DNA of 64,000 bases, from NCBI GenBank assembly GCA_037042915.1, contig CM073195.1, forward strand, positions 3,162,001 through 3,226,000, in the 5' to 3' direction. The stretch is from Auricularia sp. M13 (taxonomy: Eukaryota; Basidiomycota; Agaricomycetes; Auriculariales; Auriculariaceae). This document shows positions 1-64,000 of the stretch, piece by piece. Both the position numbers and the translations under genes were made by a program. Positions within the stretch are counted from its first letter, which is position 1, and each line of letters opens with the position of its first letter. Below the pieces are notes generated by a model that searched no databases, was not told the DNA's origin, and saw nothing but the letters and a program-made list of their open reading frames with translations.

Positions 1-2769
1 TCGCATCGTGGGGACTACTGCGTTGTCGTCCATCGATAGCTTCAACCGCAACCGCGCGCGTCTGCAGCCCAATTCCGTTGTCGGCTCTCGACAAAGGTAC
101 GTTAGAGCGATCCTTCAGCATTTTTCATATGCTGATGGCACTCTGCAGAGCAAATTCGGTAGACGAGCCCGTGCGCCGGGGTCAACGAGCCGTGGACTCG
201 GTCAAGATCAAAATGGGGATGCAGATCGACGACCGCGGCTTCCAAGCGTTGATCCTCGAGACGCAGGTGCTGACCGCGCGCGAGCACAGCAAATGGAACT
301 ACGACGCGCTCGTCGAGCTCATCGAGGGCCCGATGCTCAACCCCAAGCGGCTCGAGGAGTCCATCAAGGTCTCCAAGTTCGGCAAGCGGCTCATGCAGTT
401 CTTCCACCCACAGACACGGAAGGGCTTTGCGGACATGAGGCGCATCAAGGTATGTCGTTGGCTTTCGTTTGCTTCAGGTTTTTTGTGTAGGCTGCTGACG
501 CGCGGGGTGCAGTCGAACCAGAAATGGGTCAAGTTGGGCTGCACGCTCATCACTACGCTGCTGAGCAACCCCGACGGCATCCGGTTCCTGCAGCACGACG
601 ACCCGTTCTTGAAGCAGCTTGTGGATGCCCTGATCAGCTTTGACTTGGTACGTTGCAATTCGGACTCGGACTTGACCCAGCGTGCGCACTCACGATGCGC
701 TCGCAGGCACGCCCTGGCTCGCAAGACTCGGTCTTCGCGCCCAACAAGGTCGAAGACACACTCGCATATGGTTATTTCGAGATGCTGGGCACCATGAGCC
801 GCTATCCGGAAGGCATCGAGTACGTGATACTGTCATGCGGATGGACCGTAGTGACTGACTGAGATACGGTGTGCAGGCTGCTGGAGCGCTTTAAATTCTT
901 CACGGCCTTCTATCACCTGACGGAACTGCCCAATCGCGAAGATTTAGTTAGGTTGGTTATTGAGAACATCGACTACTCACAGTACGTTTTCTTCATCGCC
1001 ATCTTGCACGGATGCTGAAAGACGTGCAGGGACGGCCATCCGCGAATACTATTATCCAGAGCGTTGACCTCGAGCGACAAGGTACGCGGGATTGTGTTTT
1101 TGTCGGTCATATTGCTGACTGCGGTCCCAGCGCGTCCGCGAATACGCTACAAGACACCTGGGCCGTTTGATTCAGAACAGCACGCGCGCGGCCAGCTGGA
1201 TGTTGCGTCTTCTGCTGACGCAGCTATACGATCCGGATCCGGAAGTCATCGAGCTCGCGGTCCACTACCTGCGTGATGCGTGCAACGACCGCGATGTGCT
1301 GCAGCTGGTTGTGGAAATGCAGCCGACGCTGGACCATCTCGGCGAGATTGGCCATCCGCTGTTGCTCAAGTTCATGTCAACGCCCATTGGGTTCCAATAC
1401 CTGTACAACGCCGACTACATCAATCGCGAGATGGACGGCTGGTTCCATGTGCGACCCGTCTATTTATCTTCACGCGGAGGATGGACGAGCTGACTCTGTT
1501 GTGCAGGAACGCAACAAGCAATACATGGTCCAGGTCGAGATTTATCTCGCACGCGCGTTCAGCTTGGCGCAGGCGGACGAGGAGGAAGACGAGCTGCTGG
1601 CTTTCGAAGGCACCGTGCCGGCGCATTTCTACGGCGAGATGGCCAAGACGGAGCTGGGATGTCAGGTCTTGCACGACAAGGGCCACTTCGTGGACTTTGC
1701 AGAGTTCATCCGGCTGCATGGGCTCGAACACGAGGACCCGGAGATTATCGAAAAGTTGAAGAGCGTCTTATGGGCCGTGGTGCGTTTTCCGCAGAACTGG
1801 TAGTTTGGATGCTCAAGCCTGGCTTTGCAGGGCAATATCGGTGCGACCGCTCGAGGGTTGCAGTTCCTCGAGGACCAAGAGATCATCCCCAGTATTCTCG
1901 AGATCGCCGAGCAGTCCCAGGTCCTGTCTGTGCGAGGGTCAGTCTGAAGTCCATGACGGTGTGTGCATTCCTGACAAGTCGTTGGCAGAACATGCTTCTT
2001 CGTCCTTGGATTGATATCGGCGACGCCCCAAGGCGCCGAAATTCTCGATGATTACGGCTGGGAAGCAACAATGTCCCCACTTGGCGAGACTACTGGTCTT
2101 TGTGTTCCCAGCCAACTCGAGCGGTTCCTCGGCGTACGTATTTATTGCAACTGCCACCTGTTTGCTTACCCCCTGTAGCTACCACACACGGTGCCTCTGA
2201 ATCTCGAGGAGCCCCCACCAAGTCTTCCCGTGCTTCCTACGCAGGCCGAACGCGATGTCATGAACTGCATCTACAATTTGGCTAATACGGTCATCGCGCA
2301 TGCCGCGTCGCGCACATTGGGTCGCATCAAGTCTCGTCCAGAGACGCGGGGTGTATATTCGTCCCTCCGATTGTTCGACCGCGCGCTACAAGCACTGGCC
2401 TCGCAGCGATACCGGTTGCCCGTGCGGCGGTTTATCTTCGACCTCTTCGATGTCCGGTTGGACGCTACAAGCGTCGCGGGGCTGCTCGAGCATCGGCGTG
2501 CGACGATTCTCGGCAGCAAGAGCAACGGGAGCACGAGTGGGCGCAGTCGCACGCCGGCTGGGCAGGGTGCACCGTCTGCTTGCGCCGCGCGGCTTAAGCG
2601 CGGGCGGCGGCGGAGTACCGAGAGCGGGAGCGAGGGCGAGGACGACGAGCTGTACGAGGAGAGCGAGGGCGAGCTCGAGGTCAAGCCGCTGCGGATGCGG
2701 CCTGTCCAGAAGATCGTCGGGTTCGATGGACCCGCGGCCGGGGACGAGGAGGACGATGATGAACTCTAA
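1..2769 (+). CDS. TORC2 subunit Rictor/Ste16/Tsc11, 3' part (5' end outside the window)
   Basis: This is the C-terminal portion of the Rictor-family scaffold of TOR complex 2, which supports TORC2 signalling to AGC kinases and the actin cytoskeleton. Conserved family blocks appear in order across many short introns. The Rictor_M region is near 178-450 (IKMGMQIDDRGFQALILET) and continues with WVKLGCTLITTLLSNPDGIR near 521-585. The RasGEF_N_2-like block is near 1190-1400 (SWMLRLLLTQLYDPDPEV, LQLVVEMQPTLDHLGEIGHP). HFYGEMAKTELGCQVLHDKG is near 1624-1690. The RICTOR_V block is near 1830-2070 (GLQFLEDQEIIPSILEIAEQ, GAEILDDYGW). The acidic, low-complexity tail ends in DDEL and a TAA at 2767-2769. 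The frame stays open when introns are removed and I see no sign of decay. The N-terminal part lies upstream of base 1. Confidence 0.9.
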
Positions 2770-3382
2770 GAGTTGTTCCACAAACGATGAACGCTGAACG
2801 TTGCACGTCCTCTCCCGGCATTTATTTTTCTATTCTCCTTCCTCCTTCTTTCCTTTCCGTCGCACACTCACACTCCCTTGGTCGCGCTGTGTTAGTCTCA
2901 ATCTCTCGCCCCCCTCCTCCGCCCTGCATCATCATGCTTGTCTGACTGCTTGCCTGCCTGCCTTTCGTTTTCGTGGAGCACTACTCTCGTCTGACTGCAT
3001 TCATCTTGCACGACTGTATTTTGTACACGCAATCTGTAGGCTTACACCCTTTGAACATGCTGCCCGTTGTTATTTGCGTTTGCTACGAGACGAATGTGTT
3101 TGCGGCAGTGGTTCAACGCGTTCACGGTTCAGCCTATCCTATCAGCGCAGTATTCACGACTAGCACTTCAAGCTTGAAGTTTGACAGTCTCAGGCATCCC
3201 AGGAATTCAGCGAGAAAGCCAACACCGCACGAGAAAGACAACCCTGCAAGCCAGGGTTCTTTGCATTCCAGCACAACCGCGAAGTGGATCGTTACGCATG
3301 CAACCATAATGTTTTGGACAGGAGGCGGAGGCATAAGCGCTTACAAGCATGAGATGGAACGTGCAGCAGGGAGCGTCAACAT
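2770..3382. other. Convergent 3' intergenic region
   Basis: This stretch separates the 3' ends of the Rictor gene (+) and RPL17 (-). It contains pyrimidine-rich plus-strand sequence at about 2820-2960, consistent with a 3' UTR. I recognise no coding sequence here. Confidence 0.5.
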
Positions 3383-4186
3383 CTATGCACGGGCAGCCTC
3401 GATCCTGCGCTGGGCCAGCTGCCGCCTGTTGAGGCCGGAGAAATGCGAGACGACGGCGTCCTTGTCCGCGTTCCGCTCGACGTCGACGTCCTCCGCGGCG
3501 AGGATGACCTCGATGTGGCAGGGGTGGCCCTGGTACGGGTTGATGCGACCGTGGGCGCGGTAAGTGCGGCGGCGGGTCTTGGGCGCCTGCTGGACGACGA
3601 TGTTTTTGATCACGAGGTCGCTCTGGTCGATGTTCTTCGCCTCCGCGTTCGACTCGGCGTTCTTGAGCAGGCGCAGGATGAACTTGACCGACTTTTCCGG
3701 CCAGCGACCTGAGAGTAAATAATTTGATTACTTGCAAAGTAAGTACCAAGTTCGAGAGGTGCGCACCCTGAACGGCCTTGAACTGCTTCGCCTGGGACGC
3801 GCGGCCAACACCACCGTTGAAGCGGCGGAAGGGGATGACCTGCTTGTGGTCCTGAACGTTGGCGAGGTACGAGTACGCCTTGCTCAGTTTGATGCCTGCC
3901 ATTTGCGCCGCGGGTAAGAATCCCACGATATTTCGCGCACTGAACGCGCGCAGGACGCACCAGACAGCGCGGCCGCTACCTCGCGCATGTTCTTGAAGTG
4001 AGTGCGCAGGTACTCGCCCCGGGCGCGCGCGGCTGTGGTTTCTCGGTCAGTTGCGCCGCGATTTTAATGGCCAATATGCCACGCACTCTTCTCGGGGTTG
4101 GGCGCGAGGGCAGCGGCGGCGTAACGGACTGCATTTCACGGTGAGCAACGGGCGCCGGCGACGGCGCGGACGGCGGACGCACCCAT
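3383..4186 (-). CDS. RPL17: 60S ribosomal protein L17 (uL22)
   Basis: This is cytosolic ribosomal protein uL22, which lines the peptide exit tunnel of the large subunit. The spliced protein starts MVRY, continues with [15 protein letters not shown] and [20 protein letters not shown], and ends in the family C-terminal block ([19 protein letters not shown]). The stop is TAG at 3383-3385. Five coding exons fit GT-AG boundaries: 4183-4186, 4087-4128, 3961-4032, 3767-3895 and 3383-3709. The first coding exon is only four bases, ATG plus the first base of the valine codon. Starting at that ATG restores the conserved MVRY N-terminus, so I prefer it. The length, about 190 residues, is normal for the family. 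Intron-rich 5' ends are common in fungal ribosomal protein genes. Confidence 0.95.
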
Positions 4187-5042
4187 GATGCTGTTTTGGG
4201 GGAGGGTTAGTGGACGTTAAGGTTTCAACCGGAACTATCCGAACCGTGCGCTGTACAGCGACTAAAATCCGTCCATTTCGACCTGAACCTGGCACTTTCA
4301 TCTCAGATATCTGTTCGATATGCATTCCTTCATATATTCGAGAGATGTATGCGCGTATAAATACAAAAGAAAACGACCGGAGAAGATGTGCGGCAGCGGA
4401 ACGAGCTCAGCGCGCAAGCGCAATGCGAACGAGTCAGAATACTCCAACATTCGATTTTCGAGGTGGAATGAGGGTGCACGGCCTGGGATGGATGCCAGTA
4501 CGCCCGAGAAGTACGATGCATCTACCTCGAGACAAGCAGTGAGCTCGTGGGGTGGTATTACCATCGCACCGCACCGCCCTCGTGTGGACTGATAATGTCG
4601 ACTGCGCATAGGGTAACACATCTCTGTGTATATAGGTAAGGTTGCAGACATCGAAATGAACATAATGTTACTCCGGTTCGTGGTCGGGGGAAAAGAGTTC
4701 GCCTTGTTTGCGTTCTGTTTGGTGCTTCTTCTCTCACTGCACTCAGAATGAATGCCTCTTCGGCCCCCCTTATGTATTCCCATACAACGATGACCGAGCC
4801 CGCGTCTACATCACCGGGGCGGTGTACGAGTATTTTGCTCTACGAAATCATCCGTCGCACGTGGAGCAGAGCTCAGGTCCGACAACTTGACGAGAAGTTC
4901 CTGCAACACCTGTCCACCACGAAACATTCCGTTTGCCCTCGCCAGCACATACCATTCACTTGGACACTCTCTCGGGATGTTAGAGGCCATATTCACGTTT
5001 TACAGGCCATCCAAGTGTAATTGTAAGATATACACTGTCGAA
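4187..5042. other. Intergenic region upstream of RPL17
   Basis: This holds the RPL17 promoter and the 3' flank of the acetyltransferase gene, both on the minus strand. The open frames on both strands here are short and resemble no family I know. I assign nothing. Confidence 0.5.
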
Positions 5043-5952
5043 TCAAGAAGCTTTAGCGGTCTTCGGCCACTTGAACATGGCCCGAATCGTCACGTTGCCC
5101 TGGGGAGACGTGAGGGTAGCACTTCCTCCCTCGCTTACAAACCCGAGATGCTGGTAGATTTGGACGTTCAAGTCGGTGAAGGTCTCCAGACGCATTCCTT
5201 CGTTCTTCGACTGAAACATGGTATCAGCATACAAGCTGCCGCCAGGTTGGGACGCGCACCCTTTCCTCCATGTGCTCAATGAGCGCGCGAGCGACTCCTC
5301 GGCGTTGCTTCGAGACGCGCGTGCCGAGGATTTGGAGGTGCCACATAGTATGAAGCTTCTCCTTCGTGAGAGCCCGGTCGAGTACTTCGTTGCATGTAGC
5401 CTCGTACTATCGCAGGCAGTCAGACTCGTCCAACGAATATTCCCACAGAGAAAGAGTGAGCGACTGACATTCTGCTCCCAGAACACCCGGGCATCGGCGT
5501 TTAGGTGCTTGCCGAACATATCGTTCCAGACGTTCTGCTGTTCTTCGCTGCACACGTCCGACGCCACGTCAGTCAGTCAGTCCACGCTTGATACGCCTCT
5601 GCGTGAGCACGTACGTCCCGAGGAATTCAGTTCCAGGCGGGAACCAGATCGCGACGCCGTCGACGTTGACATCGGAGTCGACGCCGGCGACGTAGACCTC
5701 GCCACCCGCCATGCCCGCCCGAATGAAGCCGCGCCACAGATTCACGCTCAGATGCATCTCGCCGCCAAGGCACGGCGCCATGACGGGGTCATTGGCAAAC
5801 GAGTCCACCAGCAATTCTGCTGCTGCTTCAATGTCGGCTGTCGACGCTTTGCGACGATCGTTATATCAGTATCCTCGGACGCGCTAGCAGCTGCTGCTGG
5901 TTCTGCGGTGCTCACCTGGCTCTGGCGCGAGCTGTCGCACGTGGATTGCCAT
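5043..5952 (-). CDS. GNAT-family N-acetyltransferase
   Basis: A cytosolic acetyl-CoA-dependent N-acetyltransferase of the GNAT fold; its substrate cannot be told. The start ATG at 5952 gives MAIHVRQLAP. Exon 2 begins at 5837 after an intron at 5838-5915 and carries ELLVDSFANDPVMAP and VYVAGVDSDVNVDGVAIWFP. Later exons carry EEQQNVWNDMFGKHL, then MWHLQILGTRVSKQRRGVAR, which holds the acetyl-CoA pyrophosphate-binding R-x-x-G-x-A pattern (motif A). The terminal exon reads MRLETFTDLNVQIYQHLGF and ends FKWPKTAKAS with TGA at 5043-5045. About 205 residues is typical of small fungal GNATs that contain a variable insert. All exon joins keep frame with GT-AG introns, so the gene looks intact. Confidence 0.85.
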
Positions 5953-7474
5953 GGAATGGGAATGCGATTTGGGTGCCAGAGATGGGCTGTGCGCGCATCG
6001 GCGAATGCATCGTATTTAGCCAGAGCACACCGTCGTCCGGCAGCGCTCAAGAATCTGTCATCCTGCCTTCCACTGCCCTGGGCTGCCCTTCCCCCTTCCC
6101 GAAGCGATCTCCTGGATAATGCCATGCTTGCAGCAACATTACACCGACTGTTCCGGCCGATGCTTTCTGGCTTCTTACTGCTCCCTCTGGGCGGTGCATA
6201 CGGGGATATCTGATGTGCCTGCCTCCTCCACGGACCCCGCGTCGGCGTGGAGGATTTGAGCAACTCTATTTTGTGGTGCCAACTCTGCAGTCGTTCGGGT
6301 CGGGGTCGTCGTCGCATCGGGATGATATTGTGCAGTTCATTTCAATGCATGATGCTATGAGCCTGGGAAATTGCCCTAAACAGGACCTTGCGGTCCAGCC
6401 CCAGGTTGCAGCTCGAATAGAGTGTCAGAGACTGGAGGTGTCGGGCATCTCGCTCCATATCGCTTGGCACTTCGTCCCCAAACGGGACTTCGAGCGACCC
6501 ATACTGGTAACTGCGCTGGTAGCAACGGACACCGTCAAGGTGCGCCTGCGTATGTATGTGTGGTGCTTGATGGAGCTGATTGCTACCGAGGACTCTGAGG
6601 GCGCATAGGTTAAACCACCATCAGGGCGCTTCTTTCTGCCAGGCAACATCTGCACGCTTGCATTCCCACCAATCGGACAGCCCCCCACAAGCGATGCAGG
6701 CACGCTGCGGCAGAGGAGTCTCGTCGTGCGCCCTGGGATTAGAAGTGGTTGTCCGGGGTCCAAGTATTGGACTCAAACTCGCTGCTACCGGCGCAGATGA
6801 TCTGTCCTCGTCTGTAAATCTGTGGGTTTGGCTTCGTCGCGTACGCCCTTGAAGGTCTGATTCGTTGACATATGAAATCAGATCCCTCCGAAAGACCTGT
6901 CGATGACCTGGCGAGATTACCATCATTATCGGCGGGCGATTCGGACACTTTCCCTCGACTACGACACAGATAACGTTCAGATCTGGCTCGGGATCCCACG
7001 CTCATCTACCTGGGAAACTAATTCTCGGTATTGGAGCGTACTGCGCACAAAATTGGTTACTGACGGGTTGGAGTTTTGGCGAGGAACCCCATGTAGACGG
7101 ATTCGCAAGGTGGCTTTTTCAAATCACGCTCCCGAGCCCGAAAATCGCTGACCCAGAACAATGGAACCTTTTGTCAGGTGAGAATGCGAACGCAGACGCT
7201 GCCGGGCGGCGCCGTGAGAAGGATTCCCGGGGTCCACTGCTCTCGAAATATCCCCCGGGATCCATGACAGAAACGACAGGCGTGTGTTCAAGTTGCTTCG
7301 TTTGACGCTTCCGCAGCCTGTATCTGTATCCCGATCTCTGTCTTTGATCCACAGGCCTCTCGATCGCAGCGCGACAGAAAGCGGCCGGCAGGCAGCTCTT
7401 TGACTTATAACCCGACCCTCGCCATTGTTACCCGTCTCTCCCGCTTCCTCCACAACCCAGGCGGCCGAACCGTC
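5953..7474. other. Intergenic region, about 1.5 kb
   Basis: This lies between the divergent acetyltransferase and membrane-protein genes. Several open frames of 80-190 codons are present on both strands, but none shows a recognisable motif or clear splicing signals. It probably contains the two promoters, and I assign no gene. Confidence 0.4.
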
Positions 7475-8858
7475 ATGTCCCTGGAGGATCCTGCCTGTCC
7501 GTCGCGTTTCCCATGCGTTCTCTGCGTGTGCGATACTCATTTCGGTCTTCTAGCGTGGCGGCCAGTCGAGTCTGCCTACGACTTGTGGAACGAGCGATCT
7601 TTCCTTGCCGGAATCCTCATTGGCGCGGTCGCTTACGGTGCGAAACACCGTCTCTCTCACTCATTTCTCAGGGCTCATTCGCATGCAGGTGTACACGCGA
7701 CATTATTCTTCACCACTCTCAACCTCTTGTTCAAGCGGCCGCGGACGAGGTGGCGCGACTATAGCTGGATCACATACGTGGTTGTCCTCTTCCTGGTCAG
7801 CAGTATTGCGAATTATGGGCAGCTCAAGTATGTTGCTTCAACGTCTCACACAAACTGCGTACTACTTGATCGCTCACGCGGCGCAGATTCACGCAAATGA
7901 TCTGGATTGACAACCGCAACTACCCAGGCGGACCGAGCGCATACTTGGTTGAGCAGCAAACTGAGTTCGCGGCCAGGTTGGTCGTCGGAGGCTACATGGT
8001 CAACGGATGGCTGCAGGACGGTCTGATCGTGAGTTGAGAGATAAATCGGGCCCGTGTGTCTCAGGTTCTCATTTTACGACAGGTGTACCGCTTCTGGGTC
8101 ATCTTCAGGAATTATGCCGCCCTCGTCGTTCCTTTCCTTATTTTCCTCGGCACGGTCGGTGAGCTTCATCAACGCACGAAAATCACAGCAGGCGTTCATC
8201 ATATTGTAGCTACCTCTACATGGCTCATGGTTATCATCGACGGCACTTCGTACTTCGAAGGGACTGGGGCAACGTTACTCATCACCTACTACGCTCTGTC
8301 GGTGGCGCTGAACGTTATAGCCACCGTTGCAATAAGCATTCGCCTTTGGATTGCACGTCGCCGCATGCGCACGATCTCGTCCGGGATTTCCAGCTCGTAC
8401 ATTTCCATTGCTGCGATCCTCATCGAGTCCGCGTTCCTATATACGATCTGCGGAATCGCGTTCCTTGTCCCCTTCGGCCTCGCCGACCCGGGTCAAAATA
8501 TCATCCTACCAACTCTCGCTCAAGTCGAGGTGAGAGCTCCGTCACTCTGCAAGGACATGGAGCTGAATGTGTCTGGCAGTCTATCGCCCCTCTTCTGATT
8601 ATTATGCGCGTTGCGCAAGGCCGAGCATGGTCTGCGGAAACGACAACTCAGTACGACCGCTCAACCTACAGCTCACGTGGTACGAGGCACCGGCGCGGTG
8701 TTTCTTCAGCACACATCCACGATGTGGAACGCGGCCCTACGGAATCGGTCGCACTCTCGGGCCTGCGTACCGACCTGGCTGGGGCGACTGACCCTGACAA
8801 GATAGCCTTAGCGAGCAACTACGGCGGCGAGGCCATTTTCCCGGTTATCAAGCGCTGA
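7475..8858 (+). CDS. Multi-pass membrane protein of an Agaricomycete-specific family
   Basis: This is a polytopic membrane protein resembling a large mushroom-fungus family of unknown function that is often receptor-like in topology. Hydrophobic segments occur in ERSFLAGILIGAVAYG, in WITYVVVLFLVSSIANYG, in the block after VYRFWVIFRNYAALVVPFLI, and in ILIESAFLYTICGIAFLVPF. A family-like luminal block, MIWIDNRNYPGGPSAYLVEQ, lies near 7900-7960. GT-AG introns restore the frame, including 7638-7688 (TACG to GTGTAC) and another before VYRFW. The cytoplasmic tail is Ser/Thr-rich and ends FPVIKR at 8856, with TGA at 8856-8858. The start at 7475 (MSLEDP) is the least certain point. It differs in sequence from the two other 7TM genes in this window. 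Confidence 0.75.
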
Positions 8859-9375
8859 GGCAGACATCTCTTTATCGAAATCAACCGCACTATAACGTGT
8901 ATGTACCCTTGTGGATAGAACTCTGTAAGCCTTGGGTTTGGATGCAGAGGAGATGGCCCTAGCGTCTTCAGGTGGATAGGATCTCGCAATGGTACGCTGT
9001 AACAGGCCTGAAGGACTGCTGTCTGCAGTATTCGTCTTCAGGTTGAAGCATGAGGAGGAGCGCGTCACTCATGATCAAGCTTCGTGCACCTCCACCCGTA
9101 CCGGCAAATTTAGCAACGGACCTGTCAGGCACCCCAAAGCAGAAATTCCGGGTTGCACGCCTAATTCCCTTTACACTATAATGACTTGAATGTGCGTTCT
9201 GATGCCATGAGATCAAGTAGGGGTTGACAGGTTCCATGTGCGCTGTGTCAGGGGTCCTCGAGCACCGTGATCTTCTGGAATACTGCTTGCGCGTGTTTGG
9301 GCATGCGTGGTATCCCATGAATACCTGCCGACGCAATGGATCCGCAAATAGTGTCTCTCTCTCCTACATCCCCTC
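8859..9375. other. Intergenic region upstream of the permease
   Basis: This contains the 3' flank of the membrane-protein gene and the promoter of the permease gene. I recognise no coding sequence. Confidence 0.5.
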
Positions 9376-12300
9376 ATGAGCGACCAGGACCTGAAGCCTG
9401 CCTCGACGGCGCGATGGTCTCGGGACAAGAAGGACGACGAGCTGAACTCGATGGACTCGATCGAACTCATGGACGAGGCCGCGCTACGCGCCTGCGGCTA
9501 TAAGCAGGAGTTCAAACGGTCAGTGCGCATGACGCTGGTGCCAGACATTTGCTGAAGTGCGCGTTCACACAGAGAGTTGTCGCTCTTTTCCAGCTTCAGT
9601 GTGTCATTCTCTGTCCTCGGTATTCTCCCCAGTATCGCGGCAACTCTGGCATGTGAGTGTGGCTCGATATTCATAGCATGCTGATTCCTAAACCACCCCC
9701 CGCAGTCAGCTTGGGATGTGAGTTCGTTCTGCGCGAACGCAACGCTGGCTAAACATTGCACACCAGACGCCGGCACCGTGGGACTCACGTGGTACGTGAT
9801 TGGAACGTCTCTACCTTTTCGCATGGGTTAACGCGACATAGGGGGTGGCTGCTGGTTCGTCAAACCCGTCTCCGCCGTGTGAGCACGTGACTGACATCCG
9901 GTTCGTAGGCATGGAGTGGCATACAATGCGTCGCAGCGTCAATGGCAGAGCTGGCGAGCTCGATGCCGACCAGCGGTGGTCGTACGTGATCTCATATTCC
10001 CATTTCCCCAGTACCAATACTACCCTAGTCTACTATGCCGTCGGCGTCCTGGCAAGTTGTCCCGGGTGTCCGCCGTTTCCCCGGAATATACTTACCTGAC
10101 GTGATGTGCAAGGCTCCTCCTGGCTGGGGCCCCTTTCTCGCGTACCTGACCGGCTGGTAGTTCTCCATGTTAGACGACAGCATCTCAGGAACTCATATGT
10201 TTTCAGGTCCAACTGGATTGGGCTTTCAACAGGTAGGTTCCGACGTCCCCCCAAGTCGACAACGTTCTCACCGCATTCCGCAGCGAGTCCATCGGTCAAT
10301 TACGGTTCGTGATCACTGCTCGAGTTATTCCCACTGCTCATGCAGGATTACAGGCAATGCGGCGATGATCGTGGCTCTCGTCAAGCTGCACAATCCCGAC
10401 TTCGAAATCAGCGACGCGAAGGTTTTGTGAGTCTCAAGACCCTCCCACGGTATGATCGAGCTGGATAATGATCGTACCGCCTCCTCAGTGGTATTACATT
10501 GTCCTTGACCTTCCTTTGCTTCGTCTTCGCGACGCTGCCTACACGGTGGCTCGCTCGCATCAACAGTGCCATGACATGGTTCCAATCGGTGCGGCCCCAT
10601 CATTCATCAGAACAAGCAAACTCCATCTTAACCCCTGCCCTCCAGGCGGGCTATCTCGTGGTCCTCATCGGACTCCCCGCAGCTGTGATCAACCGGCCTA
10701 GTAAGTCTCAACTTTTGTCGTGGACATCTTATCTGAATAGCCCTAGGGTTCCGGCCAAGCAGCGAAGTTTGGGGAACGTACGTGCTTGCAACCTTAGTCG
10801 AATATAATACAATCTTATCTCGTCACAGAATCTCTAACGGGACCGTGAGTGTATAACGGTCACTGTTAAACTTCGCTGAGCCTGTACAGGAATGGCCCAA
10901 TGGGATAGGTGAATTTCTCCCAGTTTTTTTTGTTCTCGGACCGTCCGAGCTAAACGCGTATCGTAGCTGTCCTGATGTCGTTCCTCACGGCTATTTGGTA
11001 TGTCTGCCATCCACAGTGCAGTCAGTATTAGTCATCATGTATAGGACTATGGCGGGATACGATGCGCCATTCCATTTGTCCGAGGAGTGCTCCAATTCAC
11101 AGATTGCCACTCCCCGCGCGATCATCTCGACCGCGGCCTTCGGCGGCATATTTGGCTGGTACGCATTTCTCTGAGCATTGAATTTTCCATTAATATTCCC
11201 GCAGGTTCCTCGTCATGGTCTTGGTGAGTTATTAAGTCCTCCCTGCGTGTCGCTCCGGCTCACGACAATGATGTGAAGGCATACATTGTGCGTACTTCAC
11301 TTTGGATGCGTGCCCGCCGTTTCTCATTTAGCTCGTCCAGATTCAAGACGTCGGCGCTGTTTTGGGGTCCCCTTTAGGACAACCGTTCATCGCTGCAATT
11401 GCTCAGGTATACCATCTTCCACGAAACAGAGACATATTGCCGACTGCTCCCAGGCCACATCTCCCGCTACTACAACTGGTTTCGGCGTTATAACAAGTCC
11501 GTGTTCGCCCTCCGAGGCAACACCCAAACTCATAATTGACGGGCAGTCATCTGTGGTATCTTCTGCGCACAAGGATGTGCCATCTCGTGCTCCCGATTGG
11601 CTTTCGCCTACGCGCGTGATGGCCTTCTCCCGGCCAGCAAGATCGTTTCGCACGTTAACAGCCGGGTCTGTACTAGCCATATCCCATCACATAGTCATTA
11701 ATTCTGCTGATACGAATGAAATTGTAGACTCGCACCCCCGTGAACGCCTGCATCTTCAACTTCATTGTCAATACAGCCTACCTGTGCCTCATTTTCGCTG
11801 GGCCTGTCGCTATTGGTGCAATCTTCTCCGTCGGGGCTCTTGGAGCGTAGTACGTCCTTATCTCCCCCTCCTCTTGCAGATTTCGACTCGGGACTCAACT
11901 CTTTCTGATCAGTTTTGCATTCATCATGCCCGTCTTCCTGGTGAGACGTCTTCGCTTCGCGTGAGAGACAACGCGCTCACGACATCCTAGCGCTGCTTTG
12001 CCGCGGGGGATCGCTGGCGCCCTGGTCCGTGGAATCTCGGACGGTGGGGTCGTCCGGTGGGGATGTATGCCTGCGCGTTCGTAGGGTTGATGCTCCCCAT
12101 CTTGTGCTTCCCCGCTGTGCGCGGCGCGGATCTGACGGCGCAGACGATGAACTGGTGAGAGCAGAGTTGCACAGTTCTATTGGGTTTCTGATCGCATGGG
12201 AAATAGGGCTATCGTGGTGTGGGGAGGCCCGCTCTTCCTCGCAGCCGTGTTCTTCGGTCTCGTTGCGCGCAAAACGTATAAGGGCCCTCAGGTGGGTTCG

Positions 12301-12506
12301 GTTCATCATTTCAGGACCCCAGGGGCTAAATGCTACACTAAGCTCCGTGTTGAACACCTGAGGTGATGATCTACCCTGTTACAGTGCATCTCCGTATTAG
12401 CTGACCAGACCCTGAAAGTGCGTCGCACGCGCAGGCTGAAGCTGTTCGAGAGGACGAGGAGAAGCAGAGCGAGGGGAAAGACGCTGTCGTTATCCCTGCA
12501 GCTTGA
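9376..12506 (+). CDS. Amino acid/GABA/choline-type permease (APC superfamily)
   Basis: A plasma- or vacuole-membrane secondary transporter for amino acids, GABA or choline, close to fungal UGA4/HNM1-like permeases; the substrate is not determinable. The N-terminal cytoplasmic tail ends in the family motif CGYKQEFKR at about 9495-9520. It is followed by FSLFSSFSVSFSVLGILPS, AELASSMPTSGGL, YYAVGVLAPPGWGPFLAYL, HNPDFEISDAKVF, MAGYDAPFHLSEECSN, VQDVGAVLGSPLGQPF, NACIFNFIVNTAYLCLIFAG and WGGPLFLAAVFFGLVARKTY. That is about twelve membrane segments over many short introns. The C-terminal tail is acidic and ends VVIPAA with TGA at 12504-12506. One intron, 10052-10112, needs a GC donor to keep the APPGWGP motif in frame. 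Exon borders around 10560-11050 and 11400-11700 are uncertain, but I saw no clear break. Confidence 0.85.
10052..10112 (+). other. GC-AG intron in the permease gene
   Basis: The sequence after GTC CTG is GCAAGT, the strongest GC donor consensus, and the intron ends in AG at 10111-10112. Removing it joins VL to APPGWGP, a conserved APC-permease motif. No GT donor nearby gives the same frame without losing conserved residues. Confidence 0.75.
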
Positions 12507-12907
12507 GCATATGTCTGTCACTGCGTGCTTTAAAAGGTCGTGTGCATAGTAAAATGTAAACGCCTGAGGATGAGATTGCGTTGGGGCGGATATCCTTTGA
12601 TGTTCGTGATAGCGTCGAAGTACCAGGGATATAATCAGTCTGTTATCATCGTTTATGTGAGGTTTTGGTCTGCTTGTGCTTTGCGTTGTCCCTCCGAGTT
12701 CTTGGTGCTTGGGAGCGGTTGCGGGTCAATCCATCAGCCGAAAATTTATCAAAAAGATATGATACATGGGGAACCAAAATACATGGTCTATCTGTTGCTT
12801 GAACAGCGGAAGAATGCAAGGCGGAAGCCTTTGTGTCGCGGTCTGTTAGGTGGCAACGCCTTCGGGATCTTCCGTCTCTCTCCCCGAGTCTCTCGATTGC
12901 AGCGATC
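12507..12907. other. Intergenic region
   Basis: This separates the permease and the F-box-like gene, both on the plus strand. I see AT-rich promoter-like sequence and no supportable gene. Confidence 0.5.
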
Positions 12908-14244
12908 ATGGCCACTGCAGTTCAACTGCCCACCGAAGTACTGCTGGACTGCTTCGAGCAGGCTATCGAGTCGCCTGCCTGGGAGCCCGATCGCAAGAAA
13001 AGCCACAAATTCCTGCTGGACTGTGCTCTGGTGTCGCGCGGTTGGACTGGTGCTGCGCAGGCTCTGCTCTTTCGCGAGGTCAAATTTCCAGAGAACGAGG
13101 ACGGGCCCGAGCAGGGCATCCGGCCGTATGTCCTGCGCCTGCTGGATACCATGAGCGCCCATCAGAAACGGGGCTCGCAGCTGGCTCTGGCCGTCAAAAG
13201 CCTCGCTCTGACTGTAGGCGTCGCTCCCAGCTACGACTACGAGGCCCGCGTAGATGTCGATGCCATTGGCTGTGATCTGCCGCTCCTTCTGCGCGTCCTG
13301 AATACGCTCAAGGCACTACACCATCTCGAACTGGCCACCTGCACTGGATGGATCGACCGCGACAAGTACCGCGCCGACCCAGCTAAGGCTGATCTTGTCC
13401 GTGAGACGTTCACCGACAAAGAAATGGCCGAGCTGAAGAACATCACGCATGTAAAAGCGCTGACGCTCAAGCTGACCGAGTTCGACATGCCACTCTTCGC
13501 GCAGCTGCTCGCCGCCTTCCCCGCCCTGACTTATCTAGATCTCACCGGCACCTATCACGTCTCCTTCGCGTCTGAAGACGCAGCGGGCGCACCCGGCGCG
13601 GCCGACCTGAGCAACTTGGCCTCGCTGCGCGAGCTGCGGACGGCGAGCGTGACAGTCGCAGCAGATTTTGCCCAGCGCGTCGGCCCAGAGTATCTCAAGG
13701 TCGAGACGCTGCACGTCGGCCAGCTGCCTGGGCTGCCTAAGATCGCGGCGTACAAGGCAACCCTCAAGCGTCTCGTCGTGAGCGACTGGTCGCGCATGCG
13801 CGCGTCGGACGACGAGGCCGCCGTCTCCGACGAGGAGCGTCGCTTCCCACGCCTGACCGAGCTGATCTTCACGGGCTCCGGCTTCCATGGATCGCAGACT
13901 GTATTGCACAGGCTCATCGGTCCCAGCCCCGTGCGTCATTTCGGCTTGCAGTTCGAGGCGACGCGCCTCGTCAGCTGCAGGGAGCTTGTCAAGCTCTATG
14001 AGGACATCCTCGGACCGCCCGGCACCAACAAGACTATCCGCTCCGTCACCGTGTATAGCTCCTCTATCCCATTCTATCTCCACCCCCTTGTGCCCGAGGA
14101 CGAAGTGCTCAAGAAGTTCAGGGAGGAGCGCGACTTCCCCATTGAGTGGTCCGACGACGTACGTTGCTTTCTTCTGTTCTTTGGATGTGGCTCATCTGCG
14201 CTTCACAGGCCGAGTTGATGGGCATACCCGGACTGCGTACCTAA
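12908..14244 (+). CDS. F-box-like / leucine-rich-repeat protein
   Basis: This looks like a substrate-recognition subunit of an SCF ubiquitin ligase, of the large and fast-evolving basidiomycete F-box-like set; the target is unknown. The N-terminus, LPTEVLLDCFEQA followed by CALVSRGWTGAAQALLF, matches the F-box helix pattern (LPxE, L-V-C/S-R-x-W). The body carries irregular leucine-rich units such as LHHLELATC, VKALTLKL, LTYLDLTGTYHVSF and LKRLVVSDW. It is almost one exon. A terminal GT-AG intron after DD at about 14159 gives the end AELMGIPGLRT, with TAA at 14242-14244. Without that splice the frame would close at 14218. About 430 residues is normal for this class. A plain LRR protein without a working F-box is possible. 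Confidence 0.75.
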
Positions 14245-14530
14245 TGACCGTGGCTTGTGAATGTATGTACCAATCGATTGTAGACCTAAACTTGTCGGAA
14301 AACTCGCAAAAGTCGTCGTGCTCTCAAAAATGCTAAGTAAATGTTTACACTTATTCGCCAGCCCAGCCCGTCTTCAGCAATTATTTTAACCTCGAAAAAT
14401 CGGAGCCCGTTTATCTGCTCATCTTGACGGCCTATGCTACATGATGGGGTCGGGGAAAGCTATACATCTGTCTAATTTTCGTTTGCGATTCGGTCAAAGC
14501 ATCGATAGTCCCAAGAAAAGAGCAAATCGC

Positions 14531-16716
14531 TCAGTGAATCGCACCCCAGCCAAGCACGCCGCCCCAGCACCTCCACATGCGGTGCACAACGGCAACCTTT
14601 TCCGTGCGGTCAATGTGCACGTCGGTGCTCTCAAGATCCTCGACGTCCTGCAAGAAGCCGTCGCGCAGCCGGCTCCCCTTGGGCAGGCAGGTCTCGCCAA
14701 AGCCGCGCAGCTGGTTCAGCGAGAGGAGGATCAGGCCCTGCGTGAGCGGCGTAAGCTCGTGCTTGCTGCCCGGCGTGGTCAGCAGCAGTCGTTCCACGCG
14801 GCTGCGAACGCGCGTAAGCAGTCAAATCAGGGTACAGGTGAGCGTCACCACGCACCGAACGGCCAAAAACGCCGCGGCGCGCTTCTGCTGGCCGCCATAC
14901 CGCCCGCGGCCGCGCGTGCCGCTCCAGGTGCGGAAGAGCCAGCCGCCGACGCCGTAGAGGATGGCCAGGCTGGGCGCGACGCCGACGAACGCGAAGGTGA
15001 GCTCCTGCGAGCGCAGCAGCTTGTCGATGCCCGACATCGCGACGTCCAGGTCGACCTTGGTCTTCTGCACCTGGATGAGCAGCGCGCGCACGAGCGAGCC
15101 GCCCAGCGCGGAGCGCACGGGCGTCTTCAGCTCCGCCTCGTACACGCGCAGCACGGGGCTCAGGTCGCCCGCGCGCACCTGCCGCGAGAGCTCGGCGAGC
15201 TGGTCGGGCGTGTATCCGAGCTTGTCGCGCGCGAGCGACTCGGCCATGCGTTCCAGAGACTGCAGCATTGTGTCAGCGGACGCGAATGAATGTGGGCCGC
15301 GGAGGAAACGTACCTCCATATCGGCCTTGAGCCCCTCGGGCGTGACGAGCCGCAATCCGTCCTCGCCACCCGTGCGGACGGTATCAAGGATGCTTTTTAC
15401 GGGCGCAACAACATATCCGCTCCAGAATCCCTTGATGGTCTCGACGGCATCGCGCAGCCCGACGCGTAGGCCGGCAGCATAATGGAAGCCGGCCCAGACG
15501 AGGGGCGGGACAAGCAGCAGGCGCGGCCACGCGCGCACGAGCGCCGGCGGGCGGCGCAGGTCCGCTAGGGCGTCAATGTGCGCGCTCTGGTGCGCGGGAA
15601 GGACGACGAGCGCGAGCTTGCGCAGCGTGGACGGCAGCGTGGGTGGAGCGAGCGACATCGCGCGCGCGCGCCCTGGCCCTGTCGGAGCGTTCGGCCGCGC
15701 CGGTGCGTGTTCGAGCACGAAGGAGTTCTTGAGCAGCTCCGCGAACGGCATGGGCGCCGCGGGGTCGAACGACGCGCGCATGCGTGCCAGGGCTCCGAGC
15801 AGCTCGGCACGCTCGTTGCGCAGGGCTTCGAGCGCACGGCGGTGGGCCTGGCATTCGGCTTGCGTGAGCGTGAGCGGCGAGGCGGATAGTGAGAGGTGCT
15901 TCGGCGCGCGTGGATAGGCCGCCGTGCGGAGTGCTGTTGGGCCCAGAGTGTTGCGGACAAGCTCGAGAATTGAGCGCGGGTTTCGAAGGGCGTCGGTGAA
16001 CGGGATGCCTTCGTGCAGCAGAGTCTGTGCAATGGTTTCCACGGCACGCTTCAATCGGACGGGCAGCACTGAAATATATATGAGCAATGAAACTCGCGCA
16101 TATGTTCGCGATACCATTCTACCGTAAAATGCCTTATAGTCATGCGGAATGCATAGACAGAGCTTAGCTCATTTGCTGCTTCTGAATTCACGCCAGGTAA
16201 TCTCTATGCAGCGATAGAAGACATAGCGGCGCTAATGCAGTAGCAGCAAAGGAGCTAAGCTCTACGTCTGCTTTCTGAGCGACTATAAGGCTCGTTATGA
16301 TAGAATGGTAGCATCAACACCATACGGGAGACATTGATGCACTCACTCGACACGAAATAAACGAGCGTATCCCAGTTGGATGTCTGCAAGTCTTCCCACC
16401 AGTTAAGTTCATCCTCGACTTCGAGCGCTTGCTTGAGCACAAGATCCATAGCGTCCTGGTACACGGTAATAGTAGCTGCGGCGTATGCTGCGCGGGCGAG
16501 CTCGCCGTCGTCGGGCTGGGCCAGCTCGCTCAACGAAGCAATTTGCTCGCGTTTGGAGACCGGCGACTTGTTCTGGGCAGAGAGGTCCGCATAGACTTCG
16601 CTCAGCTGTCTTTTCCGAGGCGTCTCTGCATTTTGGAGAGCTGCAGCGCCCTCGGGCGACTTTGGACGCGCGAGGAAGAGCAGGCGCTGCGTATGGTGCT
16701 GCACGAAGGTCGACAT
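14531..16716 (-). CDS. NCA2: Nuclear control of ATPase protein 2 (mitochondrial NCA2)
   Basis: NCA2 is a mitochondrial outer-membrane protein. In yeast it is needed for proper expression of the mitochondrial ATP6/ATP8 transcript. The start ATG at 16716 gives MSTFVQHHTQRLLFLARP. The first intron, 16069-16346, joins VYFVS to MLPVRLKRAVETIAQ. The conserved C-terminal NCA2 domain is clear: DALADLRRPPALV, a hydrophobic segment LLLVPPLVWAGFHYAAG, DAVETIKGFWSGYVVAPVKS, LERMAESLARDKLGYTPDQL, FVGVAPSLAILYGVGGWLF and RTWSGTRGRGRYGGQQKRAA. A further intron after ADME and another before RVERLLLTTPG keep the frame. The terminal exon ends LGWGAIH with its stop at 14531-14533. It is divergent from RPT5, with 183 bp between the two start codons. 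Confidence 0.9.
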
Positions 16717-16899
16717 GGTGCCGCGGCTATGATAAAAATTCCAGAATATGCATAAAGCAAGGATAATATACACCCTTACCACCGTCACGCGGAATTATTG
16801 AGTCACAGAAAATGAGCGAAGCGGCAGCGGGAGAGGAGCGCGTCGCAGACCGGCTACAGCCGACAACGCGCGTTCGCTCATCGTCCTGCCACTACCACC
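16717..16899. promoter_or_regulatory. Divergent promoter of NCA2 and RPT5
   Basis: Only 183 bp separate the two start codons, so both genes must share this regulatory interval. It contains AT-rich blocks near 16725-16770 and a pyrimidine stretch just before RPT5. I cannot point to a specific factor site. Confidence 0.6.
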
Positions 16900-18391
16900 A
16901 TGTCGTCTGCAGGTGCACCTCCGCCGAATCCGCCGCACAACGTCGGCGACAACGAGAAGGCTGCAGACGCGCCAGCTACTGCCGCTCAGCCTGCGCCAGA
17001 GGCCGCTATGGACACCACGCCCGACCCGCCGCCTGAGGACGACTTCAGCGACCTGCCTGAAGATATATTATCAGCCTCGACAGATGATATATTGACGAGA
17101 ATACGGCTCATTGACAATGATATCAAGGTATGCACTCAATTACTGCATCTTTTAAGTGCTGACGCTGCGCCAGGTCATGCGGTCAGAAACGTTGCGGCTG
17201 GGACACGAGCAGACGACGATGAAAGAGAAAATTCGAGACAACAAGGAGAAGATCAAGCAGAACAAGGTCCTACCGTATCTCGTCGCGAACGTAGTAGAGG
17301 TAATTATTGATTCATTACAAATTTACGTCGCGCGGGTGGCTTACTTTCTGTTAATTTAGATTCTGGACATGGACCCGGAGGGCGAGGAGGACGGCGCAAA
17401 TCAGGACCTGGACTCGATGCGCAAGGGCAAGTGCGCCGTCATCAAGACGTCGACGCGCCAGACTGTGTTCCTGCCGCTCATCGGCCTCGTGCCCGCCGCG
17501 GAGCTCAGGCCAGGCGACCTCATCGGTGTCAACAAAGACTCGTACCTCGTGCTCGACAAGTTGCCTGCCGAGTTCGACTCGCGTGTCAAGGCGATGGAGG
17601 TCGAGGAGCGCCCGACGGAGACGTATACCGACATCGGTGGCCTCGACAAGCAGATTGAGGAGCTCGCCGAGGCCATCGTCCTGCCGATGGAGCAGGCGGA
17701 CAAGTTCAAGAACCTCGGCATCAAGCCGCCCAAGGGCGTGCTCATGTACGGCCCGCCGGGCACGGGCAAGACGCTGCTGGCGCGTGCATGCGCGGCGCAG
17801 ACGAAGGCGTGCTTCCTCAAGCTCGCGGGGCCGTCGCTCGTGCAGATGTTCATCGGCGACGGCGCGAAGCTCGTGCGCGACGCGTTCGAGCTGGCCAAGG
17901 AGAAGGCGCCGGCGATCATCTTCATCGACGAGCTGGACGCGATCGGCACGAAGCGGTTCGACTCGGAGAAGAGCGGCGACCGCGAGGTGCAGCGGACGAT
18001 GCTCGAGCTGCTCAACCAGCTCGACGGCTTCTCGTCCGACGAGCGCATCAAGGTCATCGCCGCGACGAACCGCATCGACATCCTCGACCCCGCGCTGCTG
18101 CGGTCTGGCCGGCTCGACCGCAAGATCGAGTTCCCGCTGCCCAACGAGGGCGCGCGCGCGCGCATCCTCCAGATCCACAGCCGCAAGATGACCGTCAGCC
18201 AGGAGGTCAACTTTGACGAGCTCGCGCGGAGCACGGACGAGTTCAACGCGGCGCAGCTGAAGGCGGTGTGTGTCGAGGCCGGCATGATTGCGCTCCGCGA
18301 GGGCGCGACGAAGCTCGGCCACGAGCACTTCCTGAGTGGTATTGCCGAGGTGCAGAGCAAGAAGAAGCACGACTTGATGTACTTTGCTTAG
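16900..18391 (+). CDS. RPT5: 26S proteasome regulatory ATPase subunit 6A (Rpt5)
   Basis: Rpt5 is one of six AAA ATPases in the base of the 26S proteasome, which unfold ubiquitinated substrates and open the 20S gate. After an acidic N-terminus come a coiled-coil region ([18 protein letters not shown]), the OB-fold segment ([17 protein letters not shown]), Walker A GPPGTGKT, Walker [12 protein letters not shown], the second region of homology ([20 protein letters not shown]) and [17 protein letters not shown]. Two introns fit GT-AG, after DNDIK and after ANVVE. The rest is one exon ending at TAG 18389-18391. Length, about 450 residues, fits the family. The C-terminus is MYFA. In the usual hydrophobic-Tyr-X docking motif of Rpt5 the penultimate residue is Tyr; here it is Phe. 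Confidence 0.96.
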
Positions 18392-18559
18392 TTCGCGGCC
18401 CAGAGTTAATAGAGACGCTTGTGCAGGCGACTTGAAAGTATCATTTACAGTGGCCATTCGCATGTGTTGAATGTTACATTGACGAGGTTCAGTGTGAGGT
18501 TGGGCTCGGCGAGCGCCAGTCGGAAGCATTCCAAGTTTGCTTTCGCTCGCTTTTCCGCC

Positions 18560-19198
18560 ATGTCGCAGGCCGTGGGCAACGTACGCCTCGTCCGCCCCTT
18601 CTGCGCCTCGTCTCTTGCTCACGCTTTCTCCGCCTGCAGACTGCGCTGGCGTACGCGCGCGTGTGGCACCACGTCGACGCGTCGGACCGCGTGCTGGGCC
18701 GGCTGGCGTCGCGCATCGCGCAGGTGCTCATGGGCAAGCACAAGGCCATCTACGACCCCAGCAGTGCGTCCACCACGTCCCCCTAGCTCCTGCCCGCTCT
18801 GAACGTCACAGTCGACTGCGGCGACTACGTCGTCGTGACGAACGCGCGGCGCGTGATGGTCACCGGGCGAAAATCCGAGCAGATCGTCTACCGCAAGCAC
18901 ACGATGTACCCCGGCGGGCTCAAGGAGGTCTCGTACCGCGATATGATGCACAAGAAGCCGGATGAGGTGCCGTTCTCTTCATCCCGCTGTCTCTTGTCTC
19001 TTGGTGCTGATTTATGTTGTGTGCGCTCTGTGGTAGATTATCCGCCACGCTGTGTCGGGCATGCTGCCCAAGAACAAGCTGCGCCAGCGCCGGCTCGACA
19101 GGCTGCGCATATTCCCCGACACGGAGATGGGCCCGTTTAAGAACAATATTCTGAGACGGTGGGAGGACGGGACGTTGAATACTGCGCGGCCGCGGTAG
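18560..19198 (+). CDS. MRPL23: Mitochondrial ribosomal protein uL13m (MRPL23)
   Basis: This is a bacterial-type L13 of the mitochondrial large ribosomal subunit. The ATG at 18560 gives MSQAVGN, joined across an intron to [20 protein letters not shown], which matches yeast Mrpl23 in order and spacing. Later exons carry [58 protein letters not shown] and [20 protein letters not shown], ending with TAG at 19196-19198. Three GT-AG introns fit. It is the mitochondrial and not the cytosolic L13a (RPL16) form, because the WHHVDA start and the [17 protein letters not shown] block are bacterial in type. It is about 155 residues long. It follows RPT5 on the same strand with only 168 bp between them. 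Confidence 0.93.
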
Positions 19199-20374
19199 AC
19201 GCTTGTCCTTCCTTTCGTGGCTTGCTCTGCTGTATAGAATCAATCTCACTATTTCTCCCCTTTTATACGCCACGGCTCTTGGTATACTGGACGGTGCGAG
19301 GTCCGGCTCTCTGGGGCGACGGTTCGTGTGCGCGCAAACTCGGATACAATGGGCTCTGTTTTGATATCTTGCTTCAGGACTGTTGCTACATTCTCGCGAA
19401 CGCGAATCTGTGGTCCGGCAGCAACAGAAATGCATTTCAGCACGGCAGGAACTCATTCGCAATGGGGGAGATAACGCTCTAGTCTGCTCTGATATATCGC
19501 TGGTATACTTATTGCTGCTCTGGCCTTTGCTTTTGAACACTGCCTACGACTCGCCGGCGCACATACTACTCGAGATGAGCTGTATGTAACACGTCTCGGC
19601 GCGTCCTGCTCTGAATGGCGTTGCATTCTCCTGCCGGCGGCATCTCGTTCGAGGCCCACTCCCACAACGCCAGCCTGGAGCCCCAGGCCACGTCGGCCAG
19701 CATAGTATTTGGGGACTGGGATGCTACGGCGCGTTGCTGGCGTGCCCTGCTTCTGCCGTGCGCCTTGTGGCCGGAGGAGACGGGATGTAAGCTGCAGGCA
19801 CCATGGCGCTATTACGATCTCCGTGTCACCATTGAGGAAGGCGGTTCTCCCCACTCATCGTAAAGGACTCCACTCCCCCTGCGCTGTACTACGCGACTGG
19901 TCGGCCTAGGTACCTCGCACGCTACGAAACGTCCCTGCGCACAGCGCAGCAGCCACGAGCAGAAGGGATCTGCGGTGCAGGGAGCAGCAGCCGACCCTTC
20001 GTTCTGATTACCCCGCTTCGCGTGCTCTTGAGCGGGGTCTTTTGAGCATTCAAAAAGGCATTGTTTTACTCTGAGTTTGATGACAGCGAGCGAGCGAGAA
20101 TAGGTCACATGACTGCGAGTTCGACATCCATTGTCGATCCATCAGTGTGCCTTGCCTTCTCCGCGGAGAAGAGTGGTGCTCTGGTGGTAAGTCGTCGGAC
20201 TCGGAGGAAGTTCTGCCTGCTCTCACAGTTCGCTGCAATTTGAAGGTGCACCGTGAGTGCGTCGCGATACGGAGAGTTGGGTGTCAGTCCTAGTCTACGA
20301 CAGAAATATTGTTCCTGGCATATTCGGCCAAGAGACGGCCACTTTACATTACTCATCCTCCTGCAGAGCTCGCG
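19199..20374. other. Intergenic region, about 1.2 kb
   Basis: I find no recognisable protein here on either strand. Open frames near 19453-19863 are of low quality and overlap one another. No repeat or RNA gene stands out. Confidence 0.4.
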
Positions 20375-20697
20375 ATGAGACAGTCCGCCGTAAACTCCGA
20401 GACTTCGAATTCCGCCATCCCTGCGCACACCAAGTGCGATCTGTCAGCCCAAGTCCCCCCGGAGATAAGTACCATTGCCAAGCGAAATATTATCGAGCAA
20501 CAAAATGCGTGCTCCGTGCCCCACGCCAACTTCAAGCGCTCAGCTAGTAGGTGCGAATGCCCGTTGCTGACTAACGCTCAGATAACGAGTCAATCGCTCC
20601 TTCGAGTGACACCGGGTCCGAAGTTGTCGCACCCGATAAGGACGCTTTGTCGATCGTTGGCAAATTTTTTAGAATTGATTCTATGACTTGTCTATGA
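20375..20697 (+). CDS. Possible small two-exon gene of unknown function
   Basis: From ATG 20375 an open frame runs to 20546. There a donor-like GTAGGT is followed by a good branch site (CTAAC) and CAG at 20579-20581. Removing 20547-20581 joins the frame to an acidic tail (DTGSEVVAPDKDALSIVGKF) ending with TGA at 20695-20697. The predicted protein is about 95 residues, hydrophilic, with no signal peptide or known motif. The intron would be only 35 nt, shorter than others in this window, and the unspliced frame also stays open to 20686. It may be chance. I give no function. Confidence 0.25.
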
Positions 20698-21108
20698 CGA
20701 TAGTAGGATAGGCGACCGCTCCCGACGAGCGTCTGTGCTATCTCAGGGTTTCGAAAACTCTCGAAGCCACGTCGCTTCGGATGTTTTCTTTTGGACATCG
20801 GATTGCGTGAGGCCGCGGATATTGATTGATGTGCGAAAGCGACCATTATTGCGAGAGACGCAATGCAGCTCGCTCGATGGAAAATTGGCCTTGAGGATGA
20901 GCAGCGACGGGCCCAGAATCAGGGTGGGTGGGGTAGGGGGAGCAACTCCTTCCGGAGATTAGAATGCTTGGTAAGCGCAAGGCGCGTTGGCGCGGGGTTT
21001 GGGCTGACCGAGCAACAAGTGCAGCTGAAGGTTTAAAGGGAGGCCGCTCCGTGCGCCTGGCATGCCGCAGACCTCGTCCCCCCCGCCAACTTGACTCAGT
21101 CTCCCGCG
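20698..21108. other. Upstream region of the first MFS gene
   Basis: Promoter region of the MFS transporter gene at 21109. I see no coding sequence. Confidence 0.5.
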
Positions 21109-23252
21109 ATGCCCGCAGAAAAGCCGTCCGCCAACGCGTCCAAGTACCACACGCCCGCGTCGCCGGCGAAAAAAGTCGTGCTGCTCGCGCTGTTCTGCGT
21201 CGCCCAGTTCCTCGACGCGTTCAACATCAGGCACGCCCAATGAAACGCGTGCTCGTCGCCGCCTGACACGCGTCCGCAGCGCGCTCTTCTCCGCGATCCC
21301 TATCATGAGCGACGAGCTCGACCTGTCGCCGACCGAGAGCGTCTGGCTCGTCAGCGCGTACCAGCTGACCTTTGCCTCCTTCCTCCTCTGCGTGCGTCCC
21401 TGCTTTCCATTAATATTAATTATTCTGGCCATTAACTGACTTTTTTCTTTGTGGCAGTCCGGCAGAATCTCGGACGTCTACAACCCCAAGTACGCCTTCA
21501 TCGCCGGCGCCGTCGTCCTCGGCGTCTTTAGCATCATCGGAGGCCTCATGCCCAACACCATCGCCCTGCTCGTCATGCGCGCCCTCAGGTGAGTCCCACG
21601 CTCCGCCAACGCCACATGCGGCTCCCCGGCCCGACTCACGACCTGTTGCTTCCGCGCTGTACAGTGGCATCGCCGCGGCCCTGACCATCCCCTCCTCCCT
21701 CACGCTCCTCGTCCGCCTCTTCCCCGGCGAGCGTGAACAAGCTCGTGCTATTGGGATCTTTGGCGGCAGCGGCGCGCTGGGCAACGGTAAGTTTCCCATT
21801 CACTCACCGCCATCGCCTATCAGCGTTCTGACCGGCCAACCCTGCACAGTGCTTGGCCTTATCATTGGTGCGATCTTCATCGAGTACGCCAATTGGCACT
21901 GGGTGTTTTATCTCGCCGGCATCATCGCCATTCCTATTGGTGGCATATGTGCGCTCCTGGTCCCCCAACAGCCTGCTCCCGAGGATCTCTCGGAGCGCAG
22001 GCTGAGGAACCTCGACTTGCCCGGCATTGCTATTCTAACTTGTGAGAATCAACTGCTTTCAGTCTCATTGCGTCCTCACTGACGCTGTCTTCAGCGGCAG
22101 TAATCTTGGTCATCTTCGCGCTGACTGCCTCCGGCACAGAGGGCTGGAAGTCCCCCATGGTCCTCGCACCCCTCATAATTGGCATAATGCTCATCACGGC
22201 CTTCTTCGTCTGGGAGGCCTATTCCGACGAAAAATACGCTGCATTCCCCCCTAAGACCTGGAGATATCCTAACTTTGGCGTCTTGTTCGCTATCGCACTG
22301 TCCATCTTCCTTTGGTAAGCAAAACTATCTGCAATACTCCGAACGCTGATTGATAATCCTCCTACAGGTTCGTGAATGTATTCCTCGTCAAGGTCCAGCT
22401 GTGGCAAGATGTCTACAAGTGGAGCCCCATCCAGAGCGCGATCCACTTCCTGCCCATTGGGCTGGTCGCAGGTCCCATTACTATATTCGCCGAGCCGATC
22501 TGCAACAGGTTCGAGTACAAGTGGACGATCCTCCTCGCGCAGGGCCTCCTCATCATCTCGAGCGGCATTTTCCCCTTCGCAGACGAGAACACGGCCGTCT
22601 CGTACTGGAGCTACGACTTCCCCGCAATGGTCATCGGCGCGGCGGGTGGCGCGCTGCTCTTCGTCACCGCCAAGTAAGTAGCACTCTCATCTCTCACATT
22701 CAGAGTCGCGCCTCGTGGGCTGACACGCCGATTCATTTCACCAGCGTCGCGGTCTTCCACAACACGCCGGACGAGATCTCCGGGACAATCGGCGCGATCT
22801 TCAACTCGGCGCTGCAGCTGGGCTCGGCGGTGGGCTCGGCGATCGTCACGTCGCTCATGGCGGGCGTCGAGGCGTCGCACCCGCACAGCGCGTACGCCGG
22901 GCGCGCGGCGGCGTTCTGGTTCCTCTTTGCGCTGATGATCGTCGAGGCCGCCGCCGTGCTGCTGTTCTACCGCCCGGGCGACCACAAGCCCGCGGCGGCG
23001 GACAGCGACGCCGCGACGCTCGCGGACGCCGCGGATGGCGAGACGCTGAAGAAGCGCAGCAGCTCGGACGCGCCGCGCGCGGGCGGCACGGGCATCGACC
23101 TCGAGCGCGCGGACACGATGTACTCCGCGTGCGCGACGGCCGTGCCGTCCCCGCGCGGCGGCATAAGTCGCGCGTCCAGCGTGCAGGAGATCCGGCTCGA
23201 CGCGAAATCCGACACGGACAAGGACAAGGACAAAAGCGACTCGCAAGTCTAG
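21109..23252 (+). CDS. MFS transporter, DHA2-type (14-TM drug:H+ antiporter family), copy 1
   Basis: A plasma-membrane proton-coupled exporter of the major facilitator superfamily, close to fungal DHA2 multidrug or aminotriazole-type efflux proteins; the substrate is unknown. The N-terminus is short and basic, followed by VVLLALFCVAQFLDAFNI. Later blocks are ESVWLVSAYQLTFASFLL, SGRISDVYNPKYAFIAGAVV, GIAAALTIPSSLTLLVRLFP (motif C-like), YANWHWVFYLAGIIAIPIGG and WSPIQSAIHFLPIGLVAGPI. The last is FHNTPDEISGTIGAIFNSAL, the family's conserved late helix. The cytoplasmic tail is charged and ends DKSDSQV with TAG at 23250-23252. Seven or so short introns fit. One of them, 21231-21279, has a GC donor. 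The gene looks intact and is a tandem paralogue of the next gene. Confidence 0.9.
21231..21279 (+). other. GC-AG intron in MFS copy 1
   Basis: After AAC ATC AG the next bases are GCACGC, and the intron ends in CAG at 21277-21279. Splicing joins AG to CGCGCTC and gives ISALFSAIPIM, matching INALYSAIPIM in copy 2. Reading through gives an early stop. The paralogous intron in copy 2 has a GT donor. Confidence 0.75.
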
Positions 23253-24672
23253 ATTTTTCCTCCTCTTTTTTCGCTTTTGCTTTCACGCTCCCAGGGATAT
23301 TCTTACAAGATGTAACCTTACAATTGATGCAGCTAGACTCCCCTGCGACACGACACGGCCGTCCCGATAGATACGCACTACGCACTACGTACTAGGAACA
23401 TGTTACGAGGCCGCTGCTTGCAGTTGCGGGCCTCGACGAATAATATTAGATACTACGAGCTCTAGAATACAAAGAAATCAATGCGATGCGATGCCTTTCA
23501 TGGATTTGTTGAATCTGGGTGGATGGGCAGCACGTGATTTGTTTGTTTGTCCTGATACTCGTAATTCATCTTCGTCCTTCCCGCTCCGCGAGCAACTGGC
23601 AATCGACTGGTCTTGAGGATGGCCGAATGTTATTCATAGCGGAAAACAGAGAAGCATGTGCAGCCCTTGTCCTTGCGGCGCCTTGCAGTTCTGTCCACTC
23701 GCCATTGCCAACACCGGACTCCTGGCATGTCCTGGGTCCGAACGTCGGATTGGCACTTGCGCCGCAAGCTCCCTGCGCGCACGCAGAACTCTTCCCCGCC
23801 GTTCTGCCAATGACACGACAGCGCGAATGCCTGCGCACGCTGAGTACGTTGCGCACGACGCGCTTGTAATCCGAGGCCCCCGGCCGCTAGGCTAATCTCT
23901 GCTCCATTTCACCTCCTCAATACTTCCTCGCTCCGGGTTATTCTTACTACATGTAAACCTGCGTGATGCGGCTAGAGTCGCCATATAACGCCGCACGACG
24001 CCGATGGCAGCGGCGCAGTACTTACTGTAGTCTGAACTAGGGGACTTTATCGCTCCCAGTGCTGTATGACTACTCCAATCCATACATCACGACTACTGTG
24101 ACGCCCTGCTATGCGTGCAGAAGCGAGCCAGCTTCGCTTTCTCGCACATGGAACCTCAGTACCGGTTAGTCTACCTCAGAGCGACGTTAATACAGCGACC
24201 CCTCTTCCGGCGGTGCGGGCGGGGTCGCTGTAAGTACCGGTGTTGTTGGACGCAACGCAGCGCCGGAGCTCCCTGCTGAGTCATCCGCAGCCCGTCAACG
24301 GCAAGGACCGACCAGTTCCCACGCGCCGGTCCAACGCGATCCACAATGCACGATCTGCGCATCCAGCTTTGGAAAGGGGCAGAAGACGACCATTTTGAAC
24401 GCAAGGCCGAATCCAACAAAGCCCGTTACAAGAGAATGAAGAGGCGGCGTTATTGGCCGACTTAGTCAGTGCCCCGCGACTCTATCCGTAGGACCATTGC
24501 TAACTAATCACCTTGAATGCAGCGCTTCACGGCCACGCAACTTTTGGGATGCTTAGTCAGCAAGCCGGCATCCGTTTGATAGCCGGGTCTTCGCTGACTT
24601 AGCGGCGGCGATATTTTAAAGACCGGCTCCAACATTTGCGTCTCCCTTGTGCAGACAAGGCCTCTTCATCTC
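23253..24672. other. Spacer between tandem MFS copies, with a repeated 3' flank
   Basis: No intact gene is present. The sequence just after copy 1 (about 23255-23345) resembles a second block at about 23905-23990: both have a CT-rich stretch, then tattctta, then a tgtaa-containing stretch, then tgatgc followed by gctaga. This looks like a second copy of the 3' untranslated region of the MFS gene and may mark a lost intermediate copy. Confidence 0.4.
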
Positions 24673-26753
24673 ATGGCTAAGGAAATCACGGTAATAGAGC
24701 AAGCGTCGGCTTCCAAAATCAAGAAAAGCTTTCTGCTCGCACTGTTCTGCATTGCTCAGTTCATCGACGCATTCAACATCAAGTATATCCCAATGCACCT
24801 CTCCCATGATGCATGCATTCTCTCTGACTCTTTCACTACGAAAACAGTGCGCTGTATTCTGCGATACCGATCATGCGTGAGGAACTCCATCTATCTGGGT
24901 CCGAGAGCGTGTGGCTCGTGAGCGCATACCAGTTGCCAACCTTCGCTGCCTTTCTACTCTGCGTACGCATGACATGGCTTTCTCTCCCTCTGCGGACTCA
25001 ATATCACTCAATCAGGACGCATCTCGGACGTATGCAATCCCAAGTCCTGTTTTGTCGTGGGAGCTATGGCTCTTGGTGCCTTCAGTATCCTTGTGGGAGT
25101 TGTGCCGGACAAAATTGCCTTGCTAGTGATGCGCGCGCTCAGGTTCGCCACAGTTTTAATCTCGTTGAAAACTGAAGAAACGCTAACGCTCCTCCACCCG
25201 CCTACATAGCGGCATTGCTGCAGCGCTCACCATCCCCTCGTCCCTCCGGCTTCTCGTCAGTCTTTTCCCAGAGCAACGAGAGCAGGCCCGGACGCTCGGA
25301 GTCTTTGGAGCATGCGCTACGCTCGGAAATGGTTCGTCTGGCCGTAGCACGTTCATTGAAAGTTTAGCTGATTCTAAATACTTGCCGTGTACACAGTCCT
25401 GGGCATCATCATCGGTGCCATATTCGTCCAGTACGCCAACTGGCACTGGATCTTTCATACTGCGGGAATAATCGCTATAATGGTCGGCCTCGTCTGCGTG
25501 GTTGTGGTCCCAAAACAACACGCCCCTGCGGACCCATCCAAGCATTGGCTTACGCACCTGGACCTGCCAGGAATAGGAATTATAACGAGTGAGAATACCG
25601 CGATATCACAGTCCCTTCGATTGACATTCCATAACAGCCGCGATGATACTTGTGATCTTCGCGCTCACCTCCTCGGGAACAGAGGGTTGGACCTCTGCGA
25701 CGGTGCTTGCACCTCTCATCCTCGGTCTCCTCCTCATCGCGGGGTTCTTCGTCTGGGAAGCATACACCGACGAGAGAGACGCTGCCTTCCCTCCGAAAAC
25801 ATGGAGGTACCCGAACTTCACAGTACTGTTCTTTATTGCGCTCACGATCGTGCTATGGTAAGGGCATGGACTTTTCGCAAGGACCATATCTAACTTTTCT
25901 TTAGGATAGCCAATCTATTTCTGATCAAAGTCCAGCTCTGGCAGGATGTATACCACTGGAGCCCCATCAAGAGTGCAATCCACCTTTTGCCTGTTGGACT
26001 GGTCGCAGGTCCCACCGCCATCATCGCCGAACCTCTTTGCAATCGCTTTGAGAATAAATGGACCCTGCTGCTCGCGCAAACGCTGTTGGTTATCTCGACC
26101 GTCTTCTTCCCGTTCGCGGACCAGAATTCTGCACGATCGTACTGGAGGCTTGACTTCCCGGCGATGGTCATCGGCGCAGCGGGTGGTGCGCTGCTCTACG
26201 TCAATGTCAAGTAAGTCTCCAGTCGCACGTTGCGAGCAAAGGCTAAAGCCCGCTACCCCTTACCTGTAGCGTCGCAGTATTCCACCACACACCTGCTGAA
26301 ATCTCTGGCACTGTCGGCGCCATCATCAATTCAGCGCTGCAACTCGGTTCGGCGGTAGGCGTGGCCGTGGTCTCGTCCATCATTTCAGATGTCGGTGCGT
26401 CTCACCCAGACGATTCTTATGCCGGACGCGCCGCCGCGTTCTGGTTCCTCTTCGCGCTCATGGTGGTCTGCGCCGTGGCCATCGTTCTGTTCTACCGCAC
26501 GGACGAGCAGCTGCGACATCGGGATGATGCGATGGCGCTTCGCGTGGGCGCGCCCATCAAGGACGTTCGACAAGCCGAGGGCGTGGATCTAGAGAGTGCT
26601 CAGACTACATCCCTCACTGCTATCCCGCCCTGGAGCGTGAAAGAGATACAGCTCGAAGAAGCAGTGTCTAAGAAGCCAGCCAAGACGGCGGGCGAGGAAG
26701 AATGTCGACAAAATGTCGACACGTCACGGTGTAATGTTGGAGACACGACATAG
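24673..26753 (+). CDS. MFS transporter, DHA2-type, copy 2 (possibly impaired)
   Basis: This is a tandem paralogue of the gene at 21109, with matching blocks in the same order: LLALFCIAQFIDAFNI, ESVWLVSAYQL, GRISDVCNPKSCFVVGAMAL, GIAAALTIPSSLRLLVSLFP, YANWHWIFHTAGIIAIMVGL, WSPIKSAIHLLPVGLVAGPT and FHHTPAEISGTVGAIINSAL. Most introns keep frame with GT-AG. An extra proline codon follows YQL. At the intron after FAAFLLC (about 24961-25017) the only GT donor and the only good AG acceptor leave the wrong phase for GRISDV. A GC donor at 24967, giving LLCVRRISDV, would restore frame but has a weak consensus. The gene may therefore be a recent pseudogene or may use an unusual donor. The tail ends NVGDTT with TAG at 26751-26753. 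Confidence 0.75.
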
Positions 26754-27423
26754 AGTTTCGGTAGCAGCGTCACAGGTAGACGTTCCCGCGAAATTGATAG
26801 TGACTGAGCTTCAAACTAGTTATCATAAACAGTGCCGCGAAGGTTCGACTTGCACTATTATACATGGTGAATATGCAGTCCGAAAAGCATGGGTTATCCG
26901 CCAGTGCGTAGCTTAGTTTGGGCGTACAGCGTGTTGTCCTCGCCGCCAATGCTCGGCCTTCGGGGCAGTATCCCATTCAGCACAAGACAGCGCAGCAACA
27001 GCAGCCCCAAGAGAGCCAGACGTATGCAGGCTTACAGTAAACAAGCCCTGCTGAAGCAAGCGCATGATGGCCAAGTATCTGGTGGTGCCGTATATAACAA
27101 TGAAGCACGAGCCAGTGCCAAGCAGAGAAGCGATGAGCAGATCAAGTAGGTCTTTGCGAAGAGTTTGCGGCTGCACGTGCCGCTACGTAGCAGGCAAGAC
27201 CTCGGCCAAGTTGGGCTCGTTGTAGCGCTCTACGGCGATGTCCTGAGTGCAACGAAACCCAACCCAGTCCAAAACCAGGAAAGAATTTTCGCTCTGAGGA
27301 AAGCTGATCGCGAGCGACCAAGTTCGTTTTCTGTAGCGACAGTGCACGGACATGATGGTCGCCGCCAAAGAGAAGGTGGAAAATCCCGGTCATTGCATCC
27401 GCATACTCTCCTCTTCCTCAACC
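26754..27423. other. Intergenic region before RPF2
   Basis: I see no supportable gene in this 670-bp interval between two plus-strand genes. Short overlapping open frames on both strands show no motif. Confidence 0.5.
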
Positions 27424-28613
27424 ATGCTCAGGACAATGTACGCTTCAATCTCGTTTCACGCCCTGTTTACCTTTTTGATACTGAGGCTTTCCCAGAAAAC
27501 CCAAGAATGCGCGTTCAAAGCGTGCCCTGCAGGCTCGGGAGCCGAAAGAAGTAGAGGACCCGCGCACTTGCATTTTCGTGCGCGGTACGCACACCGGAGA
27601 GGTGCTCAATGGTGTCATGAAGGACTTGGTGTGCACGCAAACCTTGGTAATGACTCAATGCGCTCAATCTGACTTGGGTACTCAGATGGCTCTCAAGCGG
27701 CCACATGCTATATCCTTCAACAAGAAAAATACGATCCGGCCATTCGAGGACGCAGCTTCGCTGGAATTCTGGGCAGGCAAGAATGATGCTAGCATGTTCG
27801 TCGTCGGGCAAAGCACGAAGAAACGGCCAGATGGCCTCACAATTGCCCGAATGTTCGATGGTCGTACTCTGGACATGCTTGAGCTCGGTGTTACATCGTA
27901 CACGCCCATGTCTGCCTTCAAGGTGCGTTTCTGAATTTATATTGTCGAGCTGCATTCCACTAACTGATTTTCACTTGTAGACACAAAAAGCAACGCCAGG
28001 GAACCGACCGCTTTTACATTTCGCCTCGGAGCAATTCGACGCAAACCCGCGTTTAGCTCAGCTTAAAAGCATGCTCCTCGACATGTTTGGCGGCGGAGAA
28101 GCCTCGGACGCGTTATGTCTTACAGGCATTGAGCACGTAATAAGCGTCACATTGGGCCCAATGCCGCACGCCACCTCGACCGCCACTGCGCCTGCGCCGA
28201 CAGCATCTTCGTCGCAAGAAGTGCTCCCGCCCGTCCATTTGCGCGTATTCACCATCCAGCTCCTCGCGTCGGGCGTACGCACGCCCCGCGTGGAGCTGCA
28301 GCCTCACGGCCCGTCCATCGACTTCGTCCTGCGGCGGCACACTGACCCGGACCCGGAGTTGCTCAAACAGGCGATGAAGCGGCCCAAGATGGCGAAGAAA
28401 GACGTCGAATCCGGCCTTGGCAAGAAGCGCAAGAACATGGAGGTCGACGAGATGGGCGACTTGCGCGGACATATCCATCTTGGGAAGCAGGACCTGGGCA
28501 AATTGCAAGGGCGCAAGATGAAAGGCCTGCGGCCCCGCGCAGACGAGATGGACGTCGACGAGGACGAGGATGGCGACGATGCACCGCCAGCAAAGCGGAG
28601 CAGGGACGAGTAG
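27424..28613 (+). CDS. RPF2: Ribosome production factor 2 (Brix-domain protein Rpf2)
   Basis: Rpf2 acts in the nucleolus with Rrs1 to place the 5S RNP into pre-60S particles. The ATG at 27424 reads MLRTI and, after a GT-AG intron, KPKNARSKRALQAREPKEVE, which is the conserved N-terminus of the family. The Brix domain follows: CIFVRGTHTGEVLNGVMKDL, then after another intron MALKRPHAISFNKKNTIRPF, EDAASLEFWAGKNDASMFVV and MFDGRTLDMLELGV. The last long exon gives HFASEQFDANPRLAQLKSML and IEHVISVTLG, and the C-terminal HIHLGKQDLGKLQGRKMKGL block. The acidic tail ends KRSRDE with TAG at 28611-28613. About 320 residues is normal. The gene looks intact. Confidence 0.93.
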
Positions 28614-28699
28614 CGCGTACTGTATCAAAAGTATCTATGCTTATCTTCGCACTGGCTAATGTGCTCTGTTCAATTTCTCGGTCTCCACTGCCAGCGACT

Positions 28700-29260
28700 A
28701 ACGACGATGCAATAGGGCAACACTGACCGCACGAACATCTATTCTCCTGAAAATGGGTCTGCATGGGACCGAGCATCGAATCCTTTCATAACAAGATCCG
28801 GGAATAAGTAATCCACCTTGTGGCCCGGGTGATGGGCCACAACTCGACTGCTTGTCCCATGTATTCAAGGTGCAGTACGTTCTGCAGTACGTGCAGAAGT
28901 GGCAGCATCTCTCGCCTATGGACACATCCCCTGGGAAGAGGGTGATCGAGCTGAGCATAACGTGTCGCAGTTCAGGGAAGTTCCCACCGAAGATATTGAC
29001 CGGGAGATGCATCGGGCCAGTTGCAGCCCTCTCTGAGTGGGATGGTCCAACCATGTACTCGCGACTGTCTCAGCAGCCTTTGATGAAGAGACGTTGTATT
29101 CTCTGCATGTGCGGCCTCAGAGCAGCCAGCAGGGCTTTGGTCATATCCCTGCACTCCTGCGACGACTCGAGGAGAGACTCGTCCAAGAAACTAAGGCCCT
29201 GTGAAATAGGTATCAAAGGTATCTGCATTGCAGCCAGCGGTTTCCTTCGGGTAGTACAGT
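28700..29260 (-). pseudogene. F-box/LRR-like remnant
   Basis: The minus strand carries two broken stretches with leucine-rich character: ALLAALRPHMQRIQRLFIKG near 29090-29155 and LPVNIFGGNFPELRHVMLSS near 28940-29010. The second resembles the repeat block following the F-box in many basidiomycete F-box-like proteins. A stop separates them and no F-box start is visible, so I read this as a decayed gene fragment just beyond the stop of the neighbouring 7TM gene. The similarity is by eye only. Confidence 0.4.
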
Positions 29261-29279
29261 GCACGGAGCAAGGTCTCAG

Positions 29280-30926
29280 TCACACTTCGTCGATCTTCAT
29301 CCTCGGGCCGTTGCTTGACGGGCGCCCGGGCGTTTGCCACCGGCGCCAGAACGCCCACTCGCCTTGGATGTCCTACCGTTTTCCGGTCAGCATTCGCTCG
29401 AACGGATAGACATACGTGAAGACGGAGAGAGTACTGACTGATTGGATGCCGAAGACGAAAGTTATGACCAGTGGCACTAGCGTTCCCGATGGAATAATGA
29501 GAATTACGGGGTATATATGGAAGTGTGGCATACCGGTCGCGATGAACATGTCCGGAGCGGGTGTCGAGACGAAGACCGAGATCAGGGACAGACTATTCAT
29601 ATAAGACGGGAAAGTGAGGTGAGTTTGTAAAGGAACACGGAAAGCATAGCGACGAGGGACGCACATGAATCCGACGATCACGTACACGCCGAAGACGGCG
29701 ACGCGGACGATGAGGTGCGGGTCCACGCCCGCGCTGTCCTCCTGGCCCGAGTTGCGCAGGCCGATCCAGTTCCGGCGCAAGACGATGCTTATTCTCACTG
29801 TGCATTGTAATCCGTTATGTCGAGGAAGAGCATTGACAGAGAGACTCTAACCGACCTTCGTAGTAGATGGTGGCCAGGAGAACCAGCGCTGTGAAAAGCG
29901 CTACGACGACGGAACTGGGATACACGTTAGGCACCTTAGTCGGACTGTACTCGGGTGGGACAGAGACGCACAGCGGGCTGTGGTTGACCGAACAATACAG
30001 CTTTCGCCGCGAGAGCGAGACTTCGCCGGGGTTGTTGGCGGCGAGCTAATGTTGGAGATCGGGGGAATAGTCATCAGCACCGCGAGCAAGAATCGGTGTC
30101 AGCCTCCTTACGATTGCGCCCGTGATGCCGAAGGTGGCGAAGGCGACGTAGGGCATCACCAACAGCTGTGTATGGTGCGTAGGTCAGATAGGAGATGATA
30201 TGCAGCAGAAGTCAAGGGGCTGAGGGGACGCACGAGGGTGGTGCGGAAAGTGCGCATCCAGTTCAGGCTTCGCGGGAGCTCCTTCTGGATGGAGGTTCGC
30301 ACGGTCGTCCACACCTTGAAAGAGCGTCAGGAACGGGAAACGCAATGTATGGGAGGACGTTACATGGTATATAATAGCAAAAGACGACACCGACATCCTG
30401 TAACGACAGGATCAGCCTGGAACGCGCATGCCATACCGAATGCAGGGTACAACGTACATCGGAGGGACGGCAAACTGCATGAGTGCTGCCTGGCCCATGC
30501 ACAGACCACGGTCCGGCCCCTCCGGGATATACTGCCCAGCGTAGAAGCTACCCGGTGTCGTCAGGCGCTGTCTCCAACTCGCGCGCAAACGCCTGGCACG
30601 CACAGTATGCAGGCGATGATGCTCGTTATAATCCACGTCAGGCACCTTCAGCCAGTGAGCCTCCAGGTACGAGAAAGGGCAAAGCAGACACTTACATGTT
30701 GATGAGGACCGGGTGCCGCTTTGCGCGCGAGAACATGAAGGTACATGTAAGGATTGGCAGCGTGACGTGCCCGCCGGCGATATAGAAGAATATCCATGCG
30801 ATGAGCGTTCGCTGGGCGGCGCTGCCGCTCAGCGCGACGTTGAAGGCTCCTGCACCGGACGCGCGTCATTATCAGTCGGAGCCGCATCCATACACAGCAC
30901 GCACGGGTGGCGAGCACGACGCTCAT
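29280..30926 (-). CDS. Seven-transmembrane receptor-like protein (basidiomycete family), member 1
   Basis: This is a polytopic membrane protein with GPCR-like layout, of a family common in Agaricomycetes with unknown ligand. The start at 30926 gives MSVVLATR, joined across an intron to AFNVALSGSAAQRTLIAWIF. Membrane segments follow: AWIFFYIAGGHVTLPILTCT, WIITSIIACILFYAGQY, MGQAALMQFAVPPMSVSSFA, LLVMPYVAFATFGITGAI, SSVVVALFTALVLLATIYYE, LIVRVAVFGVYVIVGFM and SLSLISVFVSTPAPDMF. A family-like loop, NNPGEVSLSRRKLYCSVNH, lies near 29980-30055. The last exon ends MKIDEV with TGA at 29280-29282. About ten GT-AG introns keep frame. It is not the STE3 pheromone receptor type. A paralogue lies at 61996-63472. 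Confidence 0.75.
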
Positions 30927-31358
30927 TGAGCTCGCTTGTGGAGGAGCGTTCCGAGTTTACTGTCTAGTCGCCAGTGACGAGCGAAGAGCGACGACGACCG
31001 GTGTGCGCAGCAGCCAGTCCAGCACGAAGAGTCCAACACTTGAAATTGAGCTGGGATTTCCCATCAGATTCTGTCTCCATCTTGGCGACCGGTTGACAGC
31101 TCCTCGGATCGGGCCGGCCTGACTGAGATAAAGAACCTTAAAATCCTGAATACTGGCAGCCTTTCGAATACAGAGTACGAGGCGCCAAATATCGTTATCA
31201 TAATCACCGGCCCAGAATGGCAGCATTCCATTTGAAGGGGTCGCTCGCGAAGGAAAGGGAGCAACCAATCGAGAAGAGGTGGCAATTTATTAAATTTCTC
31301 GCGCTGCCTTCGTACACATGGAAGCACGGCTTCGACAGAACTAAACAGCGTCTTCCGT
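30927..31358. other. Intergenic region
   Basis: Lies between two minus-strand genes: the promoter of the 7TM gene and the 3' flank of the GH28 gene. I see nothing else supportable. Confidence 0.5.
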
Positions 31359-33975
31359 TCACAGGCACTGCGAGTAATACTATATGTCCGCATAAGCAAT
31401 GGGACGCATAATGGGCATGGCGCACTAACCTCGTTGCTAACAGTGCAAGTATACGGCGACTCGCACACAGTAGGACCTGTCCATCCAATGCCACCGCACT
31501 GCCCGTAGTGCGCGGCCGTCCCTCCCGAGCCGCCTCCGCCAGTGGGACCCGGCGCCGCGGTGGTCGTGGTGCCAGACGAGGCCGGGGGCGCACCACCATT
31601 ACCCCCATTTTGCAGACGCATGAGAGGGGTGATTTGTGCAAGGCCGGGGTAGTATGTGATCGGGATGGTTCTGCAGGATCGATTTGAGGTCATTAAATGG
31701 GAGTTCGTATTAAGAATGATAACGCGGTGTCAGATGGAAGACTCACGGCGTCGGGATGCTTGCAGTCTGCGGGAATCCCTGGCTCAGATCCCCAGCCAGA
31801 GTGGGCGGTGGCTATATCCGAGAGTCTGTGAGCTCCGAGGCAGCTGCGCGTCGATCAAGACATACGGTGTATCCGGCGGGCTGGGCGATAGTCGAGGAAG
31901 TCGTGTAACTGGCAGTAATATCAATACTAATGCACAAATCCAACTTGAAAGAGGGCGACTTACGAAGTGTGAGAGCTTCCGCTGCGCAGGCATGCACCGG
32001 AGCCATAGGCTGATTCACACTTGATTATAGCCGAGCCTGAGAGGGACCACATGTAGACGTTCGATAGCGTGATGTCCTGCCGGAAGGAGAAGTGAGTATA
32101 GCTAAAATCGCATAGCAATCTCACGCACAGTGCAGGGGTTCGTGTCCGGGCAGAGGATTGATATTGGCGGGCGCTGGGTCCCGTTCGCTACGTTGCCGTC
32201 CCAGTTCTACGATGACATTGTAAACTCAGCCATAAGAATCAGGACGGAGAAGGCGGGTTTAGCATACGCTGAAGGTGATCTTGCTGTACGTTACGCCGTT
32301 ACCCGGGTTCTGGCTGATCGAGCTCCAGTAGCTGTTGATGTACAATCCTGTAAAGATAATAGGTCAAACTCGTGTCTGAGACTCCTGGCTGTGATATTCA
32401 TACCGTACGCAGTGCCACGCGAACGAAACTGGTCCAGAACGACGTTCGTCACGGTACCGTTGCCACCGTTGGACTTGAACATCATTGCTTGATTACCGCC
32501 GTTCGTGTACACATTGCGATAGAGGATGTTCTTGATGTCCACATTGTTGTTCAAAGAACCGAACGCGCATCCACCTAGCATGTCGATGAGACAGGCCCGA
32601 ACGTAGCATTAGAATGACAGTATCGTACCCGAAAAGTTGCACCAAACTATTTGAAGGAATCAGTGGACGAGCCTGCTTAGGAAGTCGATTGAGAATATGC
32701 GCACTACGTTCGACCTGGATGTTGCTTGCAGGTGACTGTACCGTTGTTAGCGATAGTATCCAGGCGTCCAAGATGAATGAAGCCTTGCCTTAATGGTGAC
32801 ACACTCATCCTGGTTCGTAACCATGACGTCGTGGATCCAGTGGTCTGAAGAATGCGTTCAGCTTACAAGCAAGCGAAGCACTAGGCAGAGCACTGACTGT
32901 CCCCGGAGACGTCAATCCCGTCCGAGCCACCGCTGAATCGGACATAGCATTAGCGCCGGTTTCCGGCCCAGGGAAGAATAACAATAAACATACATAGCTG
33001 CTCCGCGGATGGCCAAGTTGTAAACTTCGCCCCTCGAACCATTCTAGCATCTTGAGACGGAACTCTTCAGGAGCAAATGGAGACGTACATCGATGATGAG
33101 ATGGAACTCCGGAGCTACCTCAGAGACGTTAGTGGATCGACATGTGGGACCCTGGCCGCGTACAGTCGACCAGAATCAAATCGTGGACGGAGAAGCTGGT
33201 GGAGGTGATGATGCGAATCAAGCGGGGGCTTCAATCGAGGTCAATGGCGTGTTACGGAAACCATAGTCTCAGGACGTACCCTGCGTTCCTGCACTGGAAC
33301 CCGTTGCCCTGAATTCCTCCCGCCGAGTTGCTGGAGTAGAACTCGAAGTCCTGCGCGTTGGTGATGGCAAACATGTGGCCGGAGGTGGTCGCGGCGCGTG
33401 TGATCAGGCCGTCCAGCTGATGGAGATTCTCGAGTCGATAGCTATCCTTGACGAATCATGTAAGGAAGACATACCTGTATCGCCCAATTCTTTCCGTTAT
33501 TGAGAGTGACCCATGTCTTCATGCTGCACCAATGTTAACGCATTTGCTTATGGTGTCACTGTACCAACTTGTAGTTTCCCGCCGGGATATAGAGCGTAGA
33601 GCCAGCGTTCTTCGTCACGCAGTTGTTGAACGCGCTAGTGATCGCAGGGCCTATCGGAAGTTTAGACACGACTCCTGCTTTCCACAGAAAAATACCCCAC
33701 CAATATCACTGGGAGCAGGCAGAGCATGGGTAACGGCCCGGAATGCGCAACATTTTAGTGAGCCCACCTCGATCCCACAGAGCCACCATAGTCCAGAACA
33801 TTGCAAATGTGGGCCCGCTTGGAAGCATGAGAGGTCGTAGGACCAACACTGGGATAGAACGGAGCTTCGTAAGGGTTCAGATAGTATGTTAAATGGGCGC
33901 GCACGTCGTGGTCAGTTGGGCGGCAACGCCAATAGCCCAAAGCGCGCCTGCGGCAGCGTAGAGACCCAGCATCAT
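31359..33975 (-). CDS. GH28 rhamnogalacturonase with C-terminal CBM1
   Basis: A secreted pectinase that would hydrolyse rhamnogalacturonan I, tethered to plant cell wall by a cellulose-binding module. [19 protein letters not shown] at the start (33975) is a good signal peptide. The mature protein begins near [16 protein letters not shown], and [12 protein letters not shown] follows. The GH28 right-handed helix has [31 protein letters not shown], the acidic pair in [20 protein letters not shown] and [18 protein letters not shown]. After a Gly/Ser/Thr/Pro linker comes CBM1: [19 protein letters not shown], closed across an intron by YYSQCL and TGA at 31359-31361. About fifteen introns are needed. 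One exon is 8 nt (33701-33708) and one intron (32736-32788) has a GC donor. Every join keeps frame, so it looks functional. Confidence 0.9.
32736..32788 (-). other. GC-AG intron in the GH28 gene
   Basis: On the minus strand ATT AAG is followed by GCAAGG, and the intron ends CAG at 32736-32738. Splicing joins TIK to SPASNIQVE, the expected continuation in rhamnogalacturonases. No GT donor is placed to give this join. Confidence 0.8.
33701..33708 (-). other. 8-nt micro-exon in the GH28 gene
   Basis: The bases TGATATTG lie between an acceptor (CTCCCAG) and a donor (GTGGGG). Including them joins SVGS to SDIG and then [10 protein letters not shown], the form seen in other rhamnogalacturonases, where a polar residue and DIG or DLG precede PAI. 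Leaving them out breaks the frame. Confidence 0.7.
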
Positions 33976-36900
33976 CACGGCAAGGCGCAAACGCAGACCA
34001 TTAGGTGTATGTATACCCCACAACGGCGTCTAGTCGGTGAATGAGCGGATAGTCGACACGCCTGGGTGTGGAGGCTATAAAAAGCCGCAAGTCACGGAGC
34101 ACAGAGTTACCGCGGTCCATGAAGTATAGCAGTATAACCAGATGTCAAATATTGCCCCAGAGTAGAGCGTATTCTTGCGATGGCAGTCTGACATGCCGTG
34201 CCACGTCAACGGTCGAGGCAAGGAGGCGGCAACCGGTTGGTTTTTCTTCGGAGCATAATGAAGCTTCTCGGGGTCAGCAGACGGCGTCATTGGCGCAAGA
34301 TATTGTGCTCGTGGGTGTTGTCCGTGAGTGCCGCGTCCATGACGCTAAAACTGCAGCGCGACTCGAGCAGCCACAACGGCATGGAAAAATCGACGGAGCC
34401 ACACGCGCGCGAAGCCAAGCAACATATCGTGCAAAGACTCGCCACGAACAGAAAGACCGCCACATTGAGCCGCAGCTGGAACCAGGAGCATCTGACGAAA
34501 TTCGGGGCATTGGTCAAGAGGCAAGCTTAGGTAATAAGCGCGCGCTGAGTCGGTCCAACTTCCTCGAAACTTCGTCGACTCTTTCCAAGCACATTCTTGT
34601 GGCAGATTCGAGAGGCATTCCACAATACCAGTGCAACTCCTCTTCTGGCACTATTCTCATACAGGTCGGAAGATTTCTCACCCAGGGTCCAGCCAATGCT
34701 CGCGCGATACACATAATAGCATTCGAACAAGGCTTTCCTAGTAAGTCTTTATTGATTAGAAGACAGGGATATTCTATACATTGCTCGGAGGATTGTTTGG
34801 CCGAGGGTAGTGGACGGTTTGGTGCCCGGCGTATAGGTACTGTACTCTACGCGGTCCCACTAGAAATCATCTCGGACAGTATGGGAATCCGCCTTAACCC
34901 TTAATTCATTATCGTGACATTCCTTAAGCGATGTCAAAGCTTAAGAGGTGCCGCACATACCATAGCATACTCTCTCCGGTCAATGAATCAAACTTACCAG
35001 TTGCACCTCTCCTCGATCCCTCGCTTGTCCCGCGCCGTTGTAGCTCTCAAAATAACGTCCTTGCCACTAGGGTATTACACGTACTTACAGTACGTTCCTC
35101 GAACCTTGGATGCGCACTTCGAATCACAATGGCCAACTTCACCCGCGTGACTGCGAAGTCAGCAAGTCTGTTCGCAAAGCTGCCAGAATGACATCACGAG
35201 TAATAAATCACACGCAGAGGTTTACTTCAGACGGAGTCCCGTTCACCCGCCCGTGCTTCACTTGATATTGACTTCCAGAGGACTGTTATTGAGGCAAGGA
35301 TGGTACCATACTCCGGCACTTGTCGCGGTGATTCTTCACCCTTTGGGTCATGCCACTCGCGTGCCTTCGGGCCGAACGCGGCTTCCACAGGCATTCATTC
35401 TCCTGACAGGGAACAGCGAGATTGGCTCGTTTACGCAACATAGGCATCCCGACGATCGGGATCTGAGGGATATCCTGTGTTCCTCTCGGACCCATTCCCA
35501 TGCGCAAGCCTGACGCGCAGAGTTCCGCGAGGCCGCATTATCCCAAGCGAACGAAGCACCCTGGGCGCTGCGCATGAGAAGGCAATGCTACTATATGAGG
35601 TATGCCTCCTCCTCCTCCGATGCCGTCGATTCGCTCAGCTGTTCTTTTTTCTAGAAACCATTGTGTTTCTCTTCTAGCATTTCTATCGTTCCATAACCAG
35701 AGGAACGCTAAGTACTGCAGATCGTGTAGGCACCTATTTGCACGAGATGACAGGCACAAACCTCCATGGACCCTGAGCGCTTCACCGGCACAGCTGATCG
35801 TCATCGCAAAAGCTTATCTCGCCCAGATTGGTCTTCAAGCCGCGAGGATCATCCTCGTTGTGGCCAAAGATCTAGCCTCGAATGGAGACAGCGTGCCCAC
35901 GCAGTGAACACGTAAAGGGTGTGGCAGGCACCCGTGTCCAAACTGCCAGGCCGTGGGTGCGAGCTGCGCGAGCAGCGACACGCCGCACACGGGAACTGAG
36001 AATTACTGGCTTCACTGTGCCTCCTCGAGCGTCGATGCACGTCCACTGTTCAATCGAATCGGATCTCGTCACGAAACGTGCGTGTCAATACACTTCTGCT
36101 GATCGGGCAGCCCTCTCGCCGGTCCGGAGGGCACAACACCTTCCCCATGCAAACAGCTCTCAATCTCACGAGTGCAATCTGGGAAAGCGTCACTCGACGC
36201 GCAGAATAGCACACGACCAGCCCTCCTCCTCCGGCGGGAACGCCCAGGGACCCAGCCCATGCCTCGCTGACCCCACATTCCCGGGTAAGGCAGGCTTGCA
36301 CTCCCGACATTGCCCCATGCAGACATAACATGGCCTCACCACTTTGCAGAGCCGCACTGCTGGATCCTGACGCATCCTGACTACGCCCGCAGATGTGTAT
36401 CGTCGGACTGTGTGGGATGTGCGAGCGCGCTTGCTTGCCGCACATCGCACGGTAAGTTGCCGACGTGAAAAGCAAAGTCGAAATGGTAAGTCATGGCATT
36501 TCATTATCCTACACCTGTACTCGGGACAGTGCGAGTGGGATGATATAGATACTTGGTGTGCGTGGGTACGCCCTTTGGACGTGGGGCAATGCGATGGGAA
36601 CGAACAGATGAACATCGGAAGAGGGCGGCAGAGAGAAAAAGAGAGAGACAGAGGGAGAGGAAAGCTAAAACAGGACTCGCAGAAATCGGGAGGAAGAAAA
36701 TGACCCAAAAAGCGCCGCGCCAGTGCGTCGCTGTATGACATGTTGAAATCTCAAGGGGATAAGATACCAAAAACCCGAGTAGGACGAAAGAGAGAGGTGG
36801 AGGGGAGGGACGCGAGGCAAAAGCACAACAACAGCACGACATCGGACAGAGGGCAGGCAGGCAGGCAGGAGAAAAAGAAATCAATTCAGACAGTATAGTT
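33976..36900. other. Gene-poor interval, about 2.9 kb
   Basis: I can support no gene here. The longest plus-strand open frame (34068-34904) begins in the GH28 promoter and has no recognisable motif. Minus-strand frames near 34290-34730 contain one hydrophobic stretch (LNVAVFLFVASLCTICCLAS) but no clear splicing to a protein I know. A purine-rich plus-strand tract near 36600-36700 belongs to the 3' flank of the RasGEF gene. Confidence 0.4.
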
Positions 36901-39900
36901 TCACGACGGCGCAGGCGTCGGCGGCCCGCGCAGCGAGCTGGCAGCCCATCCAAATAGCTGCTTGATGTCTGTCGGCGGCGCCGGATCCGCTGCCTGGCGG
37001 GGCTCCACCAGCAAACTGCAAAAACAAAACCTCAGCCATCGCCGTCCGTCCCCAAAAGAGCGTCAAGCCAAAAAAAAAAACGCACCTTCGGCGATACAAA
37101 TCACCAAGATCCCCGCTGTTTTTGGCATTGTCGAGGACATATGTGAGGTACGCCTGGATTTCCGGGATGCTCTTGAGCGCGTAGGGCACCTGGAAGCGCT
37201 GCATGTCTTGCACGATGCGCGTCAGCTTGTGGTACTTGTTGAAGTTGATCAGCTTGCGCGACGGGTCGCCCGGCGGGGAGCGGTGCGACGGGTTGCCGTC
37301 GCGGCAGAACGTCATGTCGGTCAGGTAGAGCCCCAGGAAGGGCACAGCGGGCGGCTGCGTCGCCTTCAGCCGGTTGCGGTACACGCTGTAGTTGCGCGCG
37401 TGGTCCGCAAGCTTGCGGAGCTCCTCGAACGCGGCGCGACTCTTCTGATGCAGACCCTATGAAGGGTGATAAGCAACCAAGCACCGACTTGCCCATTTGC
37501 AGCAGCACTGACCTGCCAGGTCTGCGCCAGGCGCGAGATAGTCGACGAGTCAAGCGCGGCGAGGATAGCCCTCGGCGCGGAGAAGTTGTTCAGGGTGACA
37601 CAGCGCTGCAATCAAAGGACGGGTCAGTCCGGCCCCGAGGATGGAAGCACGCAGCACAGCGCAGCGAGGAGTGGCAACTCACGTCTCCGACCTTGATAAA
37701 GAACTTAAGGAGAGCAGTCCGCTTCTTGATATCCTGCTCCGACAGGATGCTCTCAGCAACCCAGCCGGTGAGCGCGGTGCTCAGCGTCGACAGCTTGCGC
37801 ACGTTGCCGAGCGCGCTGTCGGGCCCGAGCACCTCCTCCGCGCGCACGGCGCGGTACAGCTCGCTCTCCATCACCGTCAGCTGGCGCGCGAGCTCGAGCG
37901 CGTCAAAGTCCGTCGGCGACACCGCGGAGTACTTGCGGTCGCGCAGCGCGGCGAACAGCGTCTTCGTCACGATGGGCCGCGGGATGTCCGCGAGCGCGGG
38001 CGTCGGCGCCGACGGCGTCGTGGCGCCCATGAGCAGCATCGGCGTGATGGGCGAGTCCGGCTCCGTCAGGCCGAGCTCGGCGTGCAGCGGGCGGCCGGCG
38101 GAGCGCATCGCGACGAGCTCGGCGACGCGGCCCGCCGTGCGGCCGAGCGACGGCGTGATGTCGTCCTCGAGCATCCGCGTCAGCGGCTCGAGCGCCGAGC
38201 GGTCGCTCGGCTTCCACTGGAACTCGAGCCACGTCTTGATGAGGTTCGTCACGCGCAGGCGCACGGGCATCTGCTTCGTCACCCGCCATGTGTCGTAGTC
38301 CTCGCCCGGCGGCGGCTGCAGGTTGAAGCGCGCGCGCAGCGCGTCGACGAGCTCGGTCGGCGTGGTGAACATGCGGAACGTCGAGTAGAACACGGTGGAG
38401 AACGTCGGGTCGACGATGCGCGAGTGCGGCGTCATGTGCTCGACGATCGCGCCGAGCGACGCGCCGATGAGCAGGCCCTCGCTGTTGTACATCACGTCGC
38501 GCGCGTCGGTGTCCTCCATGCCCGGCGCGGGCGGCGGCGTCGGCGGCGGCGCCCCGCCCGCGCCGGCGGGCTCAGCCTCGCTATTCGTGCTCGCGAGCGT
38601 CGAGATGCTCGCGAACGACGGCATGGGCGTCATGGGCAGCGACGGCAGGTCGCCATGCAGGATCTTGTCCTCCAGCGTCGTCGAGCGCGTCGACGCGGCA
38701 GACGCCTCGAGCGGGTGGTGCGGCGTGCTGCCCGAGACGGGGATGACGAGCTGCGGCGGGCGGCGCTGCTCGCGGTCGGCGTCGGGCGTCGGCGGCGGCG
38801 GCTCGTCCTCCTCCGTCGCCTGCGTCTCGTCGATGTCGGACAGCATCGCCTCCGAGTCGCGGCGCGACGACATGAACGACTCCATCGCGCTCGAGTCGCT
38901 CCGCGTGCGCGCGCTCAGCCCGTCCTCCGACCGGCGCACCTGCACCGTGACGTCCGCCTGCACCGTCTCGTCCTCGTCCGCGCGCATCGCGCTCATGCTG
39001 CGCACCTTGCGCACGACGGTGTTGTCCTCGTTCGCCGCATGGCGGTCCGGCGGGAGGACGATGACCGCGTTCTGGCCGAGGCCCCTGAGCACGCCCATGC
39101 GCACCGCCGCGGCACAATCGTTGGATGCCTTGAGCGTGCCTGTCGCGCACAGCAGAGCATGTTTCTTGTCCTGCTCCTCCTCCGAGTTGTCCTCGCCCTC
39201 CGCGGCGCTCGGCGTAATCGCCGTGAGCTGCTTCGTCGCGTCGACGAGCGCAGACACTGCGACGTAGAGGTTGTCCTTCGCGTCGCGCAGGCGCGAGGCA
39301 CGCGCGCCCGCGCTCGTCACGGCATCAACTATGCGGATCATATTGGAGACCTTGTCCACGGCCTCGGTCATGATCGTAATGAGCTGCGATTTCGAGCTAG
39401 AATGCGCAGTGCGGACATGTGAGTGGACGAGCCCGATAAACGCGGCGACGGTCGAGAGCAGGTCGTCGTGGCACAGGCGGAGGTAGGAGAGCAGATCGGA
39501 CGGACTGCAGGGGCCGGCAGGCACGAGGGAGACGGCGCCGCGCCCGGACAGCGAGCGCGGCGAGGAAGGCGAGGAACTCTGGCGGCTGCCAGACGCGCCA
39601 CTGGAGCTAGAGGAGATGGAGGATATAGACTCGCTGTTCTGCGCATGGGTTGACAGCGAGCTCGGCTTCTGACGTCGAACCACTGCAGGGGTGGACCCCG
39701 CGTAGCGAGAATTGACGCCCAGCCCTGGTCCTGGGCCGCGGGGGGTAAGTCGGTGCATGAGCGGGGTTGCTGAGGAATCGGAAAACTCGTCGTCGGACAC
39801 GACGGTGGGCGGGCGAGGCTTCTTCCTGGACTCGAGGCCGATACGCACTGCGGAGGGCTGGCGTGTGACGGCGGGGCGGCCGGACTCGGACTCGGAGGAG

Positions 39901-40853
39901 TAGGACGGGGAGGCGGCGCTGCGGCGGCGACGCGGGAACTCGATGCCGCACTGGTGTGCAACCTCGACGAAAGTCTCGGTGTCGAGATAGACGTGCAGGG
40001 CGTGTGTAAGCATTTTCGCGTGCTGGCCGGCGCGCTCCTCTTCGTCGACGTCGGTCTCGTCCGGATTGTCCGAGTCGGGCTCCTGCTCGGCGGAGCAGGC
40101 GCGGGTCTGAGCGACGAGCGCAGACAGGTCGTCGAGGATGCGTTTGCGCTCGACGAAGAGCTGGTGGTGGGCGCGCATGGTGGGCGTGTCGCGCTGGAGA
40201 CAGTCGGCGCGGACGAGGACGGTGCGCACGCAGGAAATAATGCAGGCCGTCGACGGCTGGAAATGCGTGAAGCGCTGTGCGAGCACTGCAGACTTGAGCA
40301 GTGAGATGCCCTGGAGCAGCGGCTGCAGCACGGGCGGCGCGTCCGGATCAGAGAGCACCTGGTCCAGGGCGTTGTGGATCGAGAACTGGCTGCCGGCCGT
40401 CGACGAGCGCGCTCCAGAAGATGGCCCTGCGCGCGAGCTGGCCCAGGAGCTGATGGAGCTGTTGCTCTTCTTGTGCTGCGCAGGGGACCGGGCTCGGGTC
40501 TGGCGGCGGTCAGTGGGGGCTTGGACTGGCTCGGGATTGCGGCGCACGGTGGTCACGACGGGCACGGGGGCGGGGTCGTCTGTAAGCTGGGGCAGGGCGC
40601 TGCCGGTGTAGTTGGACGGGAACCAGCCGCGCTTGCCGTCGAGCTCGCCGTCCCACCAGCCCGACGGGTCGCGGTTGAGGACATGGATGACCTGGCCGGC
40701 CTTGAACGCCAGGCACGTCGCGTTGCCGGCGGGCGTAAAGTCGTGCAGCGCGAGCACATACTCGTCCAGGCCCACCGGGGACTGCTGCTCCGTCTCCGAC
40801 GCGTCGTTGCTGCTGCTGGCGGCGCTGTCGACGACGGCGGCGGCGGCGGTCAT
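36901..40853 (-). CDS. CDC25: Ras guanine nucleotide exchange factor, Cdc25 type (SH3 - RasGEF_N - RasGEF)
   Basis: This membrane-associated activator loads Ras with GTP and would feed cAMP/PKA or MAPK signalling. The N-terminal SH3 domain (about residues 30-85) has YVLALHDFTPAGNATCLAFK, GWWDGELDGKRGWFPSNY. A long Ser-rich region with helical segments follows. The RasGEF_N motif is near ATLGAIVEHMTPHSRIVDPT-like sequence at about 38400-38450 (SLGAIVEHMTPHSRIVDPTF). The catalytic domain starts at DFDALELARQLTVMESELYR and continues over two introns as KRTALLKFFIKVGD, RCVTLNNFSAPRAI, TISRLAQTWQ, VPFLGLYLTDMTFCRDG and FNKYHKLTRIVQDMQRFQ. A last intron with an A-rich plus strand (T-rich in the transcript) precedes a short tail ending PTPAPS, TGA at 36901-36903. 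The first exon alone is about 3.2 kb. The start at 40853 is well placed before the SH3. Confidence 0.93.
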
Positions 40854-41048
40854 GGCAACTGGGGGCTAGGTTGGCGGACAACGGGCGCGCTTGCTGGCGG
40901 CGCTGGCACTCGAGCAGCAGGCAGTTGATGGTCGTCGGCGTGTGAAGAGCGAGGGACGGTTCACTGGGCTTTTTAGCCGCAATCACTACAAACATTCAAA
41001 AATCCAACCTCCCCGGCTCTTCCCGGCCTGCCACCCAAGAGACCAGAC
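40854..41048. promoter_or_regulatory. Divergent promoter of the RasGEF and nickel transporter genes
   Basis: Start codons lie 195 bp apart on opposite strands, so this interval must serve both genes. I recognise no specific factor site. Confidence 0.55.
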
Positions 41049-44000
41049 ATGCCTCGCCTCACCCTCATCGGCCGTGCGCTCGCCCTCATCACTGGAGAGC
41101 TGCTCTTTACGGCCGCCGTATGGGCTATCGCTGCTGTTTTTCTCAGAGAGACGCCGGCCATCGCGCTGCTCGCATGGGTCAGTGATATCTTCAGATAAGC
41201 GCCTTTTAGGCTTATCGCCCCCGCCCTCTCACAGACAGTCGGTCTCAGGCATGGTACATAACCTTGTCCAAGATACACTTCATGTTGCTGTAACCTTCAC
41301 AGGACTCGACGCCGACCACATCAGGTGCAATTCCCACTGTTAACCGTCCGTAAGTCACGCCCGATCGCCCAGCTTGCACCACTTTCTCAGCTAACGCGCT
41401 TCGCATCCTAATTCCACTCTTCCCTGCACCTACGGATTGACGCCGTCGTATGCGTTGCCCTGGACACCTGCAATCCGTCTCGGTCTATCTGAATGCACCC
41501 ACCATGCCATCCCAACTTCCAACTTCCGCCGCCCCGGATCCGGATCCGATCCCTGCGACTGCTTGCCACTGCTTTACGCCCAAGAAGCGCGCACGCACAG
41601 ACTGACGTCCCGCTTCCTTTCCCCGGCTCATCGTCCCTTCGTTCCTTGTTTCTCCTTCGACTTACCCATGCTCTGCGTCCATGCCTCACGTGGCCTGCCT
41701 GCGCCCCGGGTCGCCACCTCGCCGGTCCACCTCGTTCTAACGCGTTTCGTGCTCGCCTCTTCCCCCTCTGAGTCTCCTTCTGGGCTGCGCGCGCGCACTC
41801 TAACATTGAAACTGAATGCCAACCGTGACGTCCCTTCTCGGCCTCACCTTTTCCCCCGTGCCCGCGCCCGCGCTCGACACTTCTGAACCGCACCTCCAAC
41901 AACAACCAAAAAAAAAACACCTGGCCTGGCACTAGCGCGATCGACAACGCGACGCGCGGCCTGTTGGCGCACGACCCGCCGCACCTGTCCGTGCTCTGCG
42001 GCCTGTGGTTCTCCCTGGGCCACAGCACAATCGTCATCGTCGTCGTACGTGAAAACCCGCGTGTATTCATCTATCCATTCATTCATTCCCGGATCCGCCC
42101 TTGCAGAACGTGGCCATAGCCGTGAGCGTGGACGTGTATGACAAGCTGGACAAGGTCGGCTCGGTCGGCGGGATCGTAGGTCAGTCAGTCCTCCTCCCTC
42201 CATCCCCCCATCCCCCCTCCCTCCATCCCCCCATCCCCCCTCCCTCCTCCCCCACCGACAACCCGGATAATAGCACTCACTACGCCCGAATTTCAAATTC
42301 CACACGCACGCGTTCGAGGGCCCGTCTTCTCTTGTCAATGCTTTGTTTGGGCTCCCCGGCGCCAGCGCGAGCCTGTTTGTTTGACGGCGCTGCCGCGTCG
42401 GCTGCGCTATCCCTTTCCTCGCCGTCGACGTCCTGCTCCTGGCGCCTTTTCCCGCGTCCCGCATGCTGTTTCCTGTCTCCTTTACGGTGTGCTGTTTCCT
42501 GTTTCCTGTCGCCCCTGCATTGACTCGCGGGAGCACTTAATCTCCGACTCTGCGGTCTGGATCCGGGACGTCGCTCGCCCACAGTTGAGGCCACGGTGCT
42601 TAAATATCGGGCGCAGTCGCCCCTGCCCCTGCCGCTGCCGCCGACACTGGGGCCTTGCATCGAGCGCCGACTCGATATCGTTAACGCACCGCCTGGCACC
42701 CGCCATTCAGTCGTTCTCCGGCAGCTGATTCATCCTCTGACTGACTGACTGACTGAATGGACCCCGGGCTCAATATAATGGCCGCCCACTTTGCTTTGCT
42801 TTGCCTCATTCTGGCGCGCTTTGTCTACCGGGATCATACTCCAGTACTGCACGCTGTCCGCGGGGCATTCATTCAGTCGTGGACGTGCCGTGCCGACTCG
42901 GACGACGGGCTGCGCCCCTGCGCTGACGGCCGAGGGTCGACCTTCGCGCAGCGACGTCGACCATTGCCTTTGAGCGGCGGTCCCAGCGCTCATCGTGATG
43001 ATCGATGACTATGACACAACTTGTTTCCTTCCCTTCGAGCGCCCCGCCCTCGCCCCGCTGCAGTGCAGTGCACCGGACGTCCGCTCCACCCCACAGGCCG
43101 GAGTCGCACGTCGGGCGTCCCGCCCTCCCTGCCCCTGCCTACCCTGTTTCGCCGCTCAGGCCAATGACGCTGCTGCCATTGCGTTGTCGTTGCGCCGCTT
43201 CCCTCATCCACGCTACTTGCCTGGGCCAAATACGCTCGCCGGCGCTCCCTGGCGAATGGGCCAATGGGAGCGGGCGACTGGGCATTCCTGTACCGCCCCC
43301 TGGTTGCCCTCATCTCGACCGACAAACGCTGCTGGGCAAATTACTTCGCCTCCTCCGGGCAACACCGCACACAAGTACAAGCACGCCGCACGCTGGCTGG
43401 GGGGCCGGGCCCTCCCCACCCGTGCGCGTTCGCAATGGATGATGTGCACGGGCAACGCCACCCCCGCGGGGTGTGGCTGCGCGCGAACCCCCCGCAGTGG
43501 CCCATGACGCAACGCCCACGAAGAGAGCCCGATTGCCCCGACGCAAGAAGACCGCAGACAGACAGATCTGAATCTGTTCAATATGTTATTGTCGTCCGCG
43601 TTCCCTTACGACCGGCCGCGCATGGCTCGCCCCAAAGCTATAGGTACTGTTACTGTAGCTATCCGCTCCTCTGAGACGGTCTGATCCCAATTTCGCGCCT
43701 CTACAAATTCGCAGCCACAAGCGCAAATCCAAATCGCATGAACCTGCGACCCGGGCTCGGCGCAGGCTGCTTTCATTTCGCGCCTGTCGGACCTTCTTCT
43801 GCGGGTCTGGCCCGCCCCGGGTATATCCAGGGGTTCTCTGCGCTGCGATATTCCCGATATCCCGAGTCCGAGAACGATGCTGCCCTTGCCACGCCGTCCG
43901 GGCCCGCTCCTCCTCGGCTCCTTGGGCAGCCACCGGCCCCGCACGGCCAGCGCAGCGGTATCGCGGCTGCGCCTTACCTATTAGTATTACCAAGCGCAAT

Positions 44001-46422
44001 TAATTACAGTAAACGACTTTCGTCACTGCGATTACTTACAATACAGTATCTGGCCTGGCGGCGCGCCTTCCCACATCCTCGGCGCTGCGAGTCGACGTCC
44101 GGTTGGTTATGTATTTCGGCTGGGCGTCTGACTCTCAGGCTGAGGGCGTTTCTCGGAGTCGTGGACAATCTAATCAGATGCGTCTGTCGTGCATTCATCG
44201 CCATCGCCCCCCTCTATTTATCAGGCTAAGTATTCCTCGCCCCATCCGGCTGGCTGGATAATGAATGCACAGACCCCGCTACCCCCGAATACTTACGAAG
44301 GCAGTACGAAGGCCCCTATATCATGGGATATCTCATCTGTTCTGCTGGAAGGATTCTGGTGCACTGCCTCCAGCCCTAGCCAATTCCCTATTCGACTGAA
44401 TCGCCCAGTCATCGCACAGCAATTTATGTGAGTCCTTCACGACGCTGCACCTGCGATCTGATTCAAACCAATCGAATTCGTGTAGTATCTGGCGTCCGCG
44501 GCGACCCTGCGTGTCATCCGCAATATCCAATTCGATTCACTTCCGGAGTTCGCGACCGTTGATTCCCTCATAACCCCGCCAAGACCGCCTCCAACTCCAT
44601 CGTCGCTACGTCGGCTTTGCCACTGGGCTGCGGTCTGCGTCTTCTTGTCGGTCCTCCTTATGGAACTGCTGTTTCTGACTCGCACAGAACAGTCAGCGCC
44701 AACTGATTGGTGGTATCTCCCGCTTCAGCGGCTTCTGGTCTTCTCGCTGATTCATTTCCGCGACCTCTTCTGTTCTTGCATTTTCACACATGCGCTGCAC
44801 AGCAGAGCCTATTCGCAGCCCAACTCCGCCTGCCGCGTGCGACTCGCTCTTGCCCATTCTGCTTCGTGGTTTCCGGACTGCCGCTATCTGCCAGCCGACG
44901 CCTATCCCGGCATGCCATTGGTGTTCTGTTGGAGCGACGACTCTTTCTTGATCCGGCGCGCGACGCCCGATTAGGCGATGATTGACATCTGCCATGACAC
45001 CATCACTGATATGCATCCGAGATCATCTGGGATTCGCTGCCGTGGCTTCTTCAGCGCTCCATGATCCTTCTCTCGTACCCCATGCACAGTCAAATTCCGC
45101 CGTTTTTTCTGGACTTTCTCTCGCGCTCCTTTCCCTCATGCGCCCGCATTCTCCCCCTTTCATCATTTCCGCGATCATGGCTAGGTACTGAAAGCAGCAC
45201 ACAGGCGCGGCGGTCAGCGCCTCTTTCCTCTTCCTAATCGGACTGGCGAATTCGATCATTCTGTATGGGATCATTCGCCGGCGGCGACGCGTAAGATGCA
45301 GCTTCTACCTACATCCGCGAACCGACGCCATGTTCTGACCGTCTGTCTGTTCAGGCTCGCGATGGCGAAGAAGAGGAAGAAGGATCGACACATACTGTCA
45401 TGATGCGCATCCTCGGACCTGTGACCCGCTTCGTTGACAGACCTTGGAAGGTATGTTCACAATTCATATTCAGCGCTCAGCTCCTGTACAATTATCTGAT
45501 GTGCTCCATGGCGAAATGTAGATGTATCCAGTCGGCGTGCTGTTCGGCTTCGGTTTCGATACTGCGTCGTCCATCGCGCTGCTGGCCATTACAGCTGTGG
45601 CGCAGCAGAAGGTTCACCATGCAGCGGTCGCGATTTTGCCCGTGCGTATTATGCTGCTGACCAGAGAGTGCTGACTCACCGAGCGAGCGGTTTAGTTCCT
45701 TTTCACAGCAGGAATGAGCCTGGTCGACTCGCTAGACTCTGTCCTTATGGTCTACTCCTACGCGGGCTTCCCTGAGGCCGAAAATCGCTTCAAACTCATC
45801 GAGGGGAACGCGGTCGAGTCCGATTCTAAACCAGATTCCAAGGTGGCGTCTAACGAACCGTCGGTCCCGGTAGCGAGTGGGCAGCCGGCCGCGCTGCATG
45901 CCGCCAACGACGACCTAGATGTCGAGGCTTGCCCTCCGCGAGTTGACCAGGAAGAGCCCGCACCTACAACGCCCGGTTTCGACGAAGTGGAACGCGCTAT
46001 GAAGAGAGTCAAGATAAATGCCATGTCCAACCTCAGTATAGTTCTCACGATCATGAGCATCCTGGTGGCGTTTAGGCAAGTCACACCTCCCCATACGCTA
46101 TTGACGCTCCTTGTCTGATTTCGATGGTTACTCCCGTGGCAGTATCTCGTTAATTACCACCATGGGACTCATCGGGGAGAACTGCAAAGCATGCAGGGAG
46201 GCGGCAGAGTCTGACCCTGGATTGCCGGGAAGGTGGTGGAGAGCTTGGGCTGCAGTGCGTTGCACTGCTCTATTCGTCCCTCCCACTCAAGCGCTGATGT
46301 CATTTCAGGCAAATGATCAGTCGGGCTACATTGGCGCCGGTATTGTCGCGGCCTTCCTGTTGCTCGTGGTTGCTTGGTATGCTACCAAGTACTATGTTCG
46401 CCGTCGCGCTGCTAGGTCGTGA
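41049..46422 (+). CDS. NIC1: Nickel/cobalt transporter (NiCoT family)
   Basis: A high-affinity Ni2+/Co2+ permease with eight membrane segments, in fungi supplying nickel to urease. MPRLTLIGRALALITGELLF starts at 41049. Two tiny exons (41235-41253, 19 nt; 41303-41334, 32 nt) give TVGLRHGLDADHIS, the metal-binding helix II signature with conserved His and Asp. Exon 41936 onward reads AIDNATRGLLAHDPPHLSVL then WFSLGHSTIVIV (helix III signature). After VGSVGGIVG the gene continues 3,025 bp downstream with AAVSASFLFLIGLANSIILY, in phase. Then MYPVGVLFGFGFDTASSIAL, FLFTAGMSLVDSLDSVLM, SNLSIVLTIMSILVAFS, ITTMGLIGENC and GYIGAGIVAAFLLLVVAW. The stop TGA is at 46420-46422. The intron 46076-46142 has a GC donor. 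All joins keep frame. Confidence 0.88.
42180..45204 (+). other. 3,025-nt intron in the nickel transporter gene
   Basis: The donor is GTCAGT after GGG ATC GTA G and the acceptor is CACACAG before GCGCGGCGG. The join gives GGIVGAAVSASF, which fits the family. Introns elsewhere in this window are mostly 50-70 nt. The interval contains no gene I recognise. It holds a C-rich tandem tract near 42191-42253 and a CTGA repeat near 42737-42755. Confidence 0.65.
42191..42253. repeat. Pyrimidine (C-rich) tandem tract
   Basis: A unit of about 24 bases built from ctccatccccccatcccccc is present twice with short extensions. The complementary strand has repeated runs of five or six G, so it could form a G-quadruplex. 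It lies just inside the 5' end of the 3-kb intron of the nickel transporter gene. Confidence 0.8.
46076..46142 (+). other. GC-AG intron in the nickel transporter gene
   Basis: TTT AG is followed by GCAAGT, and the intron ends in AG at 46141-46142. The join gives VAFSISLITTMGLIGENC in frame, as expected for the last membrane segments. Confidence 0.8.
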
Positions 46423-47749
46423 CGGCGTGCTCGGTACAGCTTCAGCGCCTTTCTCCATGACACTAATGGATTGGGATAACGAGTATACATGCACAATGGC
46501 CCGTTGACAGCTGCGTGAGAACTACACGACATCCGGCCGTCGAGTTTCTATCAGAATGCTATCGACTTGTGTCAACTTTTCATCTCGGTACAAATAGTCC
46601 CATGTATCGACAGATCGTGAGAGCGCTGGGTTTACGCATCTACAGACCCTACGGACCGCAGCAGATCGAGCTTCAGTCGTGGCTGGATGTTGGAAGGCAA
46701 TCCGACGTTCCCAATTGGCTCTCGGAGTCACCAGCTTACTGCATTTCCAGTCTCGTGTTGAATGAGATGCTGTGTGAGGTGACTTGTGCAGTCATATGCC
46801 ACGACTTCACTGAGCACGACAGCATAAACCACCCGGATCCTATCATCAGACGACGAGCTGCATACTACCTACCATCTAGATTCTAGAAAAACGAGTTCGT
46901 AACGCCGCCAAGGAGAGTTAGACTGTTTGTTTTGTACATGCGAGGCGGGCAGCGCTACTGAGCTACTGTAGTAGCTCCGAGGTGGCTACAGACAGATCCT
47001 CAGCTGGCCGAGAAGTCTAGGTTATGTGGATATCAGTAACTATCAATATACCGGGATGTATAACAGTAGTACCTGCTGGGCAGATTCTGACTGTGGGAAT
47101 GCGGTCACACGTGGAGGGGATCGCATCGAATCGATGCAACCACCGGTGTCTCCGCGTCTTCTTTCGGGGTCTCAGTATCTTCAATTTAGTTGAGACTGAC
47201 AAAGCCGGAAATATCGATTGGATACATAAACATAAACATAGGGGCTATCAACGAGATGCCGGTTTCACAGCACAAAGTAGAAGAGCGTGAATCGGCCAGA
47301 CAGTTAGAAGCGGGCCGTTATTGCTTCCAGATCGCCGGAGCGGCCTGCTATTTGGGAACTGTTTCAACGTTTCAAAGCTCATAGAAAACGAGCGCTATGT
47401 GCGATAACGAACTGAATGTGGCTCTTTGCCATCCAGGCACACGTTTCGCAGCTGGTTTCTCAGCAAATTCAGCCTCCCCAAGAACAGAATCCAGGAATTC
47501 CCAGTTATACGACGTCATACTGAGACTACTGCGCGTATTGTGGATGCATATGCCAGTATACAGCGTGGTGAAACGGTGCTGCAGGGACATTTTCACTATT
47601 CAGGGTCCGAATATCCGAGCTGTGACGGTTCGCCTTCCTTTCCCCATATCTTGGATAAATCCAGCTTATGTCGCCTGCATCTTGATGGTCACGACAGTGG
47701 GGAATAGGACGCGGCGCTGTTGTACGCGTTTATATAATAAAATTCTGCT
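46423..47749. other. Intergenic region, about 1.3 kb
   Basis: I find no recognisable gene. A small perfect inverted repeat lies at 46960-46977. Open frames near 46515-46886 and 47397-47756 show no known motif; the second could include degraded 5' sequence of the kinase-like pseudogene. Confidence 0.4.
46960..46977. repeat. Short perfect inverted repeat
   Basis: GAGCTACT is followed by GT and then AGTAGCTC, an 8-bp stem with a two-base centre. It is not followed by a T run, and its meaning is unknown. Confidence 0.6.
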
Positions 47750-48690
47750 TTGCTGACCGATGCTTTTTCAGAGCAGGGTGAATCGTGCCATCGAGGACAA
47801 CTCGCGAGGCGCATTGTAGCTCTGAAAAAGTCCCGATGCTCTGAAAGGATCAAACGGCCATCGTTGCAGCGTGAAGCTCGTGCGTTGCTCCACCTCGCTG
47901 GCCATCCTGCAATCCCGGAACTCTTCGCGTATGGACGAATACCATTTTGAATTCCTTTCCATGCAATATATTGGCCCATCATTGGCCGATATTGTCCGTG
48001 AACAAGGCATCTTGGCCATTGGCCGTTTGTGCCAAGTCGCGACCCAACTCGTACGCGAACGTTGAGCGCGAAGTATTCTTCTCATCGCTTCTGAAGTTAG
48101 ACACTGTGCGCCACATCTGCTCTCGCAACATTATTCACCGCGACGTCAGGCCTGAAAACATCCTTGCGGACTCAAATGCTTCTTGGCAAGTGTTCCTGGT
48201 CGACTATGGCCACTCCGCCTCGTACGCTCTGCCGTCCGTAGCCCCAGCTCAAGAGCTTACCACCGAGGTCTCGGTTGTAGGAACACTGTTATACGCCAGT
48301 CTAAATGCGCACCGCGGATACCGTGAGTCTTTGATTGGATATATCAGTCTTCCCGAACTGCGTTCGCTACCTCACAATTTCAGCGCTGTCGTTTCGTGAC
48401 GATCTCGAATCCTTGACGTACACCTTTGTTTATCTTCTGCGCGCTCGGCTCCCGTGGTCGCACTACAACTGCGGACTTCCGACGCGACAGCTGAAATTCA
48501 GCAGGTCCGTCGTCAAAAACTTGCCTGCGATGGCTCTCGGCTGGCGCTCGGGGTCCCAAGCATTTTCGGCGATTATTAGCGCTCTCTTGCCTTTGACCAA
48601 GTTCCAGAGCATCCTGCGTGGATTCACCCGTTCGATGATCTCTCTAGGACTGCGGAAGGCGCACAGACAAGTTGTCTGTTGAAGACCACC
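47750..48690 (+). pseudogene. CK1-like protein kinase, decayed
   Basis: The frame pieces match, in order, a casein-kinase-1-like kinase of the sort found in Agaricomycetes: IVALKKSRCSERIKRPSLQR (ATP-site lysine strand), EARALLHLAGHPAIPELFAY, HFEFLSMQYIGPSLADIV, the catalytic loop HRDVRPENIL, VDYG in place of DFG, VVGTLLYASLNAHRG, DDLESLTYTFVYLLRARLPW and SRLALGVPSIFGDY followed by RSLAFDQVPEHPAW. A frameshift lies between ELFAYGR and YHFEF, another just after RLPW, and an in-frame TAG falls after FGDY where the family has a residue. Two introns (starting near 48052 and 48321) still splice in frame. No glycine-rich loop is visible upstream. Sequence to about 49450 may be its old C-terminal extension. 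I read it as a pseudogene; sequencing errors could mimic this. Confidence 0.65.
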
Positions 48691-50463
48691 GACGAAAAAG
48701 GTACGCCCTGCCCCCCGAACGCTCGCAGTGATCTGATGCATATTCGATGCACTCAGAAGGAACATCGAGAGACGATTAGGAACTTCCGCCACCCTGCCCA
48801 GTCATTGAAGGGCAAGTTGTCCTCATCCAGCTTCAGCCTTCATGGTGCATCGATCGTACCGTCAACGTATCGGGCGCAAGAACTCCGAGTCTTTCATCCC
48901 GGATCCTGCTCATTCATCCTCGGGTCATCAACTATCCGTATCCCTACGCTCACCAGAGGTCACAAATACCCAGCCACTAGCTGGGGATTCAATTTCCCTG
49001 GGATCGCAATGGACCTTACCGGATACATTGTGCTACACCTTACAGCGACCCCTGCAGTTTTATATTGTGCCTTCTCAGGTGTGTCTGCTAGCCTCACTGG
49101 CAGTCCCACGATGAGCAGTACCATATAATGAACAACTCGCAGGAAAAGATCCCAACGACCTACGTGGCTAAGGACGACGAAGTCGAACTGCTTTCCAGAG
49201 TTTTCGCGCAAGTGCAACACAAGAGAGTTAATTACGACAGCGACCTCGCCTCTCCCGACCGTGACATACGATGCGACGTGCGCCTCCGTGAGTCGTCCTT
49301 CAAGCTCAACACCCGGCTCCTGCCTCTGCCTTCCGAGCCGCACAAGGTCACCTCGATTCTGCGTCGCGGGCCTGGTTCAACGAGTGCGTGCGCATCATTA
49401 AGCGGATCGAGAGGGACTATGGCTTTCTCGACCTGTAGACGGCGTTCAGTGGACATCCTGAGCTCCCACCGGAGTCTGAGCTCAGCGACAGCTATTTCGA
49501 CTACGACCACTCCATGTGGTCGTCCCCACAGCAGGAGCACTCTTCGGACGACATCTTTTCCAGTGAGAACGATGGCGAAGAGGCCAGATGCGCGCTCAGG
49601 CTGCTCCCCCAGCTGAATGTGATAGAGCCGGACTCATGACGCGACGAGGCGTGAGATCTGAGAACCGTCTGTCCTATTCTTGTATCCGCCCGGTCTGTGC
49701 TTCTCCTTCTAGTAGAAATGGGCTTGGGTTGCTCATGATGTTCGCACAGTCCGGCCAGGCGGGAGGGTGAAACACCGAGGGTATATATCTGGCAGTGCCC
49801 ACCATTCCCATTAATAAGTGAAGAACCAAGTGTGCGGTTGGCGAAATGGGCAAAGCGCAATCTCCCAAACGACGCTTCTGCCGCGAATGAAGCTATGAAG
49901 GCTGACGTCCATGAAGCCTCACGCGTATGGTAGTATAGTACTACAAGTCGCCTTCCACACAACACAAAGAAGTTGTGTAAAACCGATGTATTCTCTTATC
50001 AGCTCCAGAAATTCCACGCGAGAGAACAGAAACAGCAAGACAGGAGCACTAGAAACCGAAACAGGGAGGGAGGGAGACTCGATGAAGGGAGGGAGGGAAG
50101 GACGAGGACGACGGGAGAGGGGGTTGCGAACCGATTCATCCGATACTGGATGGCAGAAAGGACTGCAGCAAGGGCGAGCGAGCTATGTAATGTAGTGCAA
50201 GAACGTAAGGACAGTGGGGTGGCGGCCGCAGGCCGCGCGTCTGGATCTGAACTGTATGGCACAAACGTCCGAAGGGAAAGTAATGTGGGTTTCGACAACT
50301 CGTTGAGCCAGCCAATCAGAGCAGGACGCGCGACGCTGTCGGCGGGGCCGCGGGCTATGTACTAGATGGGAGGGTGGACGGACCGAGTCACGGTGCGATC
50401 AGCAATGCAGGAGAATCAGCATGGGAGTCGAGACGGAGAGCAGCAGGGTGGTATGAGTGCCAA
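48691..50463. other. Region 3' of the kinase pseudogene and the septin D 3' flank
   Basis: Near 48790-49110 the plus strand reads VIEGQVVLIQLQPSW and later LQFYIVPSQ, and near 49370-49440 AWFNECVRIIKRIERDYGFL. These could be parts of the kinase-like gene's C-terminal extension or of another decayed gene. From 49900 to 50130 the plus strand is rich in GGGA and GAA runs, the pyrimidine-rich 3' flank of the minus-strand septin gene. I support no intact gene. Confidence 0.35.
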
Positions 50464-52741
50464 CTATATGCCTAAATCTACGAAGACGAACGACAGTGGT
50501 CAGGCGAGGAATGCGGTCAGGCAAGCAGGACGCACCTTCCAATAACCGTTTCCGGTCGTCCTCGTTGATGTTGCGCGTGGCGCGGCGCGCGAGGAGCTTC
50601 TCGGTGCGGAACTGCTCGTACAGCACGTCCTTGGTGCTCGCCTTGAGGACCTTGAGGTGCGTGCTCAGCACGGCCGTCCGGAGCGCGGAAAAGTCGCAGT
50701 GCTGCGGGTCGAGCACGTCGACGGTGCCCCAGCGGAAGTGGCGCACGAAGCGGCCGCGCAGCGACGGGTTCACGCTGAGCGGCACGGCGGGCAGCGCCGC
50801 CGGCGCGCCGCCCACGGGCGAGTTCGGCGCCGTGAAGTCGATCGTGCCCGTGCTCCTGCGCCGCTCGCCAAACTCGCGGTCGGGCTCGGGCGACGACGCG
50901 ATCATGCTCTGGTGCCCGTCGTCCGTCGCCGGCGCCGCGTGCGCGTTCCCGTTCCCGTTGGTGGTCGCCGCCTCGGACTTTTTGTGCTTGCGGCGCGCGT
51001 GGTGTTTGCGCGGCGCCTCGGGCGCGATGACGGCGAACGGGAGCAGCGCGGCCGACGCGCGGTGCTGCGCCGCCGCGCCGGGCACCGCGTCCTCTCCGCC
51101 GGCGACGACGGGCTGGTGTGCCTCGCCGAACAGGTCCGCGTCGAGCTCTTGCAGGTTGCGCTTCGACCGCGAGCGCGAGAGCATGCCGAAGCGGCCCTTT
51201 CGGATCTGGATGACCTTGGGCCGCGTCTCGCGCGCCGCCTCTTCGCCCTCCTTATCATCTTCTTCGTCTTCCTTTGCGCCCGCCGGGCCAGGATCGGTCT
51301 GCGCCTGGCCCTTCGGACGGCGGTGCGACTTTTTGGCCGACTCGCGCGGGTCGAGGTTGTCGAACACGCCGAAGCCAATGCCGGCCTCGAACAGGTCGCG
51401 GCGCACGGCGCGCTTGATGCTCGCGAGCTTCTCGTCCGTGAGCGAGTCCGCGCGGGCGATGACGGGCAGGATGTTGACGCGGGTCGCGAGGCGCTTGATG
51501 ACGCGGATCTCTGCAGGGTTCATGGAGAGCCTGTGCTTGTCGCCGGCCGTCTTCCCGCGGGGCGAGCTCGCCTCGTTCGGCTCGTCCTCGTCGGAGGAGC
51601 TGTCGGACGATTCGCCCGAGCTGACGGAGGACAGGTCGTCAGGACGGTAGCGCAGACTGGTCTGCGAGCGACTGAGGCGGGGGAGAGCTAACTTTGCGCG
51701 GCGCACGGCGGGCGTCATGATCGACTCGGGCTCGATGAGGTAGATGCATCTGCGCGGGGGGCGGGGTCAGAGTGTAAATCATCGCTGTGCCACCGCAGGG
51801 CGAGGAGATCAATCGACAAATCGACAAACGCACAGGTGCACATGCTGATCGCCCTTGTTCTGCCGCACGACTTTGGATTCCTGTGTGCAGAGCGCAACTG
51901 AGTCCGAAAGGAAAAAACAATGGAGATCACTGCCAAAAGAAGCCGCGTACCTCGCCCATGGTCTCCGCGAACTGCAGGTCGAGGTACTTGACGATGCCCG
52001 AGACGGAGCGCTCGAGGCCGAGCTCGGCGCCGGTGGAAAAGTCGAGGCCGGGGGTGTCGATGACGGTGAGCAGGACGCGGTCGTGCCTCGTCTCGCAGAT
52101 CTCGATGCACGCCGTCTGCAAGGCGCGGGTGGCGCGCGAGCTGGTCTGGACGAAGCGCTCCACGCCGGCGCGCTGGTCGGCCGTGGCGTTCGGGGAGATG
52201 TCGCACGTGTCGAGCAGCAGCTTGAGCAGCGAGGTCTTTCCTGTGCCCTGCCCGCCTGCGACCTGAGCATTGCGATAAAAGTTTCGAAATAAGCAGCCAA
52301 TAAAGCAATAAATCCCAGGATCATCCCTGACAGCGCACGCACCATGAGATTGAAGGTAGGCGCGACCCGCGGCCGGCGCTGGGAGCGCTGGAACGAGTAC
52401 ATGGAATGGGCCGACGAGCGGTTGAACGCGCTCGGCGGGCTCTGCAGCTTGTCCTTCTGGTACAGGCTGGCGATGGTGCCGTCGCCGTCGACGGTCGCCT
52501 CGCCCGCGCGGAACGGCTTGTGGAACGGGATGTTGCCGCGGAAGGCCTGGAACGAGATTTTGCTCGGCGGCGTCGCCGGCTGCGTCCGCGCCTCGTTCAG
52601 CGCGTTCGGGTCGACGAGGTCCGCCGGCCAGGGGATGCCCTGCTGCGCCTGCGCCAGGTCCGGCAGCGACGGCGACACCTTGATGGCGCCCTCGTCCTTG
52701 CCCTTCTTCGCGCTCGTCCGCCGTCCGAATCCAAGCACCAT
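50464..52741 (-). CDS. Septin-like GTPase D
   Basis: A divergent septin, a GTP-binding protein expected to form filaments at the cell cortex or septum. Exons by splice consensus are 52343-52741, 51951-52262, 51834-51880, 50536-51749 and 50464-50477. The N-terminal 130 residues are unlike canonical septins. Then come the P-loop VAGGQGTGKTSLLKLLLDT, switch II VIDTPGLDF, NKGDQHVHLCIYLIEPES, ARVNILPVIARADSLTDEKL (G4 as ARAD) and the septin element FRWGTVDVLDPQHCDFSALR, with the helix VLKASTKDVLYEQFRTEKLL. A charged insert of about 150 residues lies between G4 and the W-G element. The short last exon gives DLGI and TAG at 50464-50466; reading through that intron would close at 50399. No coiled-coil tail is seen. 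It is paralogous to septin B and shares the phase-2 intron at HVHL/CIY. Confidence 0.82.
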
Positions 52742-53286
52742 GGTTCGATACAATGGCAATGGCCCTGTCTGTGGCTAGCCGCCGGTCAGCTCGCAGTCGC
52801 CGTCACCAGCAGCCGCCACGCACAAAAAAAGCTGCTGTCTGTCCGGGCGGCAGAGGTTAGGAACGGAAGCGGGCTAGTGGTCGCGGTCCAACTCGCGTTA
52901 CTCCGCACTTGGCAACCGCCGAACACAAAGGGGACGTTCACTCGATTGCATTGCAACTACCTAGTCAGCAGCCAAAACTCGCACTATGGGGAGGGGTCTG
53001 TTTGTACACGACAGATTATAGAGAGCAGAGAGAGAGAGATCAAGAAAGACTCGAGCACAGAGGGAAAAAAAAATAGCCAAAGAATACACACACACTGGGG
53101 ACGGAGGGGGGAAAGGGAAGTGAATGGACGGGACGGTGGTCAGTCAGTACTCAGTGATTGCAATGCGGATACGACGGGGGGAGCGGTGCGACGGAAAATG
53201 TGCGACTCGAACAGGGGGAGGGACAAGACAAGAAAGCGAATAGCAAGCAAGCAACAGTTCGTCAATCATTAAAATGGTGCTCGCGC
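52742..53286. other. Intergenic region between zinc-cluster gene C and septin D
   Basis: This 545-bp interval is the septin D promoter and the 3' flank of the regulator gene. The plus strand has a purine-rich run near 53010-53110. I see no gene. Confidence 0.5.
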
Positions 53287-55298
53287 TCACCACGAGCCCG
53301 CGACGGGCGTGAGCGGCCGCCGGCCCAGCATCTCCCCGAGCGACATGCGCGGCGGCACAGGCGCAGGCGGCGACCGCTCGCGCGGCCTCTTCAGCGGCGG
53401 CCCACCGCCCAGCTCGTCCGCGGCCTTCCGCTTCCCGTACCCCGCGCTATCCTCGAACGCGTGATGGTGGACGTACGGCGGGCTGCGCCCGGAACTGCTC
53501 GACGACGCCGCGGACATCGCCTCGTGCTGCTGCTGTTGCTGTTGCTGTGACGGCGCGGGCGCAAGCTTCTTCAGCCTCTGCGAATCAGGCCCAGCAGCGC
53601 TCGTCTCGCCAGCCTTCGCAGCATCCTGATCCGCAGAATGCTGCTTGGCGTGCGAGCTGCGCCGTCGCTGGTCCTCGAGATACTCGCACGGCAGCGACCG
53701 TTTCTGGCAGTTACCGCACTTGGGATGTTGACCGTCACACTTGGTCTTGCGCGCTGTACCGAATGTCAATAAACATCGCCACGGCACAAAAATAACACCT
53801 ATACTCACTGCGACAAAAGTTGCACGCAACAGTCTTGGGACCATAGTTGCTCCCCGAGCGCCGAATCCCATGCTTCTTCTTGTCAAGCTGCATCGCGACC
53901 TTGTCCGCACTCGCCGCAGAGTCCATATGGATCTTGGGCGAAGGCGGACCAGCATTACGAATGGGCGGGGGCACAGGCAGCGGCAGCTGTCCCAATGGCT
54001 GCGCGCGCGTGGGCGAAGGACCAGGGGCCTGCTGCTGATGGTGCAGCATCCTCGCCCGCGGATCCGGATGCATGATGACAGGCGACGGCCCAGGCAAGCT
54101 CGCCGTCCTGCGATGCCCATGACCAAACGCCTCCGTGTGCGCGTGCGGCGGGGGAAGGCGTTCGTAATCGTACTGCCTGGCCTCGCGCTCCCTGTCGTAT
54201 TCCCATTCACGCGCCCTGCGCTCGCGGTCGCGGTCGCGCTCCCGCTGGTCCCACTCGGCGCGCTCGCGGTTAAACGGCGCCATCTTCGCCGGCTCGCGCT
54301 CCCTATCGAACGCATCCTGCGTGCGCAGGCTCGAGTGCGGGAGGTGCTGCAACAGCGTCGGCTGCGGGATCTGTATGGGCGGCAGCTGTGGATGCGGGTG
54401 CTGGTGCGAATGCGAGTGCGCCGTGCGCGCATGCCCGTGTGGCCCTCCTCCGCCATCGACGAGGTGCGACACCGGCATGCGGCCAGGCGGCCGCTCCCTC
54501 TCCCTCTCGCGCTCGCGCTCCCGCTCTCGCCCGCGGTCCAGTTCGCGATCGCGCTCCATATCGGCGATGGGCGGCAGCCGCTCATGCTCGCGCTCGCGAT
54601 CCTCGAACGCCGCCTGCGCGCTCCGCGGCGGCGTGTAGTTCTGGTGCTGATGCTTGTGCTGGTGCGGCAGCGGACGATCCTCCTCGCTCGGCGGCTCAGG
54701 ACTCAGTGGGCGCTTCACGCCCAGCACGATCGAGCCCTCGCCGCCCGCAGGACTCGTAACCGTCGTCGCCGTCGTCGTCGCGTTACCGTTGAGCACGCTC
54801 CCCGCGTCGTCCCCATCGCAACACTCGTCCTTGGTCTTGCCGGCGCCAAAACCGCCGCGGCGTTTCAGCACGGGCTGGTAGTCGCAATGGTTAGAGCGCT
54901 TGATGCATTGCGAGCACGCGGGCCGGCCGCCATCGCACTTGAGCTTGCGCGCTAGAAGGGCCGCCGTCAGCACGCGGGCGCCCGAAAATAGCCAACTGAA
55001 CGGCGGCGTGCGTCACTTTACTCACTTCGACAGAAGTTGCATGCGACGAGAATCTTCTTTTGCCTGACCTTCGGTACACCTGGCAGGCCCGATGGGCGAA
55101 CGTAAGCTTAACGACGGATCCTCGAAGCACAGGCCAACGGCCATCTGATCGAGACAACTCACCAGTCGCGAGGTTGTACTGGCTCGTGCCTGGGATGAAC
55201 TGGGCAAAGTTAGGGGGCGATGTCGCCGCCGCCGAACCGCCAGGAGCTAGTGTGCCGGGGGCTGAGGGAGGAGCAACGGCAGGTGATGGTGCTGGCAT
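53287..55298 (-). CDS. Zn(II)2Cys6 regulator C, with two zinc clusters
   Basis: A nuclear DNA-binding regulator carrying two fungal-type Zn2Cys6 clusters. Exons are 53287-53753, 53809-54951, 55026-55079 and an upstream exon 55163-55448 shared in frame with septin B. Cluster 1 reads KKILVACNFCRTRKLKCDGG and then PACSQCIKRSNHCDY; cluster 2 reads KTVACNFCRTRKTKCDGQ and then PKCGNCQKRSLPCEY. Both have CX2CX6CX6CX2CX6C spacing. Between them lie about 370 residues rich in His, Pro and Arg-Glu repeats (about 54470-54600). The Gln-rich C-terminus ends TPVAGSW with TGA at 53287-53289. The clusters are each split by a phase-1 intron after CNFCR. If the gene has its own start, the only in-frame ATG upstream is at 55298 (MPAPSP). 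Otherwise it is the 3' half of a septin fusion. Confidence 0.75.
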
Positions 55299-56793
55299 GC
55301 CAAACGGCAGTGACGCAGACGGAAGCCGCAGCTGTTGCGGCGACAGATGCGTGTGAGCCGACAACAGCAGCTTTCCGTCGCCGGGGGCGGGCGCATTCCC
55401 ATTTCTCCATTGTCCGAAGAGTTGCTCGAAGGTGAAGGTCTTGAGCGCCTGATCACGGGATAGACGGGTAGGATTAGCATTAGGGTCACGCACGCCGGGG
55501 ACGCAAAAGCCCGAAATGAGTAACAGGCTGCGGTGCCCGCGTGTTTGCAGCGCGGCGCACAGCACACGGAGCGGATCAAGAGGGGTTGTTCGGACGGCAG
55601 CACGGGACGGGAGACGAGGCAGGGACTGACCTGCATGTGGCCAAAGATGGCGTCCCGGAAAGGAACAAAGTCGCAGTGCGTCGGATCAAGCACGTCCAGC
55701 ACACCCCACCTGTATCGCCGTGTGAAGCGACCCGGGGCCATCTTATCTCGTGCCTGGCCGTCGTGCGTGTACTGCCGGACGAGCTGGTCCCAAGTCGGGG
55801 CCGCGGAGCGCCGACGAACGCCATCGCCCCAGATGTACTGGTCGGGCGTCACGAGCGCGTAGGGTAGAAGCGGGATCGCCGCGTCGCGCGAGCCGACCGA
55901 GGAAGCGTGCGGCCGGAAGGAGGGTGCGGGGTTGCCGCGCGCGGGGTCGGAGCGCATGAGGGCAACGTTGCCGTCGTCAAAGATGCCGAAGCCGAGGCCT
56001 ACTGCCTTGAGGTCCAGGAAGACGGCCTTCTTGATAGACTCGAGTCTGTCGGACATGATGGAATCCGCGCGCGCAATGACGGGCAGGACGTTGACGCGCG
56101 CTGTCAGGCGGCAGATGGCCTGCAGGTCGCGCTGCGGCAGGGACGGGCCCTCCGCCTCGACGACGGGCGGCGCTGCGTGGTGGCGGACGGCGGCGGGGAT
56201 TATGTCATCTGGATCGAGGACGTAGATGCAGCTGGGTGGTGATGTGCAACGGTCAGCGGGTGCCTGAAGGCAATGAGCGGGAGCTTACAGGTGGACATGT
56301 TGATCGAAAATGCGCTGCAAAGAACGAGAACGGGCGGGCAACAATCAGCACACGAGACAAAAAAAGAAGGGCCTCGGGCGGGGCTCGAACGCACGTCCTG
56401 CAGCGAGCGGCGGAACCGGTCCTCGACGAGCGCGCACAGATCGTCGATGGCCGGCGGCGCGGCATCAAATTCGAGCGCGGGCGTGTCGACGAGCGTCAGC
56501 CGCACCGGGTCGCCGTTGCCCGGCGCGCGCACGTCGAGCGTGACGGCGCGGACGTCGGTCGTGGGCTGGGCGGCCGTGTTGGCAAAATTGGCCGCGGCGC
56601 GGGCCTGCTCGGGCGTCGCGGTCGGGGCGGTGTCCAGCGAGTCGAGCAGGAGCCGCAGCAGCCCCGTCTTGCCCGCGCGCCGGCCGGCGAACATGAGCGT
56701 GTAGCCTGGCGGCGGTGGCGGCGGCAGCGACGCGGGCGGGGGAGAGGGCGCCGGTGCCGGTGCGGGCGGGCCGTGGGCCTCGTCGCGGGGCAT
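55163..56793 (-). CDS. Septin-like GTPase B, open in frame into regulator C
   Basis: A second divergent septin. Exons are 56395-56793, 56289-56314 (26 nt), 55631-56231 and 55163-55448. A short Pro/Ala-rich start is followed by the P-loop FAGRRAGKTGLLRLLLDS, switch II LVDTPALEF (Ala where DTPG is usual), RIFDQHVHLCIYVLDPDD, ARVNVLPVIARADSIMSDRL, GFGIFDD and the septin element YRWGVLDVLDPTHCDFVPFR. The last helix, ALKTFTFEQLFGQWRNG, aligns with septin D's C-terminal helix and begins the exon at 55448. That exon has no stop. It continues through a Pro/Ala linker to NLATG, and its GT-AG junction enters VPKVRQKKILVACNFC of regulator C. I saw no separate septin stop, so the gene may extend to 53287. 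Confidence 0.72.
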
Positions 56794-57055
56794 GGCGGGC
56801 GTCGTCGTCGTCGTCGTCGTGCTGGGCGGAGAGTGGGAGCGGCGGGTGCGGGGACGGCGACGGGAGAGGAAGGAGGGAGAGAGCGGATGGCCGCGGTTGT
56901 AGACTCCGATGGGGCCCCCGGACTGACGGACAAGCGACGGATCAAATTTGACACTCCAGGATACGGTGCCGTAACGTCGGAGAGTAAAAATAAGAGTAAA
57001 GTAGGTCACAGTCCGTCCACGCATTAAAATAATACTACGCTGTATGCGCATACAG
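56794..57055. promoter_or_regulatory. Short spacer between regulator A and septin B
   Basis: A 262-bp spacer on the minus strand separates the stop of regulator A from the start of septin B. It presumably holds the septin B promoter. No specific motif is recognised. Confidence 0.4.
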
Positions 57056-58906
57056 TCACCGCCGCTCCTCGTACTCCTCCTCGTCGTACTCGTACTCGTC
57101 GTCCTCGTAGCCCGCCCGCTTCGGGTACGGCTTGCCCTCGGGCGACCGCGACGCTGCCCGCTTGTAGCCGTACGCGCCCCCGGCCACCAGCGCCCCCGGG
57201 AACTGCCCTCCCTCCCGCCCCGGCACGCCCGCCACGTGCCCCCCGACGGCCGGCACAGCCATCGTCCCGATCGGGAATCCCGTCCCCGCGCCCATATGCG
57301 GGGCCGGGTGCGCCAGCGGCATCCCGGGACCACCACCAGCCCCAGGCGGCGCCCCGTACATCATCTGCGACGCCGGCGGCAGCTGCGGCAGGCCCTACAG
57401 CAAAAAATGTCAGCGCTGTGCCCACGTCCACTTCATTTCCCGCGTTGCCGCGATTCGCGCGATCGCGCAACAAAGAAGGCTCACGGGCGCTAAAACGGAA
57501 AACTCAATCTCACCTGGAACGCCATCATGTCCGCCCCGGGCGCTACGCCAGCGCTGGGACCCGCCATCTGGTGGTGGTGGTGCAGCGGCGGCGGCGAGAG
57601 TGGCGGCGGAAGTGGCGGCGGAAGTGGTTGCTGGTGGTGCGGATGTGGCTGCTGGTGCGACGGCGGCGGCGGCGGCGGCTGGTGCTGATACGGCACGGGC
57701 ACCGGGAAGTGCGGCTGCGGGTGCTGGGCCTCCACAGGCGACTCCGTCCCACCTCCCCCGCTGCCCTCCCCGCCCTCCTCCGCCCGCAGCCGGTTCTTCT
57801 TCCCCGGCCCCCGCCGCCGTATCTCCGGGTCGTACTCACATGGCTGCTTGCGCCGCTCGCAGTTCCCGCAACTCGGCTTCGCCCCATCGCACTTGAGCTT
57901 CCGACCTGATGGTCCCGACCGGACATCCGAAGGACCCCCGCGATCACCCACCCCCGCAAGTTGCCGTCGACCCGGCCGTTCGGACGCGCCCCGTCAATCC
58001 CCATGTCCGAACCAACCCCCGCATGACGCACAGTGCAACACCGCCGTGCGAAGAGGCGGTATCGAAGTCGTCATGCAAGATTGAAGTGATACCGCCAAAA
58101 TCCGCGATTGGCGATCGCCACAGAACAACGCCCAGGTCGAAGTCGAAGTCGAAGACCGTGGTAATCGCAACGCAAGCGAACCGCCGCGATTGACAAGGGC
58201 AAAGTTGAAAAAGAGAAACATGTCGCATGGTCAGCATCTTCGTCGACAGATATTGAATGAGGATAGGGAATGGTTGGGCCTCGGAACCCTCGCGCAACAT
58301 ATACGCTGGGGCGAGAGAAGACGACGATCGTGAGGCAGATGAAGATAATCCACCAGAACGGGTACACCAGGGACGAGCTCATGCAGTTCCGGCCCTTCGT
58401 CTACCGCACCTCATCGACTCGGCCAACGCCATCATCACCGCCATGCGCAAGCTGGGCGCACGTCCGCCACACCCAAGTGAGACGAAACTCGCGAAACTCA
58501 CCTCTGCAGAAATGGCAGGCCATGGCGGTTTTCTTGGGCGCACGCTTGGGCTTGTCATCGCCGTCGTCGTCGTCTCCCCGCGCGCTCCGTCTGCCGCGCT
58601 TCCCGCCGCTCCCGCCGCCGCCTCCACCTCCGCCTCCGCCGCCAGCATGGCCAGCGTATCCAGAAGTCGACGTCGACGGCGCGTCCGAAGTGGACGGCTC
58701 CCTCTCGCCGTCGCCGCCCGTACTGCGCTGCGACGCGTACGCGAGGGGATTCTGGCCGGAGACGGACGCCCGGGACACGAGCCAGTCGAACAGCTGTGCC
58801 TCCGTGCAGAACCGGCGTGCCGACGCCGGTGCCTGCGGGCACGTCCTCTCGATCCTAGAGGCGCGCTGCAGCAGACGACGCTTGGCGGCCGCACGTCGAC
58901 AGGCAT
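57056..58906 (-). CDS. Zn(II)2Cys6 regulator A, with one zinc cluster
   Basis: A fungal zinc-cluster DNA-binding protein. A start at 58906 (MPVD) splices in phase to LFDWLVSRASVSGQNPLAYA. Exons are 58895-58906, 58502-58793, 57514-57905 and 57056-57393. A Gly-rich and acidic stretch leads to PKRAPKKTAMACHFCRG, and after a 596-nt intron the cluster is completed by RKLKCDGAKPSCGNC and ERRKQPCEY, with CX2CX6CX6CX2CX6C spacing. A basic RRRGPGKK follows, then a long His/Pro-rich low-complexity region and a Gly-rich tail. The C-terminus is acidic and tyrosine-rich (DDEYEYDEEEYEERR), with TGA at 57056-57058. The start is inferred from phase and could be further upstream. The zinc-cluster intron sits at the same codon as in regulator C. 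Confidence 0.75.
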
Positions 58907-61900
58907 GTTGTTGAAAACAGTGTTGGCGGGCGCACTGGCCCTGCCGCGCGCTGACGCTGAGATGATGCGGAGCGACGACGTCGTCGTGGCGGCCCGGGAG
59001 TTGAGTCCACGGGCCACAGTGCAGGCACCTGGCCTGGGAATATCGTAGCGGCTCCGCTGCTGGTCGGCAGGGACTACTGTTGCCCAGCCATCGGTCAGCA
59101 GTGAGATAGGAGAGGGGAGAAGAGAGCGCATGACACGCACGCCGGAGCCAAGGTCTGGAAGGGCCTGCGCAGGGGAGAACCAACCAGATGGAAAAAGGGG
59201 TGAGAATACACAATAAGGGGATAATGATAGGCTGAAGAGGTTCGGGCCCGCAGGCTCTGAAGGGGAGCCTGGCGCCGGGATTTTGGATGTGTCGCGTGAG
59301 CGGGAGCGTCGGCCGTGGAGGCGCAAGGCCGGCGACCATCAAGCGGAGGCGGCGTCGTCAACGCGCTAGCTCGGCTCGGGGCAGTAGATTGCACTGCGCT
59401 GCGGCCCTCGCGAGCCGGACGTGGCGACGGTTCGCGCAACTGCAAAAAAAACGTTGACGTTCAGCTTTCTGTGAGTTTTTGCACCCTGAGCTCAGCGACA
59501 CACCTTTGGGCAATCTGATGGCGTACGCGTCTGCTTTGCGCGTCGAGGAGGGCACTGAGGACTTCCGACACCTAAAGCAGCATGAGAAACGCGAGATATG
59601 GCGTGGAGGCGAGAACGCGGAGGACGCCGAAACAGTCGTGGTGGACGCCGGGTAGCCAAGAACCTCGGAATTCTTCTGTGGCAAATGACCACCACGAAAA
59701 TCCCAGGCACATGAAACCGTTCACGCAGTAACGGTGCTCGACCGTCCTCTTGCCTGCAGCAGCAGACAGCACTCACCTGCGCATGACGTGCCCGACGAAC
59801 GTAACGAGGCCGGGCGCTTCGTGCAATTGAGATCTCGGAAGTTCGCGGCCGCTAGCCGATGATTTGTATTATGCAAACTGCTAACAGAATGCAGGCATGC
59901 AGACCCTGAGCGCGGGGTAACGGCGTCGACAGCGTCGGCGGGCGCGCGGGGGGCGGCTGCGGAGCTGGTGCAGGCAAGAAGGCCGCGGGGGACGCCATCA
60001 AGCGCAATATCAAAAGCGGGTTCAGATTGAGGGTGCTGGTGACGCGACTCGCCTGGGCGGCAAGGAACGCGCGTGAGCGGGCGGCGGGCGTGTGGGGAGG
60101 GTAGAGACGGCGTGCGCACCGGGCTGGGCTGCGGGCGGGCGCGGCGGCGCGAGAACTGGCCACATGTCGAACCGGCGGGGCCGGCGGACGCGCAGTGATG
60201 TCTGGGGCGGCCTGCAGCGCGGTCGCCACGACGGGCGGGCGGGCAGGGCGTGTGGGCGCGAATAGACCAGCGGCTGAGGCGCGAAGACGAGGCTGGCAGA
60301 ATAGGGGGCGCGCTCGGGTCAGGGTTTCGGTGCAACGCCAAAAAAGCCGTGGAAACGCACATTCTTCGCCGCAAAAGCCGTGGACAGGCGGTAAGATATG
60401 AGAATAGAGTCGGTCTGTAAGGTAGAAACCGCCGCTCAGACGCCTCGAAGGGTCCGGCTCGTGTCTGGCGGACGTCTGCGTGTTGACCGGGAGCAGGTGT
60501 CAATTCCGCGTCCCGGCAGCAAAACACCACGTGCAGCAGCGCTCACCGACAGGGCCATGATGAGCGCGGGTGCAAAGAGCTAGATATCGTTAGATGTGGC
60601 GAGTAAAGTAAAGGCGCGGATGGCGAGAGGGTGCGACGAGCCTCTCCCCTTTATTATTTCCCGTGCCCTGAGATTCAAATCCTCCAATTTAGATCACGCA
60701 AGTTTCCGTGGTCGTTCCCGCGCCACCAATTCAGTCCGACAAAACTGCACGCCCTCCAGCAGCTGACCGTGCGTGTGCGCATGGGTACTTGTGCGCTGTG
60801 GCGGCCCCCCGGCCGCGGTGCTGCGCGGAGACGCTGAACCTCAGTTCCGTTCTCGCTCGCGGTCCGCCCGCGACTCCGCCTCCTCCCGATCGTGCTCTCA
60901 TCCCGCAGCTAGCACTCATGAGACGATAGGGGCGCGAAAAAAGTGACCCGCCAACGCCGCCGAGCCGCCGGCGATGCCGCGTCAGCACATGGTGCTCCTC
61001 CTGTGTGGGCCGGCACAGGACATGTGCACAGTGCAGGCGGCGGTATGCCTCCGCCAGCAACTGAGGCGACCACACGTCCTCCGAAAGATCCAGAAGCTTT
61101 CGAAACTGCAGACGGAGGCAGATAACATCGTCCATCCTCCCAAGGCGTGCCCTCTGATGCTTCTTTTCATACACTCGGTCATCACGAGTCCCTCATCACC
61201 ACCGGGGAGACAGATCGACAGATCCCAGGAGGGCAGCAGGACTTCGTGGGCGCCGTGTACCTCGAGGCGAGCATAGAAAATCGATAGACGAGAACAAAAA
61301 AGAGCGCACAATAGGAACATCGATTGATTTTTCGCGCGGGCGCGGCACCCAGAAATCGCATGCAACAATAGCCCACAGGCAGTCGCATGAAGTGCCTCTC
61401 TGCGGGTGGTAACCCATTTGCGCAGGAGGCTGCGAAATTGAGAGCGTTTGCAGGGGGCGCTCGGCGTCGCTTCGACAACTCAGCATCGTAGACGGCCGTG
61501 GAAGGACCTGAGCGTCGTCCCCAGCCTTGCCTTGCGCAGGCCAAGCTCTGCTGAGGGTGCTCCTTGAGACGCGATGACGATGAGGCTAGTATTAGCCTGG
61601 TCGCCAAGGGTCTGCGCGAGGTGCTGGCCCTCGCAAGACAGGAGATTCGGGGGCGGGCCTGGGACAACTCTACTCGCTCTTCGAGAGGAGCAGCTCAGCG
61701 TCCTGCGTCCTGCGCAATGGGTGGAAGGCGAAAGGCGATAGCATTGGTCTCGGACCTCGCAGAACGACAATATAGGCTACAGTAGGTTACACGGAGGAGA
61801 GCATTCATGCAGCCGCAGGCTGCGACACACCTCAAGAGGCCGGAAGGGTACACGCGCAGGCTTCAGACAGGAGAAGGCGGTTCGCAGCACAGGCGTGGTT

Positions 61901-61995
61901 GCTCGGCAACTGGTTCTTCGATTGGAGCTCGACGCCAAAAGAATAGGCCCTGCAATGTCCGCCAAAACTCCTAAAGCTCGCGGTCAGACGGTGGG
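58907..61995. other. Gene-poor interval, about 3.1 kb
   Basis: Nothing here can be assigned with confidence. The minus strand has open frames of 100-270 codons near 59721-60530, 60731-61174 and 61182-61667. One segment near 61040-61130 (FRKLLDLSEDVWSPQLLAEA) looks protein-like, but I cannot join it to a known family or a clean set of exons. The first several hundred bases upstream of regulator A are probably its promoter and 5' UTR. Confidence 0.35.
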
Positions 61996-63472
61996 CTAGC
62001 ACGGAAAGAGCGCATACACGAGCCGTCGCAAAGAAGATGGCAGCGCAGCTGGCGCCTTGAGGGTTGCGTCAGTGTCGCCGCCTCAGAGGCAGTATAGTTG
62101 AAGCAACATACAAGTAGCCAGGAACATGTCGGGAATGATATTCATGGGCAAGAACGCAGCCGCGATGCTAAGACTATAACTATGTCAGCGGGGAATGAGA
62201 CTGGGCTAGCGACCGACGCACCCTGCGGCCACAGCGAGATAGCTGCATAAACACAGCATACGGCCCGCAAAACGCAGTTCGGCTGCCCCAGCAGCGGTAC
62301 TTCGTAACACCTTCCAGTTTTTCCATAGTGTCAAGATTATCTGGACTGTAGGCGGGCGGGGGAAGTGAGTGAAGCTCCGGTTGTCCTGTCACAGCCACGT
62401 ACCTTTGAAGACGAGTGTCGGTATCAAAAACCCAGCGGTTGCTATCCCCGCCGACATCGTGCTACATGGGCTCAACTGACCGCTTGGAAGGATGGTCCCG
62501 CGGCATCGCTTACAAAGGACCGTGTTCAACGGTGCAATAGAATCGCCGCCGCAACGATATTCCCGCTGGGTCATCGTATGGCTGCAGGAATATCAGCGTT
62601 CCACGCACCGAACTACAAGCTACTAACTGACCAAATGATGAAGTTGATTGACAGCGGTCTGTTCATCTGTCAAGCGACGCTCGCGACAATGCATAGACTC
62701 ACAATTACTCCAGGTACAGCAAAGCAGATGGACACCGCGTAGGGGATAACGATAACCTGCTTGCATTGTGAGCGACACGAAAAATAGTTCAGAGATTACT
62801 GACAGTGATTTGACGAATAAATAAATTCTTGTGCGCTCTAGCCCGTGCGTCCGCCATGACCTGCATGCGTGCGCGGACCTATGGGAATGAGAGACGGGAC
62901 ACATGACCGACCGCCTAACTCGTACCTCGTACATCAGACAAGCGTAAGCCGCAGAGCATCTGTTACCAGCAGTGAGTAAAGTTTATCTTCGCGTGCCATT
63001 CTACTCACGCCGGGATCAACGCAAAGATAAGCGCAGCCTGGATGGCACACGCATTGACGAGAGAGTTTTGCGGAAGAGCCCAGTTCGCGTGGAATCTGTG
63101 AATATATCAACTACTTACTCCAACGGGCTAAAAAAAAAGATCATACAGCAAGCACGTCACTATGCCAGCGAGTATCCAAACAATGCACCTGGTAAAACAG
63201 TGAGTGATGAATAGACCCGGACTGGACGCGAGCAGCATTTACACATTGATCATCGCTGCTGGCCGTGCATGCATGCTCCATGAGACGACGGCGATGATGG
63301 GCAAAAGTACGTGGCTGCCAATTAACCAGAGTGCATAGAAAGCTCTCATAGACAACCCATATGCCTTCATGTTTGCCTCGAAAGCAACGCCTGTTTCCAT
63401 GCCCAACGCTTCAGCCGCAGAAAGGACTCGATGAATAATCTCACCGATCGTCCGCAGGTGTGTAACAGCCAT
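61996..63472 (-). CDS. Seven-transmembrane receptor-like protein, member 2
   Basis: A paralogue of the gene at 29280-30926, aligning exon by exon. The start at 63472 gives MAVTHLRTIGEIIHRVL and then MRAFYALWLIGSHVLLPIIA. Further exons give CIVWILAGIVTCLLFH, LVNACAIQAALIFALIPA, ACSAAYACLMYE, QVIVIPYAVSICFAVPGVI, the loop PYDDPAGISLRRRFYCTVEH (the counterpart of the NNPGEVSLSRRKLYCSVNH loop), MSAGIATAGFLIPTLVFKVQ, IILTLWKNWK and YSLSIAAAFLPMNIIPDMFL. Many joins are GT-AG and in frame. The joins around 62230-62300 and the C-terminus near 61996 (TAG) are uncertain. No break is forced, but I cannot exclude decay near the 3' end. The ligand is unknown. Confidence 0.6.
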
Positions 63473-64000
63473 CCTGTCTGACGCAGGCGGAATAAAGGCG
63501 GGAGGCGTCCTGCCAAGTTACGAGGCGGACCAGCCAGAGTGGACGAGCTGTCGACAGAAGAAGGGCGACCAAGCGCACATTCAAACAGCGTCAGGGATCG
63601 ATGAGATTATAAGCAAGCCCTGAGGCGGCCCAGAGGGGAATCAATCGAGCATGTTTGGCGTATGCGGTCCAGGACCTGCGAAGATTGGCAAATCAGCAGT
63701 GGCATGCCCTGAGAAGTACGATCCGATCATAAGAACGTGGTTGGAGCCCATAGAAGAAGAGCTTCGTCACAGCCATGAAACGATCCGTACGCACTGGTCA
63801 TGCGAGGCAATATTGTTTCGAGAGCGTCCCCCCCAAAATTGATTGGTATGAAAGCGAGTCCTGAAATCCGAGTTTACGCAGCGAATCCAGGTTAAGCCAT
63901 GCGAGATCTTCGAGTCTGTGCAATTGTCCGGTGAATGGCCGGTTATCAGAAATCAACGAGGCGACTACACCACACAGCATCCTCAGCGCTACGGGCACCG
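63473..64000. other. Upstream region of 7TM member 2, and window edge
   Basis: The 7TM promoter lies here. At the very edge the minus strand is open from 63998 to 63798 (MLCGVVASLISDNRPFTG, then LHRLEDLAWLNLDSLRKLGF), a leucine-rich stretch that could be the end of a gene outside the window. It is too short to name. Confidence 0.3.

Follow-up and report, generated by a model that had tools for sequence, protein, structure and literature searches.

Septin assembly marks hyphal tips and division sites. Beside the core septins, filamentous fungi carry an extra, non-core septin of Group 5 (AspE type), and Cryptococcus neoformans is among the species listed as having one (PMC1931588). A regulator of the Zn(II)2Cys6 class has also been tied to septins: Tpc1 of Magnaporthe oryzae is required for normal septin rings (PMC5542705), so the statement in an earlier note on the present DNA that septins and Zn2Cys6 regulators have no established functional link was too strong. 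In the open-licence papers searched, we found no report of a chimera of the two.

We analyzed a window of 64,000 nt from Auricularia sp. M13 (GCA_037042915.1, contig CM073195.1, 3,162,001 to 3,226,000 of the forward strand), in which the locus studied spans positions 50,464 to 58,906; fungal comparisons were made within this same genome. The earlier note had described four alternating genes, regulator A, septin B, regulator C and septin D. Pfam Septin and Zn_clus matches recovered its two septin-like regions and its zinc clusters on the minus strand of this span, and the shared introns were also found, whereas four separate genes and the start of A did not hold. Since B and C lie in one open spliced frame, the locus reads as three minus-strand genes, in the order A (one cluster), chimeric B-C (septin-Zn-Zn) and D, rather than as a duplicated two-gene unit (Table 1).

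Table 1. Features of the locus, in window positions
Feature	Position	Strand	Remarks
Gene A, single-cluster zinc protein, secure part	57056..58560	-	profile match; junction by eye
Gene A, exons and cluster	one exon ending at 58502, then 57905-57514, 57394-57056; cluster 58520-57814	-	
G-alpha gene fragment, in first modelled intron of A	58305..58458	+	frame broken
Gene B-C: septin-like domain, linker, two Zn2Cys6 clusters	53287..56793	-	open spliced frame, 991 codons
Gene B-C, exons	56793-56395, 56314-56289, 56231-55631, 55448-55163, 55079-55026, 54951-53809, 53753-53287	-	spliced model
Septin-like part of B-C, residues 1-357	55404..56793	-	ends with alpha-6 motif at start of exon 4
Intron 3 of B-C, 182 nt	55449..55630	-	contains TGCTAAT; donor 9.4, acceptor 4.6
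Linker of B-C, in exon 4	55163..55403	-	stop-free; includes M393; weak codon usage
First zinc cluster of B-C, ACNFCR/TRKLKCDGGRPACSQCIKRSNHCDY	54860..55044	-	phase-1 intron inside
Second zinc cluster of B-C, ACNFCR/TRKTKCDGQHPKCGNCQKRSLPCEY	53662..53827	-	phase-1 intron inside
Gene D, divergent septin, 661 aa	50464..52741	-	spliced model; Pfam Septin 162.3 bits
Gene D, exons	52741-52343, 52262-51951, 51880-51834, 51749-50536, 50477-50464	-	spliced model

The B-C product scored above both Pfam cut-offs (Septin, PF00735, 26.2 bits; Zn_clus, PF00172, 21 bits), with 76.1 bits for Septin and Zn_clus matches on two stretches, each having six cysteines in binuclear cluster spacing. Regulator C thus carries two clusters and is continuous with septin B. 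As in fungal Zn2Cys6 regulators (PF00172), the clusters have the usual spacing and a basic tail; unlike in these regulators, there are two per protein, downstream of a septin-like domain. Elsewhere in the genome, a gene on C6 (L017) likewise has two Zn2Cys6 clusters parted by a low-complexity stretch, the first split by an intron at the same place as in B-C, but its second cluster is unsplit and its modelled frame holds no septin part. The presence of this septin-free gene makes a double-cluster zinc gene a plausible fusion partner.

We compared B and D with the four core-like septins located elsewhere in the genome, which we take to be Cdc3, Cdc10, Cdc11 and Cdc12. In a tree of these six septin loci B and D were sisters with 100/100 support, each being the other's nearest relative as had been proposed, although B has a very long branch (2.5) and an unusual composition. 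Both share with core fungal septins (PF00735) the septin G domain, the DTP motif, the DQHVH-CIY element, the WG...HCDF element and the alpha-6 motif; the W-G...HCDF element noted earlier was thus found in both. They differ from the four core septins in long insertions and in their intron: the HVHL/CIY intron falls at the same residue and in the same phase in B and D and is absent from the four others. This, together with their sister relationship, makes it likely that B and D stem from an old septin duplication. At the septin G4 motif (AKAD), B and D both have ARAD, but the motif varies in the core septins too (AKAD, AKAD, GKAD, AKSD). D has its G1 (GGQGTGKT), G3 (DTPG) and WG elements all intact in the septin alignment. 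B alone lacks the first glycine of G1 (AGRRAGKT for GxxxxGK[ST]) and the glycine of G3 (DTPA for DTPG), and is therefore termed septin-like; it alone runs on into zinc clusters. As extra, non-core septins, B and D can be likened by description to Group 5. A further weak Septin match (C3:1183390) was below the cut-off and looked by eye like another P-loop GTPase.

The junction between the septin-like and zinc parts lies in exon 4, whose first 15 codons encode the alpha-6 motif. Scored against five septins, only 2 of the 89,224 stop-free 15-mers of the window did as well: the one in exon 4 (17.6) and another (39.0) taken to be D's own, D being among the five. Between the end of alpha-6 (55404) and M393 (55298-55296), the sole ATG that the zinc frame offers upstream of the first cluster, all three frames are free of stops, and separate B and C genes would consequently need to overlap. 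The open frames past alpha-6 reach 55247, 55210 and, for the unspliced septin frame, 54891. Eighteen splice paths of exon 4 were enumerated, in which the first stop fell in exon 5/intron 5 or beyond, or the frame stayed open over the whole stretch examined; with intron 5 also removed, 3 of 6 paths gave the full chimera, the path with the best sites among them, and 3 of 6 lost the zinc frame. Intron 4, which connects the linker to the zinc exon, has a donor of 9.8 and an acceptor of 8.3, against medians of 8.8 and 7.4 for 26 introns. Less favourable to the chimera, intron 3 is longer than 25 of the 26 other modelled GT-AG introns and its acceptor score is low within the range of 3.0 to 11.0; its TGCTAAT looks like a branch point. 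Splitting it into two introns was dismissed by eye, as the alpha-6 frame was lost.

A rival arrangement is that of two overlapping transcription units, with C starting at M393 and driven by a promoter inside the gene, in exon 3 or, as a possible seat, intron 3, and with septin B messages ended by alternative splicing, intron retention or early polyadenylation. We regard it as tentative and somewhat unlikely. Intron 3, long for these genes, is stop-free in the septin frame; its retention would end B at 55247, and acceptor 54995 would likewise give a septin-only form. Starting at M393, C on its own would place its first cysteine after 58 residues, about as many as the 52 in the double-cluster protein of C6. 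The poor codon usage of the linker is also in keeping with it: codons 361-438 score -0.15 with a GC3 of 0.64, under all 2,544 overlapping comparison windows, for which four genes and an unassigned ORF of the window were used, and are indistinguishable from presumed non-coding DNA nearby, where 24.9% of the 2,338 windows reach that score and 23.3% are free of stops. The coding status of the linker therefore gains no support from codon usage, but codon-usage windows starting at residues 301 and 321, mainly conserved septin sequence, are equally poor (-0.28 and -0.26), so this measure cannot separate the models. Against overlapping units, retention of intron 3 drops the conserved alpha-6 motif, and every septin-only form seen overlaps the coding sequence of C.

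The earlier note had instead suggested that a unit of one septin and one zinc-cluster gene was duplicated in tandem to give A/B and C/D. Its septin half stood, B and D being sister paralogues about 0.5 kb apart across the end of C, while B and C were not found separate and sequence identities did not favour A with C. A and C do have the proposed zinc-cluster intron in common, in phase 1 after CxxCR (modelled in B-C, by eye in A). However, a phase-1 intron after CxxC(R/K) recurs outside the locus, with splice sites placed by eye at the same position in loci on C6, C1 and C3, and is thus not special to it. The A cluster was matched by Zn_clus on its second half alone (28.1 bits), the first half being recognised by eye. 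Its half cluster has 17/34 and 19/34 identities with the two clusters of C; for five clusters from other parts of the genome the counts are 17, 19, 19, 20 and 20 of 34. A clade of A with the clusters of C was neither backed nor rejected (p-AU 0.26 to 0.305) in a zinc tree of 45 columns without resolution. Because distant clusters are as close to A as those of C and the intron recurs, the zinc clusters lend no support to co-duplication; with one cluster in the modelled part of A, two in C and a single frame for B and C, duplication of the unit is very improbable. It is nearly as improbable that the septins duplicated beside chance zinc neighbours, with B-C continuity peculiar to this assembly or strain. 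Zinc genes of similar type are indeed dispersed through the genome, but a one-base indel error after alpha-6 would only move the reading into one of the two other frames, each of which also stays open up to M393, and B does not look decayed, as its codon usage is coding-like in exon 1 and over the greater part of exon 3.

The 5' end of A differed from the earlier description. A start at 58906 is in a different frame from the zinc exon of A, and two related combinations from 59339, obtained in a filtered search, were not convincing either. In the spliced model the first exon of A falls out of frame, so this model did not serve as a protein sequence. The first modelled intron of A, 596 nt long, contains a piece of a G-alpha gene that is identical to C11:2859131-2859289 at 150 of 159 aligned positions.

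Taken together, we favour, at a probability of roughly 0.6, a locus made up of A, an in-frame chimera B-C of a septin-like domain and two Zn2Cys6 clusters, and the divergent septin D, with B having arisen by local duplication and then fused. Directly observed are the open frame with its order of domains, the fact that B and D are paralogues, and the absence of the G1 and G3 glycines from B. We infer from them that an extra septin, best kept in D, was duplicated locally and that copy B ran into an adjacent double-cluster zinc gene, the join lying within the present exon 4. A chimeric transcript would then encode a DNA-binding regulator with an N-terminal septin-like domain, which would enter the nucleus. 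This domain is probably incapable of GTP hydrolysis and may act as a pairing or docking module; by binding D or core septins it could tether the zinc clusters or bring about their dimerisation. Beyond the genome, we queried viral contigs with three probes, residues 1-498 of B-C, the protein of D and the B/D alignment (15, 23 and 41 pattern matches), and genome contigs with the B/D alignment (98), and found no relative in the viral, bacterial and archaeal collections.

It is conceivable, if doubtful, that a conserved regulator of some fungi fuses a septin domain without catalytic activity to two DNA-binding Zn2Cys6 clusters and so links the septin cytoskeleton directly to transcription, with the adjacent D as its natural partner. 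If the genes only overlap, the locus still comprises two additional septins that have an intron of their own in common, one being a degenerate copy of the GTPase. If the chimera is made, a single polypeptide would tie septin assembly to gene regulation, and control of a transcription factor through septin pairing would become open to a direct test.

The earlier note had described a row of four alternating genes: regulator A, septin B, regulator C and septin D. We found no support for such a row, since B and C form one continuous spliced frame. The window corresponds to positions 3162001-3226000 of contig C3. In models for the minus strand at 50.4-59.4 kb, built by hand from splice sites and homology, this B-C gene has seven exons (991 codons plus stop) and lies 262 bp from A, a single-cluster Zn2Cys6 gene, and 545 bp from D, a divergent septin gene. 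Two Pfam families were matched by the B-C protein: Septin, at 76.1 bits over three stretches, and Zn_clus, at 76 bits over two. The strongest Septin stretch, residues 312-358, spans the exon 3/exon 4 junction, which separates residues 342 and 343. To score splice sites, matrices were derived from 26 GT-AG introns; the two GC-donor introns among the 28 listed were dropped, and B-C introns 3 and 4 were kept out of the matrices. Intron 3 (182 nt), which contains a TGCTAAT sequence, showed a good donor (9.4) and a low acceptor that is still in range (4.6); intron 4 exceeded the medians of the 26 introns at both donor (9.8; median 8.8) and acceptor (8.3; median 7.4). When the 15-codon stretch following each of ten AG acceptors in 55630-55230 was scored against D and four core-like septins from elsewhere in the genome, acceptor 55448 reached 17.6 versus 1.8 for the runner-up, four of the ten being unscored owing to a stop or the stretch end. 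Only two of 89,224 stop-free 15-mers in the window's six frames reached 17.6, namely the exon 4 peptide and one at 39.0, which is taken to be D's own copy of alpha-6, a conserved septin motif. These acceptor scores, together with the rarity of such a value, indicate that exon 4 opens as septin.

In B, alpha-6 ends at 55404 and the septin frame is stop-free through the rest of exon 4; unspliced, it stays open to 54891, within the zinc exons, and the other two frames are open to 55247 and 55210. The sole zinc-frame ATG upstream of the first cluster in the modelled exons is M393 (residue 393; 55298-55296). Because no frame has a stop between alpha-6 and M393, a zinc-only C that includes the first cluster would overlap any septin-only B that keeps alpha-6, in every frame and even if a single base had been wrongly inserted or deleted. 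We enumerated 18 paths from exon 4 (sites above a score cut, at most two introns), and every one either stops in exon 5, in intron 5 or later, or meets no stop within the stretch read. Acceptor 54995 leads to a septin-only end; with intron 5 also spliced out, three of six paths yield the full chimera and three lose the zinc frame. Codon usage lends no positive support to the linker, the part of exon 4 between the end of alpha-6 and the zinc exons, and is counted against the chimera reading. Linker codons 361-438 (GC3 0.64, codon score -0.15) scored below all 2,544 overlapping windows from the comparison set, which comprised D, three further genes with Pfam matches and one ORF that had none. 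In nearby DNA presumed to be non-coding, 24.9% of 2,338 windows scored as high as the linker and 23.3% were stop-free. Windows of 40 codons starting at residues 301 and 321, which are mostly conserved septin, scored -0.28 and -0.26, so that poor usage is no sign of non-coding DNA here; in B, usage is coding-like across exon 1 and most of exon 3. Taken together, the sequence evidence supports a continuous septin-zinc frame.

The further proposal that the two septins are close relatives was supported among the septins found in this genome. A PF00735 search of the genome (52.1 Mb in 14 contigs) gave 18 matches, with those above cut-off at six places (Table); six of 14 prokaryote control genomes matched at the E-value limit and none above cut-off. 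A tree of the six septins joined B and D at 100/100, which alone is no proof of their pairing since B has a long branch (2.5) and odd composition. Additional characters were the identity of B with D (36%, versus 25-28% with each core septin), the shared motifs VN[IV]LPVIARADS, GFG[VI]FD and DVLDP, and a phase-2 intron at HVHL|CIY, absent from the open frame of one core septin and from the other three, whose introns were modelled. These data support an origin of B and D from an old septin duplication. D encodes 661 aa in five exons and scored 162.3 bits with Pfam Septin (cut-off 26.2); phmmer against PDB listed 44 distinct sequences at E up to 0.01, headed by a septin (2.8e-26). In the septin alignment, the GTPase motifs G1 (GGQGTGKT) and G3 (DTPG) of D are both intact and its G4 is ARAD, and B lacks two glycines, the first of G1 and that of G3. 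Unlike the core septins, D carries long charged low-complexity insertions on both sides of G4 and before the WG element.

A duplicated septin plus zinc unit, also suggested earlier, was not supported: the half cluster of A shares 17/34 and 19/34 identities with C's two clusters, and 17, 20, 19, 19 and 20 of 34 with five clusters elsewhere. PF00172 gave 51 genomic matches listed at E up to 0.01, three of them within the A/B-C locus, and matched none of the 14 control genomes. Surroundings were examined for 40 of the 48 matches outside the locus (eight left out), among which those five clusters, at four loci, resemble A and C in their tails by eye. C1, C3 and the first C6 locus each showed a first half-cluster followed by a donor at the same place; none was found at the second C6 locus. 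A 12-row tree (three clusters at the locus, the five A/C-like and four others) did not resolve, and the following groupings were not rejected: A with the first cluster of C (p-AU 0.279), with its second (0.305) or with both (0.26), the two C clusters together (0.164), and A joined to the C6 second cluster (0.315). In the frame read, the C6 double-cluster gene lacks a septin part, unlike B-C; its second cluster is uninterrupted by introns, and the RRRGP tail of that cluster resembles A's. Three zinc-cluster pairs on different contigs (C5/C13, C9/C12, C12/C9) have identical translations over the stretch read, which suggests recent duplication.

Table. Features of the window and related places in the genome
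Feature	Position	Strand	Basis
B-C	56793-53287	-	hand-built model
D	52741-50464	-	hand-built model
D exon with insertions	51749-50536	-	hand-built model
G-alpha gene piece	58305-58458	+	
RasGEF with SH3 (two ORFs; Cdc25-like by our own reading)	36884-40865	-	Pfam
Proteasomal AAA ATPase	window ORF		Pfam
NCA2-like protein	window ORF		Pfam
Brix protein	window ORF		Pfam
Septins above cut-off	C4 (one), C5 (two), C3 outside window (one), B, D		PF00735
A/C-like clusters elsewhere	C6 (two, one gene), C1, C3 (window's contig, 0.39 Mb off), second C6 place		tails by eye
C6 double-cluster gene	C6:1988500-1997500, about 4532 to 3343	-	

The first modelled intron of A holds a G-alpha gene piece on the opposite strand, identical at 150 of 159 aligned positions to an exon region at C11:2859131-2859289; its frame is interrupted by two gaps (4 and 1 nt), and the piece appears to have been inserted fairly recently. 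Pfam matches were obtained for five of ten other window ORFs scanned (E up to 0.001; Table), and these neighbours are irrelevant to the septin-zinc question.

Links between septins and regulators are already known: normal septin rings of rice blast depend on the Zn(II)2Cys6 factor Tpc1 (PMC5542705), and SEPT9_i1 promotes HIF-1alpha nuclear translocation, according to a title cited in PMC10287680. Basidiomycetes have been described with four or five septins, Cryptococcus having a Group 5 member (Pan et al. 2007, PMC1931588), and Group 5 is held to be ancestral, from Chytridiomycota to Basidiomycota (Auxier et al. 2019, PMC6323724); the word "zinc" is absent from the main text of PMC6323724 and PMC11238149. 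On the gene structure and homology shown here, our best reading is that B-C may encode a chimeric regulator. We infer that its zinc clusters would contact DNA and that its septin-like domain, lacking the G1 and G3 glycines, would serve pairing, with D as a likely partner. Towards its C-terminus the predicted protein carries KRKAADELGGGPPLKRPRE, which by our reading resembles a bipartite nuclear signal. Such a septin-zinc chimera would be an unusual architecture.
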